Shown piece by piece: positions 1-64,000 of a DNA stretch of 64,000 bases (positions within the stretch are counted from its first letter, which is position 1; the number at the start of each line of letters is the position of its first letter). The translations under genes were made by a program, and so were the position numbers. The stretch spans positions 1,816,065-1,880,064 of the forward strand of contig BCJC01000001.1 in assembly GCA_001600175.1 (NCBI GenBank). The letters run 5' to 3'. The stretch is from Erythrobasidium yunnanense (taxonomy: Eukaryota; Basidiomycota; Cystobasidiomycetes; Erythrobasidiales; Erythrobasidiaceae). The notes beneath the pieces are model-generated. The model made no database searches, was not told the origin of the DNA, and saw nothing but the letters and a program-made list of their open reading frames with translations.

Positions 1-2192
1 TCAGGTTGTCCATCAAGATGGTATTTTGGCCTTGAGTCATGCATCGATAGTATGTCCATCTATCGTAGTCTTGGATGTCTCCTTGGAAGTAGCCTGGACT
101 GAGGTAGTTATCCTGGCAAAGCTGACCAGCCCATCTTTGGCCTAGCGCATCAATGACAAAGTCTCCTGCATCGAGGTCATTGTGATTCTGGTGTCCAGAG
201 TTATTTCCGGCCTTCATGGCTGCATAAAGTCCATTCGAGTCGGTCCAGCTGGATCGCATAGCTACCCAGTCGTCATTTGGCGAGTCGAAGTGGTGATCGA
301 TGGGTAAATTGTACCACCAATCGCCAGAAACATCCGGATCGTAGTACATCATAGAGAGAGGCTCGGGCGCATCGGCTCGATCACGCTGGTACAGTGTATA
401 AACAGGGTTGTCGAAGAGATCGCCAAAGAACATCAGAGAGTTGGCAGCTGCGAACAATATTAGCCTGGATGAGTTAAGCACGGTCGCACAACCTTACTAG
501 CTGTGTATTTGTTGGGACTGTGAAGGCGCAGAAGACTTAGCTTTTCTGCGATAGAACAGATTGTAAAGCCAGACTCACCCGCAGTCGCCATAGTTGAATT
601 TGTAGGTAAATCCAGTTCCATACATGTGGAACAGACCGGTCTTGTTGTAATTGGGGTTGCCGGAATAAAGATTCTGAGTGGAGCCGGTGGCACTGCGAAG
701 CACTGCACCCATTTCTGCAGCAGTGGTCGTTCCAAAGTACCAGTCTGCAGGAGGGCATTTGACGTCAGCATGGACGTGCTCCACAAATACAGGTTCATTG
801 GCACTGACAGTCTGAAGTCTCAGACCAGGTTCCGTCAGGCTGAACTGCTTGCGCGCAATTCGCCTTTGCGTTCGGGATAGTGTAGCCAAGGATTTGAGCG
901 GCTGTGCCAGTGGGATCATCTCCAGCGATAGCCAGAGCACCCATTGTCAGTCCGTTATTGCAGACACAGTTCCAATTGCCGTTCGTCGTCTGCCACCAGC
1001 TATAGTCTGTGCTTTGTGTGTACGACTTGATGCCGAGGCTGAGACCAAGATTGATGATCGACCACATGATGGCGTTTCGCTGATCGGCCGTCCAGGCATC
1101 GTACATCCAGTCGTACGCAAATGCGAATGAGGCTGGTAGCAGACTATGTCAGAATACGAAATCTGCTGCGGAAACCGAGAGAGAAGTACTTACCGGTGAA
1201 CTCTGCGAGATCGAGGAAATGAGTTGGGTTCCAGCGGGTGCCATCGTCTGCGCCAAAATACTGGGAGGAGTTACCAGAGGCTTTGTTCGAACTTTCAGCA
1301 ACGTACAAGCCGGAAAGCCACACGACTGTACTTACAGACGAGCAGCTCTTGCCAGGTCCGGTCAACCCAAGACGAATCGTTTGTCATCCTCCAGGCGTAG
1401 GCCCAATGTTTTATTCGCAGCTGTAGCTCTCGTGAAGGGTCAAGAACACCACTTCCGCCAAGTCCGCCGTCTATGGTGTCTATCAGATGCGGGAAAGGTG
1501 GTAAAGTTAGCTGAAAAGGCCCGCTTTATTTGAGGAGAGAGGGCTCAATTACAATTGACAGGACTCATGGCTGCGTAGCGAGTAGCATTGCCAAAGATAG
1601 TTGCATTCCAGCTGCTCAAATAATCGTTCCCAGCGATTTGCTGTGGAAGACACGACCACTTGCTGCTTGACGCGAATAGTCTTGGGTGATCTGGTCGGAC
1701 TTGATAATTGCCAACCTGGACAGAGTATGAAGGGTTGTCTGCTGAGCAGAGTGATGCTAGTGAACTTGCTGTCGCAGCTGGAGGTACCGCAGCGGCCGTG
1801 CTCGAGTACACTGGGTTGCCGTTGGCTGCGAAAACATGTATTATTAGCGTGTCTTCTGTAGCTTGTAGTCTTCAGTACTAACAGTTAGTAGGTACTGCAC
1901 CAGCTGCATTATTGGCGACAGCTTTATTGGCAGATCCTATTGCGTTGTCTTCGTTGTTGCTTCTTGACGCTGCAATGCCTCCTCCAACACCTCCTGCGAT
2001 GGCAACGACGAGCAGGGCCGGTAGACCATATTTGACCCAAGGATTCTGGTACCATTTATTGCGTTGACTGTGTTTCGCAGCAGAAAAGGTCTGATTTGGT
2101 GGATAATTGTCGTTCAGATGAAGTTGACTTCCTCCTGGAACCTGGTAGTAACTCGTCCCGGCATCATACGATGCTTGATATTTGTGCGACAT
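1..2192 (-). CDS. Heparinase II/III-like lyase with N-terminal membrane anchor (partial)
   Basis: A multi-exon gene whose 3' end runs off the left edge. The protein opens with a short cytosolic tail, then one hydrophobic segment at about residues 50-72 (ends GLPALLVVAIAGGVGGGIAA), so it looks like a type II membrane protein with an outside catalytic part. After a first intron (acceptor near 1817) come blocks typical of heparinase II/III and alginate-lyase-like (alpha/alpha)6 toroid enzymes: RPDHPRLFASSSKW, RIKHWAYAWRMTND, WNPTHFLDLAEFT, GNWNCVCNNGLTMGALA, then YWYFGTTTAAEMG. The beta-sheet part follows, with WVAMRSSWTDSNG and SGHQNHNDLDAGDFVIDALG, where the His/Asn/Asp cluster is the usual signature. 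Family members cleave uronic-acid polysaccharides by beta-elimination; the substrate here is unknown. The start at 2192 is the only Met before the anchor. It lies on the same strand as the two CDK genes upstream of it. Confidence 0.85.
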
Positions 2193-2440
2193 CGTCGATG
2201 TCTGCGAGTTGGAGGGAAGAAAACATAAGAAATCTGCATAGAAAATCTAAGCCTGGACGCGGCGGTGTTTGAGCGCGATATCATGGCCACACGCGCCGAA
2301 AATAGAGCAGCGGCGGCACGCAAGTTACGCAGCATCCAACAAGAGAGGTAAGTTTTGTTTTGATATGATACTGTAGTACGATGGGACAGAAAACGGTGCG
2401 AAGAAGCTCTACGTTTCTTAAGAACCGAAAGAAAGTCATT

Positions 2441-3559
2441 CTACGAGCTGAAGTAGGGATGTTCCAGAGCTTGGCGACAGGTCAATCTACGTGACGGTTC
2501 AAACTGACATAGCTTCTCAAGCAGATCCAGAGCTGAAGGTCGTGGGCTCAGCTAAGAAATATTGCAGAGAAAAAGAAGTTTCGCCCACCGAGAGTGTCCA
2601 CTCGAGGCATCAGTAGCCTATACGGTATCTTTGACGTAGGTTGCATAAAGCGAACTTGAATCTCAGGCTGCCGAAGCTGAAGTGTCTCAGCTCAAGTCAA
2701 AACATAAGGAAGAAATCGAGAGACTCACGCATTCCTCCCTTAATCGCGATAGAGTAGCTTTGTCCGGTGCTCCTATGACTTGCACGATCTTGCGCAGCTG
2801 GTCGTACACGTCTATCCCTCGAAACAGCGGTGCGCCCGTCAGCATCTCTGCAAAGATGCATCCGCAGCTCCACACATCGATGCTGGTCGAGTATGTCCTG
2901 CTTCCCATCAGGACATCCGGAGCTCGATACCATAGTGTGACCACCTCGTTCGAATACGTGTTGACAGGAATGCCCGTCGTTCTTGCTAATCCGAAATCGG
3001 CCAGTTTCAGCTCGCCGGAGTTATTGACGAGCAGGTTCTGAGGCTTTAGGTCTCGATGCAAGACTCGATTCTCATGACAGAAGGCGGTACCTTCTAGCAG
3101 CTGGCGGAAGAAGGAATTCACGCGTTCTGGCTCAAGAGCGCCACCATTCGTGCCATGATTGTCCATGTAGGCTCGCAGATCGCAGTCCATATGCTCGAAG
3201 ACCATCGTCAATCGGTGTTCTGAGTGGATGATGTTCTCCAATCTAACGATGTTTGGGTGCTGGATTCCATTCAGGGTTACTTTCAGCCACTTCACTCTAC
3301 AACTTAGAGGAAGATACGCACCCGAAGCTCTTTCATCAAGCTTATCTCTCGGATGGCAGTACCTGGAGTACCCTCCTCTCCTTCCAGCTGGATCTGCTTG
3401 AGCGCAACAAGCTTGTTGCTCGTCCGAGAGCGCCCCTGGACCTTGAGTCAGCCAAGTCGATAGGGTCTCATTTCGCGCACTCACTCTATAGACCGTAGCA
3501 TATGTACCTTCTCCTAGCTTGCCGAGTATCACGTAAGCGGAATTGCTGTCGTTTGCCAT
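2441..3559 (-). CDS. Pho85-type cyclin-dependent kinase, divergent tandem copy
   Basis: A Ser/Thr kinase of the Pho85/CDK5 class. Visible motifs are the glycine loop [10 protein letters not shown], the cyclin-binding helix region [18 protein letters not shown], the catalytic loop HRDLKPQN, the metal-binding DFGLAR, and the T-loop block [20 protein letters not shown]. Introns interrupt the glycine-loop exon, the PSTAIRE-region exon and the C-lobe. The last exons encode QPEIQVRF and [16 protein letters not shown] and end HPYFSS at 2441. The last two introns sit in the same phases as in the neighbouring copy at 3994-5352, so this is an intact tandem duplicate. The odd point is PGTAIRE where Pho85 proteins have PSTAIRE. 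It also has a shorter C-terminus, without the Gln-rich tail of its neighbour. Cyclin partner and role are unknown. Confidence 0.88.
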
Positions 3560-3993
3560 GATCTGTACTTATGCGATCCAAGGTGTTGTTAAGTGAGAGA
3601 CAGCATCCACGGAATGGATAATCAATCCTTGTTGAGGATGGCGATAAAAATCCCGAGCCGCCGTCATACGTCAAACGTACCGATGTTTGGGTCTTCTTTC
3701 TCGTGGGTCAGTCTTGACGGTCTGACAGTTTGACCCGTATTGAAATTTGCGTTGTATGGGCGTAGTCAGCCGGAGGATTGCTTAGTTAAAAGAAGAAGTA
3801 GGAGACCATGCATCCATTGCTGACAGGGGGAACCAGTACAAGCGTGTGCTTTGCTGCCTATTTAGCATGCGATAGAAAAGAGGAAACAGCGTACAACATA
3901 TAGTCATAAGGTAGGAGACAGACAGATACGAACAGTATTGAAAGGAGGTAGTAGTGACCCGCCAGAGCAGAGGTATAGATAGAGTCGTTCGGC
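3560..3993. other. Intergenic region between the two CDK copies
   Basis: This 434-bp stretch holds the promoter of the downstream CDK copy and the 3' untranslated region of the upstream one. I see no convincing coding exon in it. Confidence 0.6.
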
Positions 3994-5352
3994 CTAGTAG
4001 CGATTGCTACCTGAAGCAGAGTACGCCTGTTGAGCTTGTAGTTGCTGTTGAGCTTGTAGCTGCGCACGTTCTTCAAGGGTATCTAGGATCGGATAGCAAG
4101 GCAAGATTATTAGCGAAAGAGCCTAGAGCGAAGCCGTCGAACCGCGCTTACACTGCCCACTAGGATTAGGGTTGCCGACGGTTGGACCGGTGGTGAAATA
4201 GGGATGTTGAAGAGCTTCGTCACATGTCATGCGCCTCGCTGGGTCGAATTGTAACAGCTTCTCCAGCAGGTCTAGAGCTATGTCGCGCAAGTCAGCAGAT
4301 GACGCATAACACGAGGTAGAGAGCTTACCTAGAGGCGCAACCTTAGGGTATAGAGAGGTAAATGGGATTTTCGGTGTCCTTGGAAAGGGTCGTAACTGGA
4401 TTTCAGGCTGGTTAAATCGCATAAAGTCAGCATAGCCTATACTTATCAACGAGGATAACGCACGCTCTCGCTTGCTATCCTCTTGAGAGTCTCGTTGTCC
4501 GGTGTGCCCAATATCCTCAAGATCTGAACCAGCTGATCGTTGTTATCTCTGCCTCGGAAGAGGGGTAGCCCGCTGATCATCTCTGCCATGATGCATCCGC
4601 AACTCCAGACATCTATACTAGTAGAGTATGTCCTACTGCCCATCAAGACGTCGGGTGCGCGGTACCACAGCGTGACGACTTCATTCGAAAAGGTATTGAC
4701 TGGGATACCGAAGGCTCTTGCGAGACCGAAGTCGGCCAGCTTGAGTTCGCCTCTTCGGTTGATGAGCAGATTCTGAGGCTTGAGATCTCGATGAAGGACT
4801 CTGTTCTCGTGACAGAACCCTGTGCCTTTCAGGAGCTGCCACATGAAAGATCGGACTACAGCAGGCTCAAGTACGCCTCTGTCGCCGTGCGAATCCATGT
4901 ACTTCTTGAGATCGAGATCCATGTACTCAAAGACCAGAACGAGCTTGTTTTCAGTGTGAATGACATCGTATAGCCGGACGATGTTAGGGTGCTACAAGTC
5001 AAGGCGGTTGTTCAGCACAGGCGCGCATGGCATGGTTCATAGTTGCTAACACACCTTGAGCTCCTTCATCAAGCTTATCTCTCGAATGGCCGTGCTGGGC
5101 GTTCCCTCCTCGCTATCGAGATGAATCTCCTTCAACGCGACGACTTCATTTGTGATGCGCGAGCGGCCCTGTAAGTAATACGTAGTCAGTATAGTGTACT
5201 CGCAGCAATGTCGGCGACCGTGTCAGGCCAGACGGCTGGTTTGACAGCCCCTTTCGCCTGCTGGGAGCTATCTTCTCTCAATTCACCTTGTGCACAGTCG
5301 CATAGGTTCCCTCTCCGAGCTTCTCGAGGGTGATGTATGGACCAGACGACAT
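3994..5352 (-). CDS. PHO85: Pho85-type cyclin-dependent kinase (canonical copy)
   Basis: Pho85 orthologues act in phosphate, glycogen and cell-cycle control with their own cyclins. The start at 5352 gives [20 protein letters not shown], followed by an intron and an exon with [18 protein letters not shown], the exact Pho85 PSTAIRE helix. Further on come [45 protein letters not shown], and the Pho85-typical T-loop [20 protein letters not shown] without a phosphorylatable Thr at the CDK2-like site. The C-lobe exon reads [13 protein letters not shown] and continues to [27 protein letters not shown] final exon adds a Gln-rich tail ([17 protein letters not shown]) and stops at 3994. Its near-copy lies directly downstream on the same strand. 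It is divergent from the hypothetical gene at 5964. Confidence 0.92.
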
Positions 5353-5963
5353 GGCCAAGGCGTCTCAAAACAGGCAGATAGCTATCTTGCGCGAAGTTGT
5401 CCCTGAGACGAGCAGGCGGCTTGCTGGGTTGACAGAGTCACAAGGCCAGCGTGGTTTTCTGTTTACGAGGTGGCTGTGATGAGCCTCAGAGCTTGGGAAT
5501 GGTCGACTTTCGGTCCTCTGAATCAGTCGACTTGAAAGAGACGCGGCCAACTCCTCCTTGAAATGAAACCGATTCCAAGTATGAAATTACAAGAATGCAT
5601 CCACCAACGAAATATAACTTCTACTCTTGCTTCTACACGCACACATGGATGTATTAATCTGCCATGGAAACTGTCTATCCCGGCTGCGTTAACCCGGAGT
5701 CGTCTTGTTAATCGTGCTGGCTCCAGTCACGAACGCTGAGCTTCACAGTCAAACCAGAAGCAGAGACTTTCGATAGCAAGCTGGGCCCAATATGCCTGAA
5801 GATGCCCCTGCCTGGTGGTGTTCGAATATGAGGCGGACTTCATCCACCCCTCACCATAGCCAGACCTTCCTCGCCAGGCGACTGTGCTACCTACAAAGCA
5901 TAGACACACTCTCTATCCGCTCTGAAGGTCCTACTCGCCCCCTCTGGCCAGCGCAGCAGCTGG
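5353..5963. other. Divergent intergenic region, PHO85 and hypothetical gene
   Basis: About 610 bp lie between two divergent starts. Short ORFs are present on both strands but carry no family resemblance. An alternative upstream 5' exon for the plus-strand gene is possible, for example around 5792-5960. Confidence 0.5.
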
Positions 5964-7360
5964 ATGCTAGAGGAGCTTGACCCTTGTCCTCAATTTACCC
6001 ATGCACCTTTTGGAGTTGTCTCCTTACTAGAAGATGCAAGGTACACTCCCGATCATAAGACGACTGTGCCTTTCTTCGTCCAGGCAAAGGCTCAGCGATC
6101 CTTTCTTTTGAAACCGGGTCCGCTACTGAGCTTTGAAACCTTTGTCGGCGGCCAGACTATAAAGCTGCCCTCGTCAGAGAGATTCTGTCCTCTGCTTACG
6201 ACAAACCAGTTTCAGCTAGCCAAGACAGAGTTGAACAAGTATGCAGAGACGCAGTGAGTCAGTTGTTAGGTTCGTTGAGGCCCTCCGCTGAAGCTACCTT
6301 CATCCTCTCAGCTTCCATTCCCAACAATCTGCGCAGAACGCAAGGCCTCAATCTATACTTTGAGCTTTGTAATGACACTCTCCCTGCACCGACGCAGTAC
6401 AGACGCAAAGCCTTCGGCCGCAAGTGCAAAGAAGAGAAAGCAAAGGAGGCGGCAGACAAAGTTGCACAAGCGCCGATCCCTCCTAATGGCGAAGTCTTCA
6501 AGATGCCTTTCAAGCTAACGGCTAAGCCGCAAAGAGTTGGATCAGGAGGTGCGACCCAAGATGAGAACCCCGTACAGATTGTTACGTCACTACAACACGC
6601 TATAGGTCGACCTTTCTCGAGTCAACTCTTTCCAAAACCCGCCAAAGCGGGAGAGAACGATCGAACACAGTGCTATGCCCGGATCAGAGGAACCGTCGTC
6701 AATGGTGTCGTGACTGGTATCGCATTGGGCCTCAGTACTAGCTGGAAGTGGGGCGCACCTCATACGCAGAATGCTACTGCGACTCGAGGCAAGCCAGCCA
6801 TCGTGTCGCGCAGACCTTCCGTTGGTAACACCGTCATGGACGAGAAGGCAGAGTTTTACACTCAGACGAACACTTCCAGGGCTTCTGTGAACTCTGTTCC
6901 AGACTCCCGAAGATCATCCATCTCGTCTGTTTCCAGTGCTAGCTCGGTCGGAGCAGGCGCACAGGAGATCATTACCTTCTCAGTCAAGCTCCATGGTAGG
7001 CTTCAAGATCTACAGTACGGCCACACTCAGACGGAACAAGGCAATGCTTACGATTCTGACGATTATTATGGCTCCCGGAGAAGCCAGCCTCGCCAAGTCG
7101 TCACTGGCTCATACACCTGCAACATACCGTTCTTTGTCACTGCAAAGACAGCAAGCGGCACTTCCGTGGCTATCCAACGTGACATCGCTGGCCGGGTGAA
7201 GCTCACCGCTACAGAACACCTTCTTAGCTACTGCGAAAAGCTCACCGCTAAGATCGACGAATGCACCATCAGTGGAGACCAAATCATCGATGCATCTCCA
7301 GCTAAGACCTGGAGTTGGGATGTTACTTCAAAGGCGATGGTAATCAAGCGGGCCAAGTAA
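5964..7360 (+). CDS. Hypothetical protein, two exons
   Basis: I do not recognise the family. Exon 1 runs 5964-6253. An intron with GTGAGT at 6254 and acceptor CAG at 6336 (83 nt) joins in frame, so the protein reads through NKYAETQ into TQGLNLYFELCNDTLPAP. The N-terminal third is globular, with alternating hydrophobic strands (FVGGQTIKLPSSERF). The middle (about 6790-6950) is Ser/Arg-rich and looks disordered (SRRSSISSVSSASSVGAGAQ). The last third is again strand-rich (TGSYTCNIPFFVTAKTASG) and ends KAMVIKRAK. No signal peptide or membrane helix is visible. The alternating-strand layout with a disordered insert might suit a beta-sandwich protein, but that is only a guess. The start at 5964 is the first Met in the open frame; an upstream exon is not excluded. 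Confidence 0.7.
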
Positions 7361-8003
7361 CGGACTTGTGCTGGCAACGCAGTCTATGCAGCCAAAGTCG
7401 ACTTGTATGAAGTAGTAACTACATGCTTACGCTACAATATGATTTATTCGCGACTTACAAGTCACATAGCGGATAGGGCATTGCTTAGTACCTGGTCCAA
7501 GTCCAGGAACGCCTTGCAGGAGGTCAGATTGCTTGCGAGAACTTCGATTTCATCGCCTGAATAAGACTAGACGCGTTGTTTTATTCAGGACTATCCGAGA
7601 GCTCAGGTTGGTGGATGAACCAGTGCTTTCCTCACCGGCTCTTTGCATACATGGCTTTTCCTCAAATCCAACTCCCATCAAGCCTCTCCGTCATTTTCGC
7701 AATGCAGAAAGCCGCCAGCTTCTCTGAGCTTTCTGAGTCTTCGGACTCCTGCAAGATCTGGCTTGGTCCTAGCGCACGGTCGCCGGCCTGTGCGAAAGAA
7801 CGAGGCTGATCGCGATGTCGCTGCTATGGCTTTCGTTCTCGCTATCTGCTGCAACACTCTTCGTCTCGACGCTGTACCGGTAGCTGGCTCGATACTCGTT
7901 CCGTGACCAGCGTGCTTTGGCTCAAGAAGGCGTTTAACACGATATCCTCGCTCGCAAACGGCCAGTCTGCCTGCAATTTGAAGTGATTCTGTGAACGTGT
8001 AGG
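7361..8003. other. Intergenic region, no convincing gene
   Basis: This 640-bp stretch lies between two plus-strand genes. Several overlapping short ORFs exist on both strands. The longest is minus 7678-8145, an Arg-rich reading that runs into the 5' part of the methyltransferase gene. No motif or splice structure supports any of them. Confidence 0.45.
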
Positions 8004-10771
8004 TTGCCTTCCTATCAACCTGCACTCCCTCCGAAGCTGTCGTTGTCCTGCGCTCGACCGCGAGACGCACGATGTCTGATGGGTCTGCAAGGTCGTCACC
8101 CGTCGCATACCTCGAGATACCGGTTCGCAGAGCTTCAGCTGACATCTGTACTTCACTTCCAATTCTACAGTGTACGCCATTCTTTCAGCAGTGACGGCCA
8201 AGTTACGAGCAGTAGCAGATCAAGCGGCTATCTATCACCTCCAAAACCACTGAGACGTCGCAGAAGCCTGACTCTGTCAAGTTTATTGGCGTCTATCTCT
8301 CTACCTTCTCCCAGCAAGCCAAGCGACGTTAGCGAACATAGAGGGTTCTCGAGCGCCGCACATACGTTCGACGATACAATTCGCGCGCAGTCTGCTGCAG
8401 GACAACCGATCAAATACGTATCGAGCTCAAGAGAAGCACCAAGGTCTCCGCGAAAAGCTTTAGATAATCCTCGACACTCCACCCTAGCTTTTCAGATGCA
8501 GCCTCTCGATACCTCGCGCGGTCACGCGAAACCGCCTGGCCAGAGCTTGTCTCGCTTTCTGCCGGAGACTGTAGGCAGAGGTGCGAGAGAATCGATGCTT
8601 GCGAATCCTGGCAACCCATCAAGGTCGCCATCGCTAGCCAAAACGGGACTTCCTAAAGACGATTCTTGGTCATCTGGCCTTTCCCATGCAAGCTCATCTG
8701 CATCATCCGCCATCTTTGATACGCCACATCGCTCGAAACGTGGTCAGACAACCGGGCCGACCGCAAGTGGAGTGCCTCGCGTGAGCATTTCCGAAGAGTC
8801 GATTCTTATACCTCCGGGCGTTTCAGTAAATACGACACGATTGCACGCCGTGGGTGACTGGAGCAGAAGGGGGGATAGGCCAGAATCGAGCGACTTGGAA
8901 TACCTGGACGATCGAACGCACAGCTCGACCAGTGCGCGCGATAGTACTTCCACAAGACCTAGAAACTCGGCAGAGCATGGTCTGCGTGTGCAAGGACAAG
9001 GATCGATCCGAAGCGTCGATAGTAGCCAAAGCAGCAAGTTACAGGGAAATACAACGTCTGGTAGAAAGAAGCTTTCGGAAGGAGGTGGAGCAGGATGGGA
9101 GTGGTTTGAGCAGGAGTCGCTTCATACAGATAAGATATATCCGTGCGATAAGAAGGCGGTACCGTATGTCCTGCCTTACGATAGGGAACTTGTCGACCTG
9201 GAAATACTGCAACTGCTGGCTTTCAAAGACCGTCTGAATATCATGCCATGGTCCAAGTCTCCGCAACTGACTATACAGCCCAAGCAAGTATTAGATATCG
9301 GGTGCGGCATCTCCGCTTTCTGGATCAGTCAGTACACCTTGGTTTAGCAGCGGTCGCACCGGGCTGACATAATTCGTTAAGCGGAAGCGGCGAAAGAGTG
9401 GCAGCAAGCCAAGTTCACTGGGCTAGACATCGCCCCGGTCATGGTGCCTATTGAGCGGTTAGACCCAGACATTTCGGCTCGCGTAACGCTTGTCGAGAGC
9501 AACTTCCTAGAAAGGTGGCCTTTCGAAGATGGTCACTTCGACTTTGTCAGAATATCCAACATCGGCGCAGGAGTTCCCGAGTCGGCGTGGTGAGTACCGT
9601 TGTCCAAACAGCTGGGTTATCAAAGCTCATGAATTGCCGTCAGGAACGACATATACGAGGAAGCTGCCAGAATACTTAAACCTACTGGCTTAGTCCAGTG
9701 CATCGAATACAACGCGCCCAGATATACCGATGCTGCAGACAATGTCGCGCCAAAAGCGCAAAAGCTATACAACTACGTCGGTGGCTCAGATGGCAACCAG
9801 AAGCATGGTTCTGCTATTGCATCCGAGTCCAGCAGCGAGGCATCCTTTCTGGATCCGCATATTTTGGCCATCCGCAAAAGCGACCAAGCCGGTACATTGT
9901 ATAAACGCTTACTTAACATCGACAGGCTGCTAAGTATGTGCTACTACAGTGCAGTCTCTGTTCACGGATCGCCAACTGTCAACATATCCGGTTTCTATCT
10001 TCCCAGCAGCTTTCGTACTCAGCTTCAAGCAGCTAGCCGCAGACGGACCTCATAGATGGAAAGGGATTACGCATCAACCAAACAGTGGATCAGAGATCAC
10101 CGAGCACGATTCGGACATGCGAGTGCTTGAGCACGCTACACTGCAGGGGTATCTACCGAGTGAGTCAGCTTGGTCCAATCCCGCGAACTAATCTGATGGA
10201 TAGACTTACAGAGCTGCAGAGAGCAGCAAGCAGGGCGCAACGCGGCTCTGTTAGACAAAGTACACGGGAATCGGCTGATGACGACAAAGCGTAAGTACAG
10301 CGCGAGAACCGGTGCTCCTATAACTAGCTCATCTTTGGCTGCTCTCGATAGCCGGGGCGAGGTTGCGAACATGCTTAGACATCGTGTCGGGGTATCGAAG
10401 CTGCTCGAAGATAGATTTGGCTGGACGTGCAAGGCGGACGAGATCATGGAGGAAGCCCTTGAGGAGCAGCAGGAGGTTCTACATAGCGAACGGGAAGCCC
10501 TTAAGTATGCCCAGTCGCTGAGTATGAGAGATGATGGTGAGCGAAGCACCTGTAAGCTCGCTCAGAGCAGGAGGCTGATATCTATGTCTGTTGTCCTACA
10601 GACACACTCAATCTTCGCATATCCGAAGTAGATAGATCGCTGAGGGAGACGCAGGCAGACCTCACTGCCACTAAGCGGCGTCTGGGCAAAGACGATGGCT
10701 CTTGGACAGACTTCATCACAACCAGAGCTTTGTCCTACGATATACTCATGAAAGCGGGCAGAAGGTTATGA
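8004..10771 (+). CDS. SAM-dependent methyltransferase domain protein with long Ser-rich N-terminus
   Basis: The N-terminal 350 or so residues are Ser/Pro/Arg-rich and probably disordered. Then comes a class I methyltransferase fold: a lead-in of the fungal type (KAVPYVLPYDRELVDLEIL), the SAM-binding glycine motif QVLDIGCGISAFWI, FTGLDIAPVMVP, NFLERWPFEDGHFDFVRI and a motif-III-like EEAARILKPTGLVQ. Introns lie near 9330-9379, 9592-9643, 10160-10209 and 10302-10350, and the last begins near 10536. The region after 9892 can be joined either by a 58-nt or by a 16-nt intron. The C-terminal part is helical (GEVANMLRHRV, EEALEEQQEVLHSEREALKYA), possibly coiled coil, and stops at 10771. The target molecule is unknown. 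The start at 8004 is uncertain because the first 60 codons are not typical; a later Met near 8079 is possible. Confidence 0.75.
9934..9949 (+). other. Candidate 16-nt intron in the methyltransferase gene
   Basis: The sequence GTATGTGCTACTACAG begins with a consensus donor and ends CAG. Removing it joins DRLL to MQSLFTDRQLSTYPVSI in one open frame, a helix-then-strand block that looks typical of this enzyme class. A 58-nt intron starting at 9892 with the same acceptor keeps the same frame, so the 16-nt choice is not forced. Confidence 0.35.
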
Positions 10772-11282
10772 GGCGATTATTGGCGCTGTCTAAAGCCTTC
10801 ACCATGCCGGAAAGAGAAGACCCTGCGCAACTCTTCTGCATTACAAGACCGAGAAGGGTTACTCGCCAGGTCGCGGCACAAGCTTTAGCAGGACTCTACT
10901 TCATAACAACGCTATGAAACGACAACAACCTGTACTATAGCTACGTGTATATCTAAAAGTGGTGCATACAAGCAGTTGGGAGAGGTGTGAGGATGGGTTG
11001 CTGGCTTTCTTTGGCAACAACAATAACGAACGAGATGGTGCGGATGAAATGGAAGTGACAATGAGAAGTGTATGAGGGATTGAAGAGGGCTGTACACTGT
11101 GTTTGCTCGTTTTGACGTATTGTACATTTTTTGCGTGCCTCAAAGCGGACGTGCCTTGAAGCGGAATTTTTAGGGCATTCAATGAGAGACAGTGAAGACG
11201 GAGGCCATTTCCTCAGCATGAAGTCCAATGCGTGCTACATTACGTCAATTGAGTGGTATCAGTAAGGCGAAACAGGAGAGCT
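10772..11282. other. Convergent intergenic region
   Basis: About 510 bp lie between convergent gene ends. Overlapping short ORFs on the minus strand (10901-11228) show no motif. Most likely it holds the 3' untranslated regions of both genes. Confidence 0.5.
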
Positions 11283-11897
11283 TCAAATGCAAAACGTACA
11301 GAGCATCTGATCCAATGCCATATCTTCTGGATCGAAACATAGTCTATATCCATCTCTGTAGATGACTTCTATCTTGTTCGGTCCTTTCTCTCGAAGCTGC
11401 GTGGTGATCTTGACCGTGCGACCAGCATTGCTTGGCGTATTGATGCACTGAGTCGCGAGGGGCAGAGGTGCAGACAACCGCCTGAACGATAGAACAAGTC
11501 TCTTGCACTCTGCTGCACAGGTGGCAGCTGCAAAGTACGAGACAGTGATCTTGTCAATGAAGGGAAGGTGGGTAGGCGTAAGAGGCGTTACTGGAGTGCT
11601 GATGACTTTTGTGGCACCTCTCGCCTTGATGGTTGATGAAGATGCTGCAGAGTCTGGCGATATCGATCCTTCAGACTGCGAGTCTGGCTTGAAGACGGGT
11701 TTTAAGGGTGAAGTAGGTCCGCGAGGAAGTACGGGGAGGGAAGTCGCCAAGGGAAGAGTGAGGGGAGCATGCTTATGGTAAAGCGAGTTCAAAGATAGCA
11801 TGCTATGCGATGTAACGTGTCGCAGAGGCTTTGGCGGAGGTGACTTTCGCGGATGATCGGAGAAGGAGGAAACTGTAGATGACCTTGAACGCTTCAT
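11283..11897 (-). CDS. Ser/Pro-rich hypothetical protein or 3' exon
   Basis: An open frame of 204 codons starting MKRSRSSTVSSFSDHPRK and ending DQMLCTFCI. The first half is Ser/Pro-rich and looks disordered. The last 90 residues are ordered: a strand FIDKITVSYFAA, a helix with KRLVLSFRR, then RTVKITTQLREKGPNKIEVI and a final YRDGYRLCFDPEDM. That order weakly recalls the mitochondrial ribosomal protein mL53, but I would not name it on this. It lies only about 45 bp downstream of the next Ser-rich frame (11943-12605) on the same strand, so both may belong to one gene. I could not find a splice pair in the right phase, because the upstream frame stops at 11943 before any usable donor. Confidence 0.5.
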   Translation of the reverse strand: MKRSRSSTVSSFSDHPRKSPPPKPLRHVTSHSMLSLNSLYHKHAPLTLPLATSLPVLPRGPTSPLKPVFKPDSQSEGSISPDSAASSSTIKARGATKVISTPVTPLTPTHLPFIDKITVSYFAAATCAAECKRLVLSFRRLSAPLPLATQCINTPSNAGRTVKITTQLREKGPNKIEVIYRDGYRLCFDPEDMALDQMLCTFCI

Positions 11898-11942
11898 TGG
11901 CACTGCAAGATATCCTTGCGACGCGACAGAAGGCGTTACGGG

Positions 11943-12605
11943 TCAATAGGCTGTGTGTTTGACAGGGGGCCCAGATGGAAGATGCGGAGATCGAGGCGTT
12001 TGAGGCTGACTAGCGCTCTGAGGGCTGCTGCCAGAGCTACTCAGACTTGGCGATAGCAGAGATAGCGTAGAAGACAGTGAGAAGCGCTTGGGAATCGATG
12101 CGTGTCCGGTATCTCCGGTAGGCTTTCCTGCAGGACTCGCCGAGCTTATGGCTGCATCGAGCAGATCGCTCAAGGTAGTTGCGGTGGAAGAGGACCTGGA
12201 TCGCGATAGTGTTGTAGGAGGAGGAGAGAGCTCGCTGGCCTTTGTGAGATATGTGTCTAGTGTAGGCTGACTGGAGATAGAAAAAGCTGTCAGATCTCGG
12301 CACGTGAATGCAGAACGCGAAGAAGCTACTCACGACAGCTCAGACTTTGCGTTTGTGAGTATTCTACGTGAAGGAGTAGTCGTTGTGCCAGTTGCAGCGG
12401 ATTGCAGCGAAGCTTTCGATGCTCGGCTCAGACAGGTCAAGGCCGAGGTCGACCTGGAGCGGGTCACTCGATTTGCCGGCCACCAATGAGTTTTGGGTGT
12501 GAGATGCTGCTCTTGTATCTCCTGTTGATGAGAAGCAGATGAAGATCTTCGTACAGGCGTAGCTGGCGCAGTCTTGCACCGACGAGCAGACCCTTCGGCG
12601 TCCAT
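11943..12605 (-). CDS. Ser/Thr-rich low-complexity protein
   Basis: Two exons join across a 60-nt intron (donor GTGAGT near 12331, acceptor CAG near 12271): ...NAKSELS then QPTLDTYLTKASELSPPPTT. The protein is dominated by Ser, Thr, Pro and Arg, with many SR and SP pairs, as in disordered phosphoprotein regions. It ends SGPPVKHTAY. The start at 12605 (MDAEGSARRCKTAPATPVRR) is chosen because the frame is open and codon use is even. Upstream, at 12650-12994, intron-like signals and a possible leader exon (MHGSSLNLSTYGMSPGYSEQ) suggest that the true 5' end may be further out. Function is unknown. Confidence 0.45.
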
Positions 12606-13222
12606 CTTGTCGAGGTGAAAAAGATGCCGAAGGAGTTACGCGAGAGAGCTTACAGAGCAGAAGGTAGTGGCATGCAGAAGCTAGAGATTGGGAGCTGAGA
12701 GTGGTATGGGATGAGAACGAAGAGAGAGGAGAGGATCACACCATTCACCATCGACCCTTGGCAGATTGCATCAGGCGACTTGCATCTGCGACTGCTACCT
12801 GCTGTGTGGGCGGACAAAGATGATTGATTGCCAGCGGGTTTAACGAGGTTTGTGAATGAGGCGAGGGAAACGCGAAGGAGTGCGAAGACACTAGAAGATC
12901 CAGGACAGTCGGACAAAGCCCATACCGAATTGAACTGCTCAGAGTAGCCGGGTGACATCCCGTATGTTGAAAGGTTCAACGAGGATCCGTGCATCTTGTC
13001 ACATCCAAGAAAGTTGGCTCGCGTTGGTTCGCAATGCTTCTGGGATCATGCAGGTAGCGATTTTAGTGCATCTAGAACGTCGTAGCATCAGCGTCAGCGT
13101 CAGCGTAGAGGGAAAAGCTAGATTTCGTAGAGGTGTGATATCGTGCTCAGCCAAAGCCGGTGACAGACAGTTTGGTATCGGTTCTTTCGCGCATTTGCAT
13201 CAACAAGCTATTTAGCAGCAAC
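12606..13222. other. Divergent intergenic region with possible leader exon
   Basis: This region separates the Ser-rich gene from VTA1. A small tandem repeat of CAGCGT lies near 13090. A possible 5' exon of the minus-strand gene lies at about 12926-12994. Confidence 0.4.
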
Positions 13223-14651
13223 ATGTCCCAGGCGAAGCTGCCGCCGTCAATACCCAAAGCTGCTGGCCCATTTCTGGCGCGAGCCAGCGAGCTCGAAGCA
13301 AGAGACCCCGTCATCGCATATTGGTGCAAGTTGGCCCGATTTCCAGCAAGGCCCTACAAGTCAGCTGATACGATACTGCGATATCAGGCAGATTCAAAGC
13401 GGCACAATTGGCTTTGGACAAGATCCCTGCAGACAATGAAGGCAGGGAGTTCCTAGGCAATCTCATGGACGAGCTCGAAACCGTTAGTCTCGAGCCAATA
13501 CTGTGCGACTCGCGTGTGTTCCTGACAATTCTGATGCTTCTACCTCTCCTGAATTGACAACCGTCGTCCCGGCTGACCACCTCCTCTCGCTTCGTTATCC
13601 TGTCCCTGCTTATCACAACCTTCTCAGGCCAAAGCAGCGATGGCAGACAATGAGCTCGTCACAGATGACGTAGCAGGATCAGCGTACATCTCAAACTTCG
13701 CCTCTAAAGTCTTCGACGCTGCAGATGCAACAGATAGAAACGGCAAAGCTACGAGGTATGTCATGCTAAAGTGGTTCGCCAAGCTCCGCTGACGCATTCG
13801 TTAAACTCTCAGAACGACTGCGAAGGAGTTCGTAGCTGCCTCCGTCTTCTTCGATGTTCTGTCCATCTTTGGGCCACTCGATACAGATGTGAGTCGCGCT
13901 GATCCAGTCAAGTTCTTTGAGACCTAGGCTGACCTCTTCTTCGCTTCGTCAGGTCAACGAGAAGATAACATATTCCAAGTGGAAAGCCACGCAGATAGCG
14001 AAAGCTTTCCGCGAAGGCAGAGTGCCCTCACCTGGTCCTGCAAACGCAAAAGCCGATCTTCCATACGAGCTGCAACAGCCTGAGGCTTCGAAATCTTCAG
14101 AAGATGTAGCACGTCAGCTCCTGGGGCATGAGCATACTATAGATCTGCCGTCGGCACCCTCCGATGCGTACCAGCAGAACGCCGACTTCGATCTGCCTAG
14201 CGTTCCGTCTGCCTTCGATAGCGAGCAGGACATGAACATAGATATCAAGCCTACACTACTCCCTCCACCGCTTTCAGACCCTCCTACGACCTTACCTTCA
14301 CCATCTGCGCCGCCTCTACAGCCGCGAGCGGTCCCTCCAGTTCTACCTCCAGAACACACGAGTACTCCTCCTACTCCTCTGAAAGGACAGGCACGTACCT
14401 CTATGATCCCTCCGAAGGCACCACCCTCACAACTAGGTCGAGAAACGCCAGACCCGCTCGTCATTCCAAGTCCAGCTGTGGGTGCTTCAGCGGCAGCAGA
14501 GGAGTGGGCACCTGCTCCGACGGTCATAGATCCTATCAAGATTGGGAATGCTCAGAAACATGCAAAGTGGGCGATATCGGCATTGAATTATGAAGATATA
14601 GACACGGCAAAGAAGGAATTACGGGCTGCACTAGCGCTGATTGGCGGTTAA
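13223..14651 (+). CDS. VTA1: Vacuolar sorting protein Vta1 (ESCRT-III/Vps4 cofactor)
   Basis: Vta1 (LIP5 in animals) binds ESCRT-III subunits through N-terminal MIT-like repeats. It activates the AAA ATPase Vps4 through a C-terminal VSL domain on endosomes. Exon 1 gives MSQAKLPPSIPKAAGPFLAR and ...VIAYWCK. A short intron leads to FKAAQLALDKIPADNEGREF, then an exon with AMADNELVTDDVAGSAYISN and TAKEFVAASVFFDVLSIFG, then EKITYSKWKATQIAKAFREG. A Pro/Ser-rich linker (codons around 14150-14500) follows. The C-terminal VSL helix pair reads QKHAKWAISALNYEDIDTAK and ELRAALALIGG, close to the family consensus. Five exons are inferred. The end at 14651 converges on the gene ending at 14697, only 45 bp away. 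Confidence 0.92.
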
Positions 14652-14696
14652 CGTCCTTTGATGCATGTTGTTGAACAATACTATACACACTGTGGA

Positions 14697-15721
14697 TCAA
14701 GTCGAGATCCCTCTTCCTCCGCGGATCTGTAGCCCGCTATTCTCCATCAAAGCCAGCTCGAACCCTTCGAGATCCTGAATGGCCGCCTCCCTCTTGCGCA
14801 GATTATACGTATACTTGTGGTTGAGAATAGCCAGTGGCACATTCGGTGCGAATTGTCCACCCTTCTTCATACTCTCCTCGAAAGCCGCCAGTTCCCGTGG
14901 ATAGTACCACTTTGACGAGCTGCTGAGGGGTCCTAGCAATCTCAAGTCATTGAAAGGCACCACTTTGGCTTTAAATAATCTTGGGAAGATATCGTGTGCT
15001 TTATGGCTGATCTTGACTGAACATTCGTGGTAGGGCGTCGTTGATCTCCCTGATCTTTGATATTCCGTCAAAGACAGGTATTTCCCCTTCGGAGCGATGA
15101 GATCTATCTTCTTGATTATCCGAGTAGGCCAGATGAGCGCGACACCGGCCATCGTGAACCCTGCGCCAGTAAGAAGAGTAGCTACGCCATAGCGTTTCCA
15201 AGCTGGCCATTGTTCGACTTGTGGAGCACTATAATTCTTCGTCAGTGTCTCGGTGCAGGAGCTCTGGGAAGGATTACTCACTCCGGATCTTTCGATGGTT
15301 TCGCTTCACGTCGTATGATATCAGCAGCATTGAAGCACTGGAATGTTTGACATGAGTAAACAGCGCGAAGTATGTGGAACAGAGGCCGTACCATCAAGCA
15401 GAGCATGAGACCCAGGCCATAGAGGAGCCGAGCAGGAGGTAGGAACTTTTCGTCTATGAAGTACGCCTCCCGTTCCGGAACGCCTTCAGAGGCATCCACA
15501 AATGCAGGAACCACTACATCTTGGGGCTGAGCTTGGTGCTGCTGCTGGAGAGTCGCTACTACAGGCGCAGGAAGATCGGGCTTTGCATCTTGTACCCTCG
15601 ACGGTACGAACTTGTACTGTTGCTTGCTTTTGCCTTTTCCTTTGGCTTTACTGCTCGCATAGCGTACGGATACTAGAATTCTAGGTGCGCGAAGAAGACT
15701 TGTGGAAAGCAGAGTCGTCAT
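14697..15721 (-). CDS. Predicted mitochondrial inner-membrane protein, unassigned
   Basis: The start at 15721 gives MTTLLSTSLLRAPRILVSVR, a basic amphipathic leader typical of mitochondrial import, followed by YASSKAKGKGKSKQQ. A first membrane helix, LLYGLGLMLCLM, is followed by an intron and CFNAADIIRREAKPSKDPE. A second intron leads to WPAWKRYGVATLLTGAGFTM and AGVALIWPTRIIKKIDLI, a second membrane helix. The C-terminal soluble part reads LSLTEYQRSGRS, VVPFNDLRLLGPL and SSSKWYYPRELAAF. Two helices near the N-terminal half plus a soluble tail resemble the layout of TMEM186/TMEM223-type assembly factors. I cannot assign it to them from sequence alone. The stop is at 14697. Confidence 0.7.
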
Positions 15722-16153
15722 TTTGGGCAAGAGGTAACCGCTGAAGCAAAGGTACAGATGCTATGAGCATTTAGATTGTGGTGTAACAACACTGGCGGAT
15801 GAGAAACAGAACCCTCCCTACAGCTTCAACTGATAATGTCGCATCCTTGCGGATTCATACTTCAGCTCAGCTTCTATGTATACTTATAAGTCTGCTCACG
15901 AGCTTCCATGGTTTGGCTCATCAGGTGTGTTGCAGGGGTCCCTCGTAAGTGGGAGTAGTAGCTGCACTGCCACGGAAAGGGCCATCTGGCTTGAGAACGG
16001 CTCCATTCCTAGGTGCCTTTTCATCGATAAAGACATTCCAATTTCGAGAACCAGAACTGCAGGACGCGTTATAGACGTCTTGGTATGAGAGCCTGCTAGG
16101 CCAACATTCATTGAGTAAGCAGAACGATCCTCAAAAAAGCGAGTCGGGAACCC
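15722..16153. other. Intergenic region
   Basis: Upstream region of the mitochondrial protein gene and downstream region of the zinc-finger gene. I see no supported gene. Two short antiparallel ORFs around 15876-16111 are mirror shadows of each other. Confidence 0.5.
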
Positions 16154-17060
16154 CTACGAATAATCGAAATGGTCGAAGAGATCACCTCCTTCGTACGTTT
16201 CGCGGTTCTCGATGGCGTCTGCTGCGTTCATAGAAGCTTTTGGAATACCAAACCCGGCCCCAGGCAGTTCTCCACTGGAAGTCGGAGTTGCTAAGGCTGC
16301 CGGATGTATCTGCTTGGGATGCTTTGATACTGCAGCACATTGCTCCTCTCCCGACTGCTCTATTTCGCCAGTGCCTTCCCTCGAGGCCTCGTCTAAGGCG
16401 TCGCGTAAAGTGATTGCGACAGAAGGACAGAAACGTGCAGCTGCTGAAAGACGAGGAGTCTTAGATGTGGTTTGAAGGATGCATCGACAAGCGGAAAGCG
16501 CACAATGGCATGATGGCCCAACGTAGCCATGCGAACGTCGCGTTCGGACAGCTTTCAGGTCTTCATGGGCACAGTTGATGTTGCGCAGGCGTGAGCTCTG
16601 TAGCATGTACATTGAGGAGATGATTGCTCTTGTCGCCAATCTGAGCACCAGGTTTCTTGTTGCAGAGCTTGCAATACCACTTAAGATGCTTGAACCTCCT
16701 GCCAGGGCGAAGCTCGTAGAAGTCGATTACAGCGTAATCTGATTGCTGCATGAGGTCCAGTATGAGCCGAAATGCCAGCAAGCATGGTGCAGAGCTCCTT
16801 GATAGCACGGCTTGTGGCTTCGTCAGGCGGCTTGAGTGTTCGTGGTCAGCCTGTCAAACGCCTGTTAATGATGGATCGTCTGATAGAGCTTGCTGGCCAT
16901 ATATGCATCTTCTTGAGCTGCGTCAATCTTCACAGCGATTGTTGACTGCTCAAAGGCTTTTGATGCGGACAGTATGGTAGCAAGGTGTGAGCCATGTTCC
17001 CAGATTCACAGAATATTGTCTCGAGCTTTGTAGAAACAACGGTATTATATATCAATGAGA
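16154..17060 (-). CDS. Putative BED/C2H2-type zinc-finger protein, exon structure unresolved
   Basis: Several coding-like exons on the minus strand fit one gene, but I could not close the model. Upstream blocks read LATILSASKAFEQSTIAVKI and DAAQEDAYMASKLYQTIHH (about 16895-16990), then DEATSRAIKELCTMLAGISA (about 16770-16830). A zinc-finger exon follows with YAVIDFYELRPGRRFKHLKW and YCKLCNKKPGAQIGDKSNHL, a C-x2-C-x13-H-x4-H arrangement like a BED finger. After a further intron the C-terminus is acidic (NAADAIENRETYEGGD) and ends DLFDHFDYS at 16154. BED fingers bind DNA and are common in transposon-derived host proteins. No transposase part or terminal repeat is visible, so this looks like a host gene. 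Function is unknown. Confidence 0.45.
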
Positions 17061-17196
17061 ATAAGACGTCCCAGCCCCAAGCTTGCAACTCATAAGCCCG
17101 ATTGCCCATCACTTCGGAATGGCGCTTAGATCTCAGCCCTGCAAGCCATAGATTAGCACGATCGAAAACGGACGCTCGAAAATTGGACTCATTCGC

Positions 17197-19344
17197 TTAC
17201 CATACGTGCTGACGAGGCTTCTCGTAGATAGGAGTGCTGGCGGCGTTGTCGCCGAATGGATCATCTGGGTCAAGGAGGCTTCCGCCCTTAGTCTCCTTCT
17301 CGTCAACGAAGTCCTTCCAGCCTCTGTTACCGGAGCTGCCGGATGGGCGGTAGTCCTCTTCATCGGAAGAGCTGCAATTGCCTAAGGTCAGTCAAAAGCT
17401 CTTGCAGAAATCGCTGGACTGCTTACGAATAGTCAGAGTAGTCAGACAGATTGCCTTGTCCGTATTGATCGCGTGTATCAACAGCATGCTTCGGGTTCAT
17501 CGGAGCTTGTAGAGGATCAAAGTTGAGTCCAGCCAGATCTCCATAAATACCGGGAGTGGGCAGTCCAGCAGCCTGCCTCTGCCTGTTGTTCTTCAAGATC
17601 TCGGTGCGCTGTCTGTCTCGCAGCTTGTCGAGTTCGCCAAAGCTTTGCATGGAGGCATTGTTCAAAGAGACATCACGCAGATTTGTAGCGAGGCTATCGG
17701 GAGATGCAGCAGGTGGCTTGGCAGCAGCAGGCGCAGGTGCAGGTGCAGCAGCTGGCTCTGCTTTGGCTTGGGCTGCTGCATGCTCAGCAGCAGATGCCTC
17801 CTTGGCGCGCTGCATGATAGCCTCTTCATCATCGGAATCTTCGTCTGCCGGCTTGGTCAACATCCGGTCGTAAAGCCTGAGAGCAGCGATAATTTGATCA
17901 CTTCAAGAAAGATTAGCTTCTACGACAAAGGAAACTCGATGATTGGCGACTGACTTGCTGGAGATGAGCATGCCAATGTATTCTCCCGTGGTATCTGCTT
18001 CACAAAGCTGGATGTATCGGATGATGAGTTTCCTCGAGTCTTTGAGCTTCGTCAACTGCTCCTGGACGCGAGTATTGCTGGATACCGACTCCTTCTCGCG
18101 ATTGACATGCTGCAGGGCATTGACCAAACCATTTGCGTACATAGAGGAATTGGCGACAGATTGTGCGATCTTTGGCTTCTCCTGCTCGAACGAATATATC
18201 AGCTATGAGCGTACATTCAATAAAGGTAAGCCTGCGCACTTGTTCAAAGTTGAACGGAACCCGCTTCTTGTTGGCGGTCGTAGTAGTAGTGGACGAGCTG
18301 CCGAAGCCGAACGAACTCTTGTTCTTCGCCTTCTCGGCCTTTTCTTTCTCCCGAAGCTCTTCACGCTCTTTGGCTTCCTGTCTCTCCTTCTCTAGCCGAG
18401 CTTTAGAAGCCTCTTCCCGAGCTTTAGCTTCCTTGCGTCTCTGTCTCTCCTCGCGAAGCTTCTTGGCGTGCTCATCTTCCTCGCCTTGTAGCCTCCGAGC
18501 CATCTTCTCGTCCAATCGCAATTGGGATTCCTGTTCATGTCGCGCCTGCTCCTTCTTGAAAGCCTCTTTGGCTTTCGCATCTTCTTCCTGTATCACTCTA
18601 TCGTGAGCCTGCGACCAATAGCCTCTGCGACGAGCTTACTTACACCTCGAGCTCCACCAACTTCCTCCCACCACTGAGCATAGACTTTCATAGATCGGTC
18701 CTCTCGGTAAGATGCATGGAAGCCTTTCAATACAGACAGTAGAGTCTTCTTGACTGTCGGATCTGTTTGCGGGTCGCCAGCAATGATCTGATTACGAGCA
18801 GTCAGCTTTCGAGCTCTTGCATTCAGCTACAATTGGTCCATCATACCTTCAAACGCTCGATAAGGGTTGGATCAGGGAAGTGTCCTTTGGTCCACAGTTC
18901 ACTGTTAAGTATCTCTGCCGATCACCGCTTATCGATATCGCTCACTCTGGAAGTTGGTTCGTTCGCCGGAGTTCTCGACGAGACATTTGATGATCTAGAT
19001 GTAAGTGTAAGCATGGACTTATGGCAGAGGGGCAGTTGGACTAACGAAGATAGCTCTGAGCTGCATATGTGTATTTCCGTACTTGAGCTTCTTTCGGAGC
19101 ATTCGGGCAGCTTCGCCAGGGCTAGTAGTAAAGAGAACATGATTGAAAAAGATGTGTCTGCAGTGATTGCAACGCTTGCATACCCAGAGTGTTGCAGATT
19201 GATGCTTTCGACGAGTTCCGGGATCCCCTCATACTCGGTTACCTTGTACGAGCTCGAGCATAGGCGTTCGATCCAATCAGTGACAGCTGAAGGTATCGCA
19301 TCATCGTCAGCTTTTGTTGGATCAACCTCCCGTTGGGCTCCCAT
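17197..19344 (-). CDS. LSB5: Lsb5-like VHS/GAT-domain endocytic adaptor
   Basis: Lsb5 links ubiquitin/Arf-type sorting to the actin machinery at the plasma membrane. The start at 19344 gives MGAQREVDPTKADDDAIPSA, then the VHS domain begins (VTDWIERLCSSSYKVTEYEG, IPELVESINLQHSG). It continues through several short exons (LRKKLKYGNTHMQLRA, ELWTKGHFPDPTLIERLK) and ends with VKKTLLSVLKGFHASYRED and VYAQWWEEVGG. A long charged helix rich in E, K and R (about 18400-18590) replaces a simple linker, with EDEHAKKLREERQRRKEAK. The GAT-like helices follow (SMYANGLVNALQHVNREKES, TKLKDSRKLIIRYIQLCEAD, GEYIGMLISS). The Ala/Pro-rich tail contains YSDYSSSDEED and ends with DPDDPFGDNAAS and RQHVW. The DPF triplet fits clathrin-adaptor binding. 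The long charged helix makes it bigger than yeast Lsb5. Confidence 0.85.
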
Positions 19345-19623
19345 CCGCAGCTCAGCATGTGGTCCCGCTTTCCTGCTTGAACCGCAGTGCTCTTGGCTCT
19401 TTGATGTTCGCAGCAGCAGTAGCTTACCCGTTTGCGGCTTGTACGATGCAGCGATCTGCTCGCCATGGCGAAGCGCCTGCGATAGGAAAGCCATTGCTAC
19501 AAGTCGTTCAAGCGCAAGAAAGAGGTGTTGACGCAAAGAGCGATCGTAGTGATATGAGGTTGCTATTCGGCTGACCGTCTGTGCTTTCGACCTTCAGTAT
19601 AGATACATAATGCTAACGACATG

Positions 19624-22600
19624 CTACAGATACAACGACGCGCAGCTGTAGGCAGTGATGTCAGCCAGCGCTCTCGGAAACACGATGAAAAGCCAACTCA
19701 CAAAACGATATCTCTCTTAATACTTGCTTGACAGGCTTCCATCTTTTGGTATAAAGCAGCGTCTCCAATGACTCGAGCGGCATCCCGCACTTCTCGGCAT
19801 GTCTCGTCTAAGCGGGTTATAGTTCGCACAATCGTGCCTTCTTGCACGTCCGTCAGGGCAGTGATTTCGTTGAAAGGCTATCAGATCATCGGTCAGTGAT
19901 GTGACATACTACCGAACGCACGCCTTACCATGCCGCGAGCCCATTCATAGACTACCTCACTCAGCCCGAAGTTGAGCTCGTTGGATTCCGGGCCATTCTC
20001 AGCAACATCTGCTCGTCGGGCTACTTGTGCAGCAGTGATACGTTCGGCCAGTCCCTTGATGCGGTCTCGGCCCTATTGGGGTGTATCCGGTCAGCGCAAG
20101 CCGGCGTGACTAGCAAAGATAGACTTACCTCAATCAGTCTCGGCGTAAGCTCAGGCTCGGTGTCGGATCGCCGCTCTTGGAAGACGAAAGACGACAGCAG
20201 GGCTACGACCTCTTCCGGCTCATATCCCGAAAGGAAGTTCTCCAGAATCAGCTCGGTGAGGACCAATTCGTGACCTGTGTTGATCTCGCATGCCACTCTG
20301 CCTTTAAGCAGCACCGTCGACTTGTCGTCGATGAACTGAAGATCTTGCAAGACGCCTATTCTCTGTTCGTAGTCTGGCAGCAACTCGAGATTCTGTTCGG
20401 ATATGGCTTGTCGCAAACTAAGGAGGTATATCATCAGGAGCTGGTTGTGAATGAAAGCAATATGACTACTTACGAAGCTACTTTCTCTTCCATCTGCCTA
20501 TACCCATGTAAAGCTCTGTAGTGCTCCTCGAACTCCCTATCTCTGGTGATGCCAAGTTTGGTCTGCTGCTTGAGCAACGTCTCACGCTCGTGTAGCATTT
20601 CTACAAGCTCGATGCCTTTCAGACGACTGAGATCCGCTTCTTTGCTCAACGGATCTGCACTAAGCTGATCAAGCATTTGTTTCGCTTCTAGTAGGCTTTC
20701 GTCCGGTATTTGATTAACGCGCTTCAAGGCGAGTTGATCATATTGCAGCTGCAACGTAACACTGTCAGAGGTGCTTCGATGCACATGTCAATTTGCGTCC
20801 ACTTACCTTTTGGGTGAAGCGAGTCACCAAAGCTATGCTGGTTATGGGGATCTGATCGACTTGATAGTTTAGGTTGCTGGAAGTTGTTTGACTTGCCGTC
20901 GGAGGCCAAGAAGGAGGTTCTGCGAGATTGGGTCCGACTGTGCAGCATTTCATTAGTCAGCTATACAAGCAGACATGCAGTCTAGACTAACCCGTTGCAT
21001 CTGCAGGAACTTCGCTTTGCATGTATATGAGAGCGTAGAATACCTTGGTAGGGTCTATGCGGCCGTCCACACCCGCAAAAGGTAGGCCTGGCCGAAGAAG
21101 AACAGCCAGAGCGGTCCCGTATTTCTATACAAATAGATAAGCAAAGCACACTGCACTTCAGTAGCATGGCTTACATTGTCGGAGAGGACGACTACGCGAC
21201 CAGATGCGAACATTCTGTAACCAGTTGATGAGCTATATAGGCCTGAAACAAGAGACTCATTGATGCGGGCGAGCCTGGCGGAAATGTCGTAATATTTGCG
21301 AATATCGTTCGAGATCTCGTTGTCTGGAATAGATGGCATTGCTAGCAATTCCTTTTCGCTCTGTAATGGGGTATCAGCAAGGATCGTATAATGGCCTTCA
21401 GCAGAATGCACCTCTAGGATCTTTTTCTGCTTCTCCGGCAGTAAGCGTTGTGAGGAATTCTCGGAGAAGCTTCGCTTGATCATCTCTTCTACCCTCAGAG
21501 CTTCTACCCTCAGCAAATTAAGGATCATCGTGTACGTCAGTCGGAATTGGGATGACAGCTTGGTCGGCTGGCCAAGAATCATGGTTGTAAGGGTAGCAGT
21601 CTGCTGAAAGCGTCAGCACAGCTCGAGAGGAACAGCTGGATCACCCACATCCGGCGGCTCGTTATCGTTACACAGGATTATCACGACACCGGTCTTGTCT
21701 AGACCTCGTCGCCCGGCACGTCCAGACATCTGGGTATACTCGCCAGCTAGAAGATCTCGGAATTGTCGGCCATCGTGCTTTCTGATGCCCGAGAAGACAA
21801 CAGTCCTTGCGGGCATATTGACACCCATAGCGAAAGTTTCGGTCGCAAAAAGAACCTTGACCAGACCGCGAGAGAACAGAAGTTCCACCATCTGGGGAGG
21901 GATCAGCGTTGTCCTTGACCACATCTCCCCGCCAACCCACCTCCTTCACGATAGGTAACAGACCACCGTGATGTACACCGATACCACGCCCTAAGAGCTG
22001 TCGCATCTTGCCAATCTGAGGCAGCTTCTTGTCTGAGCCTTTCAGACGGGTGATGCTTCTCTCGATGACGATATGAATTTCGCTCTTCTCGGAAGCCGTA
22101 CAGAGGTCTGTATTGGGCATGCTGTCTGCATGCTCTTCGCACTTCTTCTTCGAGAATGAGAAGACAACTACCGGGAGTAGCTCCTTCTTTCGCAAGAGAT
22201 TGATGAGGTGCACCCATAATTGCTTGTCTTGAGCTGCCATTGAGCGCATCCCTGATCGGACAGGGCCGAAAGTACCAGCTCCTCGAACAGCTGCATTGGC
22301 GACTGGAGCTGTACCTCGACCCCGATTAGCAGCACCTCCGCGGCCTGCCTGACCGCCGCGACCTCCTTGTCCGCCTCTGCTTGCTGCTTGGGCAGTCTTG
22401 GCTCGGTCGCCCTGGCGGACAAGCGGCCCAAGTCCAGCAGCCTCGCGTTCTTTCTCTTGCTTTCGCTTGAGAGCTTCGCCAGCATCCTTCCAGCCTTGTC
22501 CATCGAATTGGCCTTTGCTATCGACGATTCTGTAGAGCTCCTTGCCAGCATATAGGTGATGCTCCAGCGGTACAGGACGCTTGGCTGTGCTGATCACATA

Positions 22601-24436
22601 GATGTCCTTCTTCTTAGTCCGGCTGCAGCATAATTAGCCAAGTTGATTGCAGATAGTCAGAATCACCTACCCGACCCAATCAGCGAATTCCTTAGTGTTT
22701 GGTACTGTTGCCGAGAGGAGGATAATCCCGACATGATCAGGCAGCATGATAATTACTTCTTCCCAGACCACACCACGCTGATGCAGAAATCAGCTCTATG
22801 GCTTGTATGGCTATGCTTGGTATATTTACCTCGAGATCGTTGACATAATGTACTTCATCAAATATTACCCATTCGACATCACGTATAAGGTCGGCACCCT
22901 TATACAGCATGCTCCTCAGGATTTCGGTCTGCAGGAAGGTTCAGCTCGCGATAGGTATTGCCGGCAAATCTTTCGTACTGTCATGATGAGGCAGCTCGCC
23001 TCGGGGTTGATCTGGACGTCTCCCGTCAAGATACCAACATTGTCCTGCCCGAAAGTCTGCTTGAAATCTCGATATTTCTGATTAGACAGTGCCTTTATAG
23101 GCGAAGTATATATGGCTCTGCACTGACAGTCAGCTTGCCTCGTCTACGCTAGACTCGTCCCGAACGTACCTAGTCATATGGCGAGCGGCCAGTGCGATGG
23201 CATATTCAGCAACGACCGTCTTCCCTGCACTGGTATGGGCAGCTATAAAGACGCTGTCACCGAGCTCCAGATGATATACCGCCTCTTTCTGGAAAGTATC
23301 CAGCTCGAAAGGATACTGCGATATCTCATTTCAGCTTGTGGAAGGTCTTAACTGGAGACTGGCTTCTTCTACGTACTTCGCGCGCCATATCAGGCACGAG
23401 TTCGCGAAAGTTGACTAGCTCGTTGTTGACGTCGACCACATGCGCCCAGTCCTTCTTTGAGACACCTGGCCGCCTCTTGACCGGGGCCGAAACCGGCAGT
23501 TGCAGGCGCTGCGGTGAATCGCATGGCATATCGTATATTTAGCGTAACCTGAACTGGGAGTTGGGCTAGACATACGTCTCGTGGTAAAAGGCTTTCGACT
23601 TCTGGGTCGAGACCCTCCTTCCTAGCACCACGCCCTCTCTGCATTAAGTAGTCCATCAGTGGGAGAAATATGCTAAGTGTTGTTGTAATCTACGTACCCC
23701 GTTAGTTTCTGGCATATTACCGGCAAGCGGTCTGTATATGGGCTCGATTCGATGGTGTTCTTCCGATTCAAGCAGGTCATTCTCCGTGGTGGATGCATCG
23801 AAGTCTAATCCTCTCTCGAAGCCAGGTGGGATAGTCTTGATACCGCCTCGGCCTAAGCTATGGCTCTTTTCCACTCCTTTGACTATATCCTCAAACGCCT
23901 TCTCGGCATCTCCTTCAGGCAGTCCTATAGCTTCGTCGCCTAGACCACCTGGTGCGAATGGGAACTGCCCACTCTTGCCCCGAACAAAGCTCTTGGCTTC
24001 ATATGAAAGAGGTTCGCGTTTGATGGAAGTCGAGCTTAGCGCGCTAAGGTAAGAAGTAGGATTACGGGTGACCTATGGAGATCAGATCAGCTACATCGCT
24101 AGCCAAAGTATATGCTGTTCTGTACCTCTTTATAGCCTCGGATCCGGCCTTCCAGGCCAACAGTCTGGAATTCAAGGGTTGTAGTTGGTCTTGCAGGTTC
24201 AGCGAAGTATAGATTATTTAGATCGGGCTCGAAGGGCCAGTAGCTGCGACATTAACTTAGCATCTTGATATTTCGCGAACAATCGTCGCAACCGACAGCT
24301 GCCAGTCTTTCAGCCAATGCTTCGGTAGCTTGTTGCTGGGAGTCAGAAAGCGTTCTTGGAGCTGCTGCTTGATATCTTCTGGCGTCAAAGCTGCTGAGCC
24401 TGTGATTTCTGGATCGGCGTCATTCTGGGCTGCCAT
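19624..24436 (-). CDS. SKI2: Ski2 RNA helicase of the cytoplasmic exosome cofactor
   Basis: Ski2 is the DExH helicase of the Ski complex that feeds mRNA to the cytoplasmic exosome. The start at 24436 gives [20 protein letters not shown]; the gene has more than a dozen introns. Visible helicase motifs are [18 protein letters not shown] (Walker A), [14 protein letters not shown] (DEVH box), [38 protein letters not shown] and [15 protein letters not shown]. Between the two RecA domains lies a Gly/Arg insert ([19 protein letters not shown]) placed as in yeast Ski2. It separates this protein from nuclear Mtr4. The arch/insertion and C-terminal helical domains follow ([35 protein letters not shown]). 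The last intron splits the C-terminus, which ends IKRDIVFCASLYL at 19624, matching the family end. It is divergent from BST1, with 174 bp between the starts. Confidence 0.95.
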
Positions 24437-24610
24437 GTCCTAGCAAGCTTCGCAGCCTTCTTCCTTCTTCAATATCCTTTCCGTCCAATGTGTATATCTA
24501 TGCAAAGGAGAGCATTTGGTATTCTTCGAGGTTGTTGCGATTTCGAGCTGTCATTGCAGCTTGTCCTTCTAACATCAGGAAAGGTTCGCAAAGGTTTGGC
24601 ACTTTGCTGA

Positions 24611-27600
24611 ATGCAGGCAGCAAACGATGAAGAAGATGCAGATAACGAACAACATGCGAAATTGGCGGACACATTCGCTCCCTCGAATGCGAGCGGCCTA
24701 AACGAATGTCCTCCTAAAGCCTGGAAAGCATCGAAGCTTACCGCAACGATATTGGCTATCCTCATCTTTACTACTTTGTTCGTATACGCGTCCTTCCGGT
24801 CCTTTACAGGCCATGACCCAGCGAACGCCAGCGCCTGTAGAATGGCCTACATGAGCCCAGGATACATTCGTATGGACTCGCTCGATGCACAGCATAGCAG
24901 ACTAGCAGGGAAGTACTCTCTGTGGTTCTATCGCGAGCAAGGCTGGGATTTGTCTATCAAGGTGGGCAGACAGAAGTCACGTGTCTATACCATCCTCAGC
25001 TCACCGTAGTTTCTCTTCCTGTCTCTTCCTGTCTGTTTCATTGTGTGTTCAGCCTCACGGAACACCAGTCCTGTTCGCGCCGGGAAATGCGGGCTCGTAC
25101 AGACAAGTGCGAAGTCTCGCGGCAGCAGCTGCGCGAATGTACTACGAAGCTCCCGGAGTACCTAGACGAGATCTTCAGGATGCAGGTGCGCAGGAGTTGG
25201 ACTTCTTTGCCGGTCAGCCCAATCTATCTAGCCTTGCGATCTACTTCTGAACTTCGATTCAGCCGACTTCAACGAGGACTTCTCAGCCTTTCATGCAGCA
25301 ACACTCATGGAGCAAGCGGAGTTTCTTGCGGACTCTGTCAAGTTCGTTCTCGATCTCTACCGGAATGAGCCAAACCCACCGACCTCGGTCATCGTGCTCG
25401 CACACTCCATGGGCGGAATAGCCTCCCGCCTAATGATGCTGGAGGAGCAGCTTCCGACAGACAGCATCAAGACGATCATTACCTTAAGTACGCCTCATGC
25501 CATCCCGCCGGCTACGTTTGACGGAGGTCTAGACGCTATATACGAGCGAATCAACGGATATTGGCGCTCGGCATGGGAACAAGAGAAACACCCTCTCCAT
25601 GATGTACTGCTACTATCGATAGCCGGAGGAACGGCTGATACTACGGTATCATCGGATTACTCGGACATAAGCCAGTTCACGCCTAGTACGAATGGCTTTG
25701 CCGTACTTACATCGAGCATACCGTCTGTCAGGACACCTGTAGACCATCTGGCTATGATGTGGTGCGATCAACTTCGGCAGACAGTAATCGCACTACTCCT
25801 GCACACCGTGAATGCAGCCATCCCAAGTCGGGCGCGGCCGCTAGCTGCTCGTCTAGAGGTAGCGCAGACCCTTCTTCTCGAGATTCTGGACAATGCGATC
25901 TCACCCTCAACTGCTGGAGCTGCCTTCAACGTGGCTGCTAGCGAAATGATCGCCATTCAAGAAACATACTTCACCCTTGTGCTTGAAGTGCAAAGCGAAA
26001 CGGTCTACTATTCATTACCGAGTGCAGACACGGCGGGCGCGGCGACGCTTCAGGTCCTTACGCATCTCGATACGGCGGACATCTCCGTTTTGTCTTGCAA
26101 AAACAGCTTAGGTGATATGCTATCTCTCACGTGCCAGTTGCTAGAAGGAAACAAGTGGCACGAGCTGTCTGTCGGCGATCGAGGGTTACTCAACGGTGCC
26201 GACAAGGCTTTCTTCCTCGATATCCCGACTGGAGACCCTCCGTCGCAATTGGTCATTGCTGTAAAGGCATCAAGACACGGCGCTCTGGTAGTAAGCCATG
26301 GCTTAACAGGAAGCCAAGACCTATCCACGAGCCTATCAAGTGCGTACACGAGCGGGCTTAGGGCACCCTTCTTCCACTAACTAAGATTGTCTACTGCAGG
26401 GCTGACTACCATCGGATTCAGGACTGGGACAACCGCTAAGGTCTTGGATAAGTTTCATTTCACTCAAGCCGATACTTCACTGCTGGCTTATAATGTCAAA
26501 GTGCGCTTAATTTCAGGTGACCTTCTCAGTTTACCCTGTGACGAGCCAAGAGCTGACCAAGATGCTAGGTCAACCCAAAATGGCAGCATTGCTTCGCGTC
26601 TCTGCTGCAGCTTTACATGAGAGCAGATACATTCCGGATCCATCATCGGCAACAGTACACGTCCATTCGACTGCGCCCTTCCTCCCGCCTCTATCGAGCA
26701 GCGGACTTACCCTGCAGCTTTGGCACGATCCGACATGTCGATATCAGATGTCCGTCAAAGTCGACTGGTACGCTAGTCTTGGCAAGCTGGTACTGCGGTA
26801 TCGAGCTCTGGTTGCAGCTTGGCCAGCTGTCTTCCCCCTTCTGCTGCTTCTTCATCACACACAAGGAGCAGACTATACACGTGGACTGCAAGGCGTTCTG
26901 GGGAGGGATCTTCGCATCCTTCTTATAGCAGCAAGCAGCTGTGCAGTAATGCAAGCGATACTATCACTACTCGGAGGGTCTAGCTTCGTATACGATCTAC
27001 TTCTGGGCACGCCAAATATCTTCTTCCTATGGCTAGCGCCGCTTCTGCTGGTAGTCTCGGCTGGGGCGTTTCTCGTCTTTCAAGTCTGCCTAAGAGGGCT
27101 AGTGCTCGGATCGGCCAAAATTTGGACACTCACCATGCACATACCGTACCTGCGCGTGCGACAACCGGAGTATGTCCATTTCGCTCATATGCCGCACCGA
27201 GCTCATTTCGTTACAGGTTTCACGATAATGCGTCCGGCATCCACAGGAGGCGCATCGTAGCGTTCGGCATCCTCATATTATGGATCACCCTGTTTGCGCC
27301 ACACCAGTTCGCTTTTCTTACTCTATTCTTGGTCCAGTTAGATACCGTCATCCGCTGCGCTACCGTTGCAGCGACCCAAAAGGTACGCTGCGCACCTGAG
27401 GCAGGAAATATTGGCTGATCATTGCCCCAGAACTATGACTGCCGCTTCGAGCAAAACGCGACCATCCTGTCGATAATGTTTCACCTACTTCCGCAGAATG
27501 GGGCTATCCTGGCTGTTTGGCTTCGCGATCTTCAAGCAGGCTACTATGCACCATTTCCATCAGATCACAACGCCTTCTCGATCCTAGGCTGGTTACTGCT

Positions 27601-27869
27601 CGTCGAACACCTACAAAGCGGCAAGACACTTCGCTTAGCTGACAATCGGTAAGCTACCTCGAGTCATGATATGGGTCATGCTGAAGCGCATCTGTAGTTA
27701 CATAAAAAGCGCAGTATCGACAGTGGTAGTATTCGCAGTAGGGACAATCTTGATTTACGGAGCACGGTATAATTACCTCGTTGGGAATGCCTGTAACCTC
27801 GTAGCGCTAGCTGTGTATTCGGCACACCACGTCAGCATTCGATATGCAAGTTTGGGCAATAAATCGTAA
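24611..27869 (+). CDS. BST1: GPI inositol-deacylase Bst1/PGAP1
   Basis: Bst1 removes the acyl chain from the inositol of GPI anchors in the ER, which is needed for export of GPI proteins. After a cytosolic tail and one helix (LTATILAILIFTTLFVYASF) comes the lumenal hydrolase: FYREQGWDLSI, PVLFAPGNAGSYRQVRSLAA, DFNEDFSAFHAATLMEQAEF and the Ser-hydrolase elbow VIVLAHSMGGIASRLMM, then DSIKTIITLSTPH. A beta-rich lumenal part follows (ADTSLLAYNVKV, ATVHVHSTAPFLPPLSSSGL). The C-terminal half is multi-pass (FPLLLLLHHTQG, IFFLWLAPLLLVVSAGAFLV, VVVFAVGTILIYGARYNY) and stops at 27869. Introns include ones at about 24973-25052, 25215-25260, 26342-26399, 27169-27249 and 27650-27700. A frame step at 26501-26516 is best explained by a 16-nt intron. 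Confidence 0.93.
26501..26516 (+). other. Candidate 16-nt intron in BST1
   Basis: The sequence GTGCGCTTAATTTCAG has a GT donor, a CTTAAT branch-like core and a TTTCAG acceptor. Removing exactly these 16 nt in phase 0 joins LLAYNVK to VTFSVYPVTSQELTKMLG in one open frame. The next conserved-looking block (MAALLRVSA) then keeps about the expected distance. Without removal the frame closes soon after. A 52-nt alternative with a poor acceptor (26552) or a one-base sequence error are the competing explanations. Confidence 0.5.
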
Positions 27870-27951
27870 AATCTTGCAAGTACCGGCTTCTTCGGTCGCT
27901 GCAAGCCGGTCTGCCTTCTGTCGACTTTCGCAAGATTAGCTTGTAGCAGCC

Positions 27952-30059
27952 ATGGGACGCAAGACATACGTAATAGGTGTAGGCAAGACAAAGTACGAGA
28001 AGCCTCGCAACCGAATTGGCTACGAAGAACTCGGGCTTCAAGCTGCGACCAAGGCTCTTTTGGATGCTGGCATCAAGCAAGGCACATACATGATCTGAAC
28101 AAGCTTTAGACTAACTTGTAAACAGCTACGATAATGTGGAGCAGGCCTTTGTGGGATGTAAGCTTTAGTTTTTGACAGCTCTGAAGTCCACTTACAAGTC
28201 CGACCCGTGCAACTATCTAGACTGCTACGGAGGTGCGCTACGCGTCCATCACACGAGAAAGTACTAATTGGAAGTGAAGACTCGACATGCGGGCAACGAG
28301 CCCTGTACCAGCTCGGAATGACACAAATCCCTATCGTGAGTATCAGTACGGCCCTGACACGCTATACTGACTCTTTGACCTAGCTGAACGTGAACAAGTG
28401 TGTTCTCGCGATGCCTTCCAGCCTTGAAGTTGGCACGCTGACACCTTCCATTAGCAACTGCTCTACCGGCTCAAGGTGAGCCGCATCACACGCCCGTTCT
28501 TTCGGAGCCTTCTTATACCATGCTGCTGTAGTGCTCTCTATCTGGCCTCGCAAGCCGTGGCATCGGGGTCCGTTGAATGCGCTATGGCTCTAGGTTGGTC
28601 TTAATGCTTTATTTGTGGAAGCGCTGCTGAAAGCACTCTTAGGCTTCGAGAAAATGGCGGCGGGCTCGCTGTCCGCTAACTTCCGGGATCGAACGAATCC
28701 GCTCGACAAGACTCTTCAGGTGATTCGGGATACGGTTGGAACGACGAGCGGTCCATTCGCAGCCCAAATATTTGGAAATGGGGGAGAGGAGTATTGCCAG
28801 AGATACGGTGCGACTTGGAAAGACATCGCAGCGATCGCTGCCAAAGTAGGTCGGAAGAGTCGGGTCATTTACCAGATGCTGACAAATGCGCAGAATCACG
28901 AGCATTCGACACGCAATCCATATTCCCAGTTCAGAAACTCAATGAGCGTGGAAGAAGTCTTGAAGGACAAGTCTGTGAACGGCAGCGTAAGTTGCGGGAA
29001 GCTGCAATTTCACACATTAGCTCAAACATTGTGCCCTAGTTGACAAGAGCGATGTGCTGTCCCACATCGTGAGATCATGGTGTCCTGGGATGCGCGGGTG
29101 CTGCTGATCTTTCATTTCCAGCGATGGCGGCGCTTGCGCTCTGGTTGCGAGTGAGGATTTCGTGCGAGCTCATCACCTAGAGAATCAGGCGATCGAGATG
29201 TGAGTACTTCCATCTACCACATCGTCTTTAACTAAGGCCCTAATATTCCCTCAGCGCCGCTTTAGCAATGACGACCGATTCGCCAAAACTATACGAGCAA
29301 AGCGCTATTGAGCTAACCGGAGCCGACATGACGAGAAGAGCAGCTAAAGCGGTCTACAAGGCAGCTGGCGTCACACCGGATAGTGGAAAGATCAAGGTTA
29401 TCGAGCTGCACGATTGTTTCGCAGCAAATGAGGTGAGCCGGTCTGCGTGGCCATGAGACTCATAGCTTATCGGCATATAGCTTTTGCTGTATGATTCTCT
29501 AGGTCTCGCCGCTCCAGGGAAAGCACACGAGCTGGTTCGAAAGGGAGATTCGACATATGGCGGTCGCTTCGTGGTGAACCCATCTGGAGGTCTAGAGAGC
29601 AAAGGCCATCCGCTTGGAGCAACAGGCCTTGGAAATGTCTTCTACCTTGTCACACAGCTACGAGGATGGTCGGGCCCAATGCAGGTAGCCGGTGCTGTCC
29701 CAACGAAGAACGATTCCGACGCGTATGCGATGCTGCACAATCTTGGTCTAGGTGCGTGTGCATTCTCTGTCTCTAGAGCTAGAGCTAATCGGTCCTTTTG
29801 CAGGCGGGTCGTGCGTTGTGGGACTCTTCAAGCGGCCTTCGTTCTTCGAATATGGCAGTAGCCGCGAAGATGGACGCGCCAGGTGCGTAACTCTTCACCC
29901 CTTCTGCAAATCCTCTGTAAACCCTCTGTAAACCCTTTGTGACGTCGCAGACTTGGCTACAACCATGGCTGCGAGTGTAAGGAGCCGACAAGATCTGACA
30001 TCGAGAAGGTCAAATCACGGAAAGCCTATTCTCAGTACGCTGCGGCTGCGCACTTGTAG
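27952..30059 (+). CDS. Peroxisomal SCP2-type 3-ketoacyl-CoA thiolase
   Basis: This family cleaves 3-ketoacyl-CoA of branched or sterol-type chains in peroxisomes. The start is MGRKTYVIGVGKTKYEKPRN. Active-site blocks are visible: NNCSTGSSALYLASQAVASG (nucleophilic Cys), VIELHDCFAANE (His), and NPSGGLESKGHPLGATGLGN (second Cys region replaced by the SCP2-type GHPLGATG). The end reads GRARLGYNHGCECKEPT, typical of SCPx thiolases. The C-terminal tripeptide AHL fits the peroxisomal targeting signal 1 consensus. At least ten introns are inferred. The first appears to be a GC-AG intron (donor GCAAGG near 28075). Another near the 3' end carries a small tandem repeat of TCTGTAAACC (29922-29940). The gene converges on the LMW phosphatase, 137 bp away. 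Confidence 0.9.
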
Positions 30060-30196
30060 CGATCTACCTGTGTCGACTAAACGAATGTGGCCGAGAGTTT
30101 GTAGCCTTTGGTGCTTGTAATGCAGCTAGCGGTTGTCTTGTAGGTATATTACGATTGTTCAAACCTGTTCTCATTGTCCGTCTATTCCTTTGCATC

Positions 30197-30882
30197 TTAG
30201 CTGCTTTTCGTTGGCAGATTCAGACTTTCTAGCAATCCTTCAGAGTACGCCAGCACCTGCTTGTAGGTAGTCTCGAAGCCGCTCTTTCCGCCATAGTATG
30301 GGTCTTCGATAGCCTTGCCATTGCCATACTCGCCGAATAGCTTGACTGGATCGCGTGTCAGCAGACATTCAGTCTTTTACGCCTCGATCTTACTTTGCGC
30401 TTTGCTATTGCGAGGCTTCATAGAATGTAGATTGCGGACATTGTTGCTATCCATGCCGATTAAGAGGTCGAAGTCGCGGTAATGTTGGTCTTCCACAGCT
30501 TGCGCTAAAGAGGATATGGGAATGTTCTATACCACTGTCAGAGCTATTCACTTACAGTAAAGTCACATACCTTCTCGCGACATTTCGCTACCGTACGGTC
30601 ATCTGGCTCATTCCCTACATGATAGGCGCCAGTACCGGCAGACTGCATTTAAATCAGCCAAGAAGCAAAATACCTTACCTTGTGCCTACCTCTATTCGGT
30701 CGAAGTACTTTTCCAGGCCGCGCTCTTTCACTAAATGCTGGAAAACAGCTTGTGCCATCGGCCTTTGGAAGACATGTCAATTGCGGCTCAGGAACGTCTC
30801 GGATGGCTCCCACGTACGAACGACAGATGTTTCCAAGGCATACGAACATGATAGACAGTTTCGCCGGCCCATCGGATGTCAT
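30197..30882 (-). CDS. LTP1: Low-molecular-weight protein tyrosine phosphatase
   Basis: A cytosolic phosphatase of the LMW-PTP family. Exon 1 gives MTSDGPAKLSIMFVCLGNIC with the P-loop C-L-G-N-I-C-R-S. The next exon continues PMAQAVFQHLVKERGLEKYF. Further exons carry HVGNEPDDRTVAKCR, DQHYRDFDLLIGMDSNNVRN and KLFGEYGNGKAIEDPYYGGK, where DP(Y) holds the general-acid Asp. The last exon reads TTYKQVLAYSEGLLESLNLP and stops at 30197. All catalytic residues are present and the size is normal for the family. Four introns are inferred. Confidence 0.93.
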
Positions 30883-31788
30883 CTTGGTTTAGGAAGATCG
30901 CCCGCAAGTTCTCTAGGGTCCCCTTGAGCACAGGAAAGACGTAGGTGTGAGCCTTACACCAAGATAATCCTTCAATAAACGTAAGAGAACACCCAGTCTC
31001 GTGATTCCTTCTCGGGCATCGCCGTATCGCACGAAACTTTTTCGGCGTCCGTTTTTGAGCTTTGTATATGTTCTGCAACATCAGGTTGCAACATCGAAAG
31101 CGTCTTGGCGCAGTGGAAGCGCGTAGGGCTCATAGGATTGTTGTTTGAAAAGATCTTCGCAATCTTCTTCATGCTCGCAACATCTGAACGTTACCCTAAG
31201 GGTACGCCGGCCTCATTTCGTGTTTAAAGGCCTAATCTAACATCGTAATCTAGTCGCAGGATCGAGACTTGCAGACGCTAATATGCATTCATTTTTGCAG
31301 TTTGTGGGAAACATGGGGTGCTGCCGGAAGCTTTTGGCTCTTTTGGGCCAAACGGGCTTTCTTTTGCTTCGAGGACATTCAGACACGTCTCACAGTGTTC
31401 CAACACTTGTGTTTGTAGCGCTGTACATCCTTTGGAGGTCCTCGTGTCCAGAGAACGGCCTACCCGAGGCAACTGAGATCTGTTTTGCTCCTAGCGCCGT
31501 GGAAACCCCGTTAAGGGCAATCACAGCTGACTATCGATGGATCAATACCATCTCTTAGATTACGTTAATATAGCTGAGTGTACCCAGAAAAATTCTTTCG
31601 TCGAGAAAATTGGACCTCCAGCTTGGACATCCACCAAATCGCGTCTTCAGGGATATCCCGGACTGGCAATGTATCACAGATCAAGATGTAGATGATTTGT
31701 ATATCTTCTATACCAGCCCAATACTTTTCTAGCACAATAACACCGGAAACCATCAATCCTACCCCAAAATCTGCTTAAAACCCGAAGT
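30883..31788. other. Intergenic region, about 900 bp
   Basis: This lies between two minus-strand genes. Several short ORFs occur on both strands, none with motifs or sensible splice signals. It probably holds the promoter of the phosphatase and the 3' region of the next gene. Confidence 0.5.
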
Positions 31789-32631
31789 TTAAGCTACAGA
31801 ATGTGCCTGTCCGAGTGGTGATGCTGTTGAACACTGCCATGGCCTCTCCACGTATCCTCTCTGCTTGAGCGGGGCCCGTATCTTCCTACGATCCATCATA
31901 ACATTCTCCAGCGCCGACATCAGATACAAATCCGTATTGACGAGGATGCGATAAGGTGTTTGTGAAGGTTGAGTATAACCTGGCGCTTCCTCGAGATGGC
32001 AATTATCGGTGCAGCTATCGTCCCAGCTGTCTCTCAAGCCGAGGGCGGAAGAGATTTCTGGCAGTATGATGGGCATTGTCTGCATCTCTACCATCGAGTG
32101 GATGATAACCTCCTGCTCTGGAACGTATGCGACTGGATGCGACTCTGATTTCCCCTTGTCTGGCTTCTGACGATCCCGCCGATCCCGAGGTAATAAGCCT
32201 TTCCACCAGCCACACCACTTCCTCTTTGTCCTAGTTGTAGCGTGTGGTGATTGAGGTAATGCTTCGCAGGGACGATCTTCCTTATCTGAAGACGCGGCTA
32301 GCGGGTGTGACAATGTAGATATACGAGGCAGGGCTTTCCGCCTGTCTCTGGATAGATGGGAAGCATCGCAGGTTGGTATGTAATTCCAATCGTCCTCCCC
32401 ATCGTCGAAGAGTGCCGCTCGAAATGATCCCTCTTGGCTATCGTCCAACCCAGACAAAGAATCGGAGGAGTCTGATAGACCCGGAGTGGAGGAAGATGAT
32501 GTAGAAGAATGTGCTGGGGAGGAGTAGCCAGAGTCGCAGGTGCAGGCGTCCGGCTCATCATCAACCTGGCGGCTCTTTCCCTTATCCATGCGGATCGACG
32601 TATAGCTTTCTTCGCAAGGTAGAGCTTGCAT
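31789..32631 (-). CDS. Hypothetical protein, single exon, 280 residues
   Basis: An intronless frame I do not recognise. The N-terminal third is Ser/Asp-rich (CDSGYSSPAHSSTSSSSTPG, LSGLDDSQEGSFRAALFDDG) and probably disordered. A basic, Trp-rich stretch follows (TTRTKRKWCGWWKGLLPRDR). The C-terminal half looks more ordered (EVIIHSMVEMQTMPIILPEI, YRILVNTDLYLMSALENVMM). There is no signal peptide or membrane helix. The start at 32631 is only 13 bp from the start of the divergent plus-strand gene, so both must share one small promoter or overlap in their leaders. Confidence 0.6.
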   Translation of the reverse strand: MQALPCEESYTSIRMDKGKSRQVDDEPDACTCDSGYSSPAHSSTSSSSTPGLSDSSDSLSGLDDSQEGSFRAALFDDGEDDWNYIPTCDASHLSRDRRKALPRISTLSHPLAASSDKEDRPCEALPQSPHATTRTKRKWCGWWKGLLPRDRRDRQKPDKGKSESHPVAYVPEQEVIIHSMVEMQTMPIILPEISSALGLRDSWDDSCTDNCHLEEAPGYTQPSQTPYRILVNTDLYLMSALENVMMDRRKIRAPLKQRGYVERPWQCSTASPLGQAHSVA

Positions 32632-32644
32632 AGCGATGGTTTAT

Positions 32645-33161
32645 ATGTTTTCAGAGGAAGAAGAAGAGATGCTCATCTCCCTCTGGCGTCGTAATCTTCT
32701 GTCGAACAATTGCCCGACGAGAGATGGGAGCCTAGTGATTCGCGGTCCGAGCCGTTGGGAGTCTGCTTTCCGCAAGACAGAAACAGTCGAGAGCTGAAGC
32801 AAAAGATTAGAGATGTGGAAGAGCGAAAGAGTCGAGATGAGCTGATATCCATATCCATGCCTCGTCAGCGGAAACGCCTTGTGGTAGCTGCCATAAAAAT
32901 CGCCGCGTGCGGCCGTCTGTCCGGTGCATGTGCACAGCAGCTGCCTTATCAGCGCAAACAATTGGAGCATCTCGACAAGGATGTGAGTCTTGTCTCTTTA
33001 CTATCGCTTCCTGCTTCCAGCTGTGAAATTGCTGAGTCTCATCACAGTTTTTCGCCTGTCGAAGTCTCGTTTCGAAAGCCCCATGTTCAACGATCGCAAG
33101 ATGCCTGCTTAGAGCTACGCTCGTGCTTTACATCCTCCTTATAACCTTGCTATTACGGTAG
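32645..33161 (+). CDS. Small hypothetical protein with coiled coil and C-terminal membrane helix
   Basis: The start MFSEEEEEMLISLWRRNLLS is followed by a frame change near 32720-32800 that needs a further intron I could not fix. Then comes a charged helix (ELKQKIRDVEERKSRDELIS) and RQRKRLVVAAIKIAACGRLS. A clear intron (GTGAGT at 32983, CAG at 33048) leads to FFACRSLVSKAPCSTIARCL and the hydrophobic end LVLYILLITLLLR, stop at 33161. A charged helix plus a hydrophobic segment at the extreme C-terminus is the plan of a tail-anchored protein. No family is recognised. Confidence 0.45.
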
Positions 33162-33578
33162 TCCCCTCCACTGCATGCGGTCCAGGCCATCCCATCCGAG
33201 CTCTTCTCGTCCGCGACTAGCTTGACTTCTCGCAGTACTTACTCCCAATGTCTTCTTCCATAAGGCTTTCATAGCTGTCGCGTTTGTGCTGCTCAGAGAA
33301 TGCCTGTGATGATCCAGATCATCCACCATTCCATCCTGTCAACAAGGCCCGATAGGCGTATGATACCTTGGTTACCGGTCCCATGCTCCCACTTTTAGAA
33401 CAGTCTTGGCATTTGATGTAGTAGCTCTGCACGACGACTACGACTGCGCACTGCATCGCGCTCGCCATAAAAGCCAGACTTTTCCCTCTTGCTTCTGCTC
33501 TTTCCTTTTCAACCTGAACCCTCCCTCTTTCCTTCTCTCTCCCTAACCAGCGCTGGTCGCATTCCTTCTGAAAAGAAC
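33162..33578. other. Intergenic region upstream of the carbonic anhydrase gene
   Basis: About 420 bp. It becomes pyrimidine-rich just before the start at 33579 (CTTTTCC/CTCTTTCC tracts at 33480-33545), as is common in fungal core promoters. No gene is seen. Confidence 0.5.
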
Positions 33579-34917
33579 ATGCACTCCCAATCGTTCATCC
33601 CCATCTTTGCAGCTGGTCTGCTTTCAGCACCATCAGTCCTCGGATTCTGCGGCAGCAGGCTGTCTCACTTCCACAAGCGTCAAGAGGGTGAAGCGATCCC
33701 TCAGCCTAAGTTTGGATACAACGAGACTGCTGGTCCTGTAGTCTGGCATTTGCTCGATCCTGCGTTCGCGACATGCGAGTCGGTGCGCTGCCTGCGCTTA
33801 CAAGTACTGTACGCAAGCTGATGGAATGTCGATATTGTAGGGGTCCAGTCAAAGCCCTATCATTGTCCAGACAGCCACTGCTGCCAGAGCGGAAGCCCGT
33901 ACGGTGGTCCTCGACATCCCCATCGCTAGAAATGTGGCCTTCGAGAATCTCGGAACGACAGGTATATCTGCGCTCTTCGCTGGCTAAACAATGCTAAACC
34001 TCCGTGTATCCAGTCGAAGTCATCGCTAGTGGTACCCTCCAGACAGCCGACACTGGAGACACCTGGAATTTGAAACAATTCCATTTCCACACGCCTTCCG
34101 AGCACCGTATCGAGCAAGTCTTCTACCTACACCTAGCTTAACTCTGCTAATATTCGTTACAGTCTCCAGCACTTCGATGCCGAGATTCACATGGTCCACG
34201 AAGCGGCAGGTAGGCTTGTTAGCCTCTTGCTTCCAACTGCATTCACTTACACGGTTATTGTACAGACGGCTCCGGCAGAATCGCCGTAGTAGCATTCATG
34301 GTCAATGTCTCGCACCGACTCAGTACGATCTTCCTGGAGGATGTACTCAAGAACATCGACGCAGTCGCTCAATTCGGACAGACTACCGAAGTAAGCGTCC
34401 GAAACAACCCGTATATGTGACTCATGCTGACAATATACAACAGATCCCCGAGCTCGACATGGGGGCCTTCGCTCGTAAAGCATCTGAAGGTGCATTCTTC
34501 ACGTACTCTGGCTCCCTCACCACTCCTCCATGCACCGAAGGCGTTACATGGTATATCTCCGAGACGCCTCTGAACCTCGATGCGCGCACCTTCCTGAACC
34601 TTCGCAAAGTCACCACCAGCAATAACCGCTTCACCCAGAACGCACCTACAAACACCAATCTACTCGAGCTCGCTAGAAGTGTCGCTCCAGCAACTGCTCC
34701 TGCGTCTGAAGCTGCTCCAGTGGTAGCTGATGAAGCTGTAAAGGCTGAACCTGTGGCTGGAGAAGCTGTAGCTATAGAGGCAGAAGTACCTCATGAGGCT
34801 CCTACAGTCAGCGATGCTGCGGTCGAAGTACTTCTGGACCAAGGTGAAGCTCCTGTACCCGGTGTCGTGGATGCCGCTGCCGTAGAAGCATCGCAGGCAG
34901 CAGTCCTAGAACAGTAG
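33579..34917 (+). CDS. Secreted alpha-type carbonic anhydrase with Ala/Val/Glu-rich tail
   Basis: Alpha carbonic anhydrases interconvert CO2 and bicarbonate with a zinc ion. The N-terminus MHSQSFIPIFAAGLLSAPSV is a signal peptide, followed by an HKRQ dibasic site. The enzyme core shows WHLLDPAFATCESGSSQSPI, the zinc ligands in LKQFHFHTPSEHR (two His) and AEIHMVHE (third His), and the late block TYSGSLTTPPCTEGVTWYIS. All are family hallmarks. Introns lie near 33780-33840, 33959-34013, 34112-34164, 34208-34265 and 34391-34442. After the core an 80-residue tail of Ala, Val, Glu and Pro repeats (APVVADEAVKAEPVAGEAVA) runs to the stop at 34917. The tail has no GPI signal. The gene converges on the DUF1996/WSC gene. 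Confidence 0.92.
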
Positions 34918-35318
34918 CTGTCGGTGGACCTTCTCTTCTACATGCTGCTGCCGCTTTGGCAGCCAAGTAGGGTTAAATCACTCAAGCGTTGTCGAGAGTA
35001 GCTAGGCTTGTGCAGATTCCGAGGGCAAATATGGACACTTTCTCCTCCTTTACCGCTGGATGAACTTTGACTTGCAGAGACACAGCATAGTATGGCTGAC
35101 TAGAGCAGCACAAGGCGAACTAACTACCCCTGAGGGAATTGACGGAACTGACTAGTGCGACCAGGCAATTAAGCCTTAACAGAGTGAAGCATACTAAAAA
35201 GATAAAAGAGAAGCTTGACTTCCCGAGTTCATAGCTCATAGCTAGTGAAAGAATGCCAAAAGATGCGCAACGCAGAAAGAATATAAGATAGATAGAGATG
35301 CAAGGGGCAGAGCTTCGT
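34918..35318. other. Convergent intergenic region
   Basis: About 400 bp with no supported gene. It holds the 3' regions of two secreted-protein genes. Confidence 0.5.
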
Positions 35319-37474
35319 TCAATGAACGAGTCTTCGGCTCTCCAAGCCTTCAGCATGTCGCTTCGAGCGCTTTGCAGCTGATGCTTTGTACAAAGTGAGC
35401 GTGCGTGAACCCCCGCAGTTCTCGGTGGCTGTTGAAATACAACGTATTAGCTTGACCCACAAAGGCATTAGGGGGAATGAACGACTCACATCTGCCCTTG
35501 CAAGGCGCATCGCATAGCCAAGGCTCGATCAGCTTGCCGGTACCGCCATTTGCGAACGAGTTGCCGCAGTAGCATTCCTGCGCGTATTCAGTAGCGGCTC
35601 TGTATGACAGCACCGTCAGCTTTGAGTAGGAACACCAAGGAAGCATGAAGCATGCGCGACGTACAGCTTGAAGCCTTTCGAAGCGCAGAACTTGCTGCAC
35701 ACTTCTCCGGTCATCGCTTTCTCATCGACCATAGAAGCGCCGGTGAGAAGACGACCACTGGAAGTTTCAGCGACGCACTACAGTGGCACGTAGTTTCAAT
35801 CAGTCATGACACCATACAAATGCGATATGCAGGGCACTTACGCCAGCTCGAGTAAAGCCAGAAGCAAGCGTAGAGTTCGGAAGGAAGATGCCTGGGTTCG
35901 TTTGCGTGCATCCACAAGTAGGTTTTGCACCCGTTCCTGTCCAGATAGGGTTATCTCCCGTCAATTTGGGGATGGGCTTGGTGACTCCGTAGTCTTCGTT
36001 GACGACTGTGCGCAGGGAAAACATCGATATTAGGTCGCTAGCGATGGTACGGGAAGAAGGAAGGTGGATTTACGTGAGTGTAGAGGTTGGCAAGCATTTG
36101 CGCGGGCTTTGTTGACGCTCTTGACTAGAGGAGGGCACTTGTCGATAGCTCCTTGCGTAGCTGGGTCGGTGCACTAGACAGGCGTCCACCCTTAGCATCT
36201 CTCACCGAAGCGCTTCTCAGACCCTAGACGTACTTGATCAATTGCTGCCTGCAGGACTTTCGTATCCCACTGGCTGATAAAGTCCGCATGGAATCCGAAA
36301 CCAGTCTGGTCTCCAAAACTAAACGTCCACCCATTCTTACGATAAGGGAAGTTTTGCACGTCAAAGACTGCTTCGATGAAAAGAGTGATGAAGCGCTTAG
36401 GATGCGAAGGGGGACATTTGCCGTGCTCGACATCTTTCAAAGGATAGCTGACGTGGCTGTTGTCGGAGCTTGAGAGGCGGACACCATCCCCTTAGTTGAT
36501 GGGTCAGTAGAAGGATGGAAGATTTGGGCAAGGGACACTCACAGCATGGTGGGAAGAGAACCTGGGCTCGCATCGAATTGGGGCAGTTTTGCGGCTGAAT
36601 AAACATACATTCAGTATGAAAAATCAAGGCAAAACTTGTAAATTCCAGACTTACGAAGAAGTCATTGCGCTGCTTCCAGTTGGGATCCCCATCGTGTCCG
36701 CCGGCAAAGTCCTGGCAGACATACGAGACTGCATTATCTGCGACATTCGAAGCATTGTATGTTCTTCTCATAGGCGAGCCGGCGATCATCTTCAGTCCAA
36801 TTGGGAAGGCTACGAGTTTCTCGCCCGTGAAGCTGGGGCGTTGTCTGGCATATTCATTAGCTTCTTTGTGCATCTTTAATGAGATATCAGTGCCGAAATC
36901 ACAGGTAGTACATGTTCGCATATGTCCGGATAGCGGAGAATGAGCCATTCGGATGCTGGAAATATAGCTGAGGATACCAGTAGCTGGAAAGGTCATCTTG
37001 TACTTCGATAGTGGTGCAGGTCGCCTTGGCTTGATGCGCCGGGTCGTAGCGGTTCCTGTTACAATCCCTCAGTCTACGAAGTCCAGGCTAGGCAACTCTA
37101 TGAAGCGTACATAGCGGTGTTGGCGCCTGAATATTGCAGCATCAGCATATTGCCTACAAAACAGAGGTCGAGGGATTGCCTACCATGGAACACATGAGCA
37201 TGAAGGCCGATCTTGCCTATACCGTAGAACCACTCAGCTTGGCTTTTGTTCCATTCGTGTCGCCAATGCTTACCTGGCGTGACGATGGGGCTGTATTCAG
37301 TTAAGAACGTACACGGACATCGTAATCAGCACCCAATACTACCCGAGTCGCGATATGAGCTTGGACTTGCTCGATACGGTTGATCATGAGTGGATCCGAG
37401 GGCATTCTCCAGAAAGCATTGGTATAGGATGCAGATGCGAAGCCCAACACGACCAGCGAGAAGGAGTTCAGCAT
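35319..37474 (-). CDS. Secreted DUF1996 plus WSC domain protein
   Basis: The start at 37474 gives MLNSFSLVVLGFASASYTNA, a signal peptide. It is followed by the DUF1996 opening FWRMPSDPLMINRIDPIVTP and a histidine-containing block LHAHVFHG. Later DUF1996 blocks are PIGLKMIAGSPMRRTYNASN, PNSMRAQVLFPPC, DNSHVSYP and CPPSHPKRFITLFIEAVFDV. A linker with GCTQTNPGIFLPN leads to a Cys-rich WSC domain (AATEYAQECYCGNSFANGG, WLCDAPCKGRCE, ENCGGSRTLTLYKAS). WSC domains bind wall carbohydrates. DUF1996 proteins are secreted and of unknown chemistry. About ten introns are inferred, and a basic tail ends at 35319. Probably a cell-wall or extracellular protein. Confidence 0.85.
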
Positions 37475-39290
37475 GATGGATTGCGCACGGACGAGGGCTT
37501 GAGGATTATGATAGGGGGTCGAGTGTTTATGCGAGAACGACGACGAAAGAGAGTGGTGGATAGGGAGAGTGAACTGCGAGCTATACAGACAGACGATTAG
37601 TAGAGAGAAGAGAAGGAGTTGGTGAGAAGGAAAGAGAGAACAAGCGAAGAAGGGCATGCCTTGCTTCGGTCAAAGCTTGTCGGAACAACGTCGACTTGAC
37701 AACCAGCCAAGGGCCGACCCGGCGTGCAGGGCTAGTCAGCTCACCAGCAATGTCAGCAGCTACTTCTATCCTATCTCTACCTTTCGTCGTTCTGTTTTGT
37801 CGAAATCATCAAACTCCGACTTGTGCCTTGGGATCCATAATGTCCAAACAACACTAACATCTGGCACCAGCTAGTCTAGGCGCCTCGTTCCTTGTCATGT
37901 ATGTGACACCATTGATATATTACCCTTAAGCTCGATGCCAGCTGTCAAGCTCGTCGATCGAAAATGTTGGCATATGGCGCCCGCTCATCTTCTTCTCACG
38001 CTCTGTATGGCTCTTCACCTGATTTCAAGCATATGCAGACTGCTTGTATATCTCGAAATAATGGCTCCTCGAGATCTGGTGGCTGGATCTACGAAACATT
38101 GAGATCTGGCAGATTGCTACCCGCTCATTACACGCTCCCATCCCTTAGTCCTCGTTCACCACAGCATATGCTTCTTCAGAAAGTCAATATGCCTCCCCTA
38201 ACCTGGCGATCAGCTGTCTCAAGATCCGCCAGCAGCCACCTGCAAAAGACAGATATTTCAGGCGGTCTTGACGAGCCATACGAGATCTGCACGATGCATC
38301 CTCATGTCTCACTCAGCAGGAAGATGCGATTATGCAGCTGTCTTCTGCTTTATAGTTCAGTCGAAGATCTGGACATTCTTCTCCCCTACTTTCCGCTGAT
38401 CCTTTCGTATGATCTTTATTTCCACTTCACTGACGCTTAGGGTACAACATCGCTATAGCCAGGGCAAAGCCTGCTTGAGGATACAATCATCCATGCGAAA
38501 CCAGTAATGCTTTATCCCACCCCGTGCGAGTGCTTCCCGCGTCATAGGTAAAATCATCAGCAGCCTACGACTCTCACTACTAACATAGGTAACGGAGCCC
38601 ATGTGACATGAGGTCTAGTGAAAGCTCTACAATCATGCTCTGCTTTGAATTACGGTCTTTCCCTACAGCCGAGAAGAAGAATGGGTTCTGACTATTTTAT
38701 CTGACCTGTCGGATACTGACACCTAATCTTACGCCTTACAGTGTGTATCTTCCGTAGACAGGCTTAGCATTGTCGCTTTGATGATTGATGACATATCCAA
38801 TTCATCTTTTGGAAGACACGATTTTTCTGAGGGACGGCACTACATCTCGATTAGAATATGCGCTTTACGAGTGTAGATACTAGATACATGAAAGACATAG
38901 GGATATGATCACAGGGCTTGCCCTCCTCCCATCTTCTTGCAGGAAGGCCCCAATTCCCTCCTTGCGGAAGAGGGAGAGAAGAGGGAGTGATATGTTGTTG
39001 CTAGAGGTGCAGTGCCTTGAATGCGTATGATGAGATGTCGATCATCGCTCTCCTTCCCTTGAGAAATCCCGCCAAGACTTGGCCAGCGCCAAGCCAACCT
39101 CCTACTCCTCCCTCCCATCCCAAGAGATTCTGCTCTTTCTCTTACGCAAACTCGAAAGAAAGCAGGCAAAGACGACGACGACGACGTCGAAGAGGAACAT
39201 CAATCAGTCAAATAAGGCTCCCTCTGCGCAAGTGCCCTGTCTTACACATTCGGCTTGCCTCCGGAAGCGACGAGGAAAGGCTCAGCAAGG
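37475..39290. other. Long divergent intergenic region upstream of RIM101
   Basis: The longest gene-poor stretch of the window, about 1.8 kb. One plus-strand ORF of 158 codons (37964-38440, starts MLAYGARSSSSHALYGSSPD) has no recognised motif and is probably fortuitous. A CGA/ACG microsatellite lies at about 39170-39190, close upstream of RIM101. Much of the region is likely RIM101 promoter and leader. Confidence 0.5.
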
Positions 39291-42200
39291 ATGGCAGCAG
39301 AAGAAGAGAAGCCTGGGCTGCAATGCCAATGGGAGGGATGCACAGACAGATTCGCAGACCCCGAAGTTCTCTTCCACCATCTCTGCGACGCTCAGTACGT
39401 TGTCTCGCCTAAGGTGCCAGGAAAGCCCGAGCTGAGATTTTATGTTGCTGCAGCGTTGGGAGGAAGAGCACAAATAATCTCAATCTAAGCTGCAAATGGA
39501 GTGGTTGCAATGTCACCTGCGCCAAACGAGATCACATCACCTCCCATATGCGAGGTCAGCATCCCCTCGTAAAGCGCCAAGACGATCCCGAAAGCTGACA
39601 AAAACCTCGTAATCTCGATACAGTGCATACTCCATTGAAACCACATGCTTGTAGTGTATGTCTCCTTCCCTCGCTTCGCCTATCTCACAAACTGCTTTGT
39701 TCTGACTTTCGGTACCCTCTCTCTCTGCAGACATGTGGCAAATCATTCAAGAGACCCCAAGACTTGAGGAAGCACGAGAAGATCCATACAGAAGAGCACC
39801 ATGTAAAGCACAAGCAGTCGAAAGCCATCACTGTCCCAAGCAATGGCAACGGACTCAATAATGGCTCACTCCGAGACGAGAAGTCACCGTCGAATGGTGT
39901 TTCACCCGGCGTGCCTGGAGCTCTGCAAGCACTCCAGCAACAGCATGCAGCAGTCAATGGACTAGGCCAGCAGCAGCCCCAGACGGCAAATGGTGGTTTC
40001 GCACCCTACGGCCTTCCATTCCCTTATGCATATGGAATGCCTACGGCCGAGCAACAAGCTGGCCTAGCAGAGCTTCTCATGCAGCAACAGCGACTCAATG
40101 CAGCTGCTGTCCAGCTCATGGGTCTTCCGCCATCAAACCTTACTTCCAACCAAGCTGCCCTTGCCGCTCAAACTATGCAGCAGCAGCAACAGCAGAACCA
40201 GCAGCAGATCCAACAGAGCCTACTCGCTGGAATGCAGTATAACCCTGCCCTGCTCTTCCAGAATATGATGCCTAGCTATGCAAACAATGCGCTCAACCAG
40301 CAGCAGACCCAGCAGCATCACCCTCAAACTCAGCCTCTACAAGCTACCCACAGCATACCGCAACCATCAGCTACCATACAGAATCTAGTCGCCAAGTCTG
40401 GGCTGTCGACACTATACCCCTCTTTAAATGGCTTGGACGGAAACGAGAATTACGCACCTTCCGCACTTCAGCAGCAGTCTTCGCACTTCAATGACCGGTC
40501 ATCGCGTGCAAGCTCTTCGACTGCTCCTTCTCCAGGCTCAAGCCATGGTCAATACCACCATCAATCCCTATCGCCCCACCCTCCTGCATACGCTCAGCCA
40601 ATGAACGGCCACTACGATGCTTCAGGCTATGGGGGACCTGTAGTAGCGGAGAAACGAAACTCTGTGCTAGGAAAGACGAAGAGGAGCTTCACGGACGAAG
40701 CAGATGCGCTTCTAGCCGATATGAAGAAGAAAAAGATGGATCTCTCAGACTCAGCTGCCTGTGCGTTCGCATACCTTTTAGCCTCTAATGATATGACACT
40801 GATTCTTATTTGTCTCGCAGTCGATCACCGCATCGATAGCTTATCCTCGTATCTGTTCGATATGGACCAGCCGCTTAGCGAGTCCTATTCTTCCATGCCC
40901 TCCGTCACCCTCGGGTCGACTCAGTCTCCATCGGAAGGCTCTACGCACTCTTCTTCTTCTCAGTACAGCCCAAGAAGCGCCTCGGGGAGCGTGCGCAGTC
41001 CTGCTGAACAGGCTCTTGAGCTCTCCAAATCCGAGATAGATGATATCAATCACCTCCTCTTCTCGTTCGGTGCTCCATACGATTCTACTACAACCCAGGA
41101 GATCAAGCCGGATTCCATCAATTGGCATCAGCCTGGAACGATGAACATCACAAGCGGACACTCGCCTTCCGATTTTGCATACGTCAACCAGAGCTACACA
41201 AGTCCGACCTCAGCTTCTACGATCGATGGCAATTCCCGTAGAGCGAGTGGAGGACAGCTCTACCCTACTCTAAACGGACTCGTCGATACGGAAGCTCAGG
41301 CTAAACCTATCAAGCCTCTACCTTCCCACAACCGCCATCACTCACAAGGCAGTGCTCAACCCTCGCGTGCTCCTTACACGCAGCCTCTCAACCTCCATCA
41401 GCAACAATCTTCTCACCAGCATCAACAGTCAAGTGCGGACAGCAATGCACTTTTCGGCAACAGCTACCCTACCTTGAGTCTTCCGAACCTTTCGATAAAT
41501 CCCCAAGCGCAATATAACCACTTCGGAGGTTCGCCTTACGACTATGTAGCTCATACGCGAGCTATCGCTACACCGCATATCGCTGCGGACTATGTGCGAG
41601 ACCCAACTATGACAAGCATACCTCTTCTATCTAGAGCGCCTCCCGCCCCTGGTCAGGCTAGGCGTCTAACTGCAGAGGATGCACGATCGCCGCCTCTTAA
41701 GCAGACATCCAGCTTGCGCTCAACAGCGACAGACAGCGAGGAGGACAGCGTCCATGGTGCTTCGCCTATACTGAGGACAGCTAGTCCAGACGCCATGTCT
41801 GAAGACTCAGAAGATCGAAGAGCCGCTAGGCAGCTTAGCGATCTCACTTTACCTCCTATCGATCGTGCAGATGCTGTACGCGGCTCAGAGTGCCATCTAC
41901 CTTCTCTTCGTTCCATCTTAGCGAGTCCCGAAGGCGCTTCTTCGGCTACCTTCCGCCCCGATGCTTCTCCTACTCTATCTACCGTATCATCCGCTTCTTC
42001 CAATATTACCCAAACTGCTCCCCACCACAAGCGTCCTACTCCCTCTCGCCGCTTCTATCCTTCCCTACACTCCCTCGATGATGTGCGCGCCGAACCATTG
42101 CGGCGTCCATCTACAGGCGAGAAGATGGATCGCATCACGCATGCCGTAGGCTCGTTCCAAATGTCAACGGACGACGATGATGGCGTGAAGAGCGAGTCGG

Positions 42201-42559
42201 ACGATGATACTAGCGAAACTGCTATCTACAAGCGGTCTAGATTACGCACGATGAGCCCAGTGCCGGTTCACGCGGACGTTGACTCCGATGTAGATGAGCT
42301 AGAGGAAGAGAATGCAACAAGTGAGCGTATGGAGAGCATCGCAGAGGACGATGAGGAGGACAGAAAACCGAATGTTGCTGCTTTACTGGCAGCAGCTGAT
42401 GCAGAACAAGCTCCTCGACCGGCTATGACGTTGGCGAACAAGCGTCTAGCTGTTATACAAGCTCTCATTGCGCGAGCCAATCAGCTCTACCGAGAACAGC
42501 TAGCGCGCAAAGTCCAGCTTCCCGCTCTTCAGCGAATCAAGGAGGAGGAGATGGACTAG
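39291..42559 (+). CDS. RIM101: pH-response zinc-finger transcription factor PacC/Rim101
   Basis: Rim101/PacC is activated by proteolysis at ESCRT-linked membranes under alkaline conditions. Three C2H2 fingers lie at the N-terminus: [40 protein letters not shown] after the conserved [11 protein letters not shown]; and [18 protein letters not shown]. The finger region is split by introns at 39393-39448 or so, 39556-39622 and 39656-39730. The long rest is disordered: Gln-rich ([19 protein letters not shown]), Ser-rich and an acidic end ([18 protein letters not shown]). Four YPxL motifs are present ([27 protein letters not shown]), the known docking motif for the Alix-like protein PalA/Rim20. The stop is at 42559. 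The start at 39291 gives [17 protein letters not shown], close to the first finger as in PacC. Confidence 0.95.
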
Positions 42560-43334
42560 ATCGGAAAGATGGGAGATAGACAGGCCTGCTTTGGAATGTA
42601 CAAATACTAGGTCTGATGTCTGTTCTTGCTAAAATAGATTGTACCGTCTTCCTTCTGAGCTTCTCTCTGCCTCATGATACTGTGTATCATGGACAATCCA
42701 GATTCAGATACTTTCGCGGCAATTCAGCTACTTGAATGCACAGCTTTCTTTGACATGACTGCGCCTGCAGTTGCGAAATGAACGTTCACTGCTTTATTGG
42801 CACTTGGGAGCTAGTCCTGGTCTAGCGTCTAATCCGGATAAATCGAAATGACGGGTTTGTATTGCATGTATGTAACGATGTTTGTGATGACTATTAGGCT
42901 GACTGCATAATCTAGAAACAAGCTATCTCGAGACTATGTACAAGCCTATCGACAAGGAATCGGTCGGAATTCAGCTAATCTTACGCGTAAGTATACGTGC
43001 CAACGGGACGGCATCTGCTTCTCTGGTTATATCGCAATTCGATCTGCTGTCGTGCTTGACGTCAGGATGGTGGTAGTCCGCCTGCATGTTAAGCCTTCCG
43101 CCAAGAGCCGTGATCCAAGACTTGCGAGAATACAGATACAGGACTGTTTAATTCATGATATGTCAGCTCGCCCCTTGCAGAAATCGATAGATAGGAATCA
43201 CGTACTGATTAAGGCATTAAACCTGTACAGATACACTTTTGAGAGTGTCTTTGATACATGTTGGGTTTGCGGTCGGCACATTGATGATCGTGGTATATGC
43301 TTTGGGTATATTTTGGCATTGGCAAGCCGTTCGT
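42560..43334. other. Convergent intergenic region
   Basis: About 775 bp between RIM101 and the kinase gene. I see no supported gene. AT content is slightly higher, as expected for 3' regions. Confidence 0.55.
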
Positions 43335-46300
43335 CTATCTGTGTTTCTTCTTGTCCTTGTTGTTCGCCAGCGCTTCCTCTGACTGAATGAGAGTATGCGT
43401 GTGGTAGTCTGCATCTGCTTCCCTCTTCTTTCTCGCTTGGAAGCCCACACAGGGCGTGATGCCCGCCAGCCACTCGTCAACCTCATCTCGATCTTCTTGG
43501 CCCTTGTCTCCGCCTCTCAGCAGTTCTGACAACGAGCATCTGAGCTTCGGATCGATAGTCATCATTCTCGTCAGACAATTTCTTGTTTCTCGTGGTAGTA
43601 ACCGGAAGATAGAGTCTGCCGCTCCTGTCTGGAACGTCTTCTGTGATGAGATGGACTCGACTGTATGTTTCGAAATGGAAGTCTTGGTGGAGATGACAGA
43701 GTCTGCCCTCCTCCTCCCTGTACCTTCTCCGGCAACTTGGGACAAACGTTTGGAAGTCCCGCTTCTGGGTGAAGCAGGAATATTGTTGTTCTGGACGCTT
43801 GCCGCTGCTAAAGTAGAGATAGTAGCATCTGAAGCGCCGGTATCTGTAGATCCAGCTGACGATCTCTTCGAAATAATCGACTTGACTTTCTCAGCGGCTA
43901 CCTCAGGCGGCAGATGCGAGACTTGGTCGAATATATCTTGGTTACCAGAGATATTGACATTGGCCATAGCGTCTGAGAAACTTCTCTCGTTTGCGGTTCC
44001 GGGCGGAGAAGTCGTTGGAGAAGCGGGTGCAGAAGGGCGTCTGTGCATGGGATCTCGCTCCGGTGCATCCTGTGTAGGCTGTGATGGTAATAGCTCTGAT
44101 AATTTCGAGTCCTCGAAAGCCATAGTCGCGGAGTGGTGGGCCGTAGGGCGCATATTGACGCCCGACCGGCTGACGGGTCTCGTAGATGGTGCACTCGTCT
44201 GTCCGCCCGTAACCCCAACTATAGCCGAGGGTGGAGATACGGCATCACCAGTTCCGTTATTCAGAGTGCCATTGCGTGATCCTCCGCTCGAGTTTGACAG
44301 CGCAGAAGGTGATTCTGTGCGGCCTAGGGGGGTGATGCTCAAGCCGTCTTTGCTAAGACCACGCTTGTGAGGTGAGTCCATCGTAGTTGGAGATGCGACG
44401 TATGCATCTGAGCCTGACCCGTCTCTCGAAGTCAGGCGGGATGAAGGATTGGTAGAATAGCCAGAGGCGGGAGGCGATGATGAAGATGAGGAAGTTGCAT
44501 CTGAACGGCTGGGCGCTTTCGTGGGAGCAGCCGCCGGAGTTTGGAGATGCTGTCGAGTGCGATCCTTATCTGAGATAGCAGCTGGAGTCTCTCCTCCATC
44601 GTCTTCGTTATCATCTTGACCAGGCTTCTCATCTAATTCAGGATGGGAAGTGACATATAATCTATAACTCGGGTCCACCTTCGTATCCGGAATCTTCCAG
44701 GGGAATCTTCGTAAGATCATGCACATAAAGATAATTGCGACGGACCACACGTCCGACAATTTCGGATCATAGTCCTTCGATGCGCTATTCAGGACCTCTG
44801 GTGCTAGATAGGGATCTGACCCTACTATTCCAGTAGCTTTGATGACTTTCTGTGTGTTTCCAGGGTATTTAAACACGATTGCCGTTCCGAAATCAATGAT
44901 CTTGACACAGCCTGTTCCGTCCATTACGCAGTTGTCGAGCTTCAAATCCCGGTGTGCTAAGCCCATCTCGTGTAAATAGTCGACACCCGAAACGATCTGC
45001 TTCCAGACGCAGAATATCTCGGGTCGTGACATTTTGCCGGACATGACGCAGCTGAAGAGATCGTATTCGGCATATTGCATCACTTCGTAGTAGTGCCCGT
45101 GGTCGCAGATGATGTCGACTGTCTCGATGATGTTGGGGTGATGGAGGGTGGATCTGGAGGGATCCATCAAGGTCAGTACAGTACAAGGATACACGTAATG
45201 ATGACGCTAGACCCACCCTATGCAGAACTCGGCAGTAACCTTCTTCTGGTATTCCTTCTCATTCTCGCCGGACCTTCTCGTTCTAAATTCTTTTACGGCA
45301 TAGACCGTCGAGTCCTTTGATCTTCTGACCAGTCTGACCGTACCTCCTGCACCACTTCCCAGCACTTTATCCCATTTCCCGTATTTCTTCTGAAGATGAG
45401 CATGGTCCTCTCCTAAGGGCGGCGAGGAGCGTCTGCTGTGATTCGAGTGGTGCGATACTGAGCGCTCGCGCTTTGCAGCAGAGGGTGGTACACTCGATGA
45501 GCTATTCGTGCCGTGATGTGTAGAAGAAGCTGATCCTGGAATACTACTGCTGAAATACCCTCCAGGAGGCAAGTTCTGCGTGTTGTAGTCTCCTCCTGCT
45601 CCAGGATGCGCAGAAGTCATTGCGAACGCTTGTCCTCCGCTTATAGAGCCTCGTGAAGCTTTTGGAGTCAGGTGGCCTGGAGTTGCGGGTACTGAATGTT
45701 CAGGCGAGTGATTGCGCGACGCAGCTTGTGATTTTCCCCATTTTGGAGCGTGTGAGAACAAGCCACCATGATGAGTACTGCCGGTGCTGCTATGTCCTTC
45801 TTTGGGTGAGGAATTCCCCGAACCGTGGTGTAGGTGGGTGTTGAGGAATCTGCGAAGATCGTGTAGAGGCCCAGTGCTGTTCTGCCTTGTTGTCTGTCGT
45901 GATGGGACGGCGGAAGATGTAGCGTGATAATTGTGCGGATCGGGGTGGTAGTGATGATCGTCGTGGTGTCTTCCTGGCGAGCCTGTTCCTCCAGCTCGAC
46001 TGGATGAAGTGGTGATGGGCGTCAAGCCTGACGGTGTGTGAGTGAACGGTGCCGCTCCTCCTGCGCCTGCCATGATCGAGGTAGCAGAAGATGATGCCGA
46101 TGATGCCGTAGGTCCTCCAACCACGGCACTCGACATCTTCCTTGTTCCGAGTCTAGGAAACACAAATTGCGGTGGAGTGTATGTACCACCTGGAGTCTGT
46201 GTCCCGCTCTTGGGCGGTAAGAAGGTATGGTAATCTTCGCCTGGGCCAAGACTTTCAGCCCCGCTGCCTGTCATTGCGGTGATGGCAGTAGTCGCAGCGG

Positions 46301-46607
46301 GAGTTTGTACGGAAGGGAAGCCATACGCTACCGAGTCTGATCTGGATGCTGCACCTCCCGGCGCAGTGCTGGGTCTGCTGCCATTACTGCCATGATGGCT
46401 GCTCAAGTTGCCGCCCAATCCGAGCTTTGACTGATGTGAACCAGCAGCTGAGCCTGGTCTTCCTGGACTCTTTGGATGTACATCAGTAGATGTCGATGCC
46501 CCTCCGACGATGCCCATATGGTGCGACTCTGCTTTGTCGAGGTCATCGCCTCCCTCGAGCGTCGGACTTGCCAGCGGGGCGGGAGCTGGCGATGTAGACT
46601 GGGACAT
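43335..46607 (-). CDS. Hal4/Hal5/Npr1-family Ser/Thr kinase
   Basis: Fungal kinases of this family regulate potassium and nutrient transporters at the plasma membrane. The first exon encodes a 400-residue Ser/Gly/His-rich region, then [31 protein letters not shown] and [15 protein letters not shown]. After one intron near 45150-45215 the kinase continues [69 protein letters not shown] and [13 protein letters not shown]. These are close to Hal4/Sat4. A Ser/Thr/Pro-rich insert of about 330 residues splits the late kinase lobe from [20 protein letters not shown] and [10 protein letters not shown]. The stop is at 43335. It is divergent from the AMPK beta gene. Confidence 0.92.
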
Positions 46608-47023
46608 GTTCGCAATGATTTACGATGATGATTGTAGCTTGTTACGCTATCTTGCTCCTTCCTCGCTGCTTTTCGCTCGCTCTTTCTTGTGGGAATTTGG
46701 GAAGCTTGTCCCGATAAGGCCGGGGCTTTCTTGGATAGAGAGTAGAGGCAGACAGTGTTGATACTGGATGTAATGGACTGTGGATGTCTGTGTTATCGAG
46801 TCTTGAATCCTGAGCGTCGAAAGCTTTGAAAGAGCCAAAGAGCTCACCTCAGTCAGCGCTCTCTCGGCATCTTGGAGGGTGACGGCAACCGATATTCAAG
46901 TGAATTTCAGACAATCTACGACAGCACAGTCCATCCAATTCCATCATATTCACAACACACTCTAGATAGAGTACTCCCTCCAGCTCGAACGACGCCAATC
47001 CGACGTCTGTAGGCTGAGCTGCG
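46608..47023. promoter_or_regulatory. Bidirectional promoter region, kinase and AMPK beta
   Basis: The two start codons lie 416 bp apart in opposite directions, so both promoters must be inside. I see no coding exon and no motif that I can name with confidence. Confidence 0.5.
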
Positions 47024-50000
47024 ATGGGCCAGGGAGCATCGCACGGCAGCAGCAACAACGAGGGAAGTAACAATCAGAATGAAGCTACATCATCGTCGTC
47101 GACGTCTCAGCCAGCTGGAAACACGCCAACTCGTCTGAGATCCACGCTCGCCCATTCAAGAAGCATCAAGCGGGATAGAGATAGAGACAGCGCCAAAGAT
47201 GGAGGGAGCAAACCACCACGGCGCAAGTCATTGGACATGCCAGATATGAGCCTCAGCATGACGGGGACGGGAACAATCACAGCGACTCCATCAGCTCTCC
47301 CTACTCCGTCTCTCGCAGTCGCAGCAGCTCACGATAGCAGTAGAAGCAGTCGCAGTAGTACTACATCGTCTTCTACTGCTGCAACTACACAAGGCTATCC
47401 TTATCCTGGAACGCCCGTTTCCCAGTCTCAATCGCAGTCAGGCGCAGATGAGGACTTCCAGAGTTCACTCAATACGGGTATACCCATGGCGAACTCACCC
47501 TTGGGGCCTATATCACCTACTTCTCCAGTAGCACAAGCAGCAGCTGCTGCCTCACGATGGGCAAGGGTCAAGAATCGCGAAGGGTTGATGAAGAAGGCAC
47601 AGCCAGTCACTGGCTCAGCTGCTGCCCTGAATGCAGTCGCATACCAGAATTCTTTATCTCAGCAACAGCAGCAGGTGCCCTCAAATGCTTCTTCAGCGAC
47701 TTCTTCGGGCACACATACTCCGACTTACAACACGAACAAGCAGGGCCAGATCCTACATCCTGTCGTCACAAGCACTGCATCAGGTGCTTCTTCACCCTAC
47801 AATGCGCCTCAATCGCTCGCTGGTGCCCTAGATAGTCTAGGCTCCCCTCTATCGCCAGCTTCTGCGGCTGCGACACAGCCAAGCATATTCGCGACATCCT
47901 TGACTTCGAACGCAACAGCACTCAATACACCTGTATCCTCCTTCCCTCCCACACCGCTCGCGATTTTACCACCGGCGCCTACTCCGCTCAAACAGCCTAC
48001 AGAGACAGTCCTGGCTCCCAAACTCCCAGCCGACGTCGTGTCGCTCGTAGTGTCTCCGTCAACTACAGTGCCTATCTTACCCCAAGAGCTCTTGGGACCA
48101 AGATTAGCTTTGGCCGTTGCAAACGCGGCTGCGAATGTCTCCTCTTCGTCTTCATCGTCTTCTTCACATCTGCCTGATGGAGGTGCGACAAGCAGCAATG
48201 CGCCTTCCGGCCAGGTCTCTAGGTCCTCTTCGACGGCAACAATACCTGGAATGACTGCCTCAGCGACCTCCTCATATCCCGCTACTCCTCCTCCAGAGAT
48301 GTACAACACGATCACTGCGTCTCCTCAGTTGATCCTCGCCGGCAGTGCAGGAGGCGGCAGTGGGAGTGTACCACCCGGCTCTACGCCTCCTTTGGGCAAT
48401 CCACCCAACACTCTCCCCGCCGCTGCTCCAATCGAGACTATTCTCCTACAGAACAACCACGACATGAATTTGAATTTGAAAACGAAAGAAGCTGTAGAGA
48501 ACGCTACGTTAAACTGTTTTGTGAAAGAAGGGGAAGAAGGCGTGACTACGCTCCTGACGTGGAAAGCAGAGGAGGAAGAAGCTGCGTCCGCACAGAATAA
48601 TGGGAGATTAACCAGTCCGGGAAGTAAGAATAACGCGCTACCACCGGGCATGAAGGGGAAAGGCAAATATACGAACGACGCACTGGACGTCGAGCAGGAT
48701 GAGCTGGCGAGCCATGCAGCGACCCCGAGACAGGTGTTCGTAACGGGTACCTTTGCGAATCAATGGGGCACGAAGGTGGAGCTGAGAAGGAAGGAGTGAG
48801 GCCGAAACTAATACTTCCCCTATTCGAAGCATCTTACTGACTGTTTCTCTATGTGATCTAACAGAGGTGAAGACGGTACACCTACAACGAACGACTTTAC
48901 GGCACTCGTCAAGATGCCGCCTGGTCCACATACGTTGAAGTTCATCGTAGACAAGCAATGGAAGACCTCCAAATACCTCCCCTCGGCAACGGACGCAGAT
49001 GGTAATTTGATAAATTACCTTCAAGTGAACAAGCCCGAGGAAATAGCAGCTATAGGAGAAGTTATCTCTCAGCAACAGCAGCATCTCCGACAACAACAGA
49101 AGGAAGCGGCCGCGAGTAGTAATGCGGGACCGAGCTCTGGATCAGCTGCTGGAACGGGAACGCATTCGCCGGTGGCGGCGGCTGTCATGGCGGCTGCTAT
49201 GGCTGGAATTGCAGTAACTACGCCAGATGGAACGGTCGCTTCGCCGTCCTATTCGTATCAGCATTACTTCCAGCAAGCGAATAATGGCGGTTTCGGAACG
49301 CCTGCTGGACCTACGAGTCCCGTAGCGGGACCTTCGGGATCGCCTGCAGTGAAGACTGCGCAAGCCCCAGCGCAGAGTCCAAGCAAAGCGACAACCCCGC
49401 CAACGCAAGATAAGACTGCCACCTCATCTTCTCCAGCTCGTCAGCGAGGCGACTCTACCGCACACAAGGAGGCATCACACCGGACCTCGCAGGCTCCCAA
49501 TCGGTATCAGCCCCCCACACCGCAGCGTAGCGGCCGTAGTTCTTCAGCTTTCGCATCGATTGAGCAGACATTGCAATGGGAGGACGATTCAGATTGGACA
49601 TCCGAGATTCCCGAAGTCTTGATCGCATACGGGGATGCATCCGAAGCAGCTCTTGACTTCCAAGAAGCTCAAGAACGAGCTCTTGCTGAGAAACAAGGAA
49701 ACCTGCACTCTCATTCTGGGGGATTGTCGTCTTTGCCGCCTCCTAATTTACCTACTTCCATCTCTTCTTCCAATTCCGCGCCGAACACTCCGCTTAACGC
49801 GCATGATGACAATAGTCTAGGAGGCGCATCCAGTATACCTTCGAATGTCCCACAGCACCCTTCCACGCTTCTTATCAATCGGAAACCACTCTCGCAATTA
49901 ATAAGCATACAACCGCCAACACTGCCTGCACAACTAGAGAAGGGCGTACTGAACGCTACTGTCCTAGTCGCGAAAGGATCAGGAGACGATAACTCTATCC

Positions 50001-50193
50001 TGCCCAGACCGGATCATTCAGTACTTAACCATCTGGCGGCTAGTCCTATCAAAGGTGGACTGCTTAGCGTGGGTGTGACAACGAGATACAGACAAAAGGT
50101 GAGCCTTCCTCTCATCCTTTGCTGACGCTGAACATAGCTGAGCTTCTCGGCTATCAGTATGTAACGACTGTCTACTACAAGAAGCCCGTGTAG
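47024..50193 (+). CDS. AMPK (Snf1) complex beta subunit
   Basis: Beta subunits (Gal83, Sip1, Sip2 in yeast) scaffold the Snf1/AMPK kinase and direct its location. The start MGQGASHGSSNN fits N-myristoylation (Gly2, Ser6). A very long Ser/Thr/Ala-rich disordered region of more than 500 residues follows. Then comes a CBM48 glycogen-binding domain: RQVFVTGTFANQWGTKVELR, an intron at 48797-48864, then PPGPHTLKFIVDKQWKTSKY and LPSATDADGNLINYLQV. These keep the two Trp and the Asn that contact glycogen. A second linker precedes the C-terminal interaction domain: DDSDWTSEIPEVLIAYGD, PPTLPAQLEKGVLNATVLVA and RPDHSVLNHLAASPIKGGLL. A last intron (50100-50157) joins VGVTTRYRQK to YVTTVYYKKPV, stop 50193. 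All three parts of the family are present. The N-terminal extension is much longer than in yeast. Confidence 0.93.
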
Positions 50194-50621
50194 ATCTGCT
50201 CTGCTCTGCTTCGCAATCCTCCTCAACTTGTGCAAAGCCGTACAAATTTGAATCTGAAGATATACCCCTACAATGACAAAAAACCTGCATTAGCTGCGTA
50301 TACTGAAAATCGAGTATCTGTATAGTTGTGTTCCTTGTAGCTATAGCAAAGGCAAGTACGAGAAAAGCGTAATTTGTACTGCGAAAGAAACCTTGAGTCT
50401 ACACTGTTCACAGAATAGAGTAGACTCCGGCACTCCACAAGAGAGAGCATCTAACGTCGCGGTCAGCTAAAACCGAACTGCATCAAGTACTTGTCGAATA
50501 CTTATTCCAGGATTCCTTGCCCTACAGAAGAGCCGATACATTATAGCTACATGCAACACTCGCACTACTCTGCACGCACATCGATCTCGCACAGCGTATC
50601 TGGATCTTAGAAGAAACCAAG
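50194..50621. other. Convergent intergenic region
   Basis: About 430 bp between AMPK beta and KAE1 with no supported gene. Short ORFs on the minus strand lack motifs. Confidence 0.5.
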
Positions 50622-52058
50622 CTACGCACGCCAATTGACAAGCACCTCGTCTGTCCGGAACCTGCACAACTTGTAAGCCAGATGTTCATAGCAATTATTG
50701 GAAGTTTGTTTGACTTACCTCTGCGTGCAGGTGCTCTTCTCCAACGAAGTCTCAAAACCCATTCTGTGGCTCAAAAGTCCAGCATGTGCGATCATGATTC
50801 CATTATCGATGCAGAAGCTGCGAACATCTGCTCAGTTCGCTGAAGTATACCCAGTAAAATTGGACACCTACCGCTCATCTGTGCTAAAGACGCTACCGCC
50901 TCGCTCTTTAGCCATGATGCCCATCATCTCCTGCAAGCGTTCATTACAGCCTACTCCTCCTACTATCAGGACTTCCTTCGATCCAATATGCGCCATCGCG
51001 CGTTCCGTGATTTCGACAAGCATTGCGAAGAGCGTTTCCTGCAACGAGAAGCACAAGTCTTCCGGTGTGATTGTATCTTGTTCTTCCGTTCCTTCCATAT
51101 CTTCTCTTTGTCGGAATGATGCGCCGTTCTGTAGTCCTTTTGCAGCTGCTACAGCTTCTGCTCTTTCAGCTGCTTTCTTCAATGCTTTACTAGCTTTTCC
51201 CGCAGTCTGTGTTGTTCTAAATCTCGGATCTCTAGTATATGCTTCCGTCTGCGCCAGTACCCCGCCAAGCGTGACGTCCATCCCTTTCGTGCTATATGGA
51301 ATAGGTAATAACCTCTTGCCTCGCTTAGCCCATTGTTCGATGTTATACCCTGGCGCAGGCTCGTTCGGCAGACCGATGACGCGTGCGAAGCGATCTAAAC
51401 AGTTCCCTACTGCTATGTCGAGTGTTTCGCCGAATATGCGATACCGCTGTTGAGAATATGCGATGACTTGGGTGTTACCGCCTGAGACGTAGAGTACGAC
51501 TGGGTTGGATGCACCCGTGATAGTGCGTCCCATCTCGATGTCTGAACATCACATTCGTGTCAGCTTGATGGGTAGCTTTGTAAAGCGAGCTTCACCCACG
51601 TCCCACGCAATGGTTTACGCCAATTAGCGGCTTGTTGTAGAGCATGGACAGGCTGCGAGCTACGAGTGCTACTGTCTGAAGCGGTGCGCCCATTCCCGGT
51701 CCTGTCAAAATGAAGTCCATCAGTCAGACCGGGTATCATTCGAAGCCTTTCTCTCGCGCTGACCCTTAGTGAAGCATATGCAGTCCATCTCGCTCATAGA
51801 TTTCCCAGATTTCTTTACAGCCTGACTGACGACTTGCAATATCCAATCTTTATGATGCCTTGCAGTATCGCTCGGTTGGAAGCCCTCTCCCGGCGGTGTA
51901 ATGAACGTATGTCTGATATTGCTGAGGATCCGGACATCTCCCTGTGGTGTATGCTCGACGACACCGCATCCCAGCTTGTTTGCGGACCCCTCGAGACCCA
52001 AGGCATACAGAGAAGTCGCTGGTTTCTGCAAGGGATCTCGTCGACGTCGTCCAGGCAT
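50622..52058 (-). CDS. KAE1: Kae1, KEOPS subunit for tRNA t6A synthesis
   Basis: Kae1/OSGEP transfers threonylcarbamoyl to A37 of ANN-decoding tRNAs within the KEOPS complex. The start [20 protein letters not shown] leads to the ASKHA fold: [47 protein letters not shown], the metal-binding NHCVGHIEMGR (HxxGH), [14 protein letters not shown] and [20 protein letters not shown] Lys/Ala/Glu-rich insert ([20 protein letters not shown]) sits before [20 protein letters not shown]. Then come [18 protein letters not shown] and [14 protein letters not shown] last intron separates the short end [12 protein letters not shown], stop 50622. Introns also lie near 51541-51601, 51709-51766 and 50824-50877. 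It is divergent from the E2 gene with 224 bp between the starts. Confidence 0.95.
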
Positions 52059-52282
52059 GACAGCAGATGTGTATCTTCAGGAAGTATCACAGCTTTGAAG
52101 CTGTCCCTTGATTCTTGCTTGAAGTCTTGAAAGTTAGAAGCCAGCCTTATCGCTGCTGAAGAAGTTGAGACCTTGATCTGAAAGCGATTTCAAGACTTTT
52201 CATAAGGGCGTTTAGCTTGATTTCAAGGCAGCTTCCAAGACCATACTCAAGGTCACATCAACATCGAGATACTCTGCCCACC

Positions 52283-54178
52283 ATGCTTCGCCTCGTCGCT
52301 CGCCAGCGGGGACTCAACGCTCTGAGCTCTCGAAGCCAGCTAAAAGCAAAGGGTCAGCTTGAGACCAGCGAGAAAGCTGGAACAACATTACAATACTGAC
52401 GATTCATCCATCTATCCTGCCCTGCAACCTCGTTCTCCCGTTTTCTCTGCTGCAGCCCTTCACTCCTCCGCATATGCTAGGGCTCTTCAAAAGTTCGCAA
52501 TGCCTGCAATGTCGCCAACAATGACTGAGGGAGGTATTGCGACGTGGAAGAAGAGCGAAGGCGACAAGTTCCAGCCTGGCGACGTCCTGTTGGAAATTGT
52601 GAGGCACCCGCACAATCATGCTTGGCTGCAATGGCTGACCAGTTGCACTGTTTTCACTCATGCTCAATACTCTCTTATTCAAATAGGAAACTGACAAGGC
52701 GACTATGGATGTCGAAGCGCAAGACGAGGGTGTCCTAGCCAAGATTGTGGTAAGCTCGATCAGAGTTACAGCAATAGACACATCTTGATTAACACATCGG
52801 CATCATCAGGTCAAGGACGGAGCAAAGAACGTACAAGTCGGATCAACGATAGCCATCACTGCTGAAGACGCCGACGAGATCAACGATGCCGATGTAGAGA
52901 AGGCAATGAAGGAAGCAGAGTCGGAGCCATCAGCTGGCAACGAAGGCAAAGAAGAGACGTCTGCACCCAAGAAGGAGGAGAGCAAGCCTGCTGAGCCTGC
53001 AAAGAAGGAAGAGCCAAAGCAGGAACCAAAGAAGGAGGAGAAGAAATCGGAGAGCAAGCCTGCATCAGGCTCGTCTGGAGAGTCATCATCACCTGCGCAG
53101 AGGGACCACATCTTCGCTTCACCCATCGCGAAGCGAATGGCATTGGATAAGGGCATCGCGCTTAGCCAAGTCAAGGGTACCGGCCCTAACGGTCGCATCA
53201 TCAAGATTGACATTGAGAACTACAAGGGTGCACCAGCCAGTGCTAGCTCAGGCGCAAGTGCAAGCGGATCCGGTCCCCTACCTGCCTCAACGAAACTACC
53301 TCCAGGCTCTCCACCCGCGAAGGAGATTGCCGTTCCTCAGAATTACGAAGATATCCCCAATTCCAACATGCGCAAAGTCATCGCTACCCGTCTTACAGAA
53401 GCCAAGCAGAGCATCCCCATGTATTACCTTACAGCCGAAATCAACATGGACAGAGTCCTCAAGCTCAGAGAGGTATTCAACAAGGCCGCTTCAGCGAGTG
53501 ATAAGGGATCAAAGGATGGTGTTAAAGCTGGTATCAAGCTGTCAGTCAACGACTTTATCGTAAAAGCTTCCTCGATCGCTCTCCAAGACGTGCCAGAAGT
53601 CAACTCGGCCTGGATGGGTGACTTTGTACGACAGTGAGGCGATCTATTCACGTCTATACGGACTCGTTGACTGACGTGTATCCTACAGATATAAGAGCGC
53701 AGACATCTCGATCGCAGTATCAACACCAGCAGGTCTCATCACGCCTATCATCACCAATGTAGGGGGCAAAGGGCTTGCCTCAATATCTTCCGAAGTGAAG
53801 TCACTCGCCGTCAAAGCGCGGGACAACAAGCTCAAGCCACACGAGTACCAAGGCGGCACTTTCTCCATCTCCAACCTGGGCATGTTTGGCATTTCTCAAT
53901 TCACAGCTATCGTAAACCCACCTCAATCGTGCATCTTGGCTGTAGGAGGAACGGAGCAGAAATTGGTGCTTGATGAAAGCAGCGAAAAGGGATTCAAGTC
54001 TGTGAACGTCATGAAGGTCACGATGTCGGCAGACCACAGAATTGTGGATGGCGCAGTCGGTGCTAGATGGTGAGTCGAACATACTCCGGAGCCTTAAATC
54101 TAAGCTAATGAGTGGTCCGCGATACAGGATGGCCGCCTTCAAGGAGGCAATGGAGAACCCGCTCTCCTTCATGCTGTA
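52283..54178 (+). CDS. LAT1: Pyruvate dehydrogenase E2, dihydrolipoamide acetyltransferase
   Basis: The acetyltransferase core of the mitochondrial pyruvate dehydrogenase complex. A mitochondrial leader ([20 protein letters not shown]) is followed by an intron, then [20 protein letters not shown] and one lipoyl domain whose lysine sits in [20 protein letters not shown], interrupted by introns at about 52600-52687 and 52750-52809. A Lys/Glu-rich linker ([20 protein letters not shown]) leads to the E1/E3-binding domain ([38 protein letters not shown]). The catalytic domain follows: [74 protein letters not shown], and the active-site block [16 protein letters not shown] with His and Asp. It ends ENPLSFML at 54178. 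The exact first splice pair is not fixed. Confidence 0.95.
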
Positions 54179-54438
54179 AAATGACTAGATGAGATGGACG
54201 CGATGTACTGTCAACAGACTTGATATACGACCCCTCTCTCTTTCAATAGTATCGCAAAATACGCTGAGGTCCTGCCCGCGGGATCAGCTCGAGCAGGTTT
54301 CGGTAAGAAGAGGCCAATCAGAAGCAATGTCATATAGGAGGTGATGCTACTGAGGCAGTGCCTGCCAAATCATTTGGGCACAACACATCCAGGGTGAAGG
54401 ATGCTCTGAATACGCCGAATAACGTTAAGCCGTAGTCA

Positions 54439-54852
54439 CTAACGATTACGCTTTTGAAGCCTCTTTCCGAATGGGGCGAAATCCTCGGCAATGCGCGCAC
54501 CGTCGTGCTGTCCCATACGACAGGTGACTCCAATGACTTGGTCGAAAGGACCTACCCTCTTCAGCCGCCTAAGGTGGGCATCTTCACGATCGAGGTCGTC
54601 AAAAACACTCTCAAATGGATGCCATGCACCGCGGCGGCCTCTCAATTTGGTGTCTATCATGGTAAGCCTTCCGTCCTCAGAGATGCTGAGCGTGACTTCA
54701 TAGAGCAGTCTCTGATCCTCAGCTGCGCGAGTGCTCTTCGATGAGCTTGGACCTGATCGGCCTGCGTCCGAATTTTGACAGGTGCCTTTGTCTTGTCTAC
54801 GTTTCTTTTGGCCGCTTCTGTCGGGGGTGCGGTCAGCGATGGTTGAAGACAT
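54439..54852 (-). CDS. GPF-motif small protein, tandem family member 1
   Basis: An intronless frame of 137 residues, no known family. The N-terminal half is basic and polar (TPDRSGQKKRRQDKGTCQNS), with a possible nuclear localisation signal. The C-terminal half is an ordered block: LLYEVTLSISEDGRLTMID, WHPFESVFDDLDREDAHLRR and LKRVGPFDQVIGVTC. The same order occurs in the frames at 55301-55777 and 56529-56882: an HEV/YEV strand, a Trp-x2-Phe-x3-Phe helix, Asp-rich turn, then GPF. It is followed, in opposite direction, by the GRMPE frame at 54952, 100 bp away. No signal peptide or membrane segment. It converges on LAT1. Confidence 0.6.
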   Translation of the reverse strand: MSSTIADRTPDRSGQKKRRQDKGTCQNSDAGRSGPSSSKSTRAAEDQRLLYEVTLSISEDGRLTMIDTKLRGRRGAWHPFESVFDDLDREDAHLRRLKRVGPFDQVIGVTCRMGQHDGARIAEDFAPFGKRLQKRNR

Positions 54853-54951
54853 TGCTAGGATGGTTGACAGTCGGCAGCACTGAAAAGTGCGGATAGCTGA
54901 TGAGGTAGCTTGAAAGGTGGAAAGCAGGAGTTATAGTCTCCTCTTTAGCGG

Positions 54952-55273
54952 ATGCCGAAGAAAGAAGAGAGCAAACGAGCGCAGATCGAGCAAGCTTTAT
55001 GGGCGCAAAAACAAGCTATACAGCAGGATCGCTGTTATTCGGTCGTGGCTGTATCCGGAAGGATGCCTGAGACGGAAAATCGCTTCAAGGTCGTTCTGCA
55101 CGCAAGCTAGAGCAGTCTCAGCACAATTGACCTGGCAACCAAACACAAGGAGTCATAGGCGAGATGTGCAGGAACGTGGCGGACTGACTTCAAAAGATCC
55201 GTACACCAGAACCAGTGGCAGCTTTACGATCAATTGGCAGACGTGTGTACGACAATATATTCCTAGAGCATAG
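54952..55273 (+). pseudogene. GRMPE-motif gene copy A, frame displaced relative to copy B
   Basis: The first frame starts MPKKEESKRAQIEQALWAQK and contains CYSVVAVSGRMPETENRF, then stops at 55110. The rest of the resemblance to copy B (55815-56150) continues in another frame: FCTQARAVSAQLTWQPNTRS, ending at 55273 (SFTINWQTCVRQYIPRA). Aligning the DNA by eye from GGAAGGATGCCTGAGA to the following TTCTG shows copy A to be one base longer than copy B. So copy A is either decayed or carries an unseen splice. The start is 100 bp from the divergent GPF gene, the same arrangement as the next pair. Confidence 0.5.
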
Positions 55274-55300
55274 GAAGTATGGACACCTATGGAGTTTCGC

Positions 55301-55777
55301 TCAAGCAGCGGATAGAGAAGCAAAAGAAGCACAGAAGCTGTGTGCATAGGCTCGGAATTTGCCGCCGCCAGATCCAGCAGATCCACGGTCGGCTTTCAGA
55401 CCCTTGTGGCAGGCGGCCAAGAAGTCAACATTGAAAGGACCGTGCCTTGTCCATTGTGCGAGTGAAGGATCGGCGACATCATAGTCTTCGAAGACGCTGC
55501 AGAACGGAGCCCAGACTGTCTGACCGATCTCCCTGGCTTGTCCGAACACGATTCGGCTCCTGGCTGCATCCACGTTGACTCTCATCCAAACCTCGTGTGT
55601 GGGAGATGAATCGGTAGCCTTCGATTTTCGCTTTGATTTTGCTGGTTTTCGTCTATCCTCATCTGACCCGCCCTTGCGTCCGCTGTCTCTGATCGCATGC
55701 GAATCTGCCCGGCGGCGCCGTCTCTTGCTCCGTTCAGACTTTGCTGGGTAAGTGCTACCAGGTATGACTGTATTCAT
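55301..55777 (-). CDS. GPF-motif small protein, tandem family member 2
   Basis: An intronless frame of 158 residues, unknown family. The N-terminus is strongly basic (SERSKRRRRRADSHAIRDSG, RRKPAKSKRKSKATDS), like a nuclear localisation signal. The shared block reads SPTHEVWMRVNVDAARSRIV, VWAPFCSVFEDYDVADPSLA and QWTRHGPFNVDFLAACHKG, then a Gly-rich turn and FRAYAHSFCASFASLSAA. Its counterpart in member 3 ends HYCAHNFTSSR. It is divergent from GRMPE copy B, with only 37 bp between start codons. Such spacing implies shared or overlapping leaders. Confidence 0.6.
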   Translation of the reverse strand: MNTVIPGSTYPAKSERSKRRRRRADSHAIRDSGRKGGSDEDRRKPAKSKRKSKATDSSPTHEVWMRVNVDAARSRIVFGQAREIGQTVWAPFCSVFEDYDVADPSLAQWTRHGPFNVDFLAACHKGLKADRGSAGSGGGKFRAYAHSFCASFASLSAA

Positions 55778-55814
55778 TCGTGAGTCTCTTGACTGGCGCC
55801 CGACAAGGAGCAGA

Positions 55815-56150
55815 ATGTCCGAGAGTCGACGAAATGCCCCCCGACGTCCAAAGCAGAACGTCTTGTCTTTTCCAGGGTGTGACGACGAACGAAGAGAGTG
55901 GGGTGTAGAAGAGCGGCAACGAGCAGTTGTGGAGGCGCAAAGCAGCGCTAACCAGCAGCGTCGGCGGCGCCAGATGGTCGTAGCTGTGCCCGGAAGGATG
56001 CCTGAGAAGGGAAGTCACTTAGAATTGTTCTGTACGCTTGCGCGAGCACTCCAAGCAGAAGTGGCCTCGTTACCAATGACAAGGCCTGAAAGCCGAATAT
56101 CGTTTCAGCAGGTCCGCCTGGCTTTCGTGAACGATGTTCAGAGACTTTAA
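55815..56150 (+). CDS. GRMPE-motif small protein, copy B
   Basis: An intact intronless frame of 111 residues: MSESRRNAPRRPKQNVLSFP, then a charged helix (EERQRAVVEAQSSANQQRRR), RQMVVAVPGRMPEKGSHLEL, FCTLARALQAEVASLPMTRP and ESRISFQQVRLAFVNDVQRL. Copy A shares AQ-x2-A-x-QQ, VVAV-x-GRMPE, FCT-x-ARA, a P-x-TR and the hydrophobic end. The VV-x-V strand followed by a helix faintly recalls the HEV strand of the GPF proteins. That relation is speculative. No known family, signal peptide or membrane helix. Confidence 0.6.
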   Translation: MSESRRNAPRRPKQNVLSFPGCDDERREWGVEERQRAVVEAQSSANQQRRRRQMVVAVPGRMPEKGSHLELFCTLARALQAEVASLPMTRPESRISFQQVRLAFVNDVQRL

Positions 56151-56528
56151 GCTGCCGTCGTTTGTGGATTCGAAGTCATCAGCCTAATCTATGGACAGCA
56201 GTCGCGACACGTCAGTAGTCAGTGACTGGTACAGATGCGCGGGCGACACACTCGTTGGACAAGGCGAGGCGGTGTTTATTCGGTTTCGTTCCTGCCCAGT
56301 CAAGACACAGAGTACCAATAGGTGTCGCTTCAGTACTGTCAGTAGTCGATGCGTACAGCGAGATGCAGGCATCTGGTGGCCTAAAACGTTCGCGACAAAG
56401 TTCCGATGCCTATTCAGTCCCGTCTGGCGCTTATGATGGAGGCAAAAGAACGCCTGCAAGTCAGAGTCGGATTACGGAGTGGAAAAGCTGAGTGAGCATG
56501 AATCTCATTTGCACCGTTAGGCCCTCGG
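56151..56528. other. Spacer within the tandem array
   Basis: About 380 bp. A plus ORF (56222-56491) and its antisense shadow show no likeness to either array family. It may be a decayed array unit or a leader region. Confidence 0.35.
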
Positions 56529-56882
56529 CTATCTAGAGCTCGTGAAATTGTGTGCGCAGTAATGGCCTCTCTGAGTGATTGTAAGGTAGCATTTCAATGT
56601 GATGTCCGCTTCAAATGGCCCGTTCTTACGCAATCGCTTGATGACAGGATGCTTGTCATCGAATTCGTCGAAGATCTTGCCAAAGTTGTCCCAGCGTTTC
56701 GAAGCAGCCTCTCTGGCGAGTTTCAGGTAGATATTCTTGTCGCTGTCGACGGTGACCACGACTTCATGTGTAGGCTGCAAAGCTTTGACGTCTGCAGATT
56801 CCTGGGCGCGGTTGTACATGGGCACTCGTGCCTCTGGAGGAGTTCGCTTGCGATGGCGATACTGCTGGTGGGTCTTGCCCAT
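56529..56882 (-). CDS. GPF-motif small protein, tandem family member 3
   Basis: An intronless frame of 117 residues. The N-terminus MGKTHQQYRHRKRTPPEARV is basic. The shared block is LQPTHEVVVTVDSDKNIYLK, WDNFGKIFDEFDDKHPVIKR and LRKNGPFEADITLKCYLTI, ending GHYCAHNFTSSR. It is the shortest and cleanest copy and defines the core: HEV strand, short hairpin, helix with W-x2-F-x3-F-[DE]2-x-D, GPF, strand with Cys, and a final AH-x-F. No GRMPE partner is visible beside it. Function is unknown. Confidence 0.6.
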   Translation of the reverse strand: MGKTHQQYRHRKRTPPEARVPMYNRAQESADVKALQPTHEVVVTVDSDKNIYLKLAREAASKRWDNFGKIFDEFDDKHPVIKRLRKNGPFEADITLKCYLTITQRGHYCAHNFTSSR

Positions 56883-57160
56883 GATAAGCTGATTATGCTG
56901 AAGCGGCAGACGTTCGGATACGATATAGTGGTCCGAGCGGGGAAAGTGGGAAGAGCTTGGAATTGATGCGTGTCGAAGCTAGAAGTAGCTAAGCAGACAG
57001 CGATAGCTGGAGCGGATTTGCATTGCCTCGCCTTTCTTGCGGCACTCCTTTGAGACACCTATAGATATATAGAGATCACTAAGCGTGTCTCTTTCCGCAC
57101 GGTTGAGCGTTGGCGCTCGCGCATGGCATTTAGGCTGAGCAGTGCTTCAGCAGAGTCGCG

Positions 57161-57948
57161 ATGTCGAGGCCTGCTTGCATACCCGACAACTTCGTCATTG
57201 CCGACATGTCTACGACTGTACTCCCTGGGCAGCCTCTGCATCTTGCATCATCAAATACTGCAGCTTCAGCAAGCGTCGGTGCTGGGCGAGGAGCGTTTGA
57301 GCGAGATTCTTCAGTCTTCAGCAGCAGCGTAGGGCGAGTAAGCCGGGAAGGAGGGCAGATAACGGTAGCAGGGAAGGATAGCAGGAGTGCGATACCAGAG
57401 ACTGGGAGCACAGTCAGTCTGCCCGTAGCTTGCGCCTGAAGCTGGGCGTTGTCGCTGATTTCTTGGAAACGCCAGGTGCTGGGAACGGTGACGAGGCTGA
57501 CGAGGGTGCAGGCTGTCCTGAACATTATCGCTGTAGATGGTAAGCAGTGTCAGCAAGATTGGCAGGGAATCATCAGAATCGCAGATATCCGCCAAACTGG
57601 TCAGCGCAAGAAAAGCCCATGATTTCGCAGAACCAGAGCTGACACCGCACGCAGACAAAGACAAGATCAAGATCTGGGATTGCTTCAGACCGGGAGACGT
57701 CGTCAGAGCGTCTGTGGTGCGTAACCTTGGTGCTTTAAGGCGTACATCCCAATCTGAAGCTGGAATTACAGATCTCGCTCGGCGACGTACGCTCCTACTA
57801 CCTCTCTACTGCTCAGAACAACCTTGGCGTCGTATTTGCAAAGCACTCGGAGTCTGGAAACAGATTACAGCCCGTCAACTGGCAGGAAATGCAAGATCCC
57901 ATTACGGGTCTTGGCGAGTCAAGAAAGGTAGCAGGGCCTTCCGCCTAG
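57161..57948 (+). CDS. CSL4: Csl4, S1-domain cap subunit of the RNA exosome
   Basis: Csl4 caps the exosome ring and binds RNA. The model needs four exons: MSRPACIPDNFVIADM to SAIPETGST (Csl4 N-terminal domain); VLGTVTRLTRVQAVLNIIAV with DGKQCQQDWQGIIRIADIRQ (S1 start, 57478-57596); DKDKIKIWDCFRPGDVVRAS (57647-57715); and ISLGDVRSYYLSTAQNNLGV, VVFAKHSESGNRLQPVNWQE, MQDPITGLGESRKVAGPSA (from about 57769). Each junction has a GT donor and AG acceptor and keeps frame. The last two exons match the family strongly, including DCFRPGD and the CSL4-typical PVNWQEMQDP block. Longer minus-strand ORFs across 57130-57670 are shadows. It converges on the gene ending at 57973. Confidence 0.9.
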
Positions 57949-57972
57949 AGGTCTCTATCTATACTACATGCT

Positions 57973-58629
57973 TCAGAAATGCCAGCCGAAAGCATTCGTG
58001 CCCAAAACGATAGTTGCTATCCCAAGAGCAAGAAACCAGAAGCCAGCCAATGCGTAGCCACATCGTAGAGCCCACCGTCTCTCCTCATCTCTCCGCTGTT
58101 CATATATTTCCTTCTGGTACATCTGCTGGCGACCGCTTCTTTCGACTCCTCCGATCGGTGCAAGAGCAGGTTTTGGAGGAGAGTTGTTGTCAAGAGGGGC
58201 TGGCGCCAGAGATAGAATATGAGAGGATGGTGAAGTGTTCCAACAAGGGAGCTCGCAGACTTCGCCGCGGGATGGTGCTTCGGAGAAGATGTCGAAGTAA
58301 TGTAGGAACCCCCAAAGCCAGATAGGGAATCTATGGCACGCGCAAGTCAAATCAGCTTGGTAAAGTCCATGGTTGTGTGATTATCCTCACATCAAGAAGC
58401 CATACGCAAAGCACCTCTCAGCGCGTGTTTTGTGGGCGTTTAGACTGTAGGTTGGAGGAGGTACGATCGGCCGTTGTATATGGAATGTCGAGACCGTGGG
58501 AAAGAGACAGTCTTGCTGCTCGTATGACGGGGGAGGAACTTTGCAGTCTGCAACTTTTTGCGAAGTATAGCTTGCGTCGGGCGACAAGCCTGAGCTTTGC
58601 TCGACTTCAATATGAACGACGATGGACAT
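57973..58629 (-). CDS. Small membrane protein with two PPxY motifs
   Basis: Two exons. The start MSIVVHIEVEQSSGLSPDAS is followed by VPPPSYEQQD and later VPPPTYSLNAHKTRAERCFA, each with a PPxY motif that WW domains of Rsp5/Nedd4-type ubiquitin ligases bind. The intron (donor GTGAGG near 58391, acceptor TAG near 58332) joins YGFL to IFPIWLWGFLHYFDIFSEAP, a hydrophobic stretch. A Pro/Ser linker and a charged helix (QKEIYEQRRDEERRWALRCG) lead to a clear membrane helix (FWFLALGIATIVLGTNAFGW) at the C-terminus, stop 57973. The plan fits a fungal ubiquitin-ligase adaptor or a membrane cargo. That role is inference. Confidence 0.7.
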
Positions 58630-58942
58630 GGCACAGGTTGTAGGAAGATTTCGACGATGATGCTTTGCGGATACGAAAGCAGTCGTTTCAGCGATCTTCT
58701 GCTTCTTCAGCCAGCGCGCGCTTGGGCCATCTCGATGCGATGGTGATGCGAGGCCATCTTCACGACCTCTAGCTTGCACGAAGCCCCCTCCTGGAGTGCA
58801 CGCTCTGCATCAGCACTGGAAAGAATGAAGAGTGTCCCGTGTTTTCTAGTACAGATGCGATTGGTACATACATGAACCTCCCAAACCACCTCGATGCTCT
58901 GGCCCAAATGCCTTCCCTCATGCTATCCTCTCGTCCCTCTTG

Positions 58943-60311
58943 CTATACAACAGTGATCTCTTCAGTCCCTGACGCTGATGCTGCTGATGATTCTTTCCCA
59001 TAACTATGCATCCTCTCGAAATTTCGAAGATCCGATCTGGTGAATGCGATGTCGAAGCGGTCCGGCTCAGACTCTGCGTGTGCCTCTGCCTTCTCTTTCG
59101 CCAGGACAGGCAGGTTGACCACATTCACGTGTCGCAGTACACCCGAAGGGACTTCATCGACTCCGTCCATGTCGGATCGCACCACCTCCAGCCTGTCTAA
59201 GCAATAGAGAAGCGAGTAGACGTCTGCCCATGCATGTCAGCTTATCTAGCTGATTAGGGTACCGTAGGTCGTTCGCCAAAACTCACAAACTGAAGGCGTT
59301 GGAAACAAAATAGCCAGGAAAGTGTTGCGACTGTAAAGCATAGAGGAATCAGCTAATCTTACTCGGCTTTCTTCAATCTTCTCACCTGTCATACTGAGCT
59401 GTGGCTAATGCTACGGCAGCTCCAACACCCGTAAAGACTGCCGTCATCGCTGCCGTCTCGAAAGATAGCCTGGCAAGCCGAGTAGCTATGCTGTCCGTGC
59501 TGGAGAAGATACATTCGTCAGTCTGGATTCCAGCCCTTGTCGATAATCCGCTCACGGTGTCTCAAGTCCCGTCTTCTGTCGATACAGCCCGATCATGAGA
59601 ACGATGGATATCGATAGATCCGTCAACAATCCTCCTCCAGCATACAGCTCCGTCCATATAAACAGGCCAACCCAGGATCTGTTGGTTCCTATAAGTGCCG
59701 ATGTCAGCTAAGCAGCTCGAGCGATTAGTCGGCGGCACTCACCTGCCCATACAGTATAGCCTATCCCGCCGGTGCAGCAGACTGCCATACAGATTGCGAT
59801 GTATACAAGAAAGACGTAGCTCCGGTTTACGACCTGCAACCTGAGCTTCAGCTGCAATTCGCTGCGCTTCATCGAGGGCCACTCACCCGCCAAGCTCTTT
59901 GAGCGAAGTAGCCTTGCACGACCAGTGCTACGATAGCGAATAAGGTAGGTACGCAAGCATCAGGAAGCGTGTACGAGCTGTCGTAGTTTGAGCACGTGCA
60001 CCTGTCAGCACTTTGTTTGGATCCTGGACAGGCACTGACAGCTCACCTCAGAGTGTCGATATCCCTCTTCTGTATCGTGCCCCAGTAGAAGACGCCATAG
60101 TAGCAAAGGCCAGAAACGCCGAGGTTGACAGCCGTAACGAGTGCGACCGCCCTCTTTAGCCATTTGCCAAGCTTGCTTTTTGAGGAGAGATGCGGCAGCG
60201 CTTTGTGCAGACAGATGCCAGAGAAGAAGATTTGTGTACACCATCCAACAAAAGGTGGGCCAGTGCTGTTGGTCCAGAAGAAAGCTCAGCAACTGACCGG
60301 CTTGCATGCAT
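58943..60311 (-). CDS. DUF6534-like multi-pass membrane protein
   Basis: A multi-exon gene for a protein with about seven membrane helices, of the plan common in basidiomycetes. Blocks: STGPPFVGWCTQIFFSGICL; KRAVALVTAVNLGVSGLCYY; YTLPDACVPTLFAIVALVVQ; NRSYVFLVYIAICMAVCCTG; WVGLFIWTELYAGGGLLTDL; ATRLARLSFETAAMTAVFTG; NTFLAILFPTPSV; and DVYSLLYCLDRLEVVRSDMD. The soluble tail reads EPDRFDIAFTRSDLRNFERM and ends EEITVV at 58943. The proposed start at 60311 uses a 14-nt first exon (MHASR) and a 32-nt intron, so the 5' end is uncertain. Function of the family is unknown. Confidence 0.65.
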
Positions 60312-61007
60312 GATTTGTCGAAAGAGACCAACATCACGCGAGCCAGCTCTTGCGAAGCTGGTGTTGGTTCGCCCATCGCAGTTCTATGTGTATGCAAAGC
60401 GCTTGTTAGGGATGCAGCCTAGTTCGTCTCTTGAATTGCATTACACTTGCTGAATACAACAAGCAGCTTTCCAGGCTCTCGAAGGCTTCGAGCTGGAAAT
60501 CGCTGTTTGCCGAGACGGAGCGATCAATCTACGATGAGCACTCTGCCGCGACGATGCTGACTGCTGAGCTGTCAACCTCCAGGGTAAAGCCACGTTTTAT
60601 GAATGCCTTGGATTGTTTGATCGGGCGTGCCTCGCCGGATTTGATAACAAGGTTGTGCCTGTTCCTGCAGAGAACAGTTTGCAACTTGTTCGCAGCACCT
60701 ATGACTTCCACCTATCACACCGAATTTGTGCATTCCGTGATAATGTCGTGGTAAGAGCGAGTTGCGCTACGCATTATTCGGTCCTTTCTTGCTTCTGACG
60801 CCAAAACAGGCTTGTTCATGCTTACGATAGGTTGTGGTAGCATTGAGGCATGATGCCAGAGCTAGTGAAATAATGTACCAGTGTACTCAAGCTTTCAGTA
60901 CGCCTGCGCAAGATGTTCCAATGACTGCCTCAGGCTTCTGTGATGGGCATCCCTTCTTCCCGAAAATGCGCACATGCCTTCACGTATGAAAGGTGTGCTG
61001 TGATGCT
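60312..61007. other. Intergenic region with short ORFs
   Basis: About 700 bp. A plus ORF (60431-60754) and a minus ORF (60529-60711, ending VDSSAVSIVAAECSS) overlap each other. Neither has a motif or a supporting splice structure. Confidence 0.4.
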
Positions 61008-62861
61008 TCACTTCCCGATACAAAAGCTGCTGAATAGCTCATCCAATATTTCGTCTACCTGCACTTGGCCAGTTACGCGACCAAGAGCATAGGACGCATA
61101 TCGGAGCTCTTCAGCGGCGCCTACGAGATCCATCGCAGGATCAATATCTGTATCGACGATAACTGTAAATTTATGTCCGTGTTCGAGGCGACCAACTTAC
61201 CGAGAAAAGTGTCGAGGCATCGCATGCAGTCTTCAAGGTGATAGCGGTGCCGTTCGCGTGTTACGAGCAGTGCTCCGCCAGCAGTGCCGGTATCCATGCT
61301 GTTCAGAGATTAGCCGAATCTCTACAAGTACGCGACGCAACTCGGCTTACCATTCCTCGACCCGCTGAAATAGCATAGTAGATAGCTTCGCAAGACCCTG
61401 CTTTTGCAGAATACTGATTACCGACACTTGATTCTTGTTCTTGATGCTCAAGAGCGCCTGAAGCTTGTCAAGACGCTCTGGACCAAAGGTTCGTAGATCC
61501 GCCTTGTTGAGGACGTATATTGTCTTGTCGTCGACCAGTGACGCAGTGATCCGATCCAAGAGAGGCTTGTCGGGGTCCACCTCGGCAAGAGAAATCATGC
61601 AAAGCTTGATGTCGGCATCCTTAACCCTGCAAGAAGCGCATGTCTAAGTCGCATTCCCAACGGTGATAGGTTTGGCAGCTTACGTCTGTATAGCTCTCTC
61701 TACACCAATACTCTCGACTTCATCAGGCGTCGTACGTAGACCGGCCGTATCGCAAATGATCAACGGATATCCTCGAAAATCGAGTGATATTTCAAGGACA
61801 TCTCGCGTAGTGCCCGCGTGCGATGTCACGATTGAAGCTTCTCTTTGGACTGAGAATCTATTTAGCGAGGTAACATGGCTCCGAACGTACATCGACTTAC
61901 CAAGCCAGTTGACCAAGCTACTCTTGCCTGCATTCGGCGCGCCAAAGATCGCTAATCTGGCTCCGTTCCTGATGATCTCCCCTTGTCGAGCCTTGTCGAG
62001 ATGCTCTGCGATAGTATCTCGTAAACCGATTATCTTCCTGCGAGCAGGCTCGTAGGCGTTGTCGTCGATGTTCTCATCTTCGCCGAAGTCGATAAGAGCC
62101 TCCATGACAGACATGGCTGAGATGATCTCGCTTCGCATATGCTCATAAGCTTTGCGCATGCTTCCCTGCCTCAAGCTTCAGAACGGTTCTTTGGCAGGAG
62201 AAAGCATAATTAGGCTCACCCCTGCTTGCTCTACGGCCAGCTTCCTTTGTATCTCCGTCTCGCTCTCAATGAGATCTCTTAAGCCTTCTACTTCGGTAAG
62301 ATCCATCCTTCCGCTATCGAAAGCTAGACGTGTAAATTCGCCTGGCTCAGCAGGTCTGAAGCCATCAAGCCGGGCTAGGGAGGACAGAACAGCTTTGATG
62401 ACGGCGGTAGATCCATGGAGGTGCAGCTCGAGCATGTCTTGCGCTGTCAGCGAGTTTTTGGCTGTGACCGATACGTCAGATTGCGATGCGGCTTTCGAGC
62501 AATCAGCTTCACCTGGGAAATATAGCACAAGGCCTTCGTCCAGCTTGGTCGATGTTGTCGGGCATCTGATCTGCCTCAGCAATGCTTTTCGAGCAGGCGG
62601 CGGCCAGCTGCCAGTGCTGGATCCATCGCGTTTCTTGAAACTATCCCAGACTTTGTTGACATCTGGACCTGATATGCGAACAAGAGCTATTGCTGATTTC
62701 CCTGGCGGCGTCGCTACCGCGAAGATGGTCGGCGGATCATGGTTTGCCGAGCTCGAATGCAGTCGATAACGAAGCTGGACAAAGCGCTGGCTAGTCGAGT
62801 ATTTCAGGAGAGTGCTAGAGCAATTCAGATATAGTCCAAATCGCTGAGAGTGTATGAGCAT
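61008..62861 (-). CDS. MSS1: Mitochondrial tRNA-modifying GTPase Mss1/MnmE
   Basis: With Mto1 it makes the 5-taurinomethyl or 5-carboxymethylaminomethyl group on wobble uridine of mitochondrial tRNAs. The start [20 protein letters not shown] is a likely mitochondrial leader. The formyl-THF-binding N-domain shows [20 protein letters not shown] and [20 protein letters not shown], with [20 protein letters not shown]. After an intron near 62170-62215 come the helical part ([20 protein letters not shown]) and the G domain: [17 protein letters not shown] (P-loop), [20 protein letters not shown] and VLNKADLRT. The C-terminus keeps [20 protein letters not shown] and the catalytic FCIGK at the very end, stop 61008. 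Introns also fall at about 61172-61200, 61299-61350, 61628-61683 and 61852-61904. Confidence 0.95.
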
Positions 62862-62964
62862 GTAAGCATGAGTAAATGTGCAATCGCTAATGTTTCGTCT
62901 TCTGCATACAGATATGCTTGCAGCTAAGAGATCATTTCTTTCGCCTCTGCATCCGTTGAGTTCA

Positions 62965-64000
62965 TCACTCCTGGTTTTCGTCCTCTTCTACTTGCGGCAG
63001 GCTATACTCCAGACGCTTGTGCTTTCTGCTCTTCAGCTCCATTTCACCGTCCTCCTGCATCTCACGATAGTGTGTCGTTTCGCAGATATGCTTTCTCGCG
63101 ATGTAGTACCTCATATTGTACCGTTCTTTTTGCGGACAATCCATGCATCTGAAAAGGCCAGGTAGTTGGGAGAATGCCGAAATCTCGTTGGGTATCGGGT
63201 GTCCAGCTGCCTCGATAGCGGCTACGACGCTTGAGAGCTTACGACTGCTCTTGTGATCGTGAAAGATCGAGCTGAAGTCGAGAGGGATGCTTCGCTTGCC
63301 GTAAGTAGACTGGTCAAAACGATGCTGGCTGAAGAGCGGGCTATCGACTCTTTTGCTGTGGACAAGGCAGATTTAATCTCAAACACGAACAGGCATCGAG
63401 GGTACCACCTACCAGAAACAAGCATGATCCAGGACCGTCGGCCAATATAGCGTGCCAACCCCTTTGGACCAGCAGTGCACACATCCGAATACTGCTTTGA
63501 CGGGATGAATGACGTCTCCCGCATTTAGAGCCTCTGCCCGCTTCTCCCCCACGACCTGCAGGCAATGGTAGCGATGTGAGCTGACAGTGGAGTGAAGGAT
63601 ATCGAGCAACCTGCCAGAAGAAGCAGCATTTCAAGCCCTACGTAGCAAGGAAACCTCAGTGGGGGCCTTCTGGAGGAGCACACCTACGCACATTCATCTC
63701 GCAGTTCAACCATCTGGTCACAGAAGTCGGCCCAGTTCGACGTCCATAACTGAGAAGTAATGGCGGGAGATTCGATGTCGGTCTGAACACTCTGTAGGGT
63801 GGGTTTGACGGCTGGAAGCGATAGTACATCGGGCATATGGTGTCTGTAATCGAAGTCCCACGGGATCTTGCCCTCCATTGCCGCCTCGTCCAGTGATGCT
63901 GATATATAATTCTCGATTCTGCTGCTGGCGGACTTGAGCTTCTCTGCCGCTTCATATTCTTCACGGAACACACGTATTTGGTTGATCTTGTCAGCGCGAT
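62965..64000 (-). CDS. Hypothetical protein with Cys/His C-terminal motif (partial)
   Basis: The 5' end is beyond the right edge. Exons joined by frame and splice signals: FREEYEAAEKLKSASSRIEN to SNWADFCDQMVELRDEC; a block with VVGEKRAEALNAGDVIHPVK and GCVHCWSKGVGTLYWPTVLD; an exon with KRVDSPLFSQHRFDQSTYGK; HDHKSSRKLSSVVAAIEAAG, HPIPNEISAFSQLPGLFRCM; and a last exon ending LKSRKHKRLEYSLPQVEEDE at 62965. A Cys/His cluster (FRCMDC, then KHICETTH) may bind zinc. The overall plan, with no signal peptide in the visible part, resembles basidiomycete F-box-type proteins. I cannot assign a family. It lies upstream of MSS1 on the same strand. Confidence 0.6.

Follow-up and report, generated by a model that had tools for sequence, protein, structure and literature searches.

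Tandem small genes and a duplicated upstream segment at one locus of Erythrobasidium yunnanense

We found that three small leftward open frames in a 64-kb stretch of contig 1 (1,816,065–1,880,064; hereafter the window) share one protein motif, and that two of them, GPF1 and GPF2, are preceded by homologous copies of a DNA segment of about 240 bp. GPF1, GPF2 and GPF3 would form a tandem array of one family generated by duplication of one small gene, the duplication behind GPF1 and GPF2 would also have copied the upstream DNA, and the copied DNA would have been retained, most likely as a cis-regulatory block through which these two genes may share control. We regard this as the best explanation, with a confidence somewhat above even. 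The preliminary description had read the locus as a duplicated unit of two divergent genes, GPF and GRMPE; under the favoured explanation, plus-strand readings of the copied DNA would have been mistaken for the second gene family. The features concerned, in window coordinates, are as follows.

54439..54852, minus strand: GPF1, a 137-aa open frame, family member
55301..55777, minus strand: GPF2, a 158-aa open frame, family member, its N-terminus the most basic of the three
56529..56882, minus strand: GPF3, a 117-aa open frame, family member
54921..55162, no strand: upstream segment copy A, within which lies most of the 'GRMPE copy A' frame
55850..56096, no strand: upstream segment copy B, which includes the core of the 'GRMPE copy B' frame
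55055..55072, no strand: 18-bp core, copy A place, identical in both copies
55990..56007, no strand: 18-bp core, copy B place, from the genome pattern search
54952..55110, plus strand: 'GRMPE copy A' frame, 52 codons, judged not a gene
55815..56150, plus strand: 'GRMPE copy B' open frame, judged not a gene

The three GPF frames are flanked by a dihydrolipoamide acetyltransferase gene and a CSL4-type exosome gene, both on the plus strand. The former gave 2-oxoacid_dh matches in two separate plus-strand frames, and the latter matched EXOSC1 at 21.9 bits (cut-off 21.2), with ECR1_N at 24.1, under its cut-off of 27. This CSL4-type exosome subunit gene (57161–58010, plus strand) is divergent from the adjoining GPF3. 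A TrmE/MnmE-type GTPase gene with a TrmE_N match lies at 62181–62987 on the minus strand.

All three GPF frames are open throughout, which is consistent with intronless genes, and they share a HEV/YEV strand, a W..F...F pattern, an Asp/Glu-rich turn, the GPF letters and a C. A C-terminal A-x-[NSD]-F, absent from the preliminary description's list, is also common to them. In tblastn searches of the window, GPF2 found GPF1 at E 4e-9 (reverse 3e-8) and GPF3 at E 3e-7 (reverse 6e-9), while GPF1 found GPF3 at E 1.6e-5 (reverse 2e-4). In searches covering the whole genome (20.9 Mb, 10 contigs), GPF2 recovered the other two copies at E 6e-7 and 1e-5, and GPF1 and GPF3 as queries matched each other only at E 0.006. 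Alignment scores of the three pairs (114, 77 and 97) were higher than those of all 1000 shuffles made for each (maxima 57, 47 and 50), and of 300 shuffles a fraction of 0.003 had at least three ATG-started frames of at least 117 aa within 2.9 kb. The proposal of three minus-strand frames with a shared motif was thereby borne out. Weak genome matches of the GPF2 query (L004 and L006, the latter by eye resembling a piece of an ordinary long gene) and of the GPF1 query (L034) were set aside as chance. Searches for GPF relatives elsewhere gave 25 pattern matches in viral contigs and 69 in prokaryote genomes, none of which was confirmed. A minus-strand frame at 58894–59001 starts with MGKNHQQH, similar to the GPF3 start MGKTHQQY (E 4.9 by tblastn within the window), possibly by chance.

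Codon-level comparison favoured coding constraint on these frames. Identity at codon positions 1, 2 and 3 was 50/50/32, 44/52/35 and 57/54/46% of aligned codons in the three pairs, the third position being the least kept in each, and pS exceeded pN in all pairs (0.85/0.76/0.61 vs 0.48/0.51/0.44). Codon usage was scored with a table drawn from the 27,147 codons of 70 long frames, taken from the window and from 20 fetched loci, for which true frames had a median of 0.099 per codon and true 120-codon frames a 5th percentile of -0.032. GPF3 (0.066) and GPF2 (0.037; next frame 0.026) ranked first of their six frames; GPF1 (0.001) ranked second, which counts against the favoured explanation, and all three scores fell between the 5th percentile and the median of true frames. 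A table built from the window only behaved similarly, with GPF2 and GPF3 first of six and GPF1 at -0.02 behind one frame. Judged by their sequences, the GPF frames form a genuine family of small genes under purifying selection.

In the whole genome a place on contig 2 (about 1,657,297–1,657,446, minus strand) was also matched by GPF2 (E 0.035) and GPF3 (E 0.11) and was not among the matches of GPF1. The reciprocal search from this fragment returned GPF2 (E 0.005) and GPF3 (E 0.029), with GPF1 absent. Its alignment scores were over all 2000 shuffles for GPF2 and GPF3, with p 0.0045 for GPF1, the place having been preselected by the genome-wide search before shuffle testing. The fragment carries W..PF..VF, DP, C and a C-terminal A-x-N-F, with G-R-H at the GPF position of the other members, and seven columns (W-x-x-F-x-x-x-F, G, C, A-x-x-F) are invariant across it and GPF1–3, although these W, F, F, G, C, A and F columns were derived from the same four rows that were used for scoring. 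It is probably a fourth, distant GPF relative. No HEV strand was detected upstream of the match (nine tests, lowest p 0.07), an in-frame stop stands upstream of the matched piece, and the relative may be broken or spliced differently. A nearby frame (L038, 128–403) looks, by eye and from one motif, like part of a G-protein alpha subunit.

The family was described as unrecognised, and domain searches agreed. Pfam gave nothing up to E 10 for GPF1–3, GRMPE copy B, the GPF2 and GPF3 domains or the contig-2 fragment, in a scan whose filters remove most weak matches; NCBIfam gave nothing over cut-off, its sole listing being lanmodulin for GPF3 (E 0.15, 12.1 bits vs 135). Single-chain structure prediction had been suggested as a check: the best of five models of the GPF3 domain, built from the four-row alignment, reached pLDDT 78.9 (the others ranging down to 42.5) and pTM 0.66 with a strand-strand-helix-strand-strand order (86 residues with one helix and four longer strands), and the GPF2 model, from three alignment rows, was poor (pLDDT 47.4). 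Foldseek comparison of the GPF3 model with the PDB gave no match at E <= 0.001 among 50 of 490 matches, the best being ATP-grasp enzymes at 0.17, and with a viral library none at E <= 0.001 among the 50 matches listed. The top viral match was the predicted structure of Myxococcus phage Mx8 p80 (E 0.022, probability 0.92), for which a TM-score of 0.43 and an rmsd of 9.9 make a common fold unconvincing. A W-x-P...DP stretch of the contig-2 fragment was similar to the PNP-oxidase-like general stress protein 26 (PDB 3dmb and 3u34; phmmer E 0.027 and 0.059). Such proteins were not listed by the GPF family profiles up to E 10 or by the Pfam scan, and none with this split-barrel flavin-binding fold was among the 50 of 490 PDB matches to the GPF3 model; the likeness, coming from weak matches of the contig-2 fragment only and without a profile match, was treated as chance. 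A sequence match to Rrp6 (E 0.042) was likewise set aside.

The basic N-termini ascribed to the GPF frames were confirmed, with pI values of 10.4, 11.4 and 10.5 for GPF1, GPF2 and GPF3. These basic tails may hint at small nuclear proteins, in which the tail could serve nuclear import or nucleic-acid contact and the compact domain of about 80 residues, as modelled, could bind a partner. The GPF products are perhaps small nuclear binding proteins.

Turning to the DNA upstream of the genes, copies A and B proved to be one homologous segment of about 240 bp (blastn E 1e-22 in a local comparison). Their alignment has 164 of 252 columns identical, with 110 bp inside it at 75%, and falls into seven blocks parted by gaps of 2, 7, 1, 1, 3 and 1 nt; in the ungapped columns 157 of 239 are identical and 82 of 239 differ (about 34%). 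Copy A DNA used as a whole-genome query found just two places, copies A and B. The plus-strand reading of the 18-bp core spells the GRMPE letters, and genome-wide this core has two exact places and three more with two mismatches, against one for a reversed-pattern control. Copy A lies 68 bp and copy B 72 bp upstream of the start codons of GPF1 and GPF2, respectively, and their distances from the stop of the preceding gene are 138 bp and 432 bp. Since it kept the same distance from the GPF starts and not from the preceding stops, its sharing is explained by duplicated upstream DNA. The upstream DNA of GPF3 and of the contig-2 locus, when compared, gave no trace of the segment, and GPF3 would be an older copy or would have lost it.

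We therefore asked whether the plus-strand GRMPE frames have the properties of genes. Copy B is a 111-aa open frame from ATG 55815, within a longer GTG-started frame, and the copy A frame runs from ATG 54952 to the TAG at 55108–55110, with the FCT-x-ARA match (from 55094) in another frame. Neither start nor stop is homologous between the copies: the copy B ATG lies outside the homologous segment, and the copy A ATG is aligned to GTG. Shared promoters of 37–100 bp had been proposed between divergent genes; the spacings of 99 and 37 bp are correct, but the ATGs of copies A and B that delimit them are not homologous. Amino-acid conservation beyond DNA identity was examined in the three blocks of at least 30 nt (of the seven) in six frames, against a null that keeps the substitutions and moves their positions. 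The nine plus-strand values were p 0.15–0.83, and the lowest of the 18 tests was p 0.03 in a minus frame, which is not significant because 18 tests were made. The segment as a minus-strand GPF exon was rejected with this p of 0.03 among 18 tests and with both copies stopping at the same place.

Substitution patterns gave a similar result. In the GRMPE frame, the two longest blocks, which have 43 codons and 39 differences, gave a pN/pS of 0.99, and in the five other frame combinations it was 0.77–0.95. Simulated medians were 0.22, 0.34, 0.43, 0.62 and 1.00 for omega 0.1, 0.2, 0.3, 0.5 and 1.0, with 5–95% ranges of 0.14–0.35, 0.22–0.53, 0.28–0.70 and 0.39–0.94 for omega 0.1, 0.2, 0.3 and 0.5. 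Strong coding constraint on the segment is excluded by this sequence comparison; the observed 0.99 is barely over the omega 0.5 range and thus leaves room for weak or relaxed constraint. The synonymous/nonsynonymous comparison of the copies, which had been named as one part of a possible refutation, gave pS over pN in the GPF frames and a pN/pS near 1 in the GRMPE frame. Copy B codon usage was -0.079 per codon (-0.09 with the window-only table), third of six frames and under the true-frame 5th percentile, and the copy A FCT piece scored -0.141 per codon.

A genuine GRMPE protein gene that formed a divergent pair with GPF, was duplicated along with it and is now broken or spliced in copy A would agree with the 111 open codons of copy B, with a tblastn match that places copy B on copy A as two pieces (window E 3e-4) and with the codon usage of the copy A frame (0.059, second of six), which favours coding over 51 codons only. 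This reading is opposed by the pN/pS and plus-strand frame tests, the non-coding-like usage of copy B and of the FCT piece, gaps that are not multiples of 3, the non-homologous start and stop, and a whole-genome search with the copy B protein in which copy A was absent from the matches up to E 10, and we consider it very improbable. A spliced plus-strand gene was also rejected, as no homologous GT donor was seen by eye beside the indel at 55086 and pN/pS is 0.99. A weak genome match of copy B (L010), by eye a piece of an ordinary long gene, was set aside as chance. The GRMPE frames are most likely readings of duplicated DNA and not genes, so the duplicated unit would be one GPF gene with its upstream DNA. 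The proposed second family, and with it the duplicated divergent pair, was not supported by these tests.

A segment kept between copies without a coding signal could instead yield a structured non-coding RNA. Folding of the right-hand part of each copy (133 and 132 nt, the sole part folded) on both strands gave z values of 0.57, -0.27, -0.22 and -0.12, and an Rfam scan of 54100–57200 gave nothing up to E 1. With no fold better than shuffles in that part and no Rfam match, a structured RNA was rejected and we give it hardly any weight, though an unstructured RNA may be made there.

The segment, about 34% diverged, is better kept than the silent sites of GPF1 and GPF2 (pS 0.85, i.e. saturated), and either constraint or a later copy is therefore needed. 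Gene conversion or a small segmental duplication could have copied the segment between the two upstream regions more recently than the genes separated, with drift otherwise. The segment would then be younger, and its 82 differences in 239 columns, far below the silent divergence of GPF1 and GPF2, fit that expectation. This seems to us a minority possibility, against which stand the nearly equal distances from the two start codons and a weak clustering of identical columns (p 0.014–0.043 in four tests; longest run 18 bp, p 0.016 and 0.030). The clustering suggests patches of constraint, although a comparison of just two copies cannot tell such constraint from later copying or conversion. Retention of the segment as a cis-regulatory block is still the reading that we prefer. 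Its stronger form, in which GPF is a new nuclear domain family and the block a long, truly constrained control element of two anciently split paralogs, kept far better than their silent sites, seems to us a minority possibility.

Fungi have other small orphan genes in local tandem arrays, and the GPF array resembles these in its few members, unrecognised domain, tandem duplication and strong copy divergence. Unlike them, it includes two copies whose upstream DNA is better kept, over about 240 bp, than the silent sites of the copies themselves. The locus contributes a small protein family that has no name yet, and illustrates that upstream DNA common to tandem duplicates can mimic a second gene family in a six-frame reading. 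A control element of about 240 bp is unusually long for a compact genome, and if the upstream block is truly constrained, it would be a conserved element of that kind.
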